64,000 nt of DNA from Verrucomicrobiia bacterium (GTDB taxonomy: Bacteria; Verrucomicrobiota; Verrucomicrobiia; JABWAM01), in assembly GCA_028687435.1 (NCBI GenBank), contig JAQUAF010000021.1, forward strand, positions 1 to 64,000, given 5' to 3'. The notes beneath the pieces are model-generated. The model was not told the DNA's origin and did no database searches. It worked only from the letters and a program-made list of their open reading frames with translations. Shown piece after piece: positions 1 through 64,000 of the stretch. Numbering within the stretch: the stretch's first letter is position 1; each line of letters starts with the position of its first letter. A program made the position numbers and the translations under genes.

Positions 1-182
1 TGGCATTCTGAACTCATTCCCAGTGCAAAATAGTCTGCCCAACAAATTTTCAGACGTTGGAGACCCAATCGCCATGCCAAAATCCTGCCTTGTCACACCC
101 TGAAAACTCGGTACTCTCAAGTTCATAAAGGAAACGCTCCCATTTTGGAAAGTTTTCAAAATAATGCAAACGCAGCCACGTC

Positions 183-3100
183 TCATTGCAGTCTCTTCCT
201 TGCGCCATCCACAAGCTTCAAGGCTTCCTCGAGGGTTTCCACGCCACTCACTCCAAGAAGATACAAGGAAAAAGAGGCGGTTTCCCCCGGACAAATATTC
301 ATGGGTTTTCCAATTTTGGCCAGCCCCTTGATATTTGAACGGAATACCTCCAGATTATAACCGCCGCTCGATTTGCTGTCATAAAACACAAGCCCTTCCT
401 TGATCTGCGGAGGAAGGATATAGAAAAGGCCTGTTTTCTCCGCCGGATCGAAAGCGCCCATGTAATTTTTAGTTAAGTTCACAAAGTCCGAAAAAAGCTC
501 AGGCGTTGCCTCATTAAATCCGGAACACCTCATCCGTTCTTCCGATGGAATGGCAAAGAGGTCCCCGGCGGGACTCTTGCCGATTGAAAACTCCGTGTGC
601 GCCCGCCAGTGAAAAAGATACTGATAGGGATCCTGCTGATATAACGCCTCCTCTTTGGGAGCAAGGTTACTCACCTTATAATCAATTTTCAAGAAAGGCT
701 GGCCTTTTTCCAAACTCATCATCCTTTCCAACTTGAAGGTTGCGCCCGGTGTCAGACTTGCGGGAACGGCGACTGATGCTGCGATAACAATCCTGTTTGG
801 CGAGGCTTCCATGATTTTGAAATCCCAATTCAGATGGGAAAGCGACCATTTCCACTCCCCCCAGTCTTCGTATCCGCCAATATCCAGCCATTCCCGTTGC
901 TTCAGCTTGTCCCAATTTTCACGAACCTCCTCCGGATAATCCTGTTTAAGATTGTCAATATTCAAGTGAATCGTCGGAACTCCGCCCACATTGAATTCCA
1001 CTATTTTTCCCCCGGTCTCAAGAATCGTTATGTCCAAAACGGAATTTTTGATTTTATATGCCAGATGACCGTAATAATCGACAATTTCCAAGGTGACAGG
1101 CCATGAATCCAACTCTTTCAGGGAGCCAAAAACATCCGCATGGCAAAGATAATACCTCGCCCTGTCCATCCGGCCCCTTTGCCGCTGTCTTTCCGCCTCC
1201 GCCACAAGCGACCGATAAGCCTTGCACACGTTCGGCGCACTTTTGGCCCGCGCCAGAAGAATCTCAAGCTCTTTCGCATCCAATATCTTCAACGCCTCAC
1301 CAACCGCAGCTTTTTCTTCTTTTCCATAACAAACTTTTGCGCGACACAAAAGGTCGTTGTATAAAAAAAGATCCATCCCTTGATTTTTCAAAAAAGATAT
1401 CTTTTCTTCCAACATCTTCAGGCTCGGATCCGACTTGACCGTGAATTGCCGGTGAAAAACCTTTTTTTTGCCATCATGAGCGGCTTCAAAGCGAATCAGA
1501 TTCTGTCCTTCCTTCAATAAAACCGCATGAGAAAAGGAACCGTCATTGGAAAGATTAACGGCATTCCCATCAACCGATATGCTGGCATTCTTTTCCGCTT
1601 TGCCGGAAAAAACAACAGCATTGACATTGAGGGTTGCATTCTCGGGAAAATCTGATTGCAAAAGGATCAGCGGTTTTTTCTTCACCTCGATAATTTCCTT
1701 CGCGATCAATTCTCTCACCCGGTAGAGAGCGGCCGAATCCTTGGTTGAATCACCAGGGGCGTTTGAAAGAAAACCGATCAATTCCTGGATTCTTTTTTTC
1801 GAAGAATAGCCTGAAAATTCAAGATTTTTCTTGGTTCCATCCAGCATTTTTTCCAATACCCAAAAATAGGCATAATCCTCCATCGCCTCCCGGACATTCT
1901 CCCAACGGATGCTATTTACCAAGGGGCCGTTACCCGAAGGATGGGGATAAAGCGCCACCGCACCTCCTGCGGGCGTCATGTCCTGGGGGCCTGAGCGGGG
2001 AGTTGGATCATCCAACGGTGAAACCTTTCGGTTGCGCCAGTTATTCACAGACCAAAGAAGAAGCCCCTTTAATTCCGCTTGATAAGCCCACCATGTGTAC
2101 AAACGGTGCTCAACCAGCGGAATTTCAAGGCTCATTGGATAGTTATACCCCCAGAGTTCCTCTTTTTTTTCCATCCGCGATCTGCAAATTTCAGGAACAT
2201 ACAATCCAGGAAAACCCATCACCCAAATGTCATAGGCGTCGCTGCTCCCATATAAACCGGGTTCCGGCTGTTTTGTTACCATCGTGGGAATCTTGGGGCA
2301 ACCTTTTTTGATAATTTCCGCGAGTCGGCAAACCCTGTCAAAATCCGCCCGTTGCGGCTCGTCGTAGACATAGGCCATGCAACAATCAAGCAACCCTTTT
2401 TCTTCAAGATGCTTTCCAATTTGCCGACAATACTCTTCAAAATATTTTTCAAATTCAGGGGTCTGAAGATCAAAATCCAACCATTTGCCTCGATCACTCC
2501 AAAGCCCTCCGGAAAAGGCCGGCAAATCTTTTCTGCCAATACCCGGAATTGGAAACCGCGTATGAAAACCGTATTGTGCGATGGGTTTGAAATATTCATC
2601 AAACTCCGCAAAATCGGTTATTGATAAACGACCATCTTTCAGTTGAATCTTCGGCCAGTTTCCATCATAAAAGGAACGTCCTCCAGCAACCCGGTGTTCT
2701 TTAAAGTTCTGGTAGGCCTCAACCAGAATCTCTTTTGAAGGGCGTCGATCAAACCTGGTTGCCCATCGATCATTAAATTCAAAATAGGTTTTTAATGGAT
2801 TTTCTTTTGGAAGGGTAAAATCCCACACCGTCAGTTTCAGCAAAGTCTCACCAAAAAATTTATTACCGGCGAACATCCTTATTTTTCCCGTATATTCTCC
2901 GGCCTCCGCTTCTGCGGGAATTCGCACCGTAATCCAAAACGGCTGTGATTTGCCCGCCACCACATCCGCCTTGCCCTGGGGCAGCAGAAGATCAAAGCGC
3001 GGTCCCAGGCTATTGAGATTTCTGATTGCCTTCGTGATATTCACGCAGCCGGCGGCATTCCATTTGATCAGTTCTTTTTTTATGCAATCCACCCCGCATT

Positions 3101-3950
3101 TCAGATCCGTAAGATCCAAATGGACATCCTTCAATTCCTGGCGCGCCGATATGACCAGTTGAAAGGGCTCATATTCGCCCTTAGCCGCACAAATTGTCGC
3201 CGAGGCATCGACTGGCAGCTTTTCCAGGAGCGGAAAATCCGCGACGGGGAGAACATTGGCAGAAGGGTTTTCACACCAAACAACGGCTTCCGGCGCCGAT
3301 AATAAGCGACGAGCCAGAACCGAGCAAGGCATGGCCAACGCAGTCTGTTCCACAGGCTGAATTATTATTTCATCAATCCATACCGTTCCCCTGCCTTTAG
3401 CCCCCAGCCAAATATAGCCGTGAACCGTCTTGGGGTCGGTAAAAAAGTCACTGGTAAAATACGCATACTGATTTGCCGGCGCCTTGGGGTGGAAAAACAT
3501 TTTATTGAGATCCCTGCCGTTTTCGTCCCGAAAGCCAATTTTACCGATAATCTCAGGGTAACCTTCAGCCAATGAAGTTGTTCGATAATAAAAACCAAGA
3601 CGATATTGCTTCGCCGCCTCCATGCAAAGACGGGAATTGGAAATATAGGTTGAAGCGTTGTCACTTTCCCCTTTCAGGATCAAACATTTCCCCTTGAACG
3701 CCCCATCACTTTCAACAACCACCTTGCTTTCCTTATTATACTTTGGATCCACATTCCATAAATTCACCCCGTCCTCAAACCCCCCGTTGGAGATGCAAGG
3801 CGCATTCGTTTTGGCATGGTTTTCGTTTATGTCTGCAGGCGCGGCAAAAAAGCCCGATCTGTTGCCAACACCTCCAGGAAAACAGCATATTCCAGAAATA
3901 AAAACCCATTTGGCCAGATTTTTAAAAAAAGACAGCTTTTGCAAGTTCAT
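183..3950 (-). CDS. Large exported GH123/DUF4091-like protein with N-terminal carbohydrate-binding-like region
   Basis: ORF 183..4112; signal-like start MNLQKLSFFKNLAKWVFISGICC at 3950; DUF4091-type motif GPLVNSIRWENVREAMEDYAYFWVLEKML. The upstream part of the ORF reads into the IS element. Confidence 0.75.
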   Translation of the reverse strand: MNLQKLSFFKNLAKWVFISGICCFPGGVGNRSGFFAAPADINENHAKTNAPCISNGGFEDGVNLWNVDPKYNKESKVVVESDGAFKGKCLILKGESDNASTYISNSRLCMEAAKQYRLGFYYRTTSLAEGYPEIIGKIGFRDENGRDLNKMFFHPKAPANQYAYFTSDFFTDPKTVHGYIWLGAKGRGTVWIDEIIIQPVEQTALAMPCSVLARRLLSAPEAVVWCENPSANVLPVADFPLLEKLPVDASATICAAKGEYEPFQLVISARQELKDVHLDLTDLKCGVDCIKKELIKWNAAGCVNITKAIRNLNSLGPRFDLLLPQGKADVVAGKSQPFWITVRIPAEAEAGEYTGKIRMFAGNKFFGETLLKLTVWDFTLPKENPLKTYFEFNDRWATRFDRRPSKEILVEAYQNFKEHRVAGGRSFYDGNWPKIQLKDGRLSITDFAEFDEYFKPIAQYGFHTRFPIPGIGRKDLPAFSGGLWSDRGKWLDFDLQTPEFEKYFEEYCRQIGKHLEEKGLLDCCMAYVYDEPQRADFDRVCRLAEIIKKGCPKIPTMVTKQPEPGLYGSSDAYDIWVMGFPGLYVPEICRSRMEKKEELWGYNYPMSLEIPLVEHRLYTWWAYQAELKGLLLWSVNNWRNRKVSPLDDPTPRSGPQDMTPAGGAVALYPHPSGNGPLVNSIRWENVREAMEDYAYFWVLEKMLDGTKKNLEFSGYSSKKRIQELIGFLSNAPGDSTKDSAALYRVRELIAKEIIEVKKKPLILLQSDFPENATLNVNAVVFSGKAEKNASISVDGNAVNLSNDGSFSHAVLLKEGQNLIRFEAAHDGKKKVFHRQFTVKSDPSLKMLEEKISFLKNQGMDLFLYNDLLCRAKVCYGKEEKAAVGEALKILDAKELEILLARAKSAPNVCKAYRSLVAEAERQRQRGRMDRARYYLCHADVFGSLKELDSWPVTLEIVDYYGHLAYKIKNSVLDITILETGGKIVEFNVGGVPTIHLNIDNLKQDYPEEVRENWDKLKQREWLDIGGYEDWGEWKWSLSHLNWDFKIMEASPNRIVIAASVAVPASLTPGATFKLERMMSLEKGQPFLKIDYKVSNLAPKEEALYQQDPYQYLFHWRAHTEFSIGKSPAGDLFAIPSEERMRCSGFNEATPELFSDFVNLTKNYMGAFDPAEKTGLFYILPPQIKEGLVFYDSKSSGGYNLEVFRSNIKGLAKIGKPMNICPGETASFSLYLLGVSGVETLEEALKLVDGARKRLQ

Positions 3951-3959
3951 ACATTTTAT

Positions 3960-5527
3960 GGTTCTATAGCAGAATTTGTGGGTTGTGAGGATAGTTTTCA
4001 AGATGATTGGAGGGGCTGAGGGTTGGGAGAAGAGACCAAGGTGGAGGTTAGTGACGGCGGCAACCTCCCGGCAAGCATCGCGCCAAGAGGACTTGTCACG
4101 CTGCTTGCCCACCTCCCTGACGGAGGGGCATCGCTGCTTTTTGCCCCTTTTGGAGGGGGGGCAAAAAACAACGATGGAATAAAAGATGGCTGGTTCGAGG
4201 TGAAACCAAACCCCAAGGTTTGGCGGAATGAAAAATCCTCAACCCCAAACCAGCCATGCAACTGACAATCAAAACCATACTCAATCAAGTGCATCCACTC
4301 AAGAAATTCGTTTATGCCGACATCCGATTGGCAGAAACGGCAAATCTGTTGATCGAGGCGAAAATCGAACCGCGCAAAGGTTCCCACATCGTCTGTTCGG
4401 GGTGTCATCGGGAGGCCCCGGGATACGATGAGTTGTTGGAGCGGCGCTTTGAGTTTATCCCCTTGTGGTTGATTCCCGTGGTATTGCTCTACACCATGCG
4501 CCGGGTCGAATGCCCACGCTGTGGAGTCAAGGTTGAAGAGGTTCCCTGGGCCTGCGGAAAACACCAAATGGCCAAGGCTTACATGCAATTCCTGGCCGGC
4601 TGGGCCAAACGCCTGGCATGGAGCGTCACCGCCAAGGCTTTCAATACCACATGGGACTCGGTACGCCATTCGATTGAGTGGATGGTGGAGTGGGGCTTGG
4701 CCAACCGCTCGTTGGCAGGCATCACCGCCATCGGCATCGATGAAATCCACTGGGGCAGGGGCAAGGGGGCCAATCGTTTTCTGACTCTGGTTTATCAAGT
4801 CGACGCGGGTTGCCGTCGTCTGCTCTGGGTGGGGCGCAAACGAACCAAGGCCACCTTGCGTCGATGCTTCAAGGACTTGGGACCCGAGGTGATCGCCGGC
4901 CTGCGCTTTGTCTGTTCGGACATGTGGCAGCCTTATCTGTCGGTCATCGAGAAAATGGCCGGCCATGCCCTCAACATCCTGGACCCTTTCCATATCGTCA
5001 AAAAACTCAACGAAGCGGTGGACGCCGTGCGCCGGGAGGAAACCGCCGCCATGCGCCGCAGCGGTCGTCATCCGTGGTTGATCAATACACGCTGGATCTT
5101 GCTCAAGCATCAGAAAAATGTCCGGGGCCGCCAACGCGCTTCGCTTCGCCAATTGCTGGGCCTCAATCTCAAGACCATTCGCGCTTATCTGCTCAAGGAA
5201 TACTTCGCCAAGTTTTGGAAATATCGCTCGCTGGTTCATGCTCAGGACTTCTTCGACTTCTGGACACGCCAAGCCTTGCAGTCGCGTTTGGAGCCCATGC
5301 GTAAAGTCGCCAGAATGCTGCGGGCTCACGAACCCCTGATTTGGAACTGGTTCAAGGCCAAGGGCCAGTTCAGCAACGCCGTCGTGGAGGGCTTTAACAA
5401 CAAACTCCGGGTGGTCACCCGTCGCTCCTACAGCTTTCGCACCTATCAAATTATGGAGTTGGTTCTTTATCATACGCTGGGAGAGCTACCGGAGCCCCAT
5501 CAAACCCACAGATTTTGCTGACGAGAT
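3960..5527 (+). mobile_element. ISL3-family insertion sequence (ends tentative)
   Basis: Left end GGTTCTATAGCAGAATTTGTGGGTT (3960) matches 17 of 25 bases of the reverse complement of the right end, ATCTCGTCAGCAAAATCTGTGGGTT (5527), at the same spacing. It encloses an ISL3-type transposase. Confidence 0.65.
4256..5521 (+). CDS. ISL3 family transposase
   Basis: 421 aa; N-terminal CxxC zinc-finger-like motifs (CSGCHRE, CPRCGVKVEEVPW); GIDEIHWGRG; CSDMWQPYLSVIEK; ILDPFHIVKKLNEAVD; FSNAVVEGFNNKLRVVTRRSYSFRTYQIMELVLYHTLG. Confidence 0.93.
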   Translation: MQLTIKTILNQVHPLKKFVYADIRLAETANLLIEAKIEPRKGSHIVCSGCHREAPGYDELLERRFEFIPLWLIPVVLLYTMRRVECPRCGVKVEEVPWACGKHQMAKAYMQFLAGWAKRLAWSVTAKAFNTTWDSVRHSIEWMVEWGLANRSLAGITAIGIDEIHWGRGKGANRFLTLVYQVDAGCRRLLWVGRKRTKATLRRCFKDLGPEVIAGLRFVCSDMWQPYLSVIEKMAGHALNILDPFHIVKKLNEAVDAVRREETAAMRRSGRHPWLINTRWILLKHQKNVRGRQRASLRQLLGLNLKTIRAYLLKEYFAKFWKYRSLVHAQDFFDFWTRQALQSRLEPMRKVARMLRAHEPLIWNWFKAKGQFSNAVVEGFNNKLRVVTRRSYSFRTYQIMELVLYHTLGELPEPHQTHRFC

Positions 5528-5534
5528 CTTTTTT

Positions 5535-5758
5535 GGCTCTTGGTTACTCGTGGTGGGTGAAAAAAGGGGGTTTTTTACAGGAAATGAGAGTGAAAATGGC
5601 AGGATTTGCCGCGCCATTGTTGGCCCCCAAACCCTCCATCCTCTGGTAAGAGGGTTTGGGGGCCAACAATGGCTGGGTTCTCGAGCGAACAACGGCCAAT
5701 TTTTATCCAAATGCGTGGAAAAACCTCAATTTTGACCCACTACGAGTAACGTAGAGGC
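5535..5758. mobile_element. MITE-like non-autonomous element with ISL3-type terminal inverted repeats
   Basis: Inward-facing ends GGCTCTTGGTTACTCGTGGTGGGTGAAAA (5535) and, reverse complemented, GCCTCTACGTTACTCGTAGTGGGTCAAAA (5758). Flanking 8-mers are TCTTTTTT (5527-5534) and TCTTTTTA (5759-5766). Confidence 0.6.
5614..5672. repeat. Perfect 23-bp inverted repeat (hairpin) with 13-nt loop
   Basis: CCATTGTTGGCCCCCAAACCCTC (5614-5636) / catcctctggtaa / GAGGGTTTGGGGGCCAACAATGG (5650-5672). Confidence 0.95.
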
Positions 5759-6557
5759 TCTTTTTATTCCCATCTTTTTCCGGCAAAGCCTCAATTCGTC
5801 CATTGATCCCATCGAGAATCGAAGCAAAAGGGACATCCAAAACTTCTGCAAATTTTCCATCGCGCAACAGCTTCACCTTTTCCGCGCTCAAGACATGATT
5901 GAAAACCCTGACCGTCCCAACGCATCCCTTGAAACAGACCTTTGGTTCGCTGGCCAGCGAACCAATGAAAAACTTGTCGTCCGGGACAGAAACCGTCATC
6001 CCCTCCCTTGTCCCGGTTGCCTGCAATTCGCCATTGATATAAATTTTTCCTGTGGCGGTTTGTCCGGAATATTCACGCACAACCACAATCTGAACCCACT
6101 CCCCGGCGCGAAGGGGATTGTTTTTCGTTTGAACCAAAGCCCCCCATTTTTGAGCATGCGAACGAAGGGAAATATTCTGACGCATAATAAAAAGCGCATA
6201 CGCCGCCTTGACATCCCCCTTTCTCAAGATCTGTTGAAATTCGGGCTCCACCGAATCCGGCTTGATCCAAATTTCAAGCGTCAAATCGCCCGTGAGGTTC
6301 AGGCTGACATCCTTTCCGCAAACAACCTGGTCTTTCGCATCACAGAACTGGATCGCCCCCGCCGGATTCCCCTTCCGGTCCGCCACCCATTTGGCGCCAA
6401 CAATCGTCCCATCACTCCTTCCGCATCCGTCCTTGACACGAGCCCCTCCTCCTTCGTCCGCCATCCATTCGCCCACCAAAGCCGCCGGAGCGGAAATCGA
6501 TCCCTCCAACAAAAAAAACACCAAGCAAAACAATATTTTGATCATATCCATTCCCAT
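5703..6557 (-). CDS. Exported LamG/concanavalin A-like lectin domain protein, C-terminus replaced by mobile-element sequence
   Basis: MGMDMIKILFCLVFFLLEG signal; LVGEWMADEGGGARVKDGCGRSDGTIVGAKWV and TLEIWIKPDS are LamG-like. The last ~19 residues (SLYVTRSGSKLRFFHAFG) are encoded inside 5703-5758. Confidence 0.75.
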   Translation of the reverse strand: MGMDMIKILFCLVFFLLEGSISAPAALVGEWMADEGGGARVKDGCGRSDGTIVGAKWVADRKGNPAGAIQFCDAKDQVVCGKDVSLNLTGDLTLEIWIKPDSVEPEFQQILRKGDVKAAYALFIMRQNISLRSHAQKWGALVQTKNNPLRAGEWVQIVVVREYSGQTATGKIYINGELQATGTREGMTVSVPDDKFFIGSLASEPKVCFKGCVGTVRVFNHVLSAEKVKLLRDGKFAEVLDVPFASILDGINGRIEALPEKDGNKKSLYVTRSGSKLRFFHAFG

Positions 6558-6651
6558 GATTCCACGGTTTTCGGTTCTCCCAATTCTTCCCATTGCATTG
6601 AACAAAGCCAACGGATAAAACACCATTTGAATCCTTTCGATTCTAAAATGT

Positions 6652-6673
6652 ACCATAATGCACCAAAAGTCAA
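6652..6673 (-). promoter_or_regulatory. Promoter/operator site 1 (shortened spacer)
   Basis: Minus strand TTGACT-N10-TATGGT with TGCATTATGGTACA overlapping the -10. Lacks ~7 bp relative to the other three sites. Confidence 0.45.
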
Positions 6674-6705
6674 ATTTTACCTGGCATGGCCCTGTTCAGA
6701 ACATG

Positions 6706-6811
6706 CAAAGGCGGCGGCGCGGGAGCTCCGCCCTCCATTTATTCGTTATGGACCCGATGGAGGGCGGGCCGCGTGAAACGCGGTAAATCTCCCGCACCGC
6801 CGCCGCCTTTC
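6706..6811. repeat. R1-type GC-rich palindromic intergenic repeat
   Basis: aaaggcggcggcgcgggagctccgccctccat...atggagggcgggccgcg...ctcccgcaccgccgccgcctt. Confidence 0.75.
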
Positions 6812-6841
6812 CATTGACGCCCTCAAACGTAAAAATCCCGG

Positions 6842-7462
6842 CTACTCATTCAATTTAAAACACCCATTCACCAACAGACTGCCCTCCACCCAACCGGCAT
6901 GGCCGTCAACATAAAGGAGATTGCATCCATTATTATGCCGGTACTGTCCAGCCCCCAGTTCCGTCACGGTCCCAATGCCCGTATTGTAAGAATCCGCCAT
7001 GATCAGCCGATCCGCGGGATTGACAACCCCGCTTAAATTCATGGGGGGATACGCACCCACTAACGCCGGTCTCAAATCCCCCGCGTACCGATTGTATCCA
7101 TAAGTATAATTCATTGAACCTGTGTCGATTCCCACCCTGGCCGTGGGACATTTCAACCACAGGGAACTTGCTTTATTCGTATCACGCATCCCCAAATAAC
7201 GCGGAAGCAACATGTGCCACATGACCGTGCCATTATGGTAGCTGGGAAGAAATCCATCGTAATCGTTGCTGTACGAATTGATCGCCACGCCAAACTGCTT
7301 GAGATGGCTCAGGCAATTGATTTGCCGGACCTTTTCCTTCGTTTTGCTCAAGGCGGGCAGCAGCAGCGAACACAAAATGGACAATATGCTGATGGTCACC
7401 AAAAGCTCCACCATCGTAAAGGCCTTCCAAAAACCAGCACCCCATGTCGGCGTTTTTTTCAT
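6842..7462 (-). CDS. Pseudopilin-like protein (prepilin N-terminal methylation motif, H-x9-DG type C-terminus)
   Basis: MKKTPTWGAGFWKAFTMVELLVTISILSILCSLLLPALSKTKEKVRQINCLSHLKQFG; C-terminal RHNNGCNLLYVDGHAGWVEGSLL. Starts 2 nt after the upstream stop. Confidence 0.88.
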   Translation of the reverse strand: MKKTPTWGAGFWKAFTMVELLVTISILSILCSLLLPALSKTKEKVRQINCLSHLKQFGVAINSYSNDYDGFLPSYHNGTVMWHMLLPRYLGMRDTNKASSLWLKCPTARVGIDTGSMNYTYGYNRYAGDLRPALVGAYPPMNLSGVVNPADRLIMADSYNTGIGTVTELGAGQYRHNNGCNLLYVDGHAGWVEGSLLVNGCFKLNE

Positions 7463-7463
7463 T

Positions 7464-8051
7464 TTATTCCTGTTCGATTTTTCCGCGAACCTTGACGGGA
7501 AGATCCGGTTCGGCCTTGTGCAGGATTCGCAACCACAGGAGGCGGACCAATTCCCGGGCAATCTCCTGCACGGAAAACTCATACCGCGTCACTGGAATGC
7601 CATAGTGATGGACAATCTCCTTGTTCGCCATGGTGACAACCAATGGTTGCCTTTTGGACACCCCCATCCCGCTCTGCAACAGGGCCAGGGCCACTCCCCG
7701 GGTCGCCACATCATCCGACACCAACAGCGCATCCGGCCATGATTTTCCGTCGGAACGCAACGACCGTTGTTTGATGACTTCCAAAACCTTTTCATGCGCC
7801 ATCCTCTCGGTCTGCGCGCCATTTTCGCCGCTCCGGCGCAACTGGCAAACCTCGGCTTTGGGCAATTTCAACTCGGCCACGGCATCGTAGATTCCATCCA
7901 AATCCTGTGAGTCGCTGGCGACAGTCCGCAAATAAACAATCCTTTTTACCCCTCTTTGGGCCGCAAGCTTCACGCATTCCTGCCCGAAGTGATAATGATC
8001 AAGAATCACATCCGTGGGCATGCCTTCCGCGGGAGGATTGTAACGCGCCAC
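7464..8051 (-). CDS. LacI-type effector-binding domain, C-terminal part of a frameshifted regulator
   Basis: Periplasmic-binding-fold style MPTDVILDHYHFGQECVKLAAQRGVKRIVYLRTVAS and WPDALLVSDDVATRGVALALLQSGMGV. The frame is open upstream (LDVEFSKQTWNLPVARYNPP) to ~8090. Confidence 0.7.
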   Translation of the reverse strand: MARYNPPAEGMPTDVILDHYHFGQECVKLAAQRGVKRIVYLRTVASDSQDLDGIYDAVAELKLPKAEVCQLRRSGENGAQTERMAHEKVLEVIKQRSLRSDGKSWPDALLVSDDVATRGVALALLQSGMGVSKRQPLVVTMANKEIVHHYGIPVTRYEFSVQEIARELVRLLWLRILHKAEPDLPVKVRGKIEQE

Positions 8052-8079
8052 CGGCAGGTTCCAGGTCTGCTTGGAAAAT

Positions 8080-8571
8080 TCAACATCCAGACCTCCTCAG
8101 GATTTGAATGATTCCATGAAAGGAGAGACTCTGCAAATCGCGGCTGAATCGCCGGTAACCCAGGGAATTTTGAAAATCATCCGGCGTTTTCAATCCGCCC
8201 AACCCATCATAATCCATGCATGCCAGGGAATGCTCCTTGTCCCCATCGATCTCCCGATGGATGCACTCCACCAGTTTCCGGTGAAAATAGGCGGTTTCAT
8301 CCGTCAAACGATATCCCAGCAAAATCCCGATCGCCGACTGGTCCGCCTTTCCCCGCACAAACGTCTTGCCGCGGGGTTGTCCGGCCAGCACTCCGGAAAC
8401 CCTCAAATGACGCAGGGATTTTTGAACCGTCCGATAATCCACCCCCCATTGCCTGGCCAAAGTCCGCGAGGAAGGCAGGGGTTCCCCCTCCTTCAACCCG
8501 CCCGACCTCACCAATCGCTCAAAATACCGCTCAATTTGCTCGTGAACCGACAGGGTCTGTTCGATCTGCAA
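8080..8571 (-). CDS. GntR-type winged-helix DNA-binding N-terminal part of the same regulator
   Basis: VHEQIERYFERLVRSGGLKEGEPLPSSRTLARQWGVDYRTVQKSLRHLRVSGVL. Likely TTG start at 8571 preceded by AGAGAGG (8578-8584). Listed ORF extends to 8619. Confidence 0.85.
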   Translation of the reverse strand: MQIEQTLSVHEQIERYFERLVRSGGLKEGEPLPSSRTLARQWGVDYRTVQKSLRHLRVSGVLAGQPRGKTFVRGKADQSAIGILLGYRLTDETAYFHRKLVECIHREIDGDKEHSLACMDYDGLGGLKTPDDFQNSLGYRRFSRDLQSLSFHGIIQILRRSGC

Positions 8572-8607
8572 ATCAAACCTCTCTGGAGCGGATTTTTTTA
8601 TCAATGA

Positions 8608-8636
8608 ACCATAATGCATCAGATTAAAAAAGTCAA
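8608..8636 (-). promoter_or_regulatory. Promoter/operator site 2, upstream of the GntR/LacI regulator
   Basis: Minus strand TTGACT (8636-8631), 17-bp spacer, TATGGT (8613-8608); dyad TGCATTATGGTTCA overlaps the -10. Confidence 0.7.
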
Positions 8637-8880
8637 AAAATTTTCCTTCCCCCCTTCAGCCTGACTCGACGGGAGTCAGAATCAAGCATTCAGAAACCAG
8701 AATTCGCAAAAGTTGAAATCTCATCCCCGCAACCCATTGAAGTCCAGCACATTGCATCGCCGTTCATTCGCAGCATTCTCCCGACAATGGACGAATGATC
8801 ATCTTTCCGTGCTTGCGGCGGAAAGCCCGTCCTGCTAACCAAATCCGGCTGCTCAACCCATCTTTTAAAGGATTTTTCTT

Positions 8881-11800
8881 ATGCCCAAACGAACAGACAT
8901 CAAAAAAGTCATGATCATCGGCTCCGGCCCCATCGTCATCGGCCAGGCCTGCGAATTCGATTACTCCGGCACCCAGGCCTGCAAGGCCCTGAGGGCGCTG
9001 GGATATAAAATCGTGCTCGTGAATTCCAATCCGGCCACCATCATGACCGATCCGAACATGGCCGACGTGACTTATATCGAGCCGCTGAATGTCAAACGGA
9101 TAGCTGAAATCATCGAAAAGGAACGCCCCGACGCCCTGCTTCCCAATCTGGGGGGACAAACCGGGCTGAACCTCTCGTCGCAATTGGAAAAAGAGGGGGT
9201 GCTGAAGAAGTACGGCGTCAAGATCATCGGCGTCGAAGCCTCCGCCATCGAAAAGGGGGAGGATCGCATTGCCTTCAAGGAAGCCATGAAACGGCTGGGC
9301 ATTGACATGCCCAAAAGCGAGGCGGTTTACAGCGTCAATGACGCCGAACGGGTGGCGGTGCAACTCGGCTATCCGGTCGTGGTGCGCCCCGCCTACACCA
9401 TGGGCGGCACGGGGGGCGGACTGGTTTACAATGTGGAAGAATTGCAGACGGTGGCCAGCCGCGGCATCGCGGCAAGCCTGGTGGGACAGGTTCTCATCGA
9501 GGAATCCGTGCTGGGCTGGGAGGAACTCGAGTTGGAGGTGGTGAGGGACGCCAAAAACCGGATGATCACGGTTTGTTTCATCGAAAACGTGGACGCCATG
9601 GGAGTCCATACCGGCGATTCCTATTGCGTGGCGCCCATGTTGACCATTGACCCGGCCCTGCAAAAGAAACTGCAGGATTATTCCTACAAGATTGTCGAGG
9701 AGATCCAGGTCATCGGCGGCACCAACATCCAGTTCGCCCACAATCCCAAAAACGGGCGCGTGGTGATAATCGAAATCAACCCCCGCACCTCGCGGTCCTC
9801 GGCCCTGGCCTCAAAGGCCACCGGGTTCCCCATCGCCCTGGTTTCCGCCAAACTCGCGGGCGGCCTCACCCTCGATGAATTTCCCTACTGGCGCGACGGC
9901 ACCCTCGACAAATACACTCCGTCGGGGGATTATGTGGTCGTCAAGTTTGCGCGCTGGGCATTCGAGAAATTCAAGGGCTCCATCGACCGGCTGGGCACCC
10001 AGATGCGCGCGGTCGGCGAGGTCATGAGCATCGGCAAAAACTACAAGGAAGCCTTTCAAAAAGCCATCCGTTCGCTCGAAAACGGGCGTTACGGGCTTGG
10101 ATTCGCCAAGGATTTCAACCAGCGTTCCCTGCCCGAGTTGATCTCCATGCTGAAGGAGGCCACCAGCGAACGCCAGTACATCATGTACGAAGCCCTGCGC
10201 AAAGGCGCCAAGGTGGAAGAATTGCATCAACTCACCCATATCAAGGCATGGTTCATCCAGCAAATGAAGGAACTGGTCGAACTCGAGGAAAAAATCCTCA
10301 GGCACAAGGGCGGCAAACTGTCCGACAACCTCCTGCGCCAGGCCAAAAAAGACGGCTTTGCCGACCGTTATCTCGCCAAAATCCTCGGCGTTCCGGAAAA
10401 ACAAATCCGCGAACAACGTCTGGGGATGGGCATGGCCGAGGCATGGGACGCGGTGCCGGTCAGCGGCGTCGAAAACGCCTCCTACTATTACTCCACCTAC
10501 AACGCTCCCGACAAGGTTTCGACCAGCTCAAAGAAAAAGATCATGGTCCTCGGCGGCGGTCCCAACCGGATCGGACAGGGCATCGAATTCGACTACTGCT
10601 GCGTCCACGCCGCATTCGCCCTGCGCGAGGCGGGCTACGAAACCATCATGGTCAATTGCAATCCCGAGACGGTTTCCACCGACTACGACACCTCGGACAA
10701 GCTCTACTTCGAGCCGTTGACCGTGGAGGATGTGCTGAGCATCTACCACAAGGAGAAACCCGCCGGCGTGATCGTCCAGTTCGGCGGCCAGACCCCCCTC
10801 AACATTGCCAGGGAACTTGAGGCCGCCGGAGTCCCGATCATGGGCACCTCTCCCGACGTCATCGATCTGGCGGAAGACCGGGACCTTTTCCGCAAAATGA
10901 TGGACAAGATGGGGATCGCCATGCCCGAGTCCGGCATGGCCAGCAATCTTGAGCAGGCGCTCAAGGTCGCAAAACGAATCGGTTATCCGCTCATGGTCCG
11001 TCCCTCCTATGTGCTCGGGGGCCGGGGCATGGAAGTCGTTCTCGACGAGGCCATGCTTCGTCAATATGTGGCCGCCGCCGTTGATTTGACCCCGGAACGC
11101 CCCATCCTCATCGACAAATTCCTCGACAACGCCATCGAGGCGGAGGCGGACGCCCTGGCCGACGGCAAGGACGCCTTTGTCCCCGCGGTGATGGAACACA
11201 TCGAACTGGCCGGCATTCATTCGGGCGACTCGGCCTGCGCAATCCCCCCCGTGACCCTGTCCGAAAAACACATCCGCGCCATCGAGGAGCTCACGTTGCG
11301 AATCAGCCGCGAACTCAAGGTGGTGGGCGTGATGAACATCCAATATGCCATTGCCGAGGACAAGGTCTATGTCCTTGAAGCCAATCCGCGGGCCTCGCGC
11401 ACCGTGCCCCTGGTTTCAAAGGTCTGCAATGTTCCCATGGCAAGACTGGCCACCCAGCTCATGCTCGGCACATCCCTTGCCAGCCTCAAGCTGGGCAAAA
11501 AGAAAATCCCCCACGTGGGCGTCAAGGAGGCGGTCATGCCGTTTTCCATGTTCCCCGAAGTGGATCCGATTCTGGGACCGGAAATGCGTTCCACCGGCGA
11601 GGTTTTGGGCGTGGCGACATCGTTTGGCCTTGCCTACTTCAAGGCGCAGGAAGCGGCCCAGCCCCCCCTGCCCTTGGAAGGTTCCGTCCTGATTTCCGTG
11701 GCGGATCGCGACAAACCGGCCATCCTCAAGGTGGCCCGCAAGTTCCACGAACTCGGCTTTGTCATTCGCGCCACATCGGGCACCCATGCCTACCTGGCCA

Positions 11801-12084
11801 AACACCATATTCCCTGCGAACCGGTGTTCAAGATCCACGACGGACAACGGCCGCACGTGGTGGACTCCATCAAGAACAACGAAATCCAGCTTCTGATCAA
11901 CACACCCGTCGGCAAGGAAAGCCAGCACGACGACGGGGACATCCGCAAGGCGGCCATCAAGCACAAGATTCCCTACATCACCACCACCGCCGCCGCCCAC
12001 GCCGCAGTCCAGGGCATCGCCGAATCGCGCAAGGGCAAGGCCGCCGTCAAATCCCTCCAACAGTACCACAAGGATATTGGCTGA
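8881..12084 (+). CDS. carB: Carbamoyl-phosphate synthase large subunit
   Basis: 1067 aa; MPKRTDIKKVMIIGSGPIVIGQACEFDYSGTQACKAL; duplicated ATP-grasp halves; KIMVLGGGPNRIGQGIEFDYCCVHA. Confidence 0.98.
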   Translation: MPKRTDIKKVMIIGSGPIVIGQACEFDYSGTQACKALRALGYKIVLVNSNPATIMTDPNMADVTYIEPLNVKRIAEIIEKERPDALLPNLGGQTGLNLSSQLEKEGVLKKYGVKIIGVEASAIEKGEDRIAFKEAMKRLGIDMPKSEAVYSVNDAERVAVQLGYPVVVRPAYTMGGTGGGLVYNVEELQTVASRGIAASLVGQVLIEESVLGWEELELEVVRDAKNRMITVCFIENVDAMGVHTGDSYCVAPMLTIDPALQKKLQDYSYKIVEEIQVIGGTNIQFAHNPKNGRVVIIEINPRTSRSSALASKATGFPIALVSAKLAGGLTLDEFPYWRDGTLDKYTPSGDYVVVKFARWAFEKFKGSIDRLGTQMRAVGEVMSIGKNYKEAFQKAIRSLENGRYGLGFAKDFNQRSLPELISMLKEATSERQYIMYEALRKGAKVEELHQLTHIKAWFIQQMKELVELEEKILRHKGGKLSDNLLRQAKKDGFADRYLAKILGVPEKQIREQRLGMGMAEAWDAVPVSGVENASYYYSTYNAPDKVSTSSKKKIMVLGGGPNRIGQGIEFDYCCVHAAFALREAGYETIMVNCNPETVSTDYDTSDKLYFEPLTVEDVLSIYHKEKPAGVIVQFGGQTPLNIARELEAAGVPIMGTSPDVIDLAEDRDLFRKMMDKMGIAMPESGMASNLEQALKVAKRIGYPLMVRPSYVLGGRGMEVVLDEAMLRQYVAAAVDLTPERPILIDKFLDNAIEAEADALADGKDAFVPAVMEHIELAGIHSGDSACAIPPVTLSEKHIRAIEELTLRISRELKVVGVMNIQYAIAEDKVYVLEANPRASRTVPLVSKVCNVPMARLATQLMLGTSLASLKLGKKKIPHVGVKEAVMPFSMFPEVDPILGPEMRSTGEVLGVATSFGLAYFKAQEAAQPPLPLEGSVLISVADRDKPAILKVARKFHELGFVIRATSGTHAYLAKHHIPCEPVFKIHDGQRPHVVDSIKNNEIQLLINTPVGKESQHDDGDIRKAAIKHKIPYITTTAAAHAAVQGIAESRKGKAAVKSLQQYHKDIG

Positions 12085-12087
12085 TTC

Positions 12088-12107
12088 TTCGCGGCGCAGC
12101 CCGCGAA
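12088..12107. terminator. Hairpin just after carB (possible terminator, no T-tract)
   Basis: TTCGCGG-cgcagc-CCGCGAA, 3 nt after the carB stop. Confidence 0.3.
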
Positions 12108-12266
12108 AAAATCACTTCACATTCTACTGGAGGGGATTAGGCCGGTGACAGGCCTCTCTCTCCTCCATGTTTCAGGCTCCAATTTGCAAGGGAACACGAA
12201 TGGCTTAAATAAGCGTCATTCCAGACGTTTTTTTCAGCTCAGGTTCAGAATACATCCGGATTCCGG

Positions 12267-12833
12267 TCATTGATCAATGGGCTTGAGATATTTTTCCAGT
12301 TTCCAGTCATCGGGAAATTTCAACTTCCCGCCGTTTTTCCTCAAGCCGTCCAATATCTCGAAAGTGCCTTTCAAATAGTCCTTGAAAATTTCGCGATCCA
12401 ATGTTTTCCATTGATAGCCAAATGTCAGATAGTGAACGATATCGCCGCTTGTATCGTCGGCATGCACCATCCATATCATTGGACGCTGTCCAAAACGCCC
12501 GCTACTCGCCAGTTTTTTTGTCTCTTCATCCAAATTACTTTTCGGAGATAAATGCAAAAAATCAACAGGAAATGGAATATCCCATGTCCCCAATTTGATA
12601 TTGGATTTAATAATCTTGTCATACCCAGCTTCGCTCAAATATCGATTCGCGCGAAGGTCTTCGATAACATTTAATGGAAAAACCTTTTTCGCGTCTACGT
12701 AGACGCCAATCCCCATCCCAATAAGCTGCCTCTGACTTTTCACCTCTTGCGCAACAGAATCAACCTGAGCCTGTCCAGACAGGGACATGAATGTTGATGC
12801 CGCCAAAATAACAATTGCTATTTTCATTTTCAT
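12267..12833 (-). CDS. Hypothetical exported protein
   Basis: 188 aa; signal-like MKMKIAIVILAASTFMSLSGQAQ; no recognised family. Confidence 0.7.
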   Translation of the reverse strand: MKMKIAIVILAASTFMSLSGQAQVDSVAQEVKSQRQLIGMGIGVYVDAKKVFPLNVIEDLRANRYLSEAGYDKIIKSNIKLGTWDIPFPVDFLHLSPKSNLDEETKKLASSGRFGQRPMIWMVHADDTSGDIVHYLTFGYQWKTLDREIFKDYLKGTFEILDGLRKNGGKLKFPDDWKLEKYLKPIDQ

Positions 12834-13083
12834 TTATTTCTCCACTTTCAAACTTCCATAAAATGATAAATCAACTCTCCCATTAATATTTGCCTGGCTT
12901 CCCAAATCCAAAAACAACCCAGCAGCAGATGTGAAAAAGAACGCCCTTTGCCAGTTGCCAATAGGCAACTTCATTCTAGCAGAACGACAAAACGTCGAAT
13001 CCAAACTCTTTGAAATCTGTCCGGGCCTGGATGTGTTTTTTACAAAAATGAAAGCGCATGGGACCGCTCTTTTCCAATCCGTT

Positions 13084-14238
13084 TTACAACTCTAAACTGC
13101 AAAGGTCCGCCAACGTTCTGCATGCCGCTCGGGCAACCAAAGGATCAATTTGCGGATCTAATAATTGATTAGCAATCAAGAGAATCCAAGAATTAATCTC
13201 ACCTTTGGTGTATTGATGTGTCCCGGAGACAGCATATTTAACTTGCAAGATAGAAATAACTTTTTGAAATGCATCCCCGTTTTTAATAAACTCAACGGTT
13301 TTTTCAATATCCCGAGCAGCATCGAGCGCTTTCTTTTCCTGCTCGCGTTCAGGGAAACGTTTCTTAATTTCTCCAACATCATTCGAAATATTGAGAGGAT
13401 ATTCAAAAAATCGCCACAATTCACTGGCAAAAAAGGATCGAGCAGGTCCAGACTCTTCATTCATTACAATTTTCACCAACTCTTTGCGAACCGTTTCACG
13501 ATATTGAACTGGCAAGTTTTTTCTGGATGGCAACGCCTTAACCACAGCCATCTTTCCCTTTAAATCATTTGCCATCAACAGATCGATCATCTCTGCGATT
13601 GTCTTACCTTTCACTAAATTCTCCTGAATCTCCTCAATGGGTTTGATTCTTTGGCGCGGACCTTTTGAAAAAAAATGACAAATCAATGAATTTTCTCTAG
13701 CGGTCAAATACCATCCTGCACCAAGATTCTCAGCAATTATGTTCATAGCCACACGAACGGAAACCACTTGATTGCTTCCAGAAAGATCGCGAAACCAGAC
13801 ATTGGCTGGCATGAAGACAAAAACGTAAGCCCCGCCCCCAAACTCATCTTTTTTGATCGCTTGCTTGAGTAAGGCAGCACAATCCTTTTCAAAGCAAGAT
13901 CCACGCAATACCCCAACGGTAACTTTTCGATTACCTATCCAATCCGGATTATCAGCGAGAGATGAGGGAACGTAGTTCAAGAAATGGCTATTCAGATCAC
14001 TCAACTTGGCAATAACTCCCAATTTGACCACAGAATCAAAAGAGACCGAATTACTCACTTCAACTTTATCGAGGCAACCTGAATCCCCCACTTCCAATGA
14101 TGCAGATACCCCTTGTTTCACCACCTTATCATTCAACGCTTTCAGCCAATAATCCTCCGCAGCAGAAGCAGCCTGCATCTCATTGCAAAGCAATTCGCAA
14201 ACTGCAACTACGAGATAAAACAATATTTTTTTTGTCAT
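13084..14238 (-). CDS. Hypothetical exported protein
   Basis: 384 aa; signal-like MTKKILFYLVVAVCELLCNEMQAASA; AT-rich; same strand and close spacing to neighbours. Confidence 0.7.
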   Translation of the reverse strand: MTKKILFYLVVAVCELLCNEMQAASAAEDYWLKALNDKVVKQGVSASLEVGDSGCLDKVEVSNSVSFDSVVKLGVIAKLSDLNSHFLNYVPSSLADNPDWIGNRKVTVGVLRGSCFEKDCAALLKQAIKKDEFGGGAYVFVFMPANVWFRDLSGSNQVVSVRVAMNIIAENLGAGWYLTARENSLICHFFSKGPRQRIKPIEEIQENLVKGKTIAEMIDLLMANDLKGKMAVVKALPSRKNLPVQYRETVRKELVKIVMNEESGPARSFFASELWRFFEYPLNISNDVGEIKKRFPEREQEKKALDAARDIEKTVEFIKNGDAFQKVISILQVKYAVSGTHQYTKGEINSWILLIANQLLDPQIDPLVARAACRTLADLCSLEL

Positions 14239-14252
14239 AAAATTTTAAAAAC

Positions 14253-15413
14253 TTATTGACTTGGCAATAATGTTAATGGAGACGTATCGGATATCTGAAT
14301 GGGATTTATGCTGTCAAAAGTCACAATATTTTTACCGAAAAAACCTCCAGCAAAAACAGTCTGTTGCAGGGTCAGTTTAGCCCCAGATGGCAATCCCGCC
14401 CGGTATATATCATCAAACTGACCACTAGCATTTGTTAGCAGTGGAGTCCCCAAGACTACAGGAAGATAACCCTTGAGAAATCCGCCAATCGGAACACCTT
14501 CTTCGCGCACATAAATTCCAGGCAGAGAAACTCCAAATTGATCCGTCAGAGTCCAAGTGGTTCTTCCGTTACCACTTAATGTCAAAAGGATTCCTCCGGG
14601 AATAATCGTCCATTCGGTAGACAAATTGGGATGGCTCAGTCTACGAGGAAAACGCATTTGAATATCAATACTCTTTGTAATTGTAACACCAAAAATGGTA
14701 TATGTACATTGCAGAGGCTGTGCTTGATTGATCGGCCGTGTAGCTACAATGGTACATTGATCCTTCGAATCAGAACCAATAATTTTAAAGCACCCATTGG
14801 GAGATTTTCATTTGAAGGTTCCACCATCGGGACTTGATGTTGCACTGTATTGCGCTTGGAAATCAGCCGGGGCCGATGTTCCAACTTCCGCCACATAAAG
14901 GATTGAGTCGGGTCCCTCTAAGTCCAATTGGGGTACAATAATCGTTACTTCACGGCTCGCCGATGTATTACTCTTAGAAGACACACCGCCAGTCCATCCT
15001 GATGGGCAAGCTTTGTATTTTTGTTCGACACTGGTCAGTTTAAATTTATATTGCCCTGGTGCAGTTGAAGCATCCACATTCCAGTTGATTGTCGGTCCGT
15101 TAGCAGGATTTTGATCGCCGACATCTTTGAAAAATGTGTAAATGGGATCGCCGTCAGTCACTGGATCTTGACTCTTTTGATCACATTTGCATTTATCGTT
15201 ATCTGTCAGTGAAGGAGCGCTTCCGCCTCCTGTAATGGTTATCGTCACATTTCCGGTCAGAGGTATACCAATAATATATTTGTTTGGATCGTCTGGAGTG
15301 ACGGTGGCACCGCTTACTGATATAGTCAGATCGGCCCCTCGTGCGATTCCCATACAGCTAATTTCCATCAACCATATGACCAGCAAAATGAATTTTCTCG
15401 GGTTCCAATTCAT
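14253..15413 (-). pseudogene. Exported Ig-like/beta-sandwich protein interrupted by an in-frame TGA (14808-14810)
   Basis: ORFs 14808..15413 and 14253..14657 are in the same frame. The gap translates without other stops as ...SSPDGGTFK-*-KSPNGCFKIIGSDSKDQCTIVATRPINQAQPLQCTYTIFGVTITKSIDIQMRFPRR... Confidence 0.7.
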
Positions 15414-15422
15414 CGTTTACTC

Positions 15423-17135
15423 CTATTTTTCGTTGGCGTTCCTTTCCAGTTTTGCCATTCGCCTTCCGTCAGGGGCGTCCACGTAAAGTATCGTGCCCTG
15501 TTGGGAATTGATCTCTTTCTCCAAGATTCCTTGCTGGCTGTAAAAGTAACGCTTGGTAATTTCAGGATATCTGTTGGATTGCTCGGTTATTCTATCCAAT
15601 GCGATTCGTTTTTGCTGGTCAAATTCCCGGTAAAATGTGCGAGCCAAGGTCATGCCATCTGTTTCGTAGACTTCATTTTTCTCCCAACTGTCATTTGGCG
15701 AATAAGTTTTGACGGAATGTAATTTTCCATTGATTAATATTTTAGCCTCCCGGCCTTGCTCATCATAGATGTACTGACGCGTCCGGCCATCCGCATTCTT
15801 TGTGAAAAGAACCCGGCCCTGCGCATCATAATACGTCGTATATTTCAGCTTCCCATCTCCGTCAAAACACTGCATACTTTTTTTGTCATCTTTTCCATAT
15901 TCATATTTTTTGACAGATCCATCCTTTAAAATCTCCCGAATCAATTTGCCGTCTTGACTGAATGTTGATTTATAGGCCACCGTTAGCTTTCCATCCTTAA
16001 CCTCTTCCACCTTGCGCAATTTTCCAGCAAGCTTGTCTCCACTCACGAATGTGCTGCGAATCGTCCAGACGCCCTTCTCAAACGTTTCCTCCCGTCCCGG
16101 AGATTCCTTCCATGCGCTGACCAACTCCCCCTTGGCGTCCCGTTTTTCAATGCACGCCGCATTGTCCTGCGGGGTCGCCCCCGGTTTCACGACATAATTC
16201 CATGTGTTGGTTTCCGCAGTCCCGCAAACAGCGTCGGATAAAAGATATCGGCTGGAGGCGTCCCATGTGTATAAATGTTCATCCTTGCCTGTGGACGAGA
16301 CCTTGAGGGTGGGCTGTTTCGATTCATCAACCCCAAAAACATAGTCCATCACGGTTCCGTCCGCCAAGGTCATCCGCCGAAGGCTGAGTTCTTCTCCCTT
16401 AACCTCCCTTTTCTTATCGGCGCCAACCAGCACCAGCGGCTTGCTTCCAAGTTCAAATTTATTCCGTTTTCCATCCTTGAAGATCATTTCTCCAGACCGT
16501 CCTTCCCGGGCATCCATCTGTATCCGCAAGGCGGTGGAACCATTGACTCGGATTTCTCCGGCCTTTTCTCCCAGCATCACCACGTCAATCAGCTTGTTCT
16601 TGGGCGTCTTGATGGTCGTGATACGCCCGCCCGTAAAAGTCATCCTCCACCCGCCGCAATTGGCAAACAGATTGATGATATTTCCAGGATTTCCCGCCGC
16701 GTTTTTTGAGATTTCGGCTTTCCATCCCGAGGACCCGTTCAAGATATTCTTGTCCTTGCTTGCCCAATAATGATAAGTCCATCCGTCAGGATAAATGCAT
16801 TCATATTCCCTTTCGCTGAGGGGATACATTCTCGCGTCAAATATAAACAGATTGAAATTTGAAGAGAAAAACCGGGATGGCGGATAAACAGGCGAAAAAC
16901 TCAGGATCAACGGCAGGGGTTTTTCATCCTCCAACGGAAGAAAACCCACGGTGTAGAACAATTCGCAAACGCCCCTCTCATTAATCCCTGAGTATCGGTT
17001 ATGCGGCTCCGACCAGCGAATTGAACACGAACTGGCACGTTCCACCCCAAGCCCCATCAGCAAAAACAGAGTCAAAAGGGCCGTTCCCCAACAGCCTCCT
17101 CTTTTTCCCCATCGATGCCAACAGTCTTTTTCCAT
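15423..17135 (-). CDS. Exported RHS/YD-repeat-like protein
   Basis: 570 aa; repeats such as YDAQGRVLFTKNADGRTRQYIYDEQGREAKI, DGSVKKYEYGKDDKKSMQCFDGDGKLKYTTYYDAQGR, SVKTYSPNDSWEKNEVYETDG. Confidence 0.82.
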   Translation of the reverse strand: MEKDCWHRWGKRGGCWGTALLTLFLLMGLGVERASSCSIRWSEPHNRYSGINERGVCELFYTVGFLPLEDEKPLPLILSFSPVYPPSRFFSSNFNLFIFDARMYPLSEREYECIYPDGWTYHYWASKDKNILNGSSGWKAEISKNAAGNPGNIINLFANCGGWRMTFTGGRITTIKTPKNKLIDVVMLGEKAGEIRVNGSTALRIQMDAREGRSGEMIFKDGKRNKFELGSKPLVLVGADKKREVKGEELSLRRMTLADGTVMDYVFGVDESKQPTLKVSSTGKDEHLYTWDASSRYLLSDAVCGTAETNTWNYVVKPGATPQDNAACIEKRDAKGELVSAWKESPGREETFEKGVWTIRSTFVSGDKLAGKLRKVEEVKDGKLTVAYKSTFSQDGKLIREILKDGSVKKYEYGKDDKKSMQCFDGDGKLKYTTYYDAQGRVLFTKNADGRTRQYIYDEQGREAKILINGKLHSVKTYSPNDSWEKNEVYETDGMTLARTFYREFDQQKRIALDRITEQSNRYPEITKRYFYSQQGILEKEINSQQGTILYVDAPDGRRMAKLERNANEK

Positions 17136-17168
17136 GGCGTGCCTTCCTGCCTGATTTTTCGGATAAAA

Positions 17169-17327
17169 TCATTCTGGCGGAGGATCATCAGGAGGGGGCT
17201 CCGAACAATCGCCATCCGCCAATGTTGCCGGTCGCGAATATTCCAGTCTTTCCACATTCACCGCAATCAGGGCCATCCATGACAGGACGAAGACTGCCAT
17301 CCACCATGCAATTTTTTGATTTTTCAT
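17169..17327 (-). CDS. Small single-TM protein with Pro/acidic tail
   Basis: MKNQKIAWWMAVFVLSWMALIAVNVERLEYSRPATLADGDCSEPPPDDPPPE, 33 nt upstream of the RHS-like ORF on the same strand. Confidence 0.5.
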   Translation of the reverse strand: MKNQKIAWWMAVFVLSWMALIAVNVERLEYSRPATLADGDCSEPPPDDPPPE

Positions 17328-17578
17328 TGGCCAATTTCCTTTTTCTCGAGGGGTCAAAATCCCCAATAAAGAGTTGGTCTTTTATACGGATATCGTTTTC
17401 TAGCGCAAGCATTTTTTTGTATTTTTTTAAAACACGCTTTCTACATTTCCTTCTTTGCATCAAAAACTCGAAATCATTGCTCAACAAAAGCATTCCATAT
17501 GCCAACCTGTTCGCATCGCTTCTTCAGATTCAGAGGTCTTCCAGACGAACCCCAAAGCGCGCAAAATTGCACCTCATG

Positions 17579-18298
17579 TCAAAATTTTTCAGTCCTCTTA
17601 TCCAATTCCTCGATCAAGGCATCGATTTCATCCCTTCCTTGAGGCGGCGGGGATTTCTTTGAATCCGCCTTTTGCTCCCGGACAACAGGCCTCATGACAT
17701 GCCCCTCAACGCCTGCGATGGCGGGATCCTTGTCATACAATGGAAACATGATCGCCCCCTCCGGACAAATCCGGCTGCAGGCGGGGCACCCCGGCTTGCA
17801 GGCGTCCGGTTGCTTTACCGCCACGCTTCCATCCTCCGCCCTTGCATAAACCTCAAAAAGGCAAAACTCCACACAGGAACCGCAACGGGAGCAACGTCCG
17901 CCATCCAGCACCGGATACCAGCGTTCCTTCATCGATTCTCCCAGGAACAATTCTTCCACCACCCCTTTTTTTTCCGCCTTGTTCCCAACCATGGACTGGA
18001 GGGCGGACAGGCGCTTCTCCATGTCCTGCCCGGGATCAAAGAACATGATGCGTTCGGGCGGCAGGTTCACCCCCCTTGCCCTCAACAACCACGAAGCCGG
18101 ACGCGGATGAATGCCCGGGACAACCGCCAAATCCGTTTCCACTCCGGACAAGCGTTTCCAGACAGGATGAAGATCCGGCAGATGACAAATGGAAGGCAAA
18201 AGCAACACCTTGAGTTTCAATCGTTCCGCGCACGCCCGGGCCAGGGCCCTTTCCCCGGAGTCCTTTCCCAACTCTCTCTGAAAAACCGCCAGAATCAT
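17579..18298 (-). CDS. 4Fe-4S dicluster ferredoxin-like protein
   Basis: CSRCGSCVEFCLFEVYA and CKPGCPACSRICPEGAIMFP; start MILAVFQRELGKDSGERALARACAERL. Confidence 0.82.
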   Translation of the reverse strand: MILAVFQRELGKDSGERALARACAERLKLKVLLLPSICHLPDLHPVWKRLSGVETDLAVVPGIHPRPASWLLRARGVNLPPERIMFFDPGQDMEKRLSALQSMVGNKAEKKGVVEELFLGESMKERWYPVLDGGRCSRCGSCVEFCLFEVYARAEDGSVAVKQPDACKPGCPACSRICPEGAIMFPLYDKDPAIAGVEGHVMRPVVREQKADSKKSPPPQGRDEIDALIEELDKRTEKF

Positions 18299-18420
18299 CC
18301 TCGCACCGTGCCAGTCGGCAAGCCTTCCCGTCAAGATTCAATCCCTTCAGGCAAGTTGTCTGCCAGCGCTTTCCAGCCTGGTCCGCCCGCACTCCCGGCT
18401 TGTCCCGCCAATCCATTGAA

Positions 18421-18920
18421 TTAAACCCGCCTGCGGCGGACAACTTTTCGACAGGATTAACAGAATTTACAGGATTGTTCGGCCATACGGCCGGACATTG
18501 TCTTGCATAAAAATCCTGTCAATCCTGTTAATCCTGTCAAAAAATCCATCTCCAAATGGGCGGGGCTCCTGCACCGCCTTTTTCGCCAAACTTTGAAATT
18601 CCTTAACGCTGAATCAAGCCGGGACCAAGGCCCTCAACTGCTCGACGAAACATGCTCGATCCGCCTTCGCTCTGCGAGCTTGCGCCTTCGCCAAAGCTTC
18701 GGCGTCACAAGCTGGCGAGACAAGTGCACGACGCAAAAACAATCACTCAAAGGCGGGATACAACCGCCCGGAGCCGTTCCGCCTTCGTCACTCATCGGAC
18801 TACGGCGGACAGGCCGGGAGGTTCACCACGTTTCACGTGGCCGGCTCAACTTGGAAAGGCGCATCAAACCGTTGAATTTGCTTGCACATTTCATGTCTTT
18901 TCGTGGCAAATATTGAAATT
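18421..18920. repeat. Composite intergenic repeat (R2 module, R1 tail, Ala/Arg-rich module, CACGTTTCACGTGG module)
   Basis: aattaaacccgcctgcggcggacaacttttcgacaggattaacag...aatcctgtcaatcctgttaatcctgtc...gggcggggctcctgcaccgccttttt...gatccgccttcgctctgcgagc...ggttcaccacgtttcacgtggcc; modules recur elsewhere in the window. Confidence 0.8.
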
Positions 18921-18937
18921 CCAACCTGAATTCAAAA

Positions 18938-19543
18938 TTGCAGAAACCATCAACATCCCCCGGCGATTTGTTTGCCACTCGCACCGCGCTGCGCGACCAG
19001 ATCAGGCGCCAGCGTCATCAGATCGATCCATCCATTCGCCGCGCCGCCAACGAACAAATCCAGCAACGAACCCTGGCTTTTCTCGATTCCAAGTGGGTCA
19101 ATCTTTTCATCTACGTCAGCACCCCGCACGAAGCCGGCACCAGAATCCTGATTGACACCCTTCTGCGCCTTGGCCGGCGGATCTTTGTGCCCGCCTACAA
19201 GACCGTGAATGACAGCTATTTTCCGTCCGAACTCAAGGATCCCGTCCATGATCTGGTTCCGGGCCGCCATGGCATTCTTGAGCCATCCCCGCACGCCTTG
19301 CGCCCTGCAACCTGCGGACAGATGAACGCCTTCATCATGCCTGGCGTTGTTTTCGACCGGGCCGGGAACCGCCTTGGGTCGGGCTGCGGTTATTATGATC
19401 AACTTGCCGCCCACATCCCGGCTCCCAAAATTGGGCTGGCATACCATTTGCAATTGGTCGATCATGTTCCCGTTCGTCCAGAAGACATTCCCGTTGACTT
19501 CCTGATCACCGAAAACGAGGTCATCATATGCCAAAAACCCTGA
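18938..19543 (+). CDS. 5-formyltetrahydrofolate cyclo-ligase
   Basis: LRDQIRRQRHQIDPSIRRAANEQI; MPGVVFDRAGNRLGSGCGYYDQLAA; PVDFLITENEVI. Confidence 0.92.
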   Translation: MQKPSTSPGDLFATRTALRDQIRRQRHQIDPSIRRAANEQIQQRTLAFLDSKWVNLFIYVSTPHEAGTRILIDTLLRLGRRIFVPAYKTVNDSYFPSELKDPVHDLVPGRHGILEPSPHALRPATCGQMNAFIMPGVVFDRAGNRLGSGCGYYDQLAAHIPAPKIGLAYHLQLVDHVPVRPEDIPVDFLITENEVIICQKP

Positions 19544-20349
19544 ACATTTTCCTTTCCGGCGACATCGTCGGCGAACCCGGACGCCGGGCCATCCGTGAAA
19601 TCCTGCCCGCGGCCAAAAAACGCTTCAAAATGGATTTTTGCATCGCCAATGGCGAAAACGCGGCGGGCGGTTCCGGCATCACCCCCAGGACCTTCGCCGA
19701 ATTGCGCGAACACGGCGTGGACGTGGTCACCTCGGGGGATCACATCTGGGACAACAAGGAAATCCTGCCTTATCTTGGCGTGGATCCGGTTCTGCTGCGT
19801 CCGGCCAATTTTCCCGAACGCGCCGCAGGCAGGGGCAGCGTCGTGATTCAATGCCATGCCGGCCCAAAAATCGCCGTGCTCAATCTCATGGGCCGGACCT
19901 TCATGCGCGACGCGGATTGTCCCTTTCATGTGGCGGAACGGGAAATCCTCAAACTGCGCACCGAAACCCCCATCATCATCGTGGACATGCACGCGGAAAC
20001 CACCTCGGAAAAAATCGCCCTCGGACGTTTTCTCGACGGGCAGATTTCCGCCCTCATCGGCACCCATACCCACGTGCAAACGGCGGATGAACAAATCTTC
20101 CCGCGCGGAACGGCATTTCTGTGCGACGCGGGCATGACCGGCCCCCATGAATCCATCCTGGGCCGTGAGATCGAACCCATCATCCAGCGGTTCCTCACCC
20201 AGATGCCCCAGCGATTCGAGGTCGCCAAACACGGCATCCGGATGTGCGGCGCCCTTGTCCGTGTGGAAACCAGCAGCGGCCGCGCCCTCTCCATCCAACG
20301 CGTCAATATCCCGTTGGAAAACGAAACCAAAGACATTCAGGCTGCTTAA
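19528..20349 (+). CDS. YmdB-family metallophosphoesterase
   Basis: LNIFLSGDIVGEPGRRAIREILP; DFCIANGENAAGGSGITPRTFAEL; GDHIWDNKEILPYL; ALIGTHTHVQTADEQIFPRGTAFLCDAGMTGPHESILGRE. Confidence 0.93.
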   Translation: MPKTLNIFLSGDIVGEPGRRAIREILPAAKKRFKMDFCIANGENAAGGSGITPRTFAELREHGVDVVTSGDHIWDNKEILPYLGVDPVLLRPANFPERAAGRGSVVIQCHAGPKIAVLNLMGRTFMRDADCPFHVAEREILKLRTETPIIIVDMHAETTSEKIALGRFLDGQISALIGTHTHVQTADEQIFPRGTAFLCDAGMTGPHESILGREIEPIIQRFLTQMPQRFEVAKHGIRMCGALVRVETSSGRALSIQRVNIPLENETKDIQAA

Positions 20350-20395
20350 CCGCAAAAAACTGATATGCGTTCACGGTCCAGTCCTAAAATTTGAA

Positions 20396-20480
20396 GTCAT
20401 TGCGAGCCCGCCTGGCGGGCGAAGCAATCTCGTGACAGAGATTGCTTCGTCGTCAACTGGGCGTGACTTCTCGCAATGAC
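20396..20480. repeat. Palindromic repeat of the GTCATTGCGAG...CTCGCAATGAC type
   Basis: GTCATTGCGAG (20396) pairs with CTCGCAATGAC (20470); inner GAAGCAATCTC / GAGATTGCTTC. Confidence 0.9.
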
Positions 20481-20515
20481 ATCATCGTAAACAATTCCAA
20501 AATTGACACCATTCC

Positions 20516-21367
20516 GTGAAAATCATTCATTCCATCAAACAAACCCGCGAGTTCATCCGGCAATCCCGGAAAAAAGGAGCTTCCATCGTCTTTGTTCCCA
20601 CGATGGGCGCGCTGCACGAGGGGCATCTGTCCCTTTTGGCACGCGCCCGCCAACTGGCCGGTCCCAGGGGCATTGTCGCCGCCAGCATCTTTGTGAATCC
20701 CACCCAATTCAACGATCCCAAGGATCTTGCCAAATACCCCCGCACCCTGTCGGCGGACGCTGTTCTCTGCCGTCGCGCGGGCGCGGACCTGATCTTTGCC
20801 CCATCGGCAAACGAAATGTACGCCTCCGATTTTTCCACCTGGGTAAACGAGGGATTCCTATCCCTTCCCCTGTGCGGCGCCAGCCGTCCAGGGCATTTCC
20901 GAGGCGTCTGCACCGTGGTATTGAAACTGTTCAACATTGTGCAACCGGACATCGCCATTTTCGGACAAAAGGATGCCCAACAAGCCATGGTCATCCAGCG
21001 CATGACACGGGACTTAAACTGCCCGGTCCGCATTGTCATCGCCCCCACCGTGAGAGAAAAGGACGGTTTGGCCATGAGTTCGCGCAACCGGCGCCTCTCT
21101 TCCAAACAACGAACCGAAGCCGTCTTTCTCAACCGCGCCCTCCAATCCGCCAACGATGCCTTTCGCGCAGGCATCCGTTCATCCGCCGAACTGATCCGAA
21201 ATGCAAAAACCGTTCTGCGCCAGGCGTCCCACATGCGCCCTGATTATCTCGAACTCGTCAGTTCCACAACCCTGCGCCCTGTCAAAAAAGCCTCAAAAGG
21301 CGACCTGCTGGTCGCAGCCGTCTTTCTTGGTTCCGTGAGGCTGATCGACAACCGGCGGATTGATTGA
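20516..21367 (+). CDS. panC: Pantothenate synthetase
   Basis: VFVPTMGALHEGHLSLLARARQL; VVASIFVNPTQFN-like segment; RPGHFRGVCTVVLKLFNIVQPDIAIFGQKDAQQ; LAMSSRNRRLS. Confidence 0.97.
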   Translation: MKIIHSIKQTREFIRQSRKKGASIVFVPTMGALHEGHLSLLARARQLAGPRGIVAASIFVNPTQFNDPKDLAKYPRTLSADAVLCRRAGADLIFAPSANEMYASDFSTWVNEGFLSLPLCGASRPGHFRGVCTVVLKLFNIVQPDIAIFGQKDAQQAMVIQRMTRDLNCPVRIVIAPTVREKDGLAMSSRNRRLSSKQRTEAVFLNRALQSANDAFRAGIRSSAELIRNAKTVLRQASHMRPDYLELVSSTTLRPVKKASKGDLLVAAVFLGSVRLIDNRRID

Positions 21368-21470
21368 GCCCCGCGCCAGGTGCGGGAAAGACAGCGGCTC
21401 CCTAATGGAAGGGATGCGAACATCCGCCGGATTTTCACGTGTTTCGCGAAGAATTCAGCTTCCATCCACC

Positions 21471-23531
21471 TCAATTCGGGTCGCGCCAGAGTCCGTGTTT
21501 TTTGATCAGTTCAACCAGACGATCCTCGGCATCGGCCTCGGGAACATTGACTTCGACGCATTCCTTTCCGACATAGAGATTGATCTTGCCGGGAGCACCT
21601 CCAACATAACCAAAGTCGGCGTCAGCCATTTCGCCGGGTCCATTGACGATGCATCCCATGATGGCAATTTTGACCCCCTTGAGATGAAACGTTCTTTTTT
21701 TGATTCGTTCCACGATCGGCTGGAGGTTGAAAAGGGTGCGTCCACAGGAAGGGCAGGTGATGTATTCGGTTCTGGTGACACGGTGCCCGGTTCCCTGCAG
21801 GATGTTGTAAGCCAGCTGCAATGCCTCGCGAGGGTGATTTCCATCTCCCACCTGGATGGAATCGCCCAATCCATCGCAAAGCAATCCGCCAAGCTGTCGT
21901 GACGAGGAAAGCAACCGGTCCAATTCCCCCGTGAAAGGCCCCTGCTCCCGCAAGTGAATGGGGAAACGGACATTTTTGGAATCCATGATCGCCGCAAGCA
22001 AACGGCAGGCGCCGCTCACCTGCAAATTGACGAGTTCGCCAATCCCCACCACAAACCGGCCGGGCGCCATCCGGGACGCCAGATCAAACAGGATGCCTGC
22101 CTTTTCAAATCGTTTTTCGGGAATATCAGCCTGAACCAGCAGGGAACGGGCAGCCGCCTCCTTGAACAACCGCTCCAGCGCAGCATCATCCCATTGTTCG
22201 CCCCAACAAAAAACCAATTTTCGGACTCCCGAAAAAAGCGCATCTTCCAGCATCTCCGGTTTTTCACCCAAATCAGCGGCAAAAGAAGCCTCAACATAAC
22301 GGTTCGCCAAATCCTTCAGCCGCCGGCAAGCCTCATCATCCCCAACCCGGACCACCAGCATCTCGGCGGGCGTCTCGGCCCCCAGCAACGACGCCGCCTC
22401 GTAAGCAAGACGAAAATCATGAAGCTGGATGGGAATTTCCACCCGGATGGTTTGCGAACCGCCGGCGGCATAATCCCCCTGCCTGACCTCAACTGTCTGC
22501 CGGCGTACGCAGGCAAAAGGATCGCGTTTTTCAGAAATGCCGGAGGTCCAGGCCGGCGGTTCCGAAACCGTCTGTTTCAAACGTTCATTATAAGGCCGCA
22601 CCAATTCCCAACAAACGGGAATCTCACGAACGGAATCCTCGGTCAGCGACACACGAACCGTGTCGCCAATGCCATCGTCCAGCAGGGCGCCCATGCCGAT
22701 CGCCGACTTGATCCGGCCATCCTCCCCGTCGCCCGCCTCGGTCACCCCAAGATGGAACGGATAATCCATCCCCAATTCCGACATTCGCGCAGCCAGAAGC
22801 CGGTAAGCCTGGATGACCAGCTTCACGCTCGACGCCTTCATTGAAAACACCAGCCCGTGGAAATCATTCCTGCGGCAAATCTCCGCAAATTCAAGGGCCG
22901 ATTCCACCATACCCCGGGGGGTGTCGCCAAAACGGTTCATGATCCGGTCGGAAAGCGATCCGTGGTTCACTCCCAAACGCAGGGCGCGGCCAAGTTCCCT
23001 GCAACGTTTGACCAGCGGAAGAAAGGCTTCTTCGATCCGCCCAAGCTCCTCCTGATACTCCGCGTCGGTGTAATCCCGGGAGGCGAATTTTTTCTTGTCG
23101 GCATAGTTGCCGGGATTGATGCGAACCTTTTCCACAAACTCAACCGCCACCAGGGCGGCCTTGGGCATGAAATGAATATCCGCCACCAACGGCACCCGGC
23201 ATCCACGGTGGCACAACTCATCGCGAATGAAACGAAGATTTTCGGCGTCCTTGACGGTTGGAGCGGTGATCCGCACAATCTCGCAGCCCGCCTCCACCAA
23301 GTCCATGACTTCCCGAACCGTGGCTTCGGTGTTCTCGGTGTCCGAACTGGTCATGGACTGCACACGGATGGGATTGTCTCCGCCAATGCCCACATCCCCC
23401 ACCTTGACCTCGCGGGTACGGCGGCGACGGTACACAAAAGGATTCTGCCCGGGAAAAAGAGGCGCCGTTTGCATGGGCGCTAACAAACCGCAAGCCGTGA
23501 CCTGTTGCAATGAAATTTCCATGCGCATCAA
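21471..23531 (-). CDS. ispG: 4-hydroxy-3-methylbut-2-enyl diphosphate synthase, long form with inserted central domain
   Basis: GGDNPIRVQSMTSSDTENTEATV; LVADIHFMPKAAL; EYITCPSCGRTLFNLQPI; IAIMGCIVNGPGEMADADFGYVGG; ~686 aa. Confidence 0.95.
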   Translation of the reverse strand: MMRMEISLQQVTACGLLAPMQTAPLFPGQNPFVYRRRRTREVKVGDVGIGGDNPIRVQSMTSSDTENTEATVREVMDLVEAGCEIVRITAPTVKDAENLRFIRDELCHRGCRVPLVADIHFMPKAALVAVEFVEKVRINPGNYADKKKFASRDYTDAEYQEELGRIEEAFLPLVKRCRELGRALRLGVNHGSLSDRIMNRFGDTPRGMVESALEFAEICRRNDFHGLVFSMKASSVKLVIQAYRLLAARMSELGMDYPFHLGVTEAGDGEDGRIKSAIGMGALLDDGIGDTVRVSLTEDSVREIPVCWELVRPYNERLKQTVSEPPAWTSGISEKRDPFACVRRQTVEVRQGDYAAGGSQTIRVEIPIQLHDFRLAYEAASLLGAETPAEMLVVRVGDDEACRRLKDLANRYVEASFAADLGEKPEMLEDALFSGVRKLVFCWGEQWDDAALERLFKEAAARSLLVQADIPEKRFEKAGILFDLASRMAPGRFVVGIGELVNLQVSGACRLLAAIMDSKNVRFPIHLREQGPFTGELDRLLSSSRQLGGLLCDGLGDSIQVGDGNHPREALQLAYNILQGTGHRVTRTEYITCPSCGRTLFNLQPIVERIKKRTFHLKGVKIAIMGCIVNGPGEMADADFGYVGGAPGKINLYVGKECVEVNVPEADAEDRLVELIKKHGLWRDPN

Positions 23532-23642
23532 AATTAAAACAAAAGACTTGGCAAGAAGGCGGCGGGTTTCATACCCTGATGATCAAGGCGCCGGGGCGCT
23601 GAGAGCGCAATTTTGCGGTTTTCAAACCTTCTTCATCCAAAT

Positions 23643-24953
23643 ATGCAAACTTCTTTCCTGCTGCAGCAAAAGGACATTCCTTCGGAGTGGTACAACATTC
23701 TGGCTGATTTTCACGAACCCCTGCCGCCCCCCCTCCACCCCGGCACCCAGCAGCCCATCACCCCGGACGACATGCACGTCATCTTTCCGGAAAACCTGGT
23801 GGAACAGGAAATGTCCAAGGAACGAACCATCGAGATTCCCCAACCCGTGCGGGAGATCTACGCCCTCTGGCGCCCCACCCCGCTGATGCGGGCGGTGCGT
23901 TTGGAACAGGCCCTCGACACCCCCGCCCACATCTATTACAAATACGAGGGCGTCAGTCCGGCCGGAAGCCACAAACCCAATTCCGCCATCGCGCAGGCGT
24001 TCTATAACAGGGAAGCCGGCGTCAAACGGCTGGCCACCGAAACCGGCGCCGGCCAGTGGGGATCCTCCCTGGCGCTGGCCTGCAAGCTCTTCGGCCTCGA
24101 ATGCACGGTCTACATGGTGCGGGTCAGCTTCGAACACAAACCCTATCGCAAACTCCTCATGCAAACCTGGGGCGCCACGGTCCACTCCAGCCCCAGCGAA
24201 CAAACCGAATTCGGACGCAAAATCCGCGCCAAGGATCCCAATTGCCCAGGCAGCCTCGGATTGGCCATCAGCGAGGCCATCGAGGACACCGTCAAAACCC
24301 CGCATACCAAATACTCCCTCGGCAGCGTGCTGAACTTCGTCTGCCTGCACCAGACCGTGATCGGGCAGGAATGCATCCGCCAGATGGAAATGGCCGGCGA
24401 ATCGCCCGACATCATCATCGGTTGCGTGGGCGGCGGAAGCAATTTCGCCGGTCTGGCCTTTCCCTTCCTCCAGGAAAAAATCAAGGGCGGCAAAAACTAC
24501 CGTTTCATCGCCGTGGAACCCACGGCCTGCGCCTCGCTGACCAGGGGCGAATTGAAGTACGACTTCGGCGACACCGCCCAGACCACCCCCCTGCTCATGA
24601 TGCACACGCTGGGCAGCGGCTTCATCCCTCCCAAAATCCACGCCGGCGGCCTCCGCTACCACGGCATGGCCCCCACCGTCAGCCATGCTTATAAATTGGG
24701 ACTCATCGAAGCCGTCGCCTGCCTCCAAACCCAGGTTTTCGAAAGAGCCATCCTCTTCGCCCGCTCCGAAGGCATCGTCCCGGCCCCCGAAGCCGCCCAC
24801 GCCATCAATACCGTCGTGGATGAAGCCCTCAAAGCCCGCGAGGAAGGACGCAAGAAAACCATCCTCTTCAACCTCAGCGGCAATGGATTCCTCGACCTCA
24901 CCGCCTACGACGCCTATCTTTCAGGCAAACTGCAGGATGTGGATGAGGATTGA
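23643..24953 (+). CDS. TrpB2-type tryptophan synthase beta-like protein
   Basis: [94 protein letters not shown]. Confidence 0.92.
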
Positions 24954-25023
24954 TCTCGATGAGGTTGGAAAGAATCCTTGCCCGGCGAAACGGTTGTTCC
25001 GGTGGAAAATACCGCTGTCGAAC

Positions 25024-25821
25024 ATGAAGTGGATCCCTCTCTTGCTTTCCGCTTGTGTTTCCGTTCTGCATGCGCAGGAGACACTTCTCCTCCCCGCCGA
25101 AGACTCGATTGGCAATGCCTTTGCGAATCGGAACGGCGCCTTCGCGCTAATCGACTGCTCCTCGGGCGCCACCAAACTTTTCCATGAAAAGGAGTCCGGC
25201 GAGCCGCTGCCGCCCTGCTCAACCTTCAAGATCTGGAACACTCTGATTGGTCTTGAGATCGGAATCATCTCTTCACCCGGGGAGGATTTCTACAAATGGG
25301 ACGGCAAAAAGCGCTTCATCCCGGAGTGGAACATGAATCTGAATCTCAAGGAGGCGTTCCAAGTCTCGTGCGTCCCCGCCTTCCAAGGTCTGGCTCGCAA
25401 GATCGGTCCCGAAAAGATGAAGTCGTGGATCAATGAAATCGGCTATGGAGACCGGAACATCTCTGCGGGAATCGACCGCTTCTGGCTGCCTTCGCCCGAT
25501 TGGCAACCAATCAGGATTTCGCCAAGAGAACAGGCCGGGCTGATCCAGAAACTTGTCACGGGCAAGCTCCCTTTCGCCCAAAAGCCGCAGGCGGTTCTCA
25601 AGGAAATCATGTTTATCCGCAAGACGGAGCGTGGAACGCTTTACGGAAAGACGGGGACCGGCGACAAAACCTCCGGAACGCCTGTCGGGTGGTTCGTCGG
25701 TTATGTCGAAAGCGGGGAAAGAACGTTTGCGTTCGCCGCAGCCGGGAGGTGGGACAAGGTGGCGGGCAAGGATCTCCGAGCGCTGACTGAAACCATCCTT
25801 GAGAAGAACGGTTTCCTTTAA
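25024..25821 (+). CDS. Class D (OXA-type) beta-lactamase
   Basis: Signal-like MKWIPLLLSACVSVLHA; PPCSTFKIWNTLIGLE (SxxK); QVSCVPAFQGLARKIG (SxV); NEIGYGDRNISAGIDRFWL (YGN-like); GTLYGKTGTG (KTG); GWFVGYVE. Confidence 0.9.
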   Translation: MKWIPLLLSACVSVLHAQETLLLPAEDSIGNAFANRNGAFALIDCSSGATKLFHEKESGEPLPPCSTFKIWNTLIGLEIGIISSPGEDFYKWDGKKRFIPEWNMNLNLKEAFQVSCVPAFQGLARKIGPEKMKSWINEIGYGDRNISAGIDRFWLPSPDWQPIRISPREQAGLIQKLVTGKLPFAQKPQAVLKEIMFIRKTERGTLYGKTGTGDKTSGTPVGWFVGYVESGERTFAFAAAGRWDKVAGKDLRALTETILEKNGFL

Positions 25822-25904
25822 TTGCGAAGCGCGGGCATGGACGGGTGAGGTTGGGAATCAACAAGATAAAATCGAGAGAACAAATCCAGCCTTAACCCCC
25901 GGCC

Positions 25905-26516
25905 TCATTTGAGCTTTTCGCCGCAGGCCTGACAGAAACCGTACGACGGCTCGGGCACTTCCAACTTGCAATTCGGACAAATGGCCATGGTCCGTTTCTT
26001 GGTTCTCACCTGTCCCTCATATCCTTTGGTCATAACCGTCAAAGACGCAGAAGCATCTTCGGAAGATGAACTTGGCATGCCAAGATTATATGTCAATGTA
26101 TAATTTTTATCACTATGTGAAATCGGTATTTTCACTTGGGGTCGTTCTGAGGTTTGGCTCATCTCCTCATCCACCCCCAAATCAAGCAAAAAGGTGTAGG
26201 ACCCAAACCGAATCACATCAAAATGTTCCAATTCCTTAAACTTTACCATCTCCCCATTGATATACGATCCATTGGTGGAACCGTTATCGCGCAAGCAGTA
26301 ATGATCACCCAATTTGACGATGGACGCGTGATTGCGCGATATCTCACCACTGTCAAGGCTGACATGGGCATCGTCCGTGCGTCCAATCAGAAGAATGGCT
26401 TTGCCCAGAGGTATCACCTCTTTGCGTCCCCCTTCTGTAATATTAATGAGCCGGGGTTGACGCTTCTTGTCGGCAAGAAAGTCACTGATATCAGACCCCG
26501 TGGATTCGTCGTTCAT
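25905..26516 (-). CDS. FHA-domain protein with C-terminal zinc ribbon
   Basis: LIGRTDDAHVSLDSGEISRNHASIVKLGDHYCLRDNGSTNGSYING; C-terminal CPNCKLEVPEPSYGFCQACGEKLK. Confidence 0.88.
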   Translation of the reverse strand: MNDESTGSDISDFLADKKRQPRLINITEGGRKEVIPLGKAILLIGRTDDAHVSLDSGEISRNHASIVKLGDHYCLRDNGSTNGSYINGEMVKFKELEHFDVIRFGSYTFLLDLGVDEEMSQTSERPQVKIPISHSDKNYTLTYNLGMPSSSSEDASASLTVMTKGYEGQVRTKKRTMAICPNCKLEVPEPSYGFCQACGEKLK

Positions 26517-26852
26517 GAGAAAGAACTGTACAAGAAGATTTGCAAGGTTCAAGGGCGAAGGTTGTGATTTAAGGGATCCAAGATTCCAAAGTTTACACTT
26601 CAACAGCTCAAGGAGTTTATTAAATAAAATATTGACATCTAAACAGCCATTCAAAAAATTTTCTTCGATTGAAATTCTCATCCGGAATGGTAAAAGAGGT
26701 ACTGCCAAAATTTAACGACAACAAATTGCCGAGAAAAAATCATCTTGCCATTCGCAACATCATTTTTCCTAACAGTCTAACAGACTACAGCCCTAAAAGT
26801 CTTTTTTCGCAGCAAAGTCTGCGAAAGATTTGGATTCTTTCCCTTTTCAATT

Positions 26853-27797
26853 ATGCCAGCTCTTCATCACTTATTATCCATCGAAAGCCTGGATGCCGGA
26901 CAAATCGAAGATTTTCTGCAACTCGGCATGCGATTGAAAGCGGCGCGGCAGCATTCACGCAATCCGTTGCCCTTGCGAGGACAGACATGGGCCTTGATTT
27001 TTGGCAAAAGCTCCACCCGCACCCGGGTTTCCTTTGAAGTCGGCATCCAGGAATTGGGGGGAACCTCGCTTTTCCTTGGAATGCACGACATCCAGTTGGG
27101 AAGAGGCGAAACCGTGGAAGACACCGCACAGGTTCTTTCCCGCTATATTCACGGCGTGGTCATCCGGACTTATGCCCAGGCGGATGTCGAAACCTTCGCC
27201 CGGGTGGGCTCCATTCCAGTCATCAATGCCCTCACCGATGAGGAACACCCCTGCCAGATCCTCGCCGATTTGATGACGTGGGCTGAGTGTCTGGCTGGTT
27301 CCAAACGTCCCATCAAAAAAATAACCCGTCTTTTTTCCGGCAAAACCGTTGTGTTTTTTGGAGACGCTGATTGCAATGTGGCACGGTCATGGCTGTTTGC
27401 CGCTGACAAGCTTGGCTTCAACCTCCGGCTGGCGGCGCCCAAGGATTACCGTCCCAACGGAGCTCTTCTTAATCGGGCGCGCGCGACTCGGGCCAGCTTT
27501 TTTGACGATCCCGTCAAGGCGGCGGCTGGCGCCCACCTGCTCTATACCGACACATGGGTGTCGATGGGCAAGGAAAAAGAGGAAAACAAACGCCTGCGCA
27601 AACTGGCGCCCTTTCAAATCAACAACCGGGTGGTCCAGGCGGCAAAGCCGGGCGCCTTGGTCATGCACTGCCTGCCCGCCTATCGGGGTCAGGAAATCAC
27701 CGCGGATGTTTTCGAAAAACACGCCCAAACCATCTTTGATCAGGCGGAAAACCGGCTTCATCTCCAAAAAGCGGTCCTGAACCGGCTGGCCAAGTGA
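26853..27797 (+). CDS. argF: Ornithine carbamoyltransferase
   Basis: IFGKSSTRTRVSFEVGIQELGGTSLFL; EEHPCQILADLMT; DTWVSMGKEKEE; VMHCLPAYRGQEI. Confidence 0.96.
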   Translation: MPALHHLLSIESLDAGQIEDFLQLGMRLKAARQHSRNPLPLRGQTWALIFGKSSTRTRVSFEVGIQELGGTSLFLGMHDIQLGRGETVEDTAQVLSRYIHGVVIRTYAQADVETFARVGSIPVINALTDEEHPCQILADLMTWAECLAGSKRPIKKITRLFSGKTVVFFGDADCNVARSWLFAADKLGFNLRLAAPKDYRPNGALLNRARATRASFFDDPVKAAAGAHLLYTDTWVSMGKEKEENKRLRKLAPFQINNRVVQAAKPGALVMHCLPAYRGQEITADVFEKHAQTIFDQAENRLHLQKAVLNRLAK

Positions 27798-28018
27798 ATT
27801 AAGCCGGACTCAAGGCCCGGCAACTCGACGCTCGATCCGCCTTCGCTCTGCGAGCTTGCGCCTTCGCCAAAGCTTCGGCGTCACAAGCTGGCGGGACAAG
27901 TGCTCGATGCAGAAAACCGGCAAGGCGGTGCGGGAGCCCCGCCCTCCATTCATTTCGCGACAAATGGAGGGCGGGGCTCCTGCACCGCCTTTTCCAGCAA
28001 ACATTGAAATTCCTGAAC
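27797..28018. repeat. R1 modular intergenic repeat with 29-bp-arm hairpin
   Basis: Hairpin AAGGCGGTGCGGGAGCCCCGCCCTCCATT (27922-27950) / AATGGAGGGCGGGGCTCCTGCACCGCCTT (27963-27991), one mismatch; preceded by GAATTAAG. Confidence 0.9.
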
Positions 28019-28201
28019 CCCAAAACCCGGCGGCTTGACTCAAACCAAAGGCCAAAGGAAAAAACATGCCACCACTCCGCATCCAATTCATTGCAACCCT
28101 TCTGGTGGGATTAAGTTTTCTGGCGGCGCCATCCACGCTTTCCGCCAAAAACAACCCACCTGTGGTTGGGAGAATAGCTCTTCACTCCCCGTTGCAATCC
28201 A

Positions 28202-29065
28202 TCATTCCGTTTTACGCAATGCCGAGGGAGTCCGTCCCCCATGCTTCTTGAAAAACCGGTAAAAGTAGGTTTCCGACCGGTAACCCAGATAGGCGGCAAT
28301 CTCCGCCACGCTCAAGGGGGAATATCGCAGCAACATCTCGGCCCTTTTCAGCCGCAAATCGTTCAAATGCTGAACCGGCGATTTCCCGACCTGACGGCGG
28401 AAAATTTCGGAAAAACGGCTGGCGCCGAGTGACGCCTGCCGCGCCAGTTGCGGCAGGGTGATGGGTTCGCGATAATGGTTCTCCATGAAATTCAACGCCA
28501 GCCGGACGATCCGCCCTTCCCGGGTTTCCTCATGAATCCTATTTTTTCCCAGAACATCCCGCCCGATCCATGACAAAAACCCTATCAGCAACGACTGAAC
28601 CCATGCCGCGCTGGCCGGCTGCAAAAAGCGGCACTCCTTTTCCAAAAGATCAAAAAGCCTCATGGTTCTTTCGATCCCGACAGCCGCCTTGAACGGACTG
28701 TGCGACCCGCCGCCAAAAACCAGCGCCAGATCCCCGAAGTCCTCGGCCAGCAACGGGTCGAACAACAACAACAGGGTCGAACAGGCGCCCCGGTCATTCA
28801 ACCGCCACGAATGCCCAACCCCGGGAGGAATCACCCCCGCATGGCCGGGAGGCAAAACCATCCTTCCGCCGTCGCGAAATCCAAAACTGAAACTTCCCGA
28901 CCGGATCAGCATGATCTGGTAACATTGATGCTCATGAAAAATGGCCTCATCCCCCTTGCGATACACATCGAACTGCAACAGCCGGAATGGCGGCAGCAAT
29001 TGCCCCTTGTAAATCAAAGTCCGGACGCCCGGCGTCCGAGCTTGAAACAGATTTTTGTTTTTCAC
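28202..29065 (-). CDS. AraC-family transcriptional regulator with cupin-like N-terminus
   Basis: ITLPQLARQASLGASRFSEIFRRQVGKSPVQHLNDLRLKRAEMLLRYSPLSVAEIAAYLGYRSETYFYRFFKKHGGRTPSALR. Confidence 0.93.
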   Translation of the reverse strand: MKNKNLFQARTPGVRTLIYKGQLLPPFRLLQFDVYRKGDEAIFHEHQCYQIMLIRSGSFSFGFRDGGRMVLPPGHAGVIPPGVGHSWRLNDRGACSTLLLLFDPLLAEDFGDLALVFGGGSHSPFKAAVGIERTMRLFDLLEKECRFLQPASAAWVQSLLIGFLSWIGRDVLGKNRIHEETREGRIVRLALNFMENHYREPITLPQLARQASLGASRFSEIFRRQVGKSPVQHLNDLRLKRAEMLLRYSPLSVAEIAAYLGYRSETYFYRFFKKHGGRTPSALRKTE

Positions 29066-29109
29066 CGGAAAACGAGCCTAACACACAACAGCCCGGCTGA
29101 ATAGACCGA

Positions 29110-29183
29110 AGGATAGGATCAAATTCAAACCGCCCCTTTGGCATTAAAAATATCCCATTCATCCTGTTCATCGATGTTCAATA
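29110..29183. repeat. R3 repeat (partial)
   Basis: aggataggatcaaattcaaaccgcccctttggcattaaaaatatcccattcatcctgttcatcgatgttcaata; matches 62722-62823 and the inverse of 57241-57331. Confidence 0.85.
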
Positions 29184-29274
29184 AATTTGGCCAGCAATCT
29201 TAGGTTGCTTTCGCGGGAATCCATCGTTCTTGAGCCTTTATTTTGTGAAACTTTTATGGCATCATTTGGAAAGC

Positions 29275-29553
29275 ATGACCGAAAGCCCTCATTTCGCCCT
29301 GAAACTGATGATATCCCGGAACTTCAAAGAATCCGGCCCCTATTCCTTTGAACAACTCAAGGAAGAGATCCATCGCGGCGCCATTCTGCTGGATTCCTGG
29401 GTCTGGCACGAAGGCATGGATGCCTGGCTGCCTCTGCAGGAGTACCTCCGTCAACACAACCCTGCCTTTCTCGACCTTCTACACAAGGAGAAAAAGAAAA
29501 CCACCGCCCTCCCCCGCGAGGAAATCATGTCCCACGCGCAACACATCCCCTGA
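29275..29553 (+). CDS. Small GYF_2/DUF4339-type domain protein
   Basis: SRNFKESGPYSFEQLKEEIHRGAILLDSWVWHEGMDAWLPLQEYL. Confidence 0.7.
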   Translation: MTESPHFALKLMISRNFKESGPYSFEQLKEEIHRGAILLDSWVWHEGMDAWLPLQEYLRQHNPAFLDLLHKEKKKTTALPREEIMSHAQHIP

Positions 29554-29589
29554 CCTTCGGTCTTCAGCCAGACAACCTTCAGCCTTCCC

Positions 29590-30636
29590 TCATTCCCTTG
29601 CCGTGATTTTCTGCCCATGCCGGAACTTCCCGGCTTCAAATCCCTTCTCCCGCGCCACGGCATCCAGCAACAATTCCTGTGTGGCCGCCGCCGAAAGCGG
29701 GAAAAGTTCCTCGCCCCATGATGGAACGCCCAAAACGCAAAGCTTTCCGCCTGCCTCCTTGAAATCCGGCCGGTCCGTGATCACCGCCACCCGGCTTCCC
29801 TTCTCCGCCATTTCCACAGCCATTGCCGCCAGCAAATCACCGCCCCTGCCTTGGGGAACAAAAACCACCCCCCGGTGTTTTTCGTCCACCAATTCAAAGG
29901 GGCCATGCCGGAACGCCCCGCCTGTGAAAGCCGCCGCCGGCGTAAGGGTTCCCTCCATGAAAGTCAACGCCGCCTGACGCGCCGCCGCCATCGCAGGGCC
30001 GCGCGCGATGAAATGAATCGCCGCCGCATCCGAAAGCCCCTTCGCCGCCCGGCCGATTCCCTCGCGATCCACCCTTCCCATCCCGTCAGCCGCCCACCCC
30101 AACACCTCCAGCGCGTGATCAATCCCCTCTCCTTTGACCAAGGCTTTCCACATCAAAAACAAAAGCGCCAGCGTGTTCACATACGTCTTGGTGGAGATGG
30201 CCGCCTCCCTGCCGGCCTGCATCAACAACTGGACATCCGCCAACCGCCCCAATGCGCTCCCGGCATCGTTGGTCAGCCCGATGATCGGCGCCTTGCCCTT
30301 CATGCGCTCCGCCACCTTCCGCGTCTCCACGCTTTCGCCCGACTGGCTGATTAACGCCAGCACGCCCTCCACCCGCCTCGGATAATGCAGGAATTCCCCC
30401 GCGTCAATCGTCGTGGCATCGATCCCCTCCGCCACCAGCGCCGGCAGGACGATCTCCGCCGCAAACTCCGATGTCCCCATCCCGCAAAACACCACCCGCC
30501 GATGCTTCGCCGCCAACCCGCCCCACCTTTGCAACGCCACCCGCCCCTCGCCCTCATAAAAAGCCAGCATGTTCCTCAACGCCGCCGGTTGCTCGTCGAT
30601 CTCCCTCAAAAAAACGCTCTTTTCATTTTCATTCAT
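29590..30636 (-). CDS. SIS-domain sugar isomerase/deglycase-like protein
   Basis: MNENEKSVFLREIDEQPAALRNMLAFY; VVFCGMGTSEFAAEIVLPAL; LALISQSGESVETRKVAERMKGKAPIIGLTND; GGAFRHGPFELVDE. Confidence 0.88.
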   Translation of the reverse strand: MNENEKSVFLREIDEQPAALRNMLAFYEGEGRVALQRWGGLAAKHRRVVFCGMGTSEFAAEIVLPALVAEGIDATTIDAGEFLHYPRRVEGVLALISQSGESVETRKVAERMKGKAPIIGLTNDAGSALGRLADVQLLMQAGREAAISTKTYVNTLALLFLMWKALVKGEGIDHALEVLGWAADGMGRVDREGIGRAAKGLSDAAAIHFIARGPAMAAARQAALTFMEGTLTPAAAFTGGAFRHGPFELVDEKHRGVVFVPQGRGGDLLAAMAVEMAEKGSRVAVITDRPDFKEAGGKLCVLGVPSWGEELFPLSAAATQELLLDAVAREKGFEAGKFRHGQKITARE

Positions 30637-30832
30637 ATTGTCTTCCTGCAGAATAAAACTCATCATCGGTTGAATCGATATTTTTTTGACCCTCCATTTT
30701 CTCCTTCGTCATTCCCGCGAAAGCGGAAATCCAGCCAACTTTGAGCCTATATGCAAAAGTCCCGCCGGACACATCTGTGACAACCCAATGCATTTTACCT
30801 TGGATGTCGTTTGACCACATCCTGAACAAATC

Positions 30833-30880
30833 TATTGAATATCGATGAACAGGATCAATAGGATTTCTTTAATTCTGAAT
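30833..30880. repeat. R3 repeat fragment
   Basis: ctattgaatatcgatgaacaggatcaataggat resembles one R3 end. Confidence 0.55.
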
Positions 30881-30965
30881 GAGTGATTCGGATTTAAAAA
30901 AACCAAGCGACAACCGCCGGTTATGTCTTGCCGCCATCCCCCTGAAATGCAAATTTCAGGGTTGA

Positions 30966-31760
30966 ATGTCCTCTTCCTCCCCACCTTCCCCACCCCCTCT
31001 GCGCATGGGACGCAGGCGTTTTCTGGGCATGCTGACCCTGGCCATGCCGGGGTTTTTGGCCGCCGATGGACTTTGTCTGGAACCGGAATGGGTGCGGGTG
31101 CGTCAACTTCGGCTTTCCAACAATCCGACCCACCGGCTGGTTCATTTCACAGATTTCCATTTCAAGGGCGACGCCGGCTATGCCGCAAAGGCAATCCAAC
31201 TTATCAACAAGCAAAAACCTCACTTCGTCTGCTTCACCGGGGATCTCATCGAGGAAACGGTTCATCTGGAAAAGGCGCTGGATTTCATCCGCCAGATTCG
31301 TTTCCCCGTCTATGGCGTGCCCGGCAACCACGAGGACTGGTGCCGCGCGCCTGTCGAACCTTTTATCGAGGCATTTGCCCAAACCGGCGGTCAATGGCTG
31401 CGAAACACGGCTACAACAATTCCGGACAAACAAATCGAAATTCTCGGCTGGGCGGATTTTCGCCCCGGCCCCATCCCGCAGGCCCAAGCCGCCAAACGAA
31501 TCCTCCTGACGCACTACCCGGAACTGGCGGACAACACCCATGGATGCCGTTTCGATTTGATTCTGGCCGGACACTCCCATGGCGGCCAGATCCGTCTGCC
31601 AGGTTACGGCCCCCTGTTCCACGGTTACGGCGTTGGCCCTTACGACATGGGCCGATACGACAGCCCCGGCGGCCCCCTTTACGTCAACCCGGGCATCGGC
31701 ACCTTCTTCCTGCCCGTGCGTTTCAATTGCCGCCCCGAAATCACCGTCATCGAAATCTGA
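30966..31760 (+). CDS. Exported metallophosphoesterase (YkuE-like)
   Basis: RLVHFTDFHFKGDAGYAAKAIQLINKQKPHFVCFTGDLIEE; YGVPGNHEDW; LILAGHSHGGQIRLPGYGPLF. Arg/hydrophobic N-terminus MGRRRFLGMLTLAMPGFLAADG. Confidence 0.9.
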   Translation: MSSSSPPSPPPLRMGRRRFLGMLTLAMPGFLAADGLCLEPEWVRVRQLRLSNNPTHRLVHFTDFHFKGDAGYAAKAIQLINKQKPHFVCFTGDLIEETVHLEKALDFIRQIRFPVYGVPGNHEDWCRAPVEPFIEAFAQTGGQWLRNTATTIPDKQIEILGWADFRPGPIPQAQAAKRILLTHYPELADNTHGCRFDLILAGHSHGGQIRLPGYGPLFHGYGVGPYDMGRYDSPGGPLYVNPGIGTFFLPVRFNCRPEITVIEI

Positions 31761-31907
31761 GACAAATCCGAATATCGAAATTTCAAATCCCAAAGGTTAA
31801 AACCGGCTTCGCCCATCTCTCTTACCTAAAAAAGCAAATGTCAAGAGGCTGAGTCTCCCACACATTTTTTTCGCCGCCTCGAAATGGGCATCCCTTTTTC
31901 CCCATGG

Positions 31908-32075
31908 CTGTCCCGCCTTCGTCGAATACTACGGCGGGGCAGGCCGGGAGGTTCACTACGTTTCACGTGGCCAGCCCTCCTTTTCATATCAAAATAAAGG
32001 GAGGGCGGGCCGTCGCCGCGCCGTAGTGGCTTTGGCCACGCAGGCGGGGCTCCCGCACCGCTTGTTGCCGCGAAG
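31908..32075. repeat. R1-type composite repeat with CACGTTTCACGTGG-like module
   Basis: actacggcggggcaggccgggaggttcactacgtttcacgtggcc...gggagggcgggccgtcgccgcgccgtagtggctttggccacgcaggcggggctcccgcaccgc; parallels 18780-18840 and 42830-42890. Confidence 0.75.
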
Positions 32076-32381
32076 ATAAATTACAGTGTCAGACCATGAC
32101 CACATCTTGGAAATAAAATCCATGGAGCAGGTCTCCATACACGCCAAAATACGGCTTTTCCCAAAATTTGAACATGAAGGATGTCGAAAAGTAATTGAAA
32201 AACGCCGAAATCTGCGAAACTTGGGTTAATGATTTGTGAATTTTGTGCCTTTTTGCGGCTAATATCCATGAAGGTTTCCACTGTTTTTGTGGACATCGCA
32301 ATGTCTTCCCATAAAACCAGTTCGATCTATTGACCGCACTTCAATTTTAACCGCCTAACAGCCTTCAGTCTAAAAGCCTGA

Positions 32382-33698
32382 TCAAAGCGAGCGTATCACC
32401 AACCCGCGACGGATAAACGTGGGCACATCCAGATCCTGTCCATTGACGACCGTGTGCTCGCCCTTGGCAAAAATGCCACTGGCGCTGGAATCCAGATCGA
32501 ACAGGCCCTGTTTCGCCGGAGAAGTCTCGGCGCCTTTGACCTTGGCTTCGGCCTTCTCGCGGCCTCCCACCCTGCCGCCGGAACGCGTTGCAACCGGTTT
32601 TTCGTCGGTTGCCTTGCGCGGCGCCGGCGCGCTTTTCTCCGGCTGCGCGGGAGCATCCGCCGGGGCGGCGGATTCCGGGGATTTGTCCAACAAGGGCGTC
32701 CCCGTCGAGGCAATCACCATCAACGACAACCGGTCCACAAAATCCCCGCTGACCACAATCCCCTGTTTGCAAGCCACCTTCGGCCCCATGCGCTGGCGAA
32801 TCTCCTCGAGAAGCTTTTGGAGCTGCTTCATGGTGAAATCCGGCCCATGAGTCACCGCCACCAGCATGCTGGTGGCGCGCCCCAGCAAATCGTCGCCGCT
32901 CAACAGGGGACCCTTGAGCGTCCTGTCCACCACCTGCTGGATTCTGTCCGGACCGTCCGCCTCGCCAAAACCAATCAGGGTTTCGCCGCTCTGGCGCCGC
33001 AAGACAGACCGCAAATCGGCAAAATCAATATTGATCAGGCCTCCCTGGGAAAGCATTCCCCAAATGCGCCTCACACTCTGCCCAAGATATTCGTCCGCCG
33101 GCTTGAATGCGTCCAAAACGCTTGTTTCCTCGCTGGCAAGGACAAGCAGCTTGTCGTTTGGAATGCAAACCACCGCATCCGCCGACTGCTTCATCTCAGC
33201 CAAACCATCGTTTGCCACCCGCCCGCGATATTCCCCCTCATGACTGAAAGGCAGGGTGACAAAAGCCAGCACCAGCGCCCCCTCCTCGCGGGCCACCTTC
33301 GCCACCACCGGTCCGGCGCCCGTCCCGGTGCCCCCTCCCAAACCCGCCGCCAGGAAAACAACATCGCACCCCTCCAGGGCATCCCTTAATTCCTGCTCAT
33401 CCTCCAGGGCCGCGCGCCGCCCCAAGTCAGGATCGCCTCCGGCGCCCAACCCGCGGGTCAACTGCTTGCCGATCTGCAGTTTCTCAGCAATCATGGACGC
33501 TCCCAAGGACTGGGTGTCAGTGTTCACCGCCATGAAACTGACGCCTCCCGGCGGGTTGGCAGCCAGATGATCCACCGCATTCAAACCAGCCCCGCCCACC
33601 CCCACCACGCGAATTCGCATCTTTCGCTCGCCAGGCCCATGAACCCCGCCGCCGATCGTCCGTTCCATTACGTTGGGAATAGCCGTTTTTGAGTTCAT
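32382..33698 (-). CDS. ftsZ: Cell division protein FtsZ
   Basis: RVVGVGGAGLNAVDHL; VFLAAGLGGGTGTGAGPVVAKVAREEGALVLAFVTLPFSHEG; C-terminal peptide DLDVPTFIRRG. Confidence 0.97.
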   Translation of the reverse strand: MNSKTAIPNVMERTIGGGVHGPGERKMRIRVVGVGGAGLNAVDHLAANPPGGVSFMAVNTDTQSLGASMIAEKLQIGKQLTRGLGAGGDPDLGRRAALEDEQELRDALEGCDVVFLAAGLGGGTGTGAGPVVAKVAREEGALVLAFVTLPFSHEGEYRGRVANDGLAEMKQSADAVVCIPNDKLLVLASEETSVLDAFKPADEYLGQSVRRIWGMLSQGGLINIDFADLRSVLRRQSGETLIGFGEADGPDRIQQVVDRTLKGPLLSGDDLLGRATSMLVAVTHGPDFTMKQLQKLLEEIRQRMGPKVACKQGIVVSGDFVDRLSLMVIASTGTPLLDKSPESAAPADAPAQPEKSAPAPRKATDEKPVATRSGGRVGGREKAEAKVKGAETSPAKQGLFDLDSSASGIFAKGEHTVVNGQDLDVPTFIRRGLVIRSL

Positions 33699-33740
33699 GG
33701 TTCCATCTTGTCCGGTTTGGAAATTTTGAGGCAACAAGCG

Positions 33741-33766
33741 GTGCGGGAGCCCCGCCCTCCATCGTC
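33741..33766. repeat. Half-site of the R1 palindrome
   Basis: gcggtgcgggagccccgccctccat lies between ftsA and ftsZ without the opposite arm. Confidence 0.7.
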
Positions 33767-33775
33767 TTTATTCAT

Positions 33776-35029
33776 TCAAACTATTTTTTTGAATTGATCC
33801 CAGAATCCGTTGGATTCCCTTTTCTCTCCCGCACCACGAAGCGCGGCATATTTCAACAGGCCGAGAACCGTTGCCATTTCCGGCTGGGCCGCCCGTTCCA
33901 TGATTCCGTCAAACCCTTGGGGAATCCCCACCACCGCCGGCATGCCGAAAACCGACTGGGTCAATTCCACGATGCCTGGCAAACGAGACACACCACCGGT
34001 CAATACAACTCCGGAAGCAACCATGTTCAACGAGCCCTGGGCATGCAGCCGTTCCCGGACAATCCGCAGGGTCTCATCCATCCGGTGGTAAAGGATGGCA
34101 TGGATGTACTCCAAGGGAATCACCCTTTCGCGATCCGGCAACAATTCACTGGTCTTTACCGACACTGTTTTGCCTTTGATCTCGGGATTCCCCGAAGGCT
34201 CCGGCCACACGCAACCATGCTCATGAATCAACGCCTCGCCAAGCCGCCGGCTTTGAATCTTCAATCCCAATAAAATGTCATTCAGCAAATGATCTCCGGC
34301 CACAGGCAACACCCCCATCTGCCGGATCATCCCCTTGCTGTAAGCCACATACTCGGTTGTCCCGGCCCCGATGTCCAGAAGGATGACCCCCATTTCCTTC
34401 TCATGTCGTCCCAACACCGCCAGGGAACTGGCCAGACCGCTGAAAACATGACTGCCCACATCCACCAGCGAACCGTCCTGCGAATGCAAACATTGCAGGG
34501 TGTTTTGCAGCCGGGTCCCCACCCCGTGCACCATGTGCGTGTCGGCCTCCAATCTCCTCCCCACCAACCCCACAGGATTGGCCACGCCATCCTTGCCATC
34601 CACATAATATTGCTGGCGGATCACATGAAACACCACACGCCCTTCCGAAATCGACACCCCTCCCCTGGCAGCTTCCACGGCGTCTTCCACATCATCAGGA
34701 GATATCTGGCCGGTCGCGCTGCGAATGGGGACCGTCCCCCGGTGGTTTGCGGATTCAATATGCCCCCCCGTCAAGGCCACTTCCACCTTCCCAATCTCCA
34801 TGTTGAGCAATTCCTCGGTCTCGCGGATGGCCTGGAAAACACAACTGCTCGCCTGATTATGATCCATCACCTCCCCCCGCCTCAGTCCCCGGGACTCCAC
34901 ATGATGCGCCCCAAGCAGGGTCAGGCATCCATCCGGACGCCGTTCTCCCACTGCCAGCTTGACCAGACTGGTGCCAATATCCAGTCCGACTATCAACGCC
35001 GGGCGTTTGGAAAAAAATCGTGAAAACAT
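33776..35029 (-). CDS. ftsA: Cell division protein FtsA
   Basis: ALIVGLDIGTSLVKLAVGE; GVILLDIGAGTTEYVAYSKG; GVVLTGGVSRLPGIVELTQSVFGMPAVVGIP. Confidence 0.95.
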   Translation of the reverse strand: MFSRFFSKRPALIVGLDIGTSLVKLAVGERRPDGCLTLLGAHHVESRGLRRGEVMDHNQASSCVFQAIRETEELLNMEIGKVEVALTGGHIESANHRGTVPIRSATGQISPDDVEDAVEAARGGVSISEGRVVFHVIRQQYYVDGKDGVANPVGLVGRRLEADTHMVHGVGTRLQNTLQCLHSQDGSLVDVGSHVFSGLASSLAVLGRHEKEMGVILLDIGAGTTEYVAYSKGMIRQMGVLPVAGDHLLNDILLGLKIQSRRLGEALIHEHGCVWPEPSGNPEIKGKTVSVKTSELLPDRERVIPLEYIHAILYHRMDETLRIVRERLHAQGSLNMVASGVVLTGGVSRLPGIVELTQSVFGMPAVVGIPQGFDGIMERAAQPEMATVLGLLKYAALRGAGEKRESNGFWDQFKKIV

Positions 35030-35141
35030 TTTCCTTGTACCAATACTTTCAATTTTAAAATCATATATTTGGGAACCTCAACATCAGGCATGTTTGCCGC
35101 CGTGAAAATTCCCAACAGTCTTCAGCCTGACCCCTGCCCCC

Positions 35142-36032
35142 CTAAGGCGTCGCTGCAAAAGTCACCGGCACATCAGCCCCGCCCACCGTCAGATCAACCG
35201 TGGTAAGGCGCGTTGAATTTTGCTGCGCTTCCCTCAGCAAAAGGTTCAACCGCGACAACTGTTTGCGCAAGGGCCCCATGCCCACCTTGACCAGCAACCC
35301 GTCCGCGGCGCGAACCAGCAACATCCCCGGCTTGGCCACATTGATCTCCTCAACATCCAACTCTGTCTTCAAGCCCGCCTTGTCAATCTGCTGCAAAAAA
35401 GCCAGTCCCTGAATAATCTCCTGGCTGGAAACCACCCGTCCGATCCGCAGATCCGCCACTTTGGCTCCGGTGATTTGCGGCAGGGCTTGGATTCGCTTCT
35501 GATATTCCGCCGAATCCTTCTCGAATGCGCCAAGGTTCATCACCATTCCCCGGCGATCAATCTGGTATGGAATGCCCCCGGTCCCCATGCTCAGATTGGC
35601 CACGGGAACGCGTTCCGCAATGCGAATGACCAGCCGGGAGGGAAGCTCCTTGCTGAATTCCACCCGTTCCACCATCGGCAAAATCTCCAGTTTCTGCCGC
35701 AGTTGCATGGAATCCAATCCCAGCAGATTCTGTCCTTTCTGCAATTCGAGAAACGACACCACAAACGCCGGTTTCAACACTCCGCCGGGATTTTCCACCT
35801 GGATATCAGCCAGCTGGTAGGCGGCGTTTTCCAGAAACATGCGGCGGGCGCTGAGTTTCATGCCCAGCCAGACCACCCACAGGGTCCCGGCTGTCACAAA
35901 AAAAACAAACAACGCCACCGAAAGAAAACGCATCTGGCGTTTCTGGCGCAAACGCGTTCTCAACTTGCCGTCAAGACCCTGAAGGTCATGACGCCTCAAT
36001 TGGTTCTTTTGGGAAGTTCTAAACCATTTCAT
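35142..36032 (-). CDS. ftsQ: FtsQ/POTRA-type division protein
   Basis: Single TM then ENAAYQLADIQVENPGGVLKPAFVVSFLELQKGQNLLGLDSMQLRQKLEILPMVERVEFSKELPSRLVIRIAERVPVA; position next to ftsA. Confidence 0.85.
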   Translation of the reverse strand: MKWFRTSQKNQLRRHDLQGLDGKLRTRLRQKRQMRFLSVALFVFFVTAGTLWVVWLGMKLSARRMFLENAAYQLADIQVENPGGVLKPAFVVSFLELQKGQNLLGLDSMQLRQKLEILPMVERVEFSKELPSRLVIRIAERVPVANLSMGTGGIPYQIDRRGMVMNLGAFEKDSAEYQKRIQALPQITGAKVADLRIGRVVSSQEIIQGLAFLQQIDKAGLKTELDVEEINVAKPGMLLVRAADGLLVKVGMGPLRKQLSRLNLLLREAQQNSTRLTTVDLTVGGADVPVTFAATP

Positions 36033-37021
36033 AAATCCTCATGCTCTGCCTTCCCCTTTTTACGACTAAAAGCCCTTTCTGTCAAAACCAGGCATAGCTG
36101 CGTGAAAGAAATTCCCATCACCGCCGCGGACTTGGGCAGGAGGCTGGTCTCGGTCATTCCCGGCAGGCTGTTCACCTCCAGCACATGGCATTCCCGCCGG
36201 TCGTTGACCCGGAAATCCACCCGCGACACATCCCGGCAACCCAGGGAATGATGCGCCCGCAGGGCCAGATCCCGCAACTGCGCGGTCAGATTCTCGTCGA
36301 TCGGCGCGGGCATGAGGTATTCGGTGGCATTCTTGGTGTACTTGTTGGTGTAATCGTACCACCCCGATTTGGGACGGATCTCCACCACGGCCAGCGCCTC
36401 ATCCCCCATGATTCCCACGGTGTATTCCCCCCCCTCAATGAACTCCTCCACCAAAATGACCTCATCCTGCTGAAAAGCCTTCTCCAAAGCCGGTTGAAAA
36501 TGTTCCTCGTTCCGCACAATGCTGATCCCCACGCTCGACCCCTGCCGCGCCGGCTTGATCACGCAGGGCAACCCCACTCCGGAATTGGCCGGCAGCCGTT
36601 TTTCACATTCACCGCGTTTCAACGCCACATCCCGGGGCGTCAGCAACCCCGCGCGCCGGAAAACCCCCTTGGCCTCCACCTTGTTGAACGCAACCCGGCT
36701 CGAAGCCGAATCCGACCCCGAAAAGGGAATTCCCTTCTTTTCCAGCAACTCCTGCATCCAGCCATCCTCGCCGCCCGTGCCATGCAGGGCCAGCACCGCC
36801 ACATCAATGTCATCGGGCGGAACAAACCGGTCGTCCTTCACATCCACCGCCTCCACACGGCAACCCGCCTCCTTCAACGCATTGTACATGGCCTGCCCGC
36901 TGCAGAGGGAAACCTCCCTCTCCGCGGAAAAACCGCCCATCAAAACAGCTATCCGGACACCCTTCAACCGTTTGACCAACTCATCTTCTTTCGTCGCCGA
37001 CAATTTCAACCTCCAGTTCAA
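36029..37021 (-). CDS. ddl: D-alanine--D-alanine ligase
   Basis: RIAVLMGGFSAEREVSLCSGQAMYNAL; LPCVIKPARQGSSVGISIV; EFIEGGEYTVGIMGDEALAVVEIRP; HVLEVNSLPGMTETSLLPK. Confidence 0.96.
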   Translation of the reverse strand: MNWRLKLSATKEDELVKRLKGVRIAVLMGGFSAEREVSLCSGQAMYNALKEAGCRVEAVDVKDDRFVPPDDIDVAVLALHGTGGEDGWMQELLEKKGIPFSGSDSASSRVAFNKVEAKGVFRRAGLLTPRDVALKRGECEKRLPANSGVGLPCVIKPARQGSSVGISIVRNEEHFQPALEKAFQQDEVILVEEFIEGGEYTVGIMGDEALAVVEIRPKSGWYDYTNKYTKNATEYLMPAPIDENLTAQLRDLALRAHHSLGCRDVSRVDFRVNDRRECHVLEVNSLPGMTETSLLPKSAAVMGISFTQLCLVLTERAFSRKKGKAEHEDL

Positions 37022-39344
37022 GTTCGATTCCCTTCTCGCGACGCACCCGGTCGCGAACGATGGAAATCAGATTCAAAACATCGCTGGCGGACGCTCCGCC
37101 ATCGTTGACAATAAAATTCGCGTGGTTTTCCGACACCCGGGCCCTGCCAAAACGCAGGTTCTTCATGCCCAGTTCGTCAATCAACCGGCCCGCTGAAATT
37201 TCGCGGGGATTCTTGAAGATGCAACCCGCGTTGGGCAGGACCGGCTGGGCCGCCTTGCGGCGGGCGTCGAAATCGCGGATCTTCCGCTCGATTTCATCCC
37301 TCGACGATGGCCGCCCCTTGAGAACAGCCGACACCACCACATGGCCGCGCAACCCGGCGCACCGGCGATATCCCACACCCAGTTCCGCCGGAGTTCTTTC
37401 AAATTCGTTCCCCTCCATGTCCATCATCCGGACTTTCTCCGCCAGATCGCAAACCGCCCCGCTCATGGCGCCCGCGTTGCTCCACAAGGCGCCGCCCAAG
37501 GTGCCGGGAATCCCATCCAAAAACTCAAATCCCCCCAACCCCGCCTGGGCGGCCGCTCCAACCACCTGTTTCAACCGGCATCCCGCGCCCGCCGCCACGG
37601 TCGAACCTTCCACCCTCAATTGCGTGAACACTGGCGCGCCCAAATGCAGCGTCACCCCGGAAATGCCGGCGTCCCTCACCAATAAATTCGACCCGCGCCC
37701 CACACATGTCACCGCATGAAGCCGGGCCTCCGGATGCTCGGGCCCCACGGCCAGCCTCCGCTCATGCGCATGCCGGAGCAGCCGCTTCAAATCCTCCTCG
37801 TCAACAGGTTCCGCCCACAACTTGGCATGTCCTCCCACGCGCATCGTGGTGCGCTGGGACATCGGTTCGTAACGGCGCAGGACACTGGCCGGCTTCAACA
37901 ACTTGCGAACCGCCTCATAGGCGTGAAGCTCCGCCGCCAGCGTGCGGCTGATCTGCACGATGTTTCCCGCGCCCATGATCAGCAACAAATCGCCCTTCCT
38001 CAAATTCGCTCCCGCCTGCTCCATCAACCGCCATAAATCCGGCTCGTAAAACACCCGGTCCGCCCCCATCCGGGAAGCCACGGCATCCGCCACCAATCTC
38101 CCGGTCACCCCTTCGATGGGGGTCTCGCTGGAGGCATAGATATCCGTCAAAAACACCCGGTCCGCCCCCTCGAAAGCCTCTCCAAATTCCCGGTGCAACG
38201 CCTGCACCCGCGTGTAACGATGCGGCTGGAAAACCGCCAGCACCCGCCCCCGCTTCTTCTGGCGGCTGGCCCAGATCGTGGCCTTCACCTCGGTCGGATG
38301 ATGGGCGTAGTCGTCCACCACCAAAAACTCGTCGCTCTCAAAAATAACATCAAACCGTCTCCGGGCGCCATGAAAAGCGGACAATGCCGAAACCGCCTCT
38401 TCAAACCCCACCCCCATCCCTTCCACCGTCGCCAGCGCCGCCAGGGCATTCGACACGTTTTGCTCCCCGGGAATGATCAAAACCGCCTCCCCAAGACGCT
38501 CTCCGCCGCGGAAAACAGCGAAGACCGTGCGATCCTTCTCCTGGCGGATATCCCCGGCATGCCACAACAAATGACCGTGTTTCCCGTCCGTTGCGGCCGT
38601 TGACTTGATCGAAAACGCCACCCCGTTGGACGCCTGCCCCGCCACCCTCGCCGCGCCGGGATCATCCGCGCTGTAAATCACCCTCCCCTTGGTCTTTTTC
38701 AACAATGCGTCAAAAGCAGCCTCAATCGCTTCCAGGTTCCGGTAAAAATCCAGATGCTCCGGCTCGATGTTCAACATTACCAGATCCTGCGGCTCAAACT
38801 CGCTCATCGTGCCATCGCTCTCATCCGCCTCCAGCACAAAATATTCGCCGTTGCCGGCCGATGCGTTGGCGCCCAGGTCGGGCACCTGCGCCCCCACATA
38901 AAAGGACGGCGCCTTGCCCGCCATCCGCAAAATATGGGAAATCATCGACGACGTGGTCGTCTTCCCATGCGTGCCGGAAATCACCACGGCCTTCTGCGGA
39001 GGAATCAACGCCGCCAGCGCGCGCGCGCGCCGCACCACCGGAATGTCCCGGCTTTCCGCCTCCAACAACTCCGGATTGTCGCTGGGAATCGCGGAGGAAT
39101 ATGCCACAAAATCCGGATTTCCCACATGCTCCGGCGCATGCCCCCTGAACCGCTGGATCCCCAATTGCCGGAGCGCGTCCGCATCCGAGGGTTCGCCCAA
39201 ATCCGACCCCGTCACCTGATGCCCGCGCAAGGCCATCAACCGCGCCAGACCGCTCATGCCGCTGCCCCCCACCCCCACCAGATGCACCCGCCGGACGCCG
39301 CCGGCAAGCAACTTGCGCAAATCATCCTGGGCCAGTTCGATCAT
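36981..39344 (-). CDS. MurC-MurB fusion: UDP-N-acetylmuramate--L-alanine ligase / UDP-N-acetylenolpyruvoylglucosamine reductase
   Basis: MurC half: HLVGVGGSGMSGLARLMALRGHQVTGSD, VVISGTHGKTTTSSMISHIL, FQPHRYTR. MurB half: YEPMSQRTTMRVGGHAKLWAEP, RGSNLLVRDAGISGV, IPGTLGGALWSNAGAMSGAVCDL, AGCIFKNP. Confidence 0.95.
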   Translation of the reverse strand: MIELAQDDLRKLLAGGVRRVHLVGVGGSGMSGLARLMALRGHQVTGSDLGEPSDADALRQLGIQRFRGHAPEHVGNPDFVAYSSAIPSDNPELLEAESRDIPVVRRARALAALIPPQKAVVISGTHGKTTTSSMISHILRMAGKAPSFYVGAQVPDLGANASAGNGEYFVLEADESDGTMSEFEPQDLVMLNIEPEHLDFYRNLEAIEAAFDALLKKTKGRVIYSADDPGAARVAGQASNGVAFSIKSTAATDGKHGHLLWHAGDIRQEKDRTVFAVFRGGERLGEAVLIIPGEQNVSNALAALATVEGMGVGFEEAVSALSAFHGARRRFDVIFESDEFLVVDDYAHHPTEVKATIWASRQKKRGRVLAVFQPHRYTRVQALHREFGEAFEGADRVFLTDIYASSETPIEGVTGRLVADAVASRMGADRVFYEPDLWRLMEQAGANLRKGDLLLIMGAGNIVQISRTLAAELHAYEAVRKLLKPASVLRRYEPMSQRTTMRVGGHAKLWAEPVDEEDLKRLLRHAHERRLAVGPEHPEARLHAVTCVGRGSNLLVRDAGISGVTLHLGAPVFTQLRVEGSTVAAGAGCRLKQVVGAAAQAGLGGFEFLDGIPGTLGGALWSNAGAMSGAVCDLAEKVRMMDMEGNEFERTPAELGVGYRRCAGLRGHVVVSAVLKGRPSSRDEIERKIRDFDARRKAAQPVLPNAGCIFKNPREISAGRLIDELGMKNLRFGRARVSENHANFIVNDGGASASDVLNLISIVRDRVRREKGIELELEVEIVGDERR

Positions 39345-39491
39345 GGAAGGGAGAAGGTTGGGGGGAAAGGGGTAAGATTAAAGGTTTCAGTGACAAGCTT
39401 CAAGGTTCATGGTTCATGGTTCAAGGTTTAAAATTCGCGAGGCTCAAAGTCTCAACTAAAACCTTGCCCCTTGCGTTTGAAACCCGCCCTG

Positions 39492-40577
39492 TCACCCCGC
39501 CAGTTCCTCCATCATGTCCGCCAGCTTTCGATGCGCATCCGCGTGCCTCAGCCGTTTGGCCGCATCGCCCATCTTTTTCCGCCGTTCCTTGTCCCCCAAA
39601 ATGGCGGCAATTTCGCCCCCCAGCCAGGCCGGATCGGCCGTCCGCTCCTCGCACAACAACGCCGCCCCGGCGTCCGCAAACAACCGGGCATTGGCCAGTT
39701 GATGATTGTCCGCGGCGTGGGGATAGGGAGTCAAAATGGACGGCAACCCCAACTGCGCGATCTCCGCCAGCGATGAGGCGCCCGAACGGGCCACCACCAA
39801 ATCCGCCGCGGCATAAAGAAGCGGCATCTCGGAACTGAACGCCATCACCTTGGCGTCCGCTTTCAATTCCGCATATCCCTTGCGAATCGTCTCTTCCTCT
39901 CCCGCTCCCGTCAAATGCAGCCACTGCGGCATGGCCAGTTGCATCTTCTCCGCCGCCGCCAGCACCAACCGGTTCAACCCCCGCGCTCCCTGGCTGCCTC
40001 CCACCACCAAAACCACGGGCCGCCCGGCCTCCAATCCCAATTCCTTGCAGGCCGCCAGCCGGTCGCCAGGCTGCCTTAAAGCCGCGCGAACAGGCGTGCC
40101 GGTCCAGATCGTCCGCTGCGCCGGAAAACATCGTCCCGCCAGCTCCAACCCCACCGCCACCTTGGTCGCAAAACGCGCCGCCAGCCGGTTGGCCTTGCCG
40201 GGAATGGCGTTGGACTCATGAATGCAGGACGGAATCCCGCTCCATCGCGCTTGAAACAAGGGCGCCGCAGAACTGAACCCTCCCATTCCCAAAACCGCAT
40301 TGGGATGAAAACTTTTGAAAATCCTCCGGGCCTTGCCCATCGCCCGAACCAGGCCCGCCGCAAAATGAAAAGCGCGATCCGGACGCACCCCCCTCCACGC
40401 AACCGCCGGGAGGGTTTCCACGAGAAAACCGCGAACCTTCTCCACCGCGCGCGTGTCCACCTCCTTTTCCGACACCACCAGCAAGACCTGATGTTGACGT
40501 TCGAGGAGTTCCTCCCCCACCGCCATGCCGGGAAACAAGTGCCCCCCGGTTCCGCCACATACAATTAAAATGTTCAT
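39492..40577 (-). CDS. murG: UDP-N-acetylglucosamine--N-acetylmuramyl-(pentapeptide) pyrophosphoryl-undecaprenol N-acetylglucosamine transferase
   Basis: LIVCGGTGGHLFPGMAVGEELLER; NAVLGMGGFSSAAPLFQA; CIHESNAIPGKANRL; VLVVGGSQGARGLNRLV; VVARSGASSLAEIAQLGLPSILTPYPHAADNHQLANA. Confidence 0.97.
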   Translation of the reverse strand: MNILIVCGGTGGHLFPGMAVGEELLERQHQVLLVVSEKEVDTRAVEKVRGFLVETLPAVAWRGVRPDRAFHFAAGLVRAMGKARRIFKSFHPNAVLGMGGFSSAAPLFQARWSGIPSCIHESNAIPGKANRLAARFATKVAVGLELAGRCFPAQRTIWTGTPVRAALRQPGDRLAACKELGLEAGRPVVLVVGGSQGARGLNRLVLAAAEKMQLAMPQWLHLTGAGEEETIRKGYAELKADAKVMAFSSEMPLLYAAADLVVARSGASSLAEIAQLGLPSILTPYPHAADNHQLANARLFADAGAALLCEERTADPAWLGGEIAAILGDKERRKKMGDAAKRLRHADAHRKLADMMEELAG

Positions 40578-40680
40578 GCTTGATCACAAAGTTCAAAGTT
40601 TAAGGTTCAAAGGTTTATGGGATGCAAGAAATAAAAAATCATGACATAAAACCTGCCCCTGTCCCCTTAAACCTCACACC

Positions 40681-42186
40681 TTATCTGGCCGCCATCTGAA
40701 TGCTCACGCTGCCGCCCAAATCGCCCAGCAACAAGTGGGGACAAATCCCCGCCAGCAACAGCGCCGCAACGAGCAAAACCAAAGCCATCTTCGGCTCCAA
40801 CGACAGATCCGTCAAGGCGTTCCATTTGCCCGGCAAAGGTCCAAAGGCAATCTGCCTCACCGCGCGCAAATAATAAACAGCTGAAATGACCGTGGTCCAG
40901 ACCGCCAGGACGGTGACCACACGGCTGAACTCAAATCCGCCGATGAAAATCATGAGCTCCGCCGGAAAACCGGCAAACCCGGGCAAACCAAACCCCGCCA
41001 GCGCGGCAATCGTCAAAAGCGTGGAAGCGGCCGGCAATTGCCGGGCAAACCCTCCCAAATCCCCCATCACCGCCGTCCCCGTCCGCTGCCGCAAAAATCC
41101 CGCCACGCCGAATCCCAGCGCCGCGCCCACGCCATGGGCAAAAAGGAAGAGAATGAATCCCTGCGTGGCAATCGCCCCTCCCGCCGCCAGCGCCAGCAAC
41201 GCATACCCCATGTGCGAAACACTGGCATAGGCCAGCATGTAACGCAGATCCTTTTGCTGCATCGCCACATAACCGGCATAAACCAGATTCATCCCCGCCA
41301 GGATCACCAGGATCTCCCTCCACTGCTGAAAACCATCGGGCAACAGGGGTATCGCCACCCTGAACAAACCGTAAAGCCCGAATTTCTTGATCACTCCCGA
41401 ATGCAGCATGGCGGCCATGGGCGGCGCTTCCCCATAACCCGCCGGCGCCCAGGTATGAAAGGGCACGACTGCCACCAAACCGCCAAACCCCAGCAGCAGG
41501 ATCCCAAACAAAACGGTCTGCGTTTGGACAGACAACCCCTCTCCCCCCCCCAAGCGCTGCCTCAATTCGATCAAATCAAATGTTCCCTGCCCGCCTCCGG
41601 CCCCATGCAAACCCAAAAAACCCAAAAGCAACACCAGACTGGCCAGCCCCAGATAAAGCGTGATTTTCATCGCCGCCGCCCGCCGCCTTTCCGCCCCCCA
41701 AATCGCAATCAGGATGAACGTCGGGATCAACGCCAGTTCGTGAAACACATACATGAAAAAGAGATCAAGGGACATAAACGCGCCGCTCATCCCCCCGGCC
41801 ATCAACAATCCCATCCCATAGAAATACCGCGCGTTTTCCTTCACCGCGCTCACCGACACGGCAGCCAGCCCAACCAGCGACGTCAAAACCAGCAGAATCG
41901 CGCTCAGCCGGTCCACCCCCAAATGATACGAAATCCCCAACCCCGGGCACCAGGCGACATGCTGCTCCATCCCCATCGCCAGCCCATAGGCCGGCGCCCC
42001 CGCCAAAATGCAGATCGAAAACACCAGCTGCGTCATCATCACCAAAAGGGCCAGCTGGCGCGGCATCCGCCACCCCGTCCAAGGCAGCGCAAACAACACC
42101 ATCGCCGCCCCGATCGGCAGCCAGATCATAAAGGAAAGATTCATGCCTCCAAAAAGAATAGCCGCCGCCGCCGGCAGCGCAAGCAA
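40681..42186 (-). CDS. NADH-quinone oxidoreductase subunit M-like protein
   Basis: GVDRLSAILLVLTSLVGL; VFHELALIPTFILIAIWGAERRR; VAVVPFHTWAPAGYGEAPPMAAMLHSGVIKKFGLYGLFR; LRYMLAYASVSHMGYALLAL. Confidence 0.9.
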   Translation of the reverse strand: MLALPAAAAILFGGMNLSFMIWLPIGAAMVLFALPWTGWRMPRQLALLVMMTQLVFSICILAGAPAYGLAMGMEQHVAWCPGLGISYHLGVDRLSAILLVLTSLVGLAAVSVSAVKENARYFYGMGLLMAGGMSGAFMSLDLFFMYVFHELALIPTFILIAIWGAERRRAAAMKITLYLGLASLVLLLGFLGLHGAGGGQGTFDLIELRQRLGGGEGLSVQTQTVLFGILLLGFGGLVAVVPFHTWAPAGYGEAPPMAAMLHSGVIKKFGLYGLFRVAIPLLPDGFQQWREILVILAGMNLVYAGYVAMQQKDLRYMLAYASVSHMGYALLALAAGGAIATQGFILFLFAHGVGAALGFGVAGFLRQRTGTAVMGDLGGFARQLPAASTLLTIAALAGFGLPGFAGFPAELMIFIGGFEFSRVVTVLAVWTTVISAVYYLRAVRQIAFGPLPGKWNALTDLSLEPKMALVLLVAALLLAGICPHLLLGDLGGSVSIQMAAR

Positions 42187-42223
42187 TGTTTCTTGTCAGC
42201 CCCCGTCATGCGGGCGCATCACT

Positions 42224-42679
42224 CTACCTGAGTTTGTCTTCCCATGGCTTGAGCCATAATCCCGACAATTTGCCGTTTCCATCCAATACCACGCGAATCT
42301 CCGGAGTGGCCGGACTCTTTGCAAAGGACGCCTTGAATCGATGAATGACCGAAAGCGTTCCGTCATTCGGCGCCCAGCTCTCCACATATTGCATGGACTT
42401 GAATTCCCCAAACAATCCCGTGATCTCCTGATAGGAACTCTTTTGGAGTTCCGCCGTAAACGTCTTTCTCATGCTCAAGGTGGCCTCCTCGCCCAACGCC
42501 TCAAATTTTCCGGCCCGCCATCCCTCCAGCAACTTTGTCGCAACCTGTTCGGCCACAGCTTTTTGATTGGCGTCAACCTCCGCCGCCGCCAGCTTGCGAA
42601 ACGCCGGTTTCAATTTTGAACACCCAGCCAAAATGACCCCGCACAGCAGAAAAACCAGAACAACCTGTCTTTTCATCAT
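42224..42679 (-). CDS. Lipoprotein with DUF3887/DUF4878-like fold (inferred)
   Basis: Lipobox MMKRQVVLVFLLCGVILAGCSKL; 151 aa; the annotated longer ORF runs through a repeat and the tRNA. Confidence 0.7.
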   Translation of the reverse strand: MMKRQVVLVFLLCGVILAGCSKLKPAFRKLAAAEVDANQKAVAEQVATKLLEGWRAGKFEALGEEATLSMRKTFTAELQKSSYQEITGLFGEFKSMQYVESWAPNDGTLSVIHRFKASFAKSPATPEIRVVLDGNGKLSGLWLKPWEDKLR

Positions 42680-42690
42680 GATACCTTCTG

Positions 42691-42928
42691 TTAAATTAAG
42701 TCGCGCCGGAGCGCGGCAGCTGCTCGATCCGCCTTCGCCCAAGCGCTTCGGCGAGACAAGCGCACGACGCAGAAAACCGGCAAGGCGGTGCGGGAGCCCC
42801 GCCCTCCATTCATTTCGCGACAAATGGAGGGCGGGCCGTCGCCTCGCCGCCATGGCTTTGGCCACGCAGGCGGGGCTCCCGCACCGCCTTTTTCGCCAAA
42901 CATTGAAATTCCTAAACATTAAATTAAG
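42691..42928. repeat. R1 modular intergenic repeat bounded by TTAAATTAAG direct repeats
   Basis: TTAAATTAAG at 42691-42700 and again at 42919-42928; internal palindrome aaggcggtgcgggagccccgccctccatt...aatggagggcgggcc...gcggggctcccgcaccgcctt. Confidence 0.9.
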
Positions 42929-42983
42929 CCTCATTCCGGACTGCCCCCGTTTATGATGAAGAGCCTGATGAAGAGCCTCGCGT

Positions 42984-43071
42984 TGGTGCCCGAGGCGGGA
43001 GTCGAACCCGCACGGCCGTTTCCAGCCAAGGGATTTTAAGTCCCTAGTGTCTGCCATTCCACCACTCGGGC
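42984..43071 (-). tRNA. tRNA-Leu (anticodon TAA), CCA encoded
   Basis: Reverse complement GCCCGAGTGGTGGAATGGCAGACACTAGGGACTTAAAATCCCTTGGCTGGAAACGGCCGTGCGGGTTCGACTCCCGCCTCGGGCACCA; long variable arm, GGTTCGACTCC T-arm, anticodon loop CTTAAAA. Confidence 0.96.
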
Positions 43072-43145
43072 AGCCGCTTCCGGAAGACATCCAAGCGCAT
43101 GCCAACAGCGGAATCAATCCCGGAGAAACCGCCCCCGGGCGCAAT

Positions 43146-43859
43146 TCACTTGAACAACCCGCCCGCGCCCTTGAGAAGGTCGGTCGCCCCTTTGACCGCG
43201 TCATCCGCGCCCTTGATCACATCCTTCCCCAGTTTGGCGGCGTTCTCGGCAATGGCGGGAATCGCCTTTTCCAACACGGCAGCAACAATCTTCTGCGCCA
43301 GTTCGCCGCCGGAAAGCCCCTGTCCATCCCTGCCAAGATCTTTAAGATGAATGGGAGGCAGTGGAATCGTCGTCCCCTTCCCTCCAAGCAATCCCATGGT
43401 CAGGTTGATCCTGCCATTCTGAATCACCAACTCATCCACCTGAAAACGCCGGGCGCTGGGTTCGCTGCCCAGCGAGGCATTGATGTTGTCGCGCAACTTG
43501 TTAAGGTTGCCCCCCATGTCCTCGGCGGTGATTTCAGGAGAGTCGATTTTCAGGCTGCGCACCACAACCTTGCTGGAAAAAACCGTGGACGGCTGCACCG
43601 ACACCGACAAGACACCCACCCTGATGGATGCCGGCGCCTTGTACCCCTCCGGATTGCCGATCGACAATCCCTTCAAAGTTCCATGCCCGGAAAACGGCGA
43701 AAGGCTTGCGCTGTCAAGAATCACAGCCACCTTGGTCACCTTGGGACCAACCGCCTGCACCCCGGCTTTGACAATCGAACCAATGTAAAAAGAGGCAATC
43801 ACCAATACCACAACGAGAAGGGCCAACAGAACGCCAAGAATCACGAGAATTTTTTTCAT
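43146..43859 (-). CDS. AsmA-like membrane-anchored protein
   Basis: N-terminal TM then LDSASLSPFSGHGTLKGLSIGNPEGYKAPASIRVGVLSVSVQPSTVFSSKVVVRSLKIDSPEI. Confidence 0.65.
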   Translation of the reverse strand: MKKILVILGVLLALLVVVLVIASFYIGSIVKAGVQAVGPKVTKVAVILDSASLSPFSGHGTLKGLSIGNPEGYKAPASIRVGVLSVSVQPSTVFSSKVVVRSLKIDSPEITAEDMGGNLNKLRDNINASLGSEPSARRFQVDELVIQNGRINLTMGLLGGKGTTIPLPPIHLKDLGRDGQGLSGGELAQKIVAAVLEKAIPAIAENAAKLGKDVIKGADDAVKGATDLLKGAGGLFK

Positions 43860-44160
43860 GGGAAAAACAGGGTTGAATTGAATGAATGTGAATCAGACCG
43901 CCCCTTCATAACCGTCATCGTCCCGAAAAGCAACACCGAATGTCGTATCCGCTAGACGCGCGGCCTTTCTTTAATTTATAAACATAAAAAATTCACATCG
44001 ACAAAAAAACATCCCATTGAAAGTTTGCCGCCGCCCTTACGGAATGCTTGAAAACCAAAATATGATGTTAAAAAATCAAAATTTTGAACCGCCATGGCGC
44101 AGATCATTTTGAATTTTTAATTTTTACTTTTGAATTGCGAGGTTTTACAGGAAGGACCAG

Positions 44161-44925
44161 TCAACAGGCGGGCGCCAATTTTCGTGAAAACCGCCGTCGG
44201 GAGAACATTGCGGCCAGCAGACAAACCGCCAGCGCCGCGCCCACAGTCCCCGCTTCGGGAACCACCGGAGTGAAATTGATGTCATGAAAGGAAATGGACT
44301 GGGACGCTGGATTGCCAAGCTTGGACCCGGAAGTGTAGGTAAAAGTGAAACTGGTGATGTACGCACTGCCAAAACTGATGGTTGCATTTGCGTCACCGGA
44401 AGTGCTTGCCGTCGCCGCCGTTCCCCTGATGGTCTGCCCTGTTCCGCTTCCGGACACACTATTGTTGGCCGAGTCGGTGATGGTCGCCGCCACGGTGTTT
44501 CCAGACGCATCCGTGGCGGTGATGTTTTTCACCAAATCCACAAATCTGGTTCCCAAATCAACGTCAAAAAGCGAAAAATTTACACCGGTAACCCCCTGCG
44601 CATAATTGAAGTTGACCGTCACAGTGATTGACTGGTTCCGTTTGGAAAAATCCGTGTAAAGCTCCAGGGACTTCTGGGCCGGCGAAAGACCCCCTGTCTG
44701 ACTCGAATTGATTTGCGGATAACTTGCCAGAAAACGCGAAGTGCTGCCGGTAATGGCCACCGAAACATCATTCCCTGCGTTGCTGGAATCCACATCAAAC
44801 GAACGGCTCAATGACCCCGCAGTCCATGTCACCGAATCCCAATCCAACATGGCCCCCTTTGCTCCGGTCATCCCCGGCAGGAGAAAAATTATAAACAAAA
44901 AACCGCTGTAACTGATTCGTTTCAC
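44161..44925 (-). CDS. Exported protein with PEP-CTERM-like sorting signal
   Basis: Signal-like N-terminus; C-terminal VVPEAGTVGAALAVCLLAAMFSRRRFSRK. Confidence 0.75.
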   Translation of the reverse strand: MKRISYSGFLFIIFLLPGMTGAKGAMLDWDSVTWTAGSLSRSFDVDSSNAGNDVSVAITGSTSRFLASYPQINSSQTGGLSPAQKSLELYTDFSKRNQSITVTVNFNYAQGVTGVNFSLFDVDLGTRFVDLVKNITATDASGNTVAATITDSANNSVSGSGTGQTIRGTAATASTSGDANATISFGSAYITSFTFTYTSGSKLGNPASQSISFHDINFTPVVPEAGTVGAALAVCLLAAMFSRRRFSRKLAPAC

Positions 44926-45082
44926 GGAAGTTCGATCGTATCCCGGAATCTCGATGAATTTTTTGTATTTGTCAAACAGCTAATTTTACCGTCAAAATAG
45001 CAGGGCCGAAACCCCGCTTTTCCTCTTTTTCCGCATCTTGCTTGAGTTTGGCACACTCCACGCGTACAAAAGTCAAAGTCGC

Positions 45083-45631
45083 ATGAAAAATGTTGTTTAC
45101 TTCGACATCGAAACTCAGAAAAGCTTCGATGAGATTGGAGGACGTTCCGTACAAAGCTTCCAAAAACTCCTCATGTCCGTTGGTGTCACCTATTCCACCA
45201 AGGACCGGCAGTATCGGATTTTTCACGAGGGAACCGTTCAGGAAATGATCGAACAACTCCGGCGCGCCGATCTGGTGGTGGGACATAACATCATTGGCTT
45301 TGATTATCCGGTTCTCACCGCGTACACGCCGCTGGATTTCGCGCTGGTTCCCACCCTTGACACCATGGCCGATCTCGAAAAAATCCTCCATTTCCGCCTG
45401 AGTTTGGATTCCATCGCCAAGGCCACCATCGGCAACACCAAGACCGCCGGTGGCCTGGATGCCATCCGCTGGTGGAAAAAAGGCGACCCGGAAAGCCTCC
45501 TCAAGATCGCGGAATACTGCTGCTACGATGTCAAACTCACCCGCCTGGTTCATGAATACGGACAAAACCACGGCGAACTCTTCTATGCCGATAAATTCGG
45601 ACAGAAGCGCAGCGTCAAGGTGAAATGGTGA
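45083..45631 (+). CDS. RNase H-like / DnaQ-fold exonuclease domain protein
   Basis: VVYFDIETQKSFDEIGG; DLVVGHNIIGFDYPVL; DTMADLEKIL; IAEYCCYDVKLTRLVHEYG. Confidence 0.72.
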   Translation: MKNVVYFDIETQKSFDEIGGRSVQSFQKLLMSVGVTYSTKDRQYRIFHEGTVQEMIEQLRRADLVVGHNIIGFDYPVLTAYTPLDFALVPTLDTMADLEKILHFRLSLDSIAKATIGNTKTAGGLDAIRWWKKGDPESLLKIAEYCCYDVKLTRLVHEYGQNHGELFYADKFGQKRSVKVKW

Positions 45632-45668
45632 TGTCAAGGGCGTTCAAGCCGAAGACGGAAGGGAAAAC

Positions 45669-47417
45669 ATGGCCGCAAAAACAAAACTGTCTCGGACGGA
45701 TCCGCATCTGGCCCTTTTGGGAAGACTGACGCGCATTTTCCACTCATCGCTGGATCCGAGGGTCATTCTCCAGACCGTGCTGGTCGATGTGGCGGAGATG
45801 GTCAAGGCCACCAGCGGTTCCATCATGTTGATCAATCCGGAAAAGCAGGTTTTGGAAATCGAAGCCTCAACCGGCCTGACAGCCCAGGCCGCCAGACTCC
45901 AGTTGAAAATCGGCGAAGGCATCACCGGCTGGGTTGCCGCCCATGGCCGTCCCCTGCGAACCGGCAATGTCCACACGCAGCCTCAATACGTGGCCATCCG
46001 ACAGGACATTCTCTCCGAACTGGCTGTTCCTTTGATCGTTCGACACCGGTCCGGCCACGGTCAACGCAAGACATCCGAAACCATCATCGGCGTCTTGAAT
46101 GTGGACAGTGTCCGGCCCTCCGCATTTTCCACCCGTGACGGGGAACTTCTGGCCGCCGTCGCCGGACAAATCGGCAATCTGCTTCAAAACGTCTGGCTTT
46201 ACGACCAGGCCAGACGGCGGGCCGATCAATTGGATCTTTTGCTCCGGCTCAGCCGGGGAATCATGGCCGGCCAGACGCTTGATGAAACGCTTCAACGGAC
46301 CACGACCGATGCCTGCGCACTTTTTGACGCCCAAATCTGCGCCGTGTTTTTGCTGGATGAAAGCGGCGGCAATCTTCACTGGCGCGCCAGTTCATCCGCC
46401 ATGCCGTCCTCCCCCCGGCGGCATCCCCTGCCGGTTGACGACAGCCAGTTGGGCATCGTGATTCACCAGCGAAAACCCGTCGCGCTCACCGGATTGCCAG
46501 GCAAGGATCCCCTTCTCGCGGGACTCCTTCCCAAACGCAAAACGCCACAATCCATGGTGGCGGCGCCGTTGATCGCAAAAGACAAGCCCATCGGCGCGCT
46601 TGTCTTTTTCCTGTCAGCCGCCCACCGTTTCTCAAATGAGGAAATCAATGTCGCCAGCACGCTGGCCAACCTTCTGGCGCTGGGCATCCAACGCTGCCAG
46701 TATTCGGAAAAGCTGGTTTCAACCGAGGAACTGCTCAGGCAAAATGAACGCCTTTCCGCCATCGGACTTCTGGCTGCCGAAGTCGCCCACGAAATCCGCA
46801 CCCCCCTCACCGTCATCAAAATGCTGATTCAGGGCATGGCGGCGGAAATTCCGCCGCACGATCCCCGGGCCAGGGATTTCGATGTTTTGACGCGAAAGAT
46901 GAATCAAATGGGCGCCACGGTAAACCGCATATTGGGACTGGCCCGCAACGCCGAACCGGTCTTTGAGGCGGTTTCCCTGAATACCGTGGTCCAGGATCTT
47001 CTGCTCCTGCTTCGTCCAAAACTTGCGTCCCAAAAAATCCGCCTCATCCTCCAGCTTGCCGAACCGCCGCCCCACGCCCTGGCCGACCGAATGCAAATCG
47101 AACAGGTTCTCCTGAACATCACTCTGAACTCGCTCCATGCCATGTCCGATGAAGGCGTTCTGACCATCCGGACTTTTTCGCGAAAAGGTACTGTCGCGCT
47201 GGCCGTGAAAGACTCCGGAAGCGGCATCCCCCTGGCGCGTCAAAAAGACATATTGCTTCCGTTCCTCACCCTCCGCCGCGAAGGATCGGGCTTGGGCATG
47301 GCCATCGTCAAACGCATCGTCGAATCCCACCAAGGCCGTCTCGAAATCCGCTCCCGCCCCCGGCAGGGAACAACCGTCAAAGTGACCCTGCCCGAATTCA
47401 CGCGCTCTTCACCATGA
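45669..47417 (+). CDS. GAF-domain sensor histidine kinase
   Basis: Two GAF-like regions (GEGITGWVAAHGRPLRTGNV; SMVAAPLIAKDKPIGALVFF); HisKA LAAEVAHEIRTPLTVIKMLIQ; HATPase NITLNSLHAM, VKDSGSGIPLARQ, GLGMAIVKRIVESHQGRLEI. Confidence 0.93.
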   Translation: MAAKTKLSRTDPHLALLGRLTRIFHSSLDPRVILQTVLVDVAEMVKATSGSIMLINPEKQVLEIEASTGLTAQAARLQLKIGEGITGWVAAHGRPLRTGNVHTQPQYVAIRQDILSELAVPLIVRHRSGHGQRKTSETIIGVLNVDSVRPSAFSTRDGELLAAVAGQIGNLLQNVWLYDQARRRADQLDLLLRLSRGIMAGQTLDETLQRTTTDACALFDAQICAVFLLDESGGNLHWRASSSAMPSSPRRHPLPVDDSQLGIVIHQRKPVALTGLPGKDPLLAGLLPKRKTPQSMVAAPLIAKDKPIGALVFFLSAAHRFSNEEINVASTLANLLALGIQRCQYSEKLVSTEELLRQNERLSAIGLLAAEVAHEIRTPLTVIKMLIQGMAAEIPPHDPRARDFDVLTRKMNQMGATVNRILGLARNAEPVFEAVSLNTVVQDLLLLLRPKLASQKIRLILQLAEPPPHALADRMQIEQVLLNITLNSLHAMSDEGVLTIRTFSRKGTVALAVKDSGSGIPLARQKDILLPFLTLRREGSGLGMAIVKRIVESHQGRLEIRSRPRQGTTVKVTLPEFTRSSP

Positions 47418-47491
47418 AAAGCGGCACGTCCCGCACCGCCTTTCACTGGTAAAATCACCCATCGGCAATCTTTGACCCAAAACCCGGAATC

Positions 47492-49141
47492 TTATTCCTC
47501 TTCCATCGGCGGCATTTCCTGGCCTCCCTGCGGCAGAGGCTGACGTCCGGAAATCTTCGCTTCCTGCACCACCGCCCGCTCAAAATCCTGCAACACACAA
47601 TTTTGCTGGGAACGAAGGAGATAATCCCTGACCTGGGGTTCCATTCGCGCCACATCCTCGGGTTTCCCGGATGTCCGCGACAAAACGCTGGCAAAAAAGA
47701 CGCCTTTTGGCTGCGGCGTCAATTCACTCACCACCCCCGGCTGCATCCGCAACACCGTCCGGCGCGCGGCATTCTCAAAATGATCGTTTCCAGGATTATC
47801 CATGATGGTAAACCCCTTCATCGCCACCGGCTTGAGCCCCTGGGCTGCCGCCGCCTGCAAAAACGTTTTGCCCTCCGACATCTGCTGTTCAACCGCTTTG
47901 CGTTTCTCTTCCGCCTTCTCGCGCGCCAGTTTCATGGCGGCTTCATCCGCCACAGTCTTGAGCACATCCTGCCGGACTTTTTCAAACGGCAGGGGCTCCG
48001 GGGATTTGCGCTCCAAAAGCTGCAACACCAGATAAGCGCCGCCATCCTCCACAGGATCGCTCACCCTCACGTCCTCCGTCAGCCGGAAAGCGGCAGACGC
48101 AAATCCCCGGGCCGTGACGCCCGGGATCGAATCACGGCTGGCGAAGAAATCCGTCTGTTTGACGGTCAACCCACACTGGGTGGCCAGGGCTTCAAATGAA
48201 ACCTGAGGCTTGCCAGGTTCGGGAACCAATTTTACCGTAAACTCGGTCGCCAGCTTTCCCGCCTCCTGTGCGGCATGCCGCCGGGCCAGATCGGATCGGA
48301 TTTTTGCGGCCACATCCTTGAAAGGTTTCGGTTTGCCATCCGCCTGGACGAACACCGCCTTGTTTTTCTCGTAAGCCTCCTGCGCCTCCTGATCGGTGGG
48401 ATTGAACTTGGCGGTGTCAAAAGGAAAAGCCACATAAACCACCCGCCGTTTTTCCGGCACCTGAAACTGGGCGGCGTGCTCCTTGAAATAGGCCTGCAAC
48501 TGATCCTCGGACGGCTTGACCTGCGCCAGAAAATCAGCGGCGTCAAAACGGCACGCGGCGGCATTGACCGTTTCCGCAAACTCGGACGCAAGCTTTTTCA
48601 CTTCCGAAGAACTGACCGGCGCGGTTTCGGCGATCATCACCATCAGTTTGCGAATGACAATATCCTCCCTCATCATCTGCTCATAGTCCACATCGGTGAG
48701 CCTCCGGGTGGCCAGAACCTGGCCGAGAAACCGGTTGAAGGCATCCTGGCTGAACTGGCCATTGCTGGCAAACATCGGATTCATCCGGACCGCCTCGGCC
48801 AGTTCATCATCCGTCGCCACAAGCCCCATCTGGCGGGCCTTTTCCACCAAAGCCATCCGCCGCAAAATCTGATCCTCCATCATAATCCGCTGCCTCTCCG
48901 TCATGTCGGAAGAACGCCGCCCCATCATGTCATAATTCATAACCATCAACCGCCGCGCCTTGTCCAGATTCTGGGGGCTCACCATCTGGCCATACACCTC
49001 GACCCGCCGGAGATCATCCCCCATGCGATTGCTCCAGGCGCCGTAGTCCCACAGCACAAAAGCCACCAGGATGACCGCAAGCAAAGTGAAGAAAATCCAC
49101 CGTTTGTAATGATGAATGGCTCGTTGAAGGGCAATGATCAT
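47492..49141 (-). CDS. SurA/PpiD-like membrane-anchored peptidyl-prolyl isomerase family protein
   Basis: N-terminal TM; SurA_N-like ILRRMALVEKARQMGLVATDDELAEAVRMNPMFASNGQFSQDAFNRFL; LAQVKPSEDQLQAYFKEHAAQFQVPEKRRVVYV. Confidence 0.85.
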   Translation of the reverse strand: MIIALQRAIHHYKRWIFFTLLAVILVAFVLWDYGAWSNRMGDDLRRVEVYGQMVSPQNLDKARRLMVMNYDMMGRRSSDMTERQRIMMEDQILRRMALVEKARQMGLVATDDELAEAVRMNPMFASNGQFSQDAFNRFLGQVLATRRLTDVDYEQMMREDIVIRKLMVMIAETAPVSSSEVKKLASEFAETVNAAACRFDAADFLAQVKPSEDQLQAYFKEHAAQFQVPEKRRVVYVAFPFDTAKFNPTDQEAQEAYEKNKAVFVQADGKPKPFKDVAAKIRSDLARRHAAQEAGKLATEFTVKLVPEPGKPQVSFEALATQCGLTVKQTDFFASRDSIPGVTARGFASAAFRLTEDVRVSDPVEDGGAYLVLQLLERKSPEPLPFEKVRQDVLKTVADEAAMKLAREKAEEKRKAVEQQMSEGKTFLQAAAAQGLKPVAMKGFTIMDNPGNDHFENAARRTVLRMQPGVVSELTPQPKGVFFASVLSRTSGKPEDVARMEPQVRDYLLRSQQNCVLQDFERAVVQEAKISGRQPLPQGGQEMPPMEEE

Positions 49142-49340
49142 GGCTTAAAAAGGGTTGATGGCTCAAAAAGGTTTCGCGGAGATTGCCGAAAAAAAGGCCG
49201 GACGTCAAAGTGAAATCAGGTTTTTAGACGAAGGCTGAAAACTGTTAGGGAGGGCATGCTTCCGGATTCCCGCGAAAGCAACAAGCGGGACGCCCGCGCC
49301 GCCGCGTCAAGAATTCCCAACAGCCCCCCCAATCATTCCG

Positions 49341-50114
49341 TCAAAATCCCAACGACAAACCATCGTGGGCAACCGCCAACTTGCTTTTTCCAAGCAGCCT
49401 GTCGCCCATCTTTTCCAATCTCCGTTCCTGATTGTCGAGATCCGGATGCAGATGGGTGAAAATAATTTTGCGGATCTTCTTTCCGGCCAGATACGCCATA
49501 ATCTCCTCCGGCTTGAAATGCGCCAGTTCGGCCACCAGCAGATCGGTTTTTCCGTTCAAAAGCGGGTCCAATTCATCCGCACGGGCAATGTCGCCGGAAT
49601 AAACCAGCGTTTTTCCGCCGCCCCTGACAAGGAACGAATAGCTTTCCAATTTCAGTTTCGGGTACCGCGATTGCAGCCGGCGTTTCAAATGTTGATTGCC
49701 CCACACCCGGACCGAAAGGTTTCGGTCCCGATAAACCGGCCGCCCCTCGCAATAAGGCAGAATCTCCAGTTTGAAACGAAGGACTTCCGGAAAAAGCCAG
49801 ACGGTCCTGAAATAGTTTCTCACCGCCCCGACCGCCTCCGGCGGCACGAAAATCTTCAGCGGCGCCGTGCGGCCGGTGAGTTCCATCAATTGAACCACCA
49901 TGAAGATGCCGCCGGAATGATCGGGATCCATGTGGGAAATGAAAACCGCCTTGATCCGGTTGTGGGGAATGCCCGAGCGCACCAGGTGGGTGGCGCAGGC
50001 CTCTCCTGCGTCGAAAAGGTAATACCCTTCACCCATCCCCGCGACAAAAGAGGTGGTGAACCGTTTTTTGGTCGGCACTCCAGAGGCCGAGCCCAGTATT
50101 TTCAGGGTAGGCAT
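49341..50114 (-). CDS. MBL-fold metallohydrolase (RNase Z-like)
   Basis: YYLFDAGEACATHLVRSGIPHNRIKAVFISHMDPDHSGGIF; LVYSGDIARADEL; IIFTHLHPDL. Confidence 0.87.
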   Translation of the reverse strand: MPTLKILGSASGVPTKKRFTTSFVAGMGEGYYLFDAGEACATHLVRSGIPHNRIKAVFISHMDPDHSGGIFMVVQLMELTGRTAPLKIFVPPEAVGAVRNYFRTVWLFPEVLRFKLEILPYCEGRPVYRDRNLSVRVWGNQHLKRRLQSRYPKLKLESYSFLVRGGGKTLVYSGDIARADELDPLLNGKTDLLVAELAHFKPEEIMAYLAGKKIRKIIFTHLHPDLDNQERRLEKMGDRLLGKSKLAVAHDGLSLGF

Positions 50115-50162
50115 AAATTAGGTGGATAGTCTGAAGGTTGAAGGAATTTAGCTAAATCCCGC

Positions 50163-50228
50163 GGCGGTGCAGGAGCCCCGCCCTCCGTTTATTTGATTAT
50201 CCAATGGAGGGCGGGGCTCCTGCACCGC
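50163..50228. repeat. R1 palindrome (compact form)
   Basis: ggcggtgcaggagccccgccctcc...ggagggcggggctcctgcaccgc. Confidence 0.9.
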
Positions 50229-50251
50229 TGCCTCAAAAATTTCCGGCTACT

Positions 50252-51004
50252 TCATATTGCGATCACCTCCCCTTCCCTTGCCAGAAAGGACCGGGGAAAA
50301 ATCGCTTGCGCGTCCTTGAGGGCGGCGGGACCGTTTTGGTTTGTGCAATGGATCAGATACAATTTGCCGGCATCAGCCATTTTACCGATGGCCGCAACAT
50401 CCTTGGGCTGGGTATGACAGGCGTCGTGGATTAAAACGCTGGCGTTTTTGGCGAACTCCGCGATGGGCGGATGATAGGAGGTGTCGCCGGTGAAAACAAA
50501 GGATTTGCCGGAGGCGGGTTCGGCGTATTTGCACGTCAAGGCCTCCTCCTGGCGATCCACCCCCGACATATGCCTGGAGGCAAAAGTGTCCAACTGGAAG
50601 TGTTCCGTCTTGAAACTTTCGCCCGGCTTGAGGGGAACCAGCTTGAAATCAATGGCCAGTTCATGGAAACGCGGCACCTGAAGAAAGGTCATCACGCTGT
50701 TGACAATGGTTTCAAGATGCTGGGAGGGGCCGATGATCGTGAGGGGCGCGGATTTTTTTCCCTTTTCATCGACCTGTTTGATGCCTTTCCAAAAAACGAT
50801 CTGCGGCAGGCCCATGTAGTGATCCTGGTGCAGATGCGTCAGAATCAAATACTCCAGTTTCCCCGGATCGAATCCATGCTCCCGCATTTTCATGACCCCA
50901 TACCATCCGGTGTCCACCAGAATGTTGTCGTTGATCATAAACGAGGCGACCTCGGACCCGATTTCCGGGGTGCAAGCTGTGGTTCCTACAAATGTCACTT
51001 TCAT
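50252..51004 (-). CDS. MBL-fold metallohydrolase (RNase Z-like)
   Basis: MKVTFVGTTACTPEIGSEVASFMINDNILVDTGWYG; LEYLILTHLHQDHYMGLP; SFVFTGDTSYHPPIAEFAKNASVLIHDAC. Confidence 0.88.
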   Translation of the reverse strand: MKVTFVGTTACTPEIGSEVASFMINDNILVDTGWYGVMKMREHGFDPGKLEYLILTHLHQDHYMGLPQIVFWKGIKQVDEKGKKSAPLTIIGPSQHLETIVNSVMTFLQVPRFHELAIDFKLVPLKPGESFKTEHFQLDTFASRHMSGVDRQEEALTCKYAEPASGKSFVFTGDTSYHPPIAEFAKNASVLIHDACHTQPKDVAAIGKMADAGKLYLIHCTNQNGPAALKDAQAIFPRSFLAREGEVIAI

Positions 51005-51063
51005 GGTTTTCCTTCCGGGTTCAAGTCCGCCCTTCATCGCGGAGGGACGGATCATTTTTGGGG

Positions 51064-51108
51064 AGAGTGAAATTCACATCGATGGACAGGATAAACAGGA
51101 TGGGTCGC
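51064..51108. repeat. R3 repeat fragment
   Basis: gagtgaaattcacatcgatggacaggataaacaggat matches 62725-62758. Confidence 0.7.
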
Positions 51109-51226
51109 CAGACGCTGCCGGCAAAACAAATTCATCGTCCATTGATTCACTTTCAACATTTCAATTTTTGGAATCAGAAAAGCCATTTCACCGCCCCCAA
51201 ACTGAAGCTCTCTGATTCTAAAATGT

Positions 51227-51255
51227 ACCATAATGCACCAAACATAAAAAGTCAA
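51227..51255 (-). promoter_or_regulatory. Promoter/operator site 3
   Basis: Minus strand TTGACT (51255-51250), 17-bp spacer, TATGGT (51232-51227) with dyad TGCATTATGGTACA. Extended identity with site 1 over ~40 bp apart from a 7-bp gap. Confidence 0.65.
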
Positions 51256-51267
51256 ATGGACTCCGTT

Positions 51268-52221
51268 TCATCTGCCAAACAGCGCTTCCATGGTTGCGCG
51301 GGCGATGCACTCCTCGCTCTTCAACCGCAATCCGGCGCAGGCGCGGCTTGTCCGCAACGTTTCATGATAATCCGGAGCGGATTGTCCGGCCAGTTTTGAG
51401 GCATTCCTCCACTTTTGCAGCAAATCATCCGCCCCGGCGCCCGCCTTCCCGCTTTTTTTCGCCTCACCGAGTTCGACCACGTATTTGCCAGCCAATCTGC
51501 TCAATTTTTTCAGATCCCCGCGCATGGACATCAAATAGGCCTTGTTGATCTCACGCTCCTCGTTCGCCACATCCCCGCCCGAAGGACCATGAAACACAAA
51601 CCAGCCGAAGTTTTTCACATCATGAAATCCTTTTTCCAAAAGGGGCCAGCAGGTGGCCCGTTCACTCAAAGGCTCCGACAACATATTGCGCGCCACGTTT
51701 GCCGGCCACTTGTCTCCAACCTTTGGCGAACCTCCCCCCAAATCCGGGAAGGGAATTCGCGTCTCCAACCCCCATCCAGCCGGATCAACCGATGTTTTGA
51801 CCGTCCACCCCTTCCCTCCTTTGCGCCCGCCGGCGCTGTTGGCGATCAATTGCGTATAAGCCTGCGCGCCGGATGGAAACAGAAATATTTCCACGCTGTC
51901 CTCCATATGCGTCGCGAAACCGGATGATCCCGTCATCTTCTGAGGCGTTGTTTCTTCCGCCCGAATCGCAAAATAAATCGCGTCATCCGTCCATCCCGCC
52001 TTGAAATAGGTCTGCTTCTCCACGGCGCACTGTCCCGGCTGGCTTAAAACATAAAACCCCGTTGCTTCCGGCAGATTTTTCCACACGGAATCGTTGATTT
52101 TTCCATCCATGGACGGCGCCTGCGCCAGACGGTGGCAGGGATAGGTTCTGCGTTCATCAGCTGCGGCAAGGAACGCCGCAAAAAACAGCGCATACACGGC
52201 AATCGTCATTTGCATTTTCAT
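51268..52221 (-). CDS. Exported CBM9-like sugar-binding protein
   Basis: MKMQMTIAVYALFFAAFLAAADERRTYPCHRLAQAPSMDGKINDSVWKNLPEATGFYVL; FKAGWTDDAIYFAIRAEE; GWGLETRIPFPDLGG. Confidence 0.78.
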   Translation of the reverse strand: MKMQMTIAVYALFFAAFLAAADERRTYPCHRLAQAPSMDGKINDSVWKNLPEATGFYVLSQPGQCAVEKQTYFKAGWTDDAIYFAIRAEETTPQKMTGSSGFATHMEDSVEIFLFPSGAQAYTQLIANSAGGRKGGKGWTVKTSVDPAGWGLETRIPFPDLGGGSPKVGDKWPANVARNMLSEPLSERATCWPLLEKGFHDVKNFGWFVFHGPSGGDVANEEREINKAYLMSMRGDLKKLSRLAGKYVVELGEAKKSGKAGAGADDLLQKWRNASKLAGQSAPDYHETLRTSRACAGLRLKSEECIARATMEALFGR

Positions 52222-52235
52222 CGGAAGTCCTCTTC

Positions 52236-55200
52236 TTATTTCCGTTTTTCGACGTGGAAAACCTTCTCCGCAGTCATGCCGCTCGCCACATCCCTCACCC
52301 TGATTTTCCATTTGCCAACCGCCTCATTGAGCGCCAGGGGGAACATTCCGCTGCATTTCCCGTTCATGGCAACAACATTATCCACATAATGGGAGACCTC
52401 TTTTCCCATGGGCGATGTCAATTCCACCCTCATAATATGCGTGCCCAAAGGCGCCGCCCCTTCGCCGGTGACTGCCGACTCATACGCCAGCGTCTCCCCC
52501 TGCCCGATTGATCCGGGCATCCCAATCGTCACATTTTTCACTTTGTAAGGCAGAAGCGCAAACAACAATCCTTTTGCCGGCTCAATTTCAATTTTGATTC
52601 GATCGTCCCATCCAATATATTTTCCCTGTCGCACATCATAAATGTGTTTTTTTTCCTTCAACTTCAATATTCCGGTTCTGGACAAAAGCGGTTTTGCCAC
52701 CCCTGACATGTAGGCGGCATCCGGCTCCGGCAATTCCTGCAAAACCCCAAGATAAAGCAAGCCATCCCTGGCAAACTGGTACAACCGCACGTCATCCAAC
52801 TTCGTTTCAAGCCTCGCCATGGGTTCAATCCCAACCTGCGTCATCAACGTCCTGAACACTTCCTGAATTCCACGCGTCTCATCCCCCGCCATGACAGCGC
52901 TGCTCTCCAAATTCCCGGCCACCTTTGCGTATTCCGCCAGTGAAAAATTGAGAAGGATTGCCTTTCCTTTTCCATGGCGATTGATGATCAGCGCGGGTTT
53001 TTCATCCGCTGAAGCCATTCCATCCCGCTTGAATGCCGCCCTGGCTTCGCCTTTTTCCACTTCAAGGGAAAGATCGCTGGTTGTATTTTTCAGTGTCATT
53101 GAACGCCCATCCAGTTTGACAACAGCCTCCCCCATGACCGGAACCGGATCATCCGTTTTTTGTTTCACTCCAAACACCTTGTCCAGAATCCCCCCGCCTT
53201 TATAGGGCTTGCCGTGCTCATCTCGAACGCCGGGGCGCATGTCGGCAATCACCGTCCCGCCCTCGCGAACAAATGCCTCCGTTTGCTCCGCCTCCGCGCG
53301 CGACAAAGCCTGGGTGTACGGCAGCCACAACAACCGGAATCCACCCTTTTTCAACTCACCCTGCGCCAGTTGCTCATAGGAAATGATCCTGAACTGAAAA
53401 CCTCCATCCTCAAACAACGGCATCAGCGCATTCAACACCCGCTCCATCTCGGGAAGCCCCTTCGTCAGAGTCGAGGCATGCACGCTGGACGCCGAGTACA
53501 AGATGGCGGCCCCATCGTCCGCCCGCCTTGCATTCATCAGAAGTTTTCCCGTTCCGCGTTTGATCTCCTTCAACTCCGCCAGATTCGGCTTGAAAAAATC
53601 ATAAAATGAAAAATCCGGCGCCATCACGCTTTCCGCCCCATATGAACCGGCCGTATAAACCCAATACGAATTGGCGCCCCGGAACAAATGCCGCCACGCG
53701 ATGTAACGCTGGTATTCCGGATAACGCCTTCCGTTATATCCCCCATACCAACCCAACCCCAGCAAGGTGTCCGGACGGGCAAAACTCATCACCGCATGGG
53801 GAACAAATGCGCCATCATAGCAGCCATTAAGACGCATGACCTTCATCAGCTTGTAAAAATCAGCCGCGCAAAAACTGCTGATCTTCGTGTCGCTTCCCTC
53901 ATAGCCCACTTTCGCCTCCGGCCAGATTTTTTTCAGTTCCTCCGCCGAATACGCATAAATTCCCGCCCATGTGTTCTCCATGTGCCTCCGGAAATCGACC
54001 CAGAGCGGCTGAAGGTTTCTCTCCTTCCCAACCCTGTCCAGATCAACCGGCTGGACTTCATCAAACGACTTGTATTGCGTTTCATACTCCCGGTTCATCG
54101 CCTCCACAGCGCGGTATTCGGACGCCAGAAATTTATGAAACGCCGCCACGCAAGTGGGCGAAAAACACAACTCGTAAGCGCCATGCGTGAAGTGGCACTC
54201 GTCGCCAATGCAATACTCGCTCGTCGAAAACGGCAGCGATTCTCCCGCGCGTTTTCTCAAATCCGCCGCCAATTGGCTGCGATAAGCGGGATCCGTCAGA
54301 CAGGGCAGCCGGACATGGTCGTCTTTTGTGCGCGGCGCAATGCCCGGATACCAGTCCGATTTTTTGTCAAAAAAACGCATGTCATATTTGAAGGGCAGGG
54401 GCCGGATGTTATTGTACACGGACGCCCCGTCAAAAGCCGACGCCAGATGGGTGTCGAATCCATTCCCGGCCAGTTCGGCAAACATAGGATATGAGGGATA
54501 GGATTTTCTGGTGACACACATAAAAACAACCCGGATGTCCTCCCTGGGGGAAAGATTCGATATCGAAAAAAACGCGTTCCGCCGATCCAGAAGCGCGTCA
54601 TCCTTGCGCAATTCCACCTCAAAACGCTGCATGATCGTCAAGGCCCTGCCGATGGAAAAACTGAAGGGAACATCCTTTGAAACATTGGCCTGAAGCGGCG
54701 GGATGTCCATGCGCGATTCCATCACGATTCGTCCATAAGTGTCTTTTTGCCGCAAAACAAGGGCAAGCCCCTCCGCGGCGCTCCGCGCGGTGACCTTGAC
54801 TTTTCCAAACACCATCTCTTCCTGGCGAAAAACCTTTCCCATTTCAATCGCGGCAATTGAAGGGTCACCCGTCAATTTGACACAGGCCGATCCATAGGCC
54901 CACGTTTTTCCGCCTTCCTTCACCCACACATCCCCAAAATACCGTCCGGACGGCGGCCGTGGAACCTCAAAACACACCGTCGTTCCCCTGGCTGAAAGGG
55001 TGACTTCCTTTTCCTGTTCGCAAACCACCCGATTGTCGTCATCACGAAACGCAAAAGCGCAAACGACCTTTTTTCCATCCGGACCGGAAATGCCATATTC
55101 CATCTTGCAGGGGACATTCCGGTCCGCTTCCGCATAATCGCAACCTGTCACCCGCACGGTTGTCCTTCCGGTCGCGCACCTCAACAAATGTCCTATCCAC

Positions 55201-56144
55201 GCCAGGTAATAATCGTATTCCACCAGCTTCGGGTTCAGGGGATCGCCCGCGGGTTCGGGCGTAAGCGCCTGCAAAATGGGAACGTTAAATCCCTTTAAAA
55301 CAAACATCTTTCCCTTGCCAAAGACAGCGCAATCCAACGTGGCGCCAAGCCATGCGGACGTCCCCTTGTATTTCGCAAACGCCGGAAGCCCCCGGAAGGG
55401 AACCAGCCCCGGCAACTCCAGCTTCGTTTTGCCAGCCATGGCGCGCTTGAAATAATCGTTTGGCCCGCGGACGAATCCAATCAAAGGCGTCCCCTCATGA
55501 ACCTTCTTCAGGATTTTCGCCTGGATAATCAGCGGCAATGAATCCCATTGGATGTTTCCAATCACAATGGCGTCATAATTTCCCTCAAGCTTGGCCAGAA
55601 AATCGTCCACCAGCGCGTCACGGTCTCGCGCGCAATCCGGATCAAACCGTTCTTTCGACAAAAAATCGCATGGATTCCTCCAGCAGGAACCGCTGCCCAT
55701 GGTGAAAACCGTATAATTCAGGTCCAGCCGCTGGGCCAGTTCAACCACCTCGCGCATTCCCAGCCTGTACACGACAAACAAAACCTTCATCGAACCTTGC
55801 GCGTCGGGTTTGGCCCATGTGATGTGCGGGGTGGCCACTTCCTCTCCCGGCGAAACAAATTTGGGACCGTAATCCGACACCGCCTGCGCCCGAAACGCCA
55901 TGAGCATCAAAATCGCAAACAGACAAAAATGAAGTCCCGCCTGCGGCGGAACGGCTCGATGCCCGACGGTCGATGCTCGACGCACGACGCAAAAACAATC
56001 ACTCAAAGGCGGGTTACGACCGCCCGGAGCCGTCCGGGAGGCCGGCCCTCCATCATTTCGCGACAAATGGAGGGCGGGGCTCCCGCACCGCCTTTTCCAG
56101 CAAACTTTGAATTTCCTGAACATTAAATTAAATTTCATCGCCAT
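52236..56144 (-). CDS. Large beta-galactosidase-like protein (GH42/trimerisation-like region); start uncertain
   Basis: STSEYCIGDECHFTHGAYELCFSPTCVAAFHKFLASEYRAVEAMNREYETQYKSFDEVQP; FVREGGTVIADMRPGVRDEHGKPYKGGGILDKVFGV. The N-terminal ~70 residues are repeat-encoded; in-frame ATG at 55907. Confidence 0.75.
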   Translation of the reverse strand: MAMKFNLMFRKFKVCWKRRCGSPALHLSRNDGGPASRTAPGGRNPPLSDCFCVVRRASTVGHRAVPPQAGLHFCLFAILMLMAFRAQAVSDYGPKFVSPGEEVATPHITWAKPDAQGSMKVLFVVYRLGMREVVELAQRLDLNYTVFTMGSGSCWRNPCDFLSKERFDPDCARDRDALVDDFLAKLEGNYDAIVIGNIQWDSLPLIIQAKILKKVHEGTPLIGFVRGPNDYFKRAMAGKTKLELPGLVPFRGLPAFAKYKGTSAWLGATLDCAVFGKGKMFVLKGFNVPILQALTPEPAGDPLNPKLVEYDYYLAWIGHLLRCATGRTTVRVTGCDYAEADRNVPCKMEYGISGPDGKKVVCAFAFRDDDNRVVCEQEKEVTLSARGTTVCFEVPRPPSGRYFGDVWVKEGGKTWAYGSACVKLTGDPSIAAIEMGKVFRQEEMVFGKVKVTARSAAEGLALVLRQKDTYGRIVMESRMDIPPLQANVSKDVPFSFSIGRALTIMQRFEVELRKDDALLDRRNAFFSISNLSPREDIRVVFMCVTRKSYPSYPMFAELAGNGFDTHLASAFDGASVYNNIRPLPFKYDMRFFDKKSDWYPGIAPRTKDDHVRLPCLTDPAYRSQLAADLRKRAGESLPFSTSEYCIGDECHFTHGAYELCFSPTCVAAFHKFLASEYRAVEAMNREYETQYKSFDEVQPVDLDRVGKERNLQPLWVDFRRHMENTWAGIYAYSAEELKKIWPEAKVGYEGSDTKISSFCAADFYKLMKVMRLNGCYDGAFVPHAVMSFARPDTLLGLGWYGGYNGRRYPEYQRYIAWRHLFRGANSYWVYTAGSYGAESVMAPDFSFYDFFKPNLAELKEIKRGTGKLLMNARRADDGAAILYSASSVHASTLTKGLPEMERVLNALMPLFEDGGFQFRIISYEQLAQGELKKGGFRLLWLPYTQALSRAEAEQTEAFVREGGTVIADMRPGVRDEHGKPYKGGGILDKVFGVKQKTDDPVPVMGEAVVKLDGRSMTLKNTTSDLSLEVEKGEARAAFKRDGMASADEKPALIINRHGKGKAILLNFSLAEYAKVAGNLESSAVMAGDETRGIQEVFRTLMTQVGIEPMARLETKLDDVRLYQFARDGLLYLGVLQELPEPDAAYMSGVAKPLLSRTGILKLKEKKHIYDVRQGKYIGWDDRIKIEIEPAKGLLFALLPYKVKNVTIGMPGSIGQGETLAYESAVTGEGAAPLGTHIMRVELTSPMGKEVSHYVDNVVAMNGKCSGMFPLALNEAVGKWKIRVRDVASGMTAEKVFHVEKRK
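55929..56140. repeat. R1 modular repeat fused in frame to the start of the downstream ORF
   Basis: tcccgcctgcggcggaacggctcgatgcccgacggtcgatgctcgacgcacgacgc...ggccggccctccatcatttcgcgacaaatggagggcggggctcccgcaccgccttttccagcaaactttgaatttcctgaacattaaattaaa. Confidence 0.88.
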
Positions 56145-56153
56145 AATTCCTGG

Positions 56154-57164
56154 TTAATCCTGTTTTTTACCGGTTTTCCCGATGACTTCGCCGGTCAGGT
56201 CGGCCATGACCACCTCGGCCCATAAATCGTAATAACCATGCAACAGATCCGTCGCGCAACAGGCTGCGCCGGTTCTGACCGCGTCAAACCGGCGGTTCAA
56301 GCTTTCAAAACGCGCAACCCAATTTCCCTCCTTTTCCGTCCGTTTTTCAAACCGTTCCGCCAGGAAACGCCGCATTTCATCACATTCCATTTTTTTCCGT
56401 CCGATCCATTCGCGAGTGGCGTTGATTTTTTTCCGCCTTTCCCCGTCTTCCCGTCCACCACCAACAACATTCCAAACCGGCGAACCGTTGACCCTTCCGT
56501 GGTTGCCCCTGCCCGATCCATCCTGAATGATCCGTCCGTTTTCGCCCCCCGCCAGCTCCAACTCCCTGTTTTTCATCGGATACCACAACACCAATCCCTC
56601 CATGATTTTTCCATCCTCTTCACCCAGATAAATCGACAATATCTCGCTTTCCGACAAAGCCCTGTTATAAACCCGGAAATCCTCCATTTCCCCCTGAAAC
56701 CCCCCCATATATTGATTGAATGCGGCGCAAATTCTCATGCCGCCATCGCGCATCGCCCCGGAAAATGACCGGTCGTTTTGCTGTCGAATCCCATCCATGT
56801 GCAATTTCATTTTTCCGCCGTCTGCGGCGCCCGGGCCGCTCCACACCGCAGCCAGATGCCGCCAGCCTGCGCTTTGCGTAATATCCCTGTCCCAAGTCAG
56901 ATAGCCGCTCCCCTTGCCATCGCGGCCGCGCAAAAAAAATCCCGAATCACGATCGAAATTCAAAACCGCCGCCCCCAACACCAGGCCGCCCTTCTTCCAT
57001 TCACCCTTTACCCACATCGTGATCGCAAGGGCGTTCATTCCTCCCGACACCTCTTTTTCAATCACAATAAAATCTTTTTTCCCGTCAAATCTCACTCCCG
57101 CCTCCGCGCAAGACCATCCCATCACCAGGAACACCATGCTGAGATTTGAAATAATCTTTCTCAT
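56154..57164 (-). CDS. Exported LamG-domain protein
   Basis: VRFDGKKDFIVIEKEVSGGMNALAITMWVKGEW; GWRHLAAVWSGPGAADGGKMKLHMDGI; GFQGEMEDFRVYNRALSESEILSIY. Confidence 0.87.
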   Translation of the reverse strand: MRKIISNLSMVFLVMGWSCAEAGVRFDGKKDFIVIEKEVSGGMNALAITMWVKGEWKKGGLVLGAAVLNFDRDSGFFLRGRDGKGSGYLTWDRDITQSAGWRHLAAVWSGPGAADGGKMKLHMDGIRQQNDRSFSGAMRDGGMRICAAFNQYMGGFQGEMEDFRVYNRALSESEILSIYLGEEDGKIMEGLVLWYPMKNRELELAGGENGRIIQDGSGRGNHGRVNGSPVWNVVGGGREDGERRKKINATREWIGRKKMECDEMRRFLAERFEKRTEKEGNWVARFESLNRRFDAVRTGAACCATDLLHGYYDLWAEVVMADLTGEVIGKTGKKQD

Positions 57165-57240
57165 TTAAACAAGGCGATGAACTTTTGTCCGGCTTCCCGT
57201 TTTCGCGCATGGGCGTCAAGCCAAGGCATCTGGACGGATT

Positions 57241-57331
57241 TATTGAACATCGGTGAACAGGATATTTAAATTCTGAAGGGGCGGTTTGAATTTGATCCTG
57301 TCCATCCTGTCTATCGATGTGAACTTCACTC
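57241..57331. repeat. R3 repeat, inverse orientation of 62722-62823
   Basis: tattgaacatcggtgaacaggatatttaaattctgaaggggcggtttgaatttgatcctgtccatcctgtctatcgatgtgaacttcactc. Confidence 0.92.
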
Positions 57332-57357
57332 TATCCTTGATTCATGCTTTTCCATCT

Positions 57358-57490
57358 TAAATTAAATCCGCCTGCGGCGGACAACTTTTTGACAGGATTA
57401 ACAGAATTTACAGGATTGTTCGGCCATGCGGCCGGACATGGTCTTGCATAAAAATCCTGTCAATCCTGTCAAAAAATCCATCTCCAATTC
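57358..57490. repeat. R2 repeat
   Basis: aaattaaatccgcctgcggcggacaactttttgacaggattaacagaatttacaggattgttcggccatgcggccggacatgg...aatcctgtcaatcctgtcaaaaaatccatctccaat. Confidence 0.93.
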
Positions 57491-57550
57491 ATTTTTCTGC
57501 AAACATTAAAATTCCTGGACATAAATTGAAACATCTTGAACCTATAATGC

Positions 57551-57579
57551 ATCATAATGCACCACACATAAAATGTCAA
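57551..57579 (-). promoter_or_regulatory. Promoter/operator site 4 (consensus-like)
   Basis: Minus strand TTGACA (57579-57574), 17-bp spacer, TATGAT (57556-57551); dyad TGCATTATGATGCA covers the -10. Confidence 0.75.
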
Positions 57580-57612
57580 ATGGAAGTGTTAAAGACTTGC
57601 ACCTCATTTTAA

Positions 57613-57891
57613 TCAATTGCCCGGCGCTATTTCGATTCCGTGTTTGACCGGAACCAGCATGGCGCGCATATCCCTCTCCATTTTTTCCTGTTTCGCCAGC
57701 AGCCGATTCCGGAACGTATCTTGGGCGTTCCTTATTTCCCCGTCATCCTTGAACTGGTCATTCAACCAGCGAAAATTCGAGATGGCCCTCTTGATCATTT
57801 GAATTTCGAAATCCTGTTTTGCCGCCGCTGGCAACGGCGCCGCCAAGCGCAGAAACAGTTTGTCCTCCATTCCATTTTGAGTTTTGATCAC
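57613..57891 (-). CDS. Small hypothetical protein
   Basis: 92 aa; charged, helix-like MIKRAISNFRWLNDQFKDDGEIRNAQDTFRNRLLAKQEKMERDMRAML; between two glycan-related genes. Confidence 0.4.
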   Translation of the reverse strand: MIKTQNGMEDKLFLRLAAPLPAAAKQDFEIQMIKRAISNFRWLNDQFKDDGEIRNAQDTFRNRLLAKQEKMERDMRAMLVPVKHGIEIAPGN

Positions 57892-57964
57892 TGGATATTC
57901 GTATTTTCATTGGAATTTCGAGTTTCGACATTCAAGTTTTCAGGATTTTAACACAAAATCCTGG

Positions 57965-60499
57965 TTAATCCTTGAGCGTTGTCAGAATTTTCAACACCTT
58001 GATTCTCGCCGTGTCGGCCAACGAGCGGTCTTTTTCCACGGACCATGCCTTGGCCTTTTGATCGTATTTTCCGGCCACTTGCGACGGCAAATCCCGGAGC
58101 AACTCCTCCGCCTTGGACAAAGATTCGGAAGACACGCCCTTCTTTTTGAGTTCTTCAACACGCGAGGAAAGCATGCTCAAATACTCATAATCCTCAACCC
58201 CCTCCCGGACAGCCTCCCAATGTTTGCCGGTCGTCACGGAATCCGGCGTGGTATAAACCAATCCCCAGGTTTCCTCCCGGGTCATCATCTCGTTCCATGC
58301 CGTGCAGTTTCCGGTTTTGTAATAATTCCAATAAACCCAAAATCCCATTCCCTCCGCGCCGTCGAGCCAGCAATGCCAGGCTTGCAAACGATGGTAATAA
58401 TAGGGATCCAACAATCTGGCCGGACCGGCGCAACTATAGAGCCAGAACCGTTTGGAACGGCCATCCGCAGCCTGGCAGACGTCCCGAACCGCCTTGCTTA
58501 TTCCGCCCGTGGTGGGCAGGTGCGGACAAACCATGTCGTGAACAGCAAGCATTTCCTTGAAGGCATCGCTTTTTCCTTTGAAGGATGGATCGGTGAAAAG
58601 CATCAAATCCGGCGCGCCGGCCTTGATGGCTTTCCCCCAGACGGTGTTCATCTTGAACTGTTCATCCTTCGACGGTTCGTCGAAAAGATGCAGGGCGATC
58701 TGTTCCGGCCTGATGCCCCGGGATTGGGCATGCTTGACAAAAGCGGCCATCCACTGCGCCACCATGCGCTCAAAGCGCGGTGTTCCCATGGGTTCGCCGC
58801 AAAAATCACTCAACGTGTTGCCTGTGTACACATGATAACGGCGGCTTCCCTTCCAACGGTCGGTCCACTCGTCAAATTCCGCCGCGCGCAAGGGCTTGAT
58901 CAAATTTCCTTCCGCGTCAAAATCCCCTTTTTCCGGCCAGCAGGCGCCCTTTCTCCCGGCATACGGCGTGTCCACAAAGTGGGCGCGCATATCCTTGATG
59001 GCCAGGGGAACATTTTGCTCGGTGGCGCTTCGAAACGCATAGGGTCTGATCGTATAATCCCACACCGTCAGGGACAACCGCGGATGGTCGGGAAACCTTA
59101 AAGAATGAAGAACCAAACTCAAGGGCGCTGACATTGGAGGAATCCCCCTGGCTTGAATCAGCAACGATCCACGATAAGTTCCGGCCTTGATCCCCCGGGG
59201 ATTGAAACTCAGCCAAACCTGCCGGGTCATTCCGGAAGGCACGGTCACCCTCCAACCGCCCTCCCCTTTTTTTGCCGCGACCAGGGGATCGGCGATCATC
59301 TTGTCCTCCTGAGTCCCGACAAACTCCACCTGATAAACCGAAAGATATTCCGGCATTTTTCCTCCCGGCAAACCGTCAAAAGAAATCTCCGCCTCGACAT
59401 CGTCCGCGGTGGCATTGGTCAAATTGACGGCATCCGCGCGAAATTCATGATCCATCATTTCCACGCTCAACGAGGGGGATCCGGCGGGCGGCGTTTTGGG
59501 GATCTCCAATGCGTCAAGGGGATCCCATCGATTTTTGCTCCACATCGTCAAAGGCGGATATTTGCTTGAGCGCAAGGCTTCGGCATTGATCCGGAAAATA
59601 TCACGCTGAGCATCATTAAGAGGCGCAACGCAGCGGGATTCATCATTCAATCCCCGGAATGTTCCCTCTTCGATTTTTTGCCTGATCAATGAAAGTTTTT
59701 CCATCAACCGGACATTTTCCTGCGTTGGAAGATTTGCGATTCTGGCCTGGACGGTTGCAATATCCCGCGACAACACAACGGTTGCTTTTTCCCTGAAAAA
59801 GATCTGGCTTAAAAAAGCCCTTACATTGCCGGCATTTTTCCCTTCCGCCTTTTTTTCAAGCAAAGCGTCCTCCCCCCTGCAAATCTCGATTTCATCACAG
59901 AAGACATATCGCCCCAGGGCGGCAAAACAAACAAACCGCCCCCTGGCGTTTATTTCGCCGGTGTATTTGTGAAAAACCTGGTGTTGTTTCCCACCGAATG
60001 GCGCCAAGGCCGGGGGAAGGCCGTCGGGCCATGAACGATCCACGAGGTCGCCAGCCATGACAAAGTCCCGGCCATCTTCACTGACAAAAACCTTGATGGA
60101 CTGCGGCCAGCGAACATTTCCCGGACCGTCAAACGCCGTGGAAAAAGACACTTTCCCAATCGGCGCAATTTTTCCGAGATCAATGGTCGTGAGAGCATAG
60201 GGCGCCCCGCGCCAGCCCACGGTCGTTTTCTGCGCCCACAACTGTTTCGGTCCGGAATAGCACACGCCATCCGTAAGCTGCCGGACATCCTCCGGATCCG
60301 TGCATAAATTATAATTCGGGACGGGATCAAACACGCAGGGCTTTCCCGCCGCCATATTGACACCGGCCTGTCCATTTTTCTCCGACGGGGCGGCCTTTTC
60401 CGCTGCCATCAGTCCGGTTTCAACACCTCCCAAAAGCGCGCCGATCAAGAACATCCTGGAGCACCCGGCCATCATGGTTTTAAACAATGAGTTTTTCAT
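57965..60499 (-). CDS. Exported GH123/DUF4091-like protein
   Basis: Signal-like MKNSLFKTMMAGCSRMFLIGALLGGVETGLMA; LHLFDEPSKDEQFKMNTVWGKAIKAG; WHCWLDGAEGMGFWVYWNYYKTGNCTAW; GKHWEAVREGVEDYEYLSMLSSRVEEL. Confidence 0.88.
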   Translation of the reverse strand: MKNSLFKTMMAGCSRMFLIGALLGGVETGLMAAEKAAPSEKNGQAGVNMAAGKPCVFDPVPNYNLCTDPEDVRQLTDGVCYSGPKQLWAQKTTVGWRGAPYALTTIDLGKIAPIGKVSFSTAFDGPGNVRWPQSIKVFVSEDGRDFVMAGDLVDRSWPDGLPPALAPFGGKQHQVFHKYTGEINARGRFVCFAALGRYVFCDEIEICRGEDALLEKKAEGKNAGNVRAFLSQIFFREKATVVLSRDIATVQARIANLPTQENVRLMEKLSLIRQKIEEGTFRGLNDESRCVAPLNDAQRDIFRINAEALRSSKYPPLTMWSKNRWDPLDALEIPKTPPAGSPSLSVEMMDHEFRADAVNLTNATADDVEAEISFDGLPGGKMPEYLSVYQVEFVGTQEDKMIADPLVAAKKGEGGWRVTVPSGMTRQVWLSFNPRGIKAGTYRGSLLIQARGIPPMSAPLSLVLHSLRFPDHPRLSLTVWDYTIRPYAFRSATEQNVPLAIKDMRAHFVDTPYAGRKGACWPEKGDFDAEGNLIKPLRAAEFDEWTDRWKGSRRYHVYTGNTLSDFCGEPMGTPRFERMVAQWMAAFVKHAQSRGIRPEQIALHLFDEPSKDEQFKMNTVWGKAIKAGAPDLMLFTDPSFKGKSDAFKEMLAVHDMVCPHLPTTGGISKAVRDVCQAADGRSKRFWLYSCAGPARLLDPYYYHRLQAWHCWLDGAEGMGFWVYWNYYKTGNCTAWNEMMTREETWGLVYTTPDSVTTGKHWEAVREGVEDYEYLSMLSSRVEELKKKGVSSESLSKAEELLRDLPSQVAGKYDQKAKAWSVEKDRSLADTARIKVLKILTTLKD

Positions 60500-60680
60500 A
60501 AATTAAATCCGCCTGCGGCGGACAACTTTTCGACAGGATTAACAGAATTTACAGGATTGTTCGGCCATGCGGCCGGACATTGCCTTGCATAAAAATCCTG
60601 TCAATCCTGTTAATCCTGTCAAAAAATCCATCTCCAATTCATTTTTTTGCAAACCTTGAATTTCCTTAACATTAAATTAG
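60500..60680. repeat. R2 repeat plus R1-type tail
   Basis: aaattaaatccgcctgcggcggacaacttttcgacaggattaacagaatttacaggattgttcggccatgcggccggacattgcc...aatcctgtcaatcctgttaatcctgtc...ccttaacattaaattagg. Confidence 0.93.
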
Positions 60681-60893
60681 GCCACGCTCAGGGCCCGGCA
60701 ACAGCTCGACGCTCGACGAACCCCTCCTCAATTCCTCCTTCGTCCCGCTTTGCGGGACTTCCGACTGCGCCAAGGCTTTATCGGACGAGCCGGCGGGACA
60801 AGCCTCCTTTGAAAAGGGAAGGTTCAATTTAAGCGCCTCGTTGGCGAATAAAATCCCTGCGTCATCCTGCAAACTTTATTTCCTGGCTCATCC

Positions 60894-61637
60894 TCACTCC
60901 CGCAATTTAAACAAGTCATCCGGCAGCAAGGCTCCCTCCGTCCAACTCACATGTCCGTCGGCATAAAGAATGTTGCATCCCTTGTTGTGCCTGTAACGGG
61001 CAACCCCCAGTTCGTCGACCGTCCCTATTCCCGTATTCCATGAATCCGCCATGAGCAATCGTCCGGCGGGTTTGAGGATCTGCCCCATCTGGACCGGCGG
61101 ATGGGTGTCCACCTGCGACGCCCTCAAATCTCCCGCGTAACGATTGTAGCCATAGGGATAATAAGGTGATCCTAAATTGATTCCCAATTTGTCGGCAGAG
61201 GGACATTTCAGCCATTTCGGATTCGACATGTTGGCAATCGTACAGCCGCCAGTCATTCCAAGATATGGCGGCAGCAAGGACGTCCAAAAAAATGTCCCCG
61301 TGTGATAGTTGGGGAGGCTTTCATTGTAGTCATTGCTGTAGGTGTGGACCGCCACGCCGAATTGTTTGAGATTATTCATGCAACTGATCTGGCGCACCTT
61401 TTCCCTTGCCGCGCTCAAGGCAGGCATCAGCAATGCGGCCAGGAGGCCGATGAGGGCCACGCAGACCAGCAACTCAACCAGCGTAAAGGCCGCGCAAAAG
61501 CGCGGCGCTCGACGGGGACACGTCCGGCGATCAACGCCCGCATTTTTAATTTTTAAATTCCGGAGCATGGCCATCCCCTCATTTTCCAGAGGCGGTGTTT
61601 CTCGATATGACGCAGGGGATGGGATGGCGGAAAACAT
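60894..61637 (-). CDS. Pseudopilin-like protein with long leader
   Basis: FTLVELLVCVALIGLLAALLMPALSAAREKVRQISCMNNLKQFGVAVHTYSNDYNESLPNYH; RHNKGCNILYADGHVSWTEGALL. GGAGG lies 7 nt before the ATG at 61637. Confidence 0.87.
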   Translation of the reverse strand: MFSAIPSPASYRETPPLENEGMAMLRNLKIKNAGVDRRTCPRRAPRFCAAFTLVELLVCVALIGLLAALLMPALSAAREKVRQISCMNNLKQFGVAVHTYSNDYNESLPNYHTGTFFWTSLLPPYLGMTGGCTIANMSNPKWLKCPSADKLGINLGSPYYPYGYNRYAGDLRASQVDTHPPVQMGQILKPAGRLLMADSWNTGIGTVDELGVARYRHNKGCNILYADGHVSWTEGALLPDDLFKLRE

Positions 61638-61640
61638 TTT

Positions 61641-62705
61641 TCATCCTCCAATTTTCTTGATCGCCTCGGACATGGCCGTGACGTTTTCCGGGCGCACGCC
61701 TTCCACAAGGCAATTGCCGCTGGCATAAATATGCCGGGCGTTTTTCACCTGATCGCGGACAAGGCGAACCTCCGCGCCAATCTGTTCCGGCGAACCTCGC
61801 TGAAGCAGGTCCATTTCAATATTGCCCACAAGCGTCACCCGCTGTCCGTATCGCGCCGCAATGCGAGGCAGATCCACCGCGCCTTTCTCCATCGGATGCA
61901 GGGCGTTCATGCCAAGGGAAAGCATGTCCTCAACAAGCGGATCGATGTTTCCGTCGCTATGCAAAATCCAGGGAACCGTGATCTGGCGGGCGAGCTTCTG
62001 GTAATAAGGAATAAAAACCTCGCGATATTGCGCCGGGGAAATATAAGGTCCGCTTTTGTAGGCGGCATCGTCGGATATCCAGATGAAATCGGGTTTGAGG
62101 GAACTCAATTTGCCCAGCAACTTTTTCTCATAATCGAAATAATAATCCAGAATGGCATCCAGAAAATCCCGTTCCTCGTAAAGGCTCATGCAGAAGCGCT
62201 CGAATCCTATCACCCGGTGGATGATTTCGAGAATGAAAGAGCTGTTGAAGAAAACCGCCAAGCCCTCGCCATGAGCCGTCTCGATCAATTCCCGGGCCAG
62301 ATCGTAGCGTGAATCGTCGAGGGGATCCGGCGCCTGCCCGGCCCGGCGCCTCAGGTCATCCAACGAATGAATCAGTCCATGCCCCTCGGCCTGGCGGCCG
62401 TTCACCGTTTTCATCTCCACAAACACCGGGGCATAGAAACACATGCTTATGGCGCCAATGCCGAGTTTTTTTATGAGCGCAAGCCATTGTTTCAAATCCC
62501 GCCGCCATCTCTCGAGGCTTTCCCCCACGGCCTTTTCAACGGGTTGCAGATGTTCGTCGATCCCCGCGCCATTATATCCCCAGTCAAAGGTAAAATTGTA
62601 GCCGGCCAGGGAAGAGGCGACCTTGCAATTGAGATACATCTCAAGCCAGACGGGTTCCGAAATTTTTCCGCTTAAGGCGGCCAAAATTTTATCTCGTTGG
62701 TTCAT
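61641..62705 (-). CDS. Uroporphyrinogen decarboxylase (URO-D) superfamily protein
   Basis: MNQRDKILAALSGKISEPVWLEMYLNCK; FIWISDDAAYKSGPYISPAQYREVFIPYYQKLARQI; LHSDGNIDPLVEDMLSLGMNALHPMEKG. Confidence 0.88.
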   Translation of the reverse strand: MNQRDKILAALSGKISEPVWLEMYLNCKVASSLAGYNFTFDWGYNGAGIDEHLQPVEKAVGESLERWRRDLKQWLALIKKLGIGAISMCFYAPVFVEMKTVNGRQAEGHGLIHSLDDLRRRAGQAPDPLDDSRYDLARELIETAHGEGLAVFFNSSFILEIIHRVIGFERFCMSLYEERDFLDAILDYYFDYEKKLLGKLSSLKPDFIWISDDAAYKSGPYISPAQYREVFIPYYQKLARQITVPWILHSDGNIDPLVEDMLSLGMNALHPMEKGAVDLPRIAARYGQRVTLVGNIEMDLLQRGSPEQIGAEVRLVRDQVKNARHIYASGNCLVEGVRPENVTAMSEAIKKIGG

Positions 62706-62721
62706 GGGCTGGATTGAGTGA

Positions 62722-62823
62722 TGAGTGAAATTCACATCGATAGACAGGATGGACAGGATCAAATTCAAACCGCCCCTTCAGCATTAAAAATATCCTATTC
62801 ATCCTGTTCATCGATGTTCAATA
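62722..62823. repeat. R3 repeat (full copy); one end supplies the upstream gene's stop codon
   Basis: gtgaaattcacatcgatagacaggatggacaggatcaaattcaaaccgccccttcagcattaaaaatatcctattcatcctgttcatcgatgttcaata. Confidence 0.92.
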
Positions 62824-64000
62824 GCTCTCGCCGGATGCCTTGGGTTGACACCTATGCGTTTTGAGCGCAGGAAAACGAAATTCGATAAATTTCGCCTCCC
62901 ATGGCGCAAGGTCCAATTCCACGCCCTGCGCAAGGTCCGCGGCGGAAACCTTGCGGATGGGGCATTTCTTAAAACGGTCATAAAGCAGGACATCCCCTTT
63001 CAACCGCGGGGGCAACAACTCGAAATCCATCCGCAGATTCACGGCCTGTTTTTCGTCATTCATGTTATAGGCAATCAGCGTCTTGATTGCGGGGTAATAA
63101 TAAAGAAACACATTGGGCGCGTCCACATCAAACGCTTCCAGCCATCGGGATTTTCCGGCCAGCCAGAAAATCATCCGGTGAAGCAGGCGGTGATATTCCG
63201 GCGAGGTTCCGTAGGAACTGAGGTAACCGGTCCGGCCCCGGCCCTGTTCGCGAACCGTCGCCAGGGGATTCGGTCCGCGCGGGGATGTTCCGGCATAAAG
63301 AACCTGGACATCTTTTGCGACGGGCGCGACCAGGCTGTTGGTGGCAAGCGAAGACAGCCGGCTCTTCATTCCCTGGACAATCCAATGATCGGCCGAAGAT
63401 GGGGCCATTTCCATGTCAAACTCTCCGCGGGCATCTCCCCGGCGATCCACTCCCAACAAGCCGCCCAGTTTCCAGCCATTCCTTCCCTCCCCGCACCAGC
63501 CTGGGGCGTCGATTCCCATCAATCCCCCGCCCTTTCTCACAAAGGAATCCACCTTGCCCGCCAAGCCCGGTGTTTTCCACCAATCCCCCCCGCTCCATGC
63601 CGTGTTCTTTTCGCCAAAGACCAACAGCAGGCCGGTTCCGCGAGGCACGCCATGAAGGGACAATTCCTTGAGCGACAGCCAATTGATATGCGCGGGCAGG
63701 TCGAGCAAATGCGTCTGGATGATGTTCTGCGATGGACCGGCATCGTCGCCCCAGCCTGTCCACGCGCACTCCCTTCCCCATGCGTTCACGACGCAAACGG
63801 TCAGGGGATGGCGGTATATCTCCTGGTTCAAGAGCAACGAACGATAATCAAGATATTCGCGGGTTATTTTGCCGAGCACCGCCTTTTCCTTTTCCTTGCC
63901 GGCCTTTGTTTTCAGTTTATGGGTGAAAAACGCCTCCCATCTCAATTCATCCACCATTTTATGGAACAGGGATTTTTTGGTCTTGTTCCAATTGGCCAGC
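62818..64000 (-). CDS. 1,3-beta-galactosyl-N-acetylhexosamine phosphorylase (GH112)-like, 5' end outside the window
   Basis: VVNAWGRECAWTGWGDDAGPSQNIIQTHLLDLPAHINWLSLKEL; EKNTAWSGGDWWKTPGLAGKVDSFVRKGGGLMGIDAPG; LGGLLGVDRRGD. No stop between 63957 and the window edge. Confidence 0.72.
   Translation of the reverse strand, partial: LANWNKTKKSLFHKMVDELRWEAFFTHKLKTKAGKEKEKAVLGKITREYLDYRSLLLNQEIYRHPLTVCVVNAWGRECAWTGWGDDAGPSQNIIQTHLLDLPAHINWLSLKELSLHGVPRGTGLLLVFGEKNTAWSGGDWWKTPGLAGKVDSFVRKGGGLMGIDAPGWCGEGRNGWKLGGLLGVDRRGDARGEFDMEMAPSSADHWIVQGMKSRLSSLATNSLVAPVAKDVQVLYAGTSPRGPNPLATVREQGRGRTGYLSSYGTSPEYHRLLHRMIFWLAGKSRWLEAFDVDAPNVFLYYYPAIKTLIAYNMNDEKQAVNLRMDFELLPPRLKGDVLLYDRFKKCPIRKVSAADLAQGVELDLAPWEAKFIEFRFPALKTHRCQPKASGESY

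Follow-up and report, generated by a model that had tools for sequence, protein, structure and literature searches.

Among the closest described counterparts of the locus presented here is the variable tip of rhs genes, for which the same signature of displacement has been described (PMC2935791, Jackson et al. 2009). In these elements, as in the CDI/Rhs toxin-immunity genes (PMC3150448), a constant N-terminal core with YD/RHS repeats gives way sharply to a variable C-terminus, distinct GC signatures are seen, and displaced tip fragments lie behind the intact copy. A similar replacement is found in the effector-immunity modules of the V. cholerae T6SS, where a new module stands in front, a 3' remnant of the former effector stays behind and the old immunity gene is often kept (PMC5361080). 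YD-repeat proteins have also been found in the outer-membrane fraction of Akkermansia muciniphila, likewise a member of the Verrucomicrobia (PMC4960237). Finally, radical SAM/SPASM enzymes of the PapB type act in ranthipeptide maturation (NF047865).

The rhs features named above recur at a locus of a Verrucomicrobiia bacterium, as do the new module in front, the 3' remnant and the retained partner gene of the V. cholerae replacement. A number of differences can be noted. The core protein of the cassette is 408–665 aa long, against more than 1000 aa for the Rhs cage, and lacks DPxG; its variable unit comprises three exported genes, a small peptide with a Cys-containing tail is encoded in front, and no toxin family is recognised. 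No T6SS genes were seen at the cassette loci, and protection by the retained gene is putative here. The likeness to the Akkermansia proteins is that of YD-repeat proteins from the same phylum. As for PapB-type maturation, a radical SAM/SPASM enzyme and a Cys-rich precursor neighbor the YD gene in two genomes (G045 and G046), but no such enzyme stands beside the peptide studied here or beside most other copies. The locus thus shows Rhs-like displacement, yet it is not a canonical Rhs toxin, because its core is too short and the DPxG motif is absent.

The window (the whole stretch of 64,000 nucleotides that was analysed, on the contig denoted C134) carries five cassette genes, all on the minus strand and transcribed in the order p52, YD gene, Ig-like gene, p384 and p188, with intergenic gaps of 36, 9, 14 and 250 nt. 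The ORF coordinates bear out the five same-strand genes with short gaps reported in the first-pass annotation. The features are as follows:

17172–17327, minus strand: p52, small exported peptide, an ORF of 52 aa with a hydrophobic segment, a Cys and the tail CSEPPPDDPPPE
15423–17135, minus strand: whole YD gene, an ORF of 570 aa
16076–17135, minus strand: constant N-terminal part of the YD protein (residues 1 to ~353), defined by nucleotide identity to C91 and C8; GC 0.51
15423–16075, minus strand: variable C-terminal part of the YD protein, ~45% nucleotide identity to the C91 and C8 paralogs, with the PF05593 match; GC 0.435
14253–15413, minus strand: second gene, exported Ig-like protein of 386 codons, interrupted by TGA in translation
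13084–14238, minus strand: third gene, p384, an intact ORF for an exported protein of 384 aa
13030–13054, no strand: junction of the p384 module with a C91-type remnant, where the C73 and C91 matches meet
12834–13079, minus strand: leftover 3' end of a C91-type Ig-like gene (codons 265–345 of that gene), 86% aa and 98% nt identity to C91
12267–12833, minus strand: p188, 188 aa, intact orphaned third gene of the displaced module, identified by homology to the C91 partner and the C58 copy

The AT-rich island noticed earlier is real but does not coincide with the cassette. A GC check confirmed that 12–16 kb, with GC of 0.42–0.45, differs from most of the flanking DNA at 0.55–0.60 (carB has 0.59). 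The AT-rich stretch nevertheless sets in within the YD gene and not at the start of the cassette: GC is 0.51 in p52 and the 5' two-thirds of the YD gene, and 0.41–0.44 in the YD 3' part and the genes downstream.

The assignment of the 570-aa product to exported RHS/YD-repeat proteins holds, with one repeat passing the curated cut-offs of both PF05593 (24.8 bits, cut-off 22) and TIGR01643 (32 bits, cut-off 15.8). The sole RHS repeat above the Pfam cut-off spans residues 436–464, in the variable part. A protein search found about 14 YD paralogs in the same genome, many at contig ends, and when 236 genomes of the class were searched with a profile, relatives that are long or close to full length turned up in about 14 other genomes of Verrucomicrobiae. 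A scan of named genomes gave one locus, in Spartobacteria bacterium LR76 (G198 has the same contig and locus), and the assignment of the class to Verrucomicrobiae rests on this genome. None of the 38 family members, whose lengths make up the range given above, has the large (more than ~1000 aa) beta-cocoon core, and a DPxGL-type motif at the core/tip boundary was found in 0 of the 38. The family profile matches solved Rhs cores with an E-value of 5e-20 over about 100 columns near the C-terminus, in the repeat part, and its first ~340 columns have no sequence match to them. Structure prediction covered the window proteins and the LR76 homolog. For the YD protein it gave a weak AlphaFold model from a two-sequence alignment (mean pLDDT 49.7), with beta-hairpin repeats from about residue 46 to 316; among PDB structures it comes closest to Rhs cores, Tc-toxin cages and teneurins, with a poor superposition that leaves the fold class alone usable. 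Two cysteines, C37 and C160 in the window protein, are kept in about two thirds of the family. Because they tend to be retained or lost jointly, they more likely pair with each other than either does with the Cys of the peptide, a disulfide that had also been considered.

Comparison of paralogs divides the cassette in two. A constant 5' unit, made up of the Cys-tail peptide and about the first 350 residues of the YD protein, is followed by an exchangeable 3' module consisting of the YD C-terminus, a second exported protein and a closely spaced third gene. Nucleotide identity among paralogous YD genes is mostly 80–100% and then collapses to ~45%, as seen within the genome for C134/C91/C8, C64/C89, C35/C125 and C31/C108, and for three copies in G113. 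The constant part of the window YD gene is 91% identical to C91 and 95.5% to C8 at the nucleotide level, and the drop occurs at residue 351–353. Among the six pairs examined, it falls at window residue 350–354 in four and at ~277 and 301 in the remaining two. At eight loci of the same genome, GC falls from the 5' to the 3' part of the YD gene. Wherever the third gene was measured, it had the highest AT content, barring near ties at two loci. Where tested, the second protein itself has a constant N-terminus and a variable C-terminus. In G148, two tandem Ig-like genes have ~135 N-terminal residues in common (93% aa identity) and then diverge, with unrelated third genes after each. The constant core, the variable C-terminus and the composition step of polymorphic Rhs proteins are thus all present. 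What was remarked earlier on the variable C-termini of RHS proteins holds for the window locus too, except that the variation here extends over three genes.

The window locus is a displacement mosaic, in which a p384 module stands in front of the remnant of another cassette and its intact p188. The block at 16.06–17.4 kb is 91–95% identical to C91 and C8; the one at 13.03–14.55 kb, covering the 3' part of the Ig-like gene and p384, is 94% identical to C73, where it occurs without a YD gene; and the one at 12.83–13.05 kb is 98% identical to the C91 Ig-like gene, with a sharp junction near 13054. The 250-nt gap contains the last 81 codons of the Ig-like gene that is intact on C91 (86% aa identity; 98% nt identity over 228 nt), and p188 therefore belongs to another module. 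Its ATG start lies immediately 3' of the TAA of the remnant. The p188 protein shares 42% aa identity with the partner of the intact C91 Ig-like gene and 79% with an orphan copy on C58 (dN/dS 0.27 at dS 0.45), where this second p188, too, is preceded by a leftover of that Ig-like gene's 3' end. p384 is 96% identical in aa sequence to its C73 copy, with a dN/dS of 0.41 that rests on few changes. Third genes are hence intact where their Ig partners are lost or broken, p188 on C134 and C58 and p384 on C134 and C73; as an exception, p188 on C73 is reduced to a 64-residue end. Displaced tip fragments or orphan modules are accordingly found at 12267–13079 in the window, on C58 and on C73. Judged from block order, and by analogy with the displacement models for Rhs and V. 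cholerae, the p384 module is probably newer than the remnant module.

The second gene carries an in-frame TGA at codon 202 (14808–14810), aligned with Trp in one homolog and matched by a Trp in the equivalent stretch of another. Because relatives carry Trp at or near this position, the gene would be broken, or the assembly would contain an error. A recoded TGA is unlikely, given those Trp residues and the fact that p52 of the same cassette itself terminates in TGA. The exported Ig-like protein of the first-pass annotation therefore exists as a gene at 14253–15413, but not as an intact one in this sequence. It has N-terminal relatives on C100 and in G135, its last 99 codons are 82% identical to C73, and no catalytic motif was found in it. 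For p384, the earlier statement that it belongs to no recognised family agrees with the absence of any Pfam or NCBIfam match; a sequence search of the PDB also returned nothing. An AlphaFold model of p188 alone was unusable (pLDDT 41). p384 was not found in 140 other genomes, nor p188 in the 37 others of 38 genomes searched, its own genome having copies. Co-occurrence elsewhere is consequently seen for the peptide and the YD protein, and fails for p384 (141 genomes) and p188 (38): a compact exported module is usual, but the companions are not a fixed set. A phage or plasmid origin was rejected: neither a phage match nor a PHROG was obtained, and the one plasmid match, to Opitutaceae TAV5, was weak (24% identity).

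The small ORF 5' of the YD gene is a recurring one. It encodes ~45–95 aa, with a hydrophobic segment (signal or TM), a Cys and a short P/S/G/D-rich tail, usually Glu-terminated. Tails found upstream of YD genes include CSEPPPDDPPPE, CSSSSSSSSSE, CSSSGGSSSGGE and CPKPPPEPPPEQE, and further examples are CNPPPPPPGGE, CATPTPDPDPE, CTPPPPNENPE and CDEVDPGDEDSFE, among others. With fixed criteria, such a peptide was found upstream of 29 of 40 YD genes (22 Glu-ended) and of none of 262 control genes, these being other genes of at least 200 aa on the same stretches; the criteria were drafted after peptides had been viewed, which makes the YD rate somewhat optimistic and leaves the control rate unaffected, and recently copied paralogs among the 29 are not independent. 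The proposal that a small TM peptide partners the YD protein is thus strongly supported, the pair recurring across Verrucomicrobiae, and no description of this arrangement was found in the open-access literature. Conservation of the tail is limited to the Cys, the composition and the Glu. The differences between p52 and its C91 copy are a 24-nt in-frame deletion and, for the rest, mostly synonymous changes in the tail. The Cys is not part of a lipobox: it lies ~10–30 residues past the hydrophobic segment and is preceded by, for example, GD, NG or NQ. In G045 and G046 no Cys-tail peptide was found upstream of the YD gene, which is followed by a radical SAM/SPASM protein and a protein with 32–34 Cys, also Glu-ended. 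The G046 enzyme is PapB-like (2e-74), below the NF047865 equivalog cut-off.

Several loci encode Wzy_C ligase-like (PF04932), rhodanese, MauE/DoxX-like and hydrolase-like exported proteins 5' of the peptide-YD pair or nearby. The peptide, YD and Wzy_C-like genes are all carried by LR76. Of the 236 genomes, 17 have the ligase-like gene, among them 13 of the 15 with a strong YD match (85 bits or more; hypergeometric P = 3e-16, a value that ignores shared ancestry, the 13 genomes spanning nine families). None of these genes lies beside the window YD copy, and the same genome has two ligase-like genes elsewhere. An NHLM export pair adjoins the C91 copy. Taken with these neighbours, the peptide Cys may point to thiol or ligase chemistry.

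None of the second and third proteins matched a catalogued toxin or immunity family. Three of the 35 second proteins carry an HExxH motif in their variable part (expected number 0.14), and one of these has a sub-threshold DUF922 match. Four other second proteins share a domain with an invariant Cys, and some third proteins contain PDZ, TPR or DUF1573 domains. The second protein of C31 gave a weak PDB match to 4nso (E 0.07), to which no weight was given.

The locus is best explained as one of many copies of a polymorphic cassette for exported proteins that evolves by Rhs-like C-terminal displacement and whose likeliest use is competition between related bacteria; this explanation is held tentatively, with confidence falling slightly short of even. 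The competitive role is a best guess, made because displacement leaves third genes retained and because HExxH occurs in three second proteins, and polymorphic surface recognition is its main rival. On this view the second protein would act, or bind its target, through its variable C-terminus, with the third gene as its protective partner and the YD protein as exported carrier; the co-inherited Wzy_C ligase-like, rhodanese and MauE/DoxX proteins might help to display or anchor the peptide. Against competition stand the lack of catalogued toxin and immunity families, the third proteins with PDZ, TPR or DUF1573 domains, which resemble assembly factors more than immunity proteins, the window's own Ig protein with no catalytic motif, and dN/dS values that are not under typical housekeeping values. 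A surface assembly built from the YD, Ig-like and third proteins, diversified in its 3' part to bind changing ligands (glycans, neighbours, phage) and with no toxin involved, would fit several observations: the window's Ig protein, like several others, has an all-beta, Ig-like look, some third proteins have the domains just named, and the Akkermansia YD-repeat proteins belong to the outer-membrane proteome (PMC4960237). Such a recognition module is possible, if doubtful, since taken alone it leaves unexplained both the HExxH motifs and the intact third genes that outlive their Ig partners.

The strict peptide-YD pairing can also be read as meaning that the Cys-tail peptide is the product, modified or ligated via its Cys or terminal Glu, with the YD protein and its partners carrying or anchoring it. 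The ligase-like, rhodanese and MauE/DoxX genes 5' of the peptide, the radical SAM/SPASM enzymes of G045 and G046 with their Cys-rich precursor and the NHLM pair on C91 agree with this; we nonetheless find it improbable, as the tail is so little conserved, most copies including that of the window have no adjacent modifying enzyme, and the 3' variability is left unexplained. A regulatory leader or arrest peptide for YD translation, akin to a secretion monitor, would fit the position directly 5' of the YD gene, the N-terminal hydrophobic segment and the proline runs in several tails. It is very improbable all the same, because many other tails are Ser/Gly- or Asp-rich without prolines and the Cys and Glu would have no explanation. 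The failure to find p384 and p188 in the other genomes searched is what might be expected of ordinary unrelated exported genes, adjacent by chance, a reading left with a very small probability by the gene order that recurs, with controls, in many loci and genomes; the collapse of identity among paralogs, the peptide pairing and the ligase-like co-occurrence contradict it. A more speculative and somewhat unlikely elaboration of the competition reading is that the Cys-tail peptides form a new secreted family with an obligate link to short YD proteins, the Wzy_C-like/rhodanese/MauE-DoxX set being responsible for their maturation or anchoring (with radical-SAM-modified Cys-rich proteins as an alternative to the peptides). 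The whole would be a hitherto undescribed machine of Verrucomicrobiae for surface display and competition, exchanging its business end in units of three genes.

These observations widen the scope of Rhs-type C-terminal displacement, from the tip of one gene to a module of three exported genes. They do so in the Verrucomicrobia, a phylum whose competition systems have been little studied. The recurrent unannotated peptide family and its co-inherited ligase-like gene are testable parts, and offer a handle on the function of YD-repeat proteins in Verrucomicrobia.

On contig C91 of the window's own genome, a complete NHLM bacteriocin-export ABC pair, matching TIGR03797 and TIGR03796, each above cut-off, lies directly 5' of the peptide-YD copy (L033:10414-15561). 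In two other Verrucomicrobiae genomes, G046 (L045:5331-8138) and G045 (L102), downstream of the YD gene lie genes for a radical SAM/SPASM protein and for a Cys-rich protein that bears a twin-arginine-like leader; each of these two proteins is found in two families. On contig C66, the peptide encoded upstream of the YD gene (L036:4957-6939) has a tail of about 10 SSD repeats followed by a terminal NLE, and this repetitive tail is possibly prone to slippage.

The window's genome also encodes long RHS proteins, distinct from the short YD family, on contigs C101, C106, C116, C131 and C142, with open frames reaching about 1400 aa. The window itself carries two other low-GC ORFs, one of 1309 aa (183-4112, GC 0.47) and one of 267 aa (25905-26708, GC 0.44).

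An inverted-repeat element of about 118 nt, in part self-complementary, is present in the window (18427-18544) and on contig C73 (L054:4601-4718); the two copies are 97% identical, and the element looks like a dispersed repeat. A non-YD repeat of several hundred nt adjoins the cassette modules on contig C125 (L041:163-625 and 4521-4983) as well as the C73 orphan block, a p384 module without a YD gene (L054:7378-7649), and it may mark module movement or help it.
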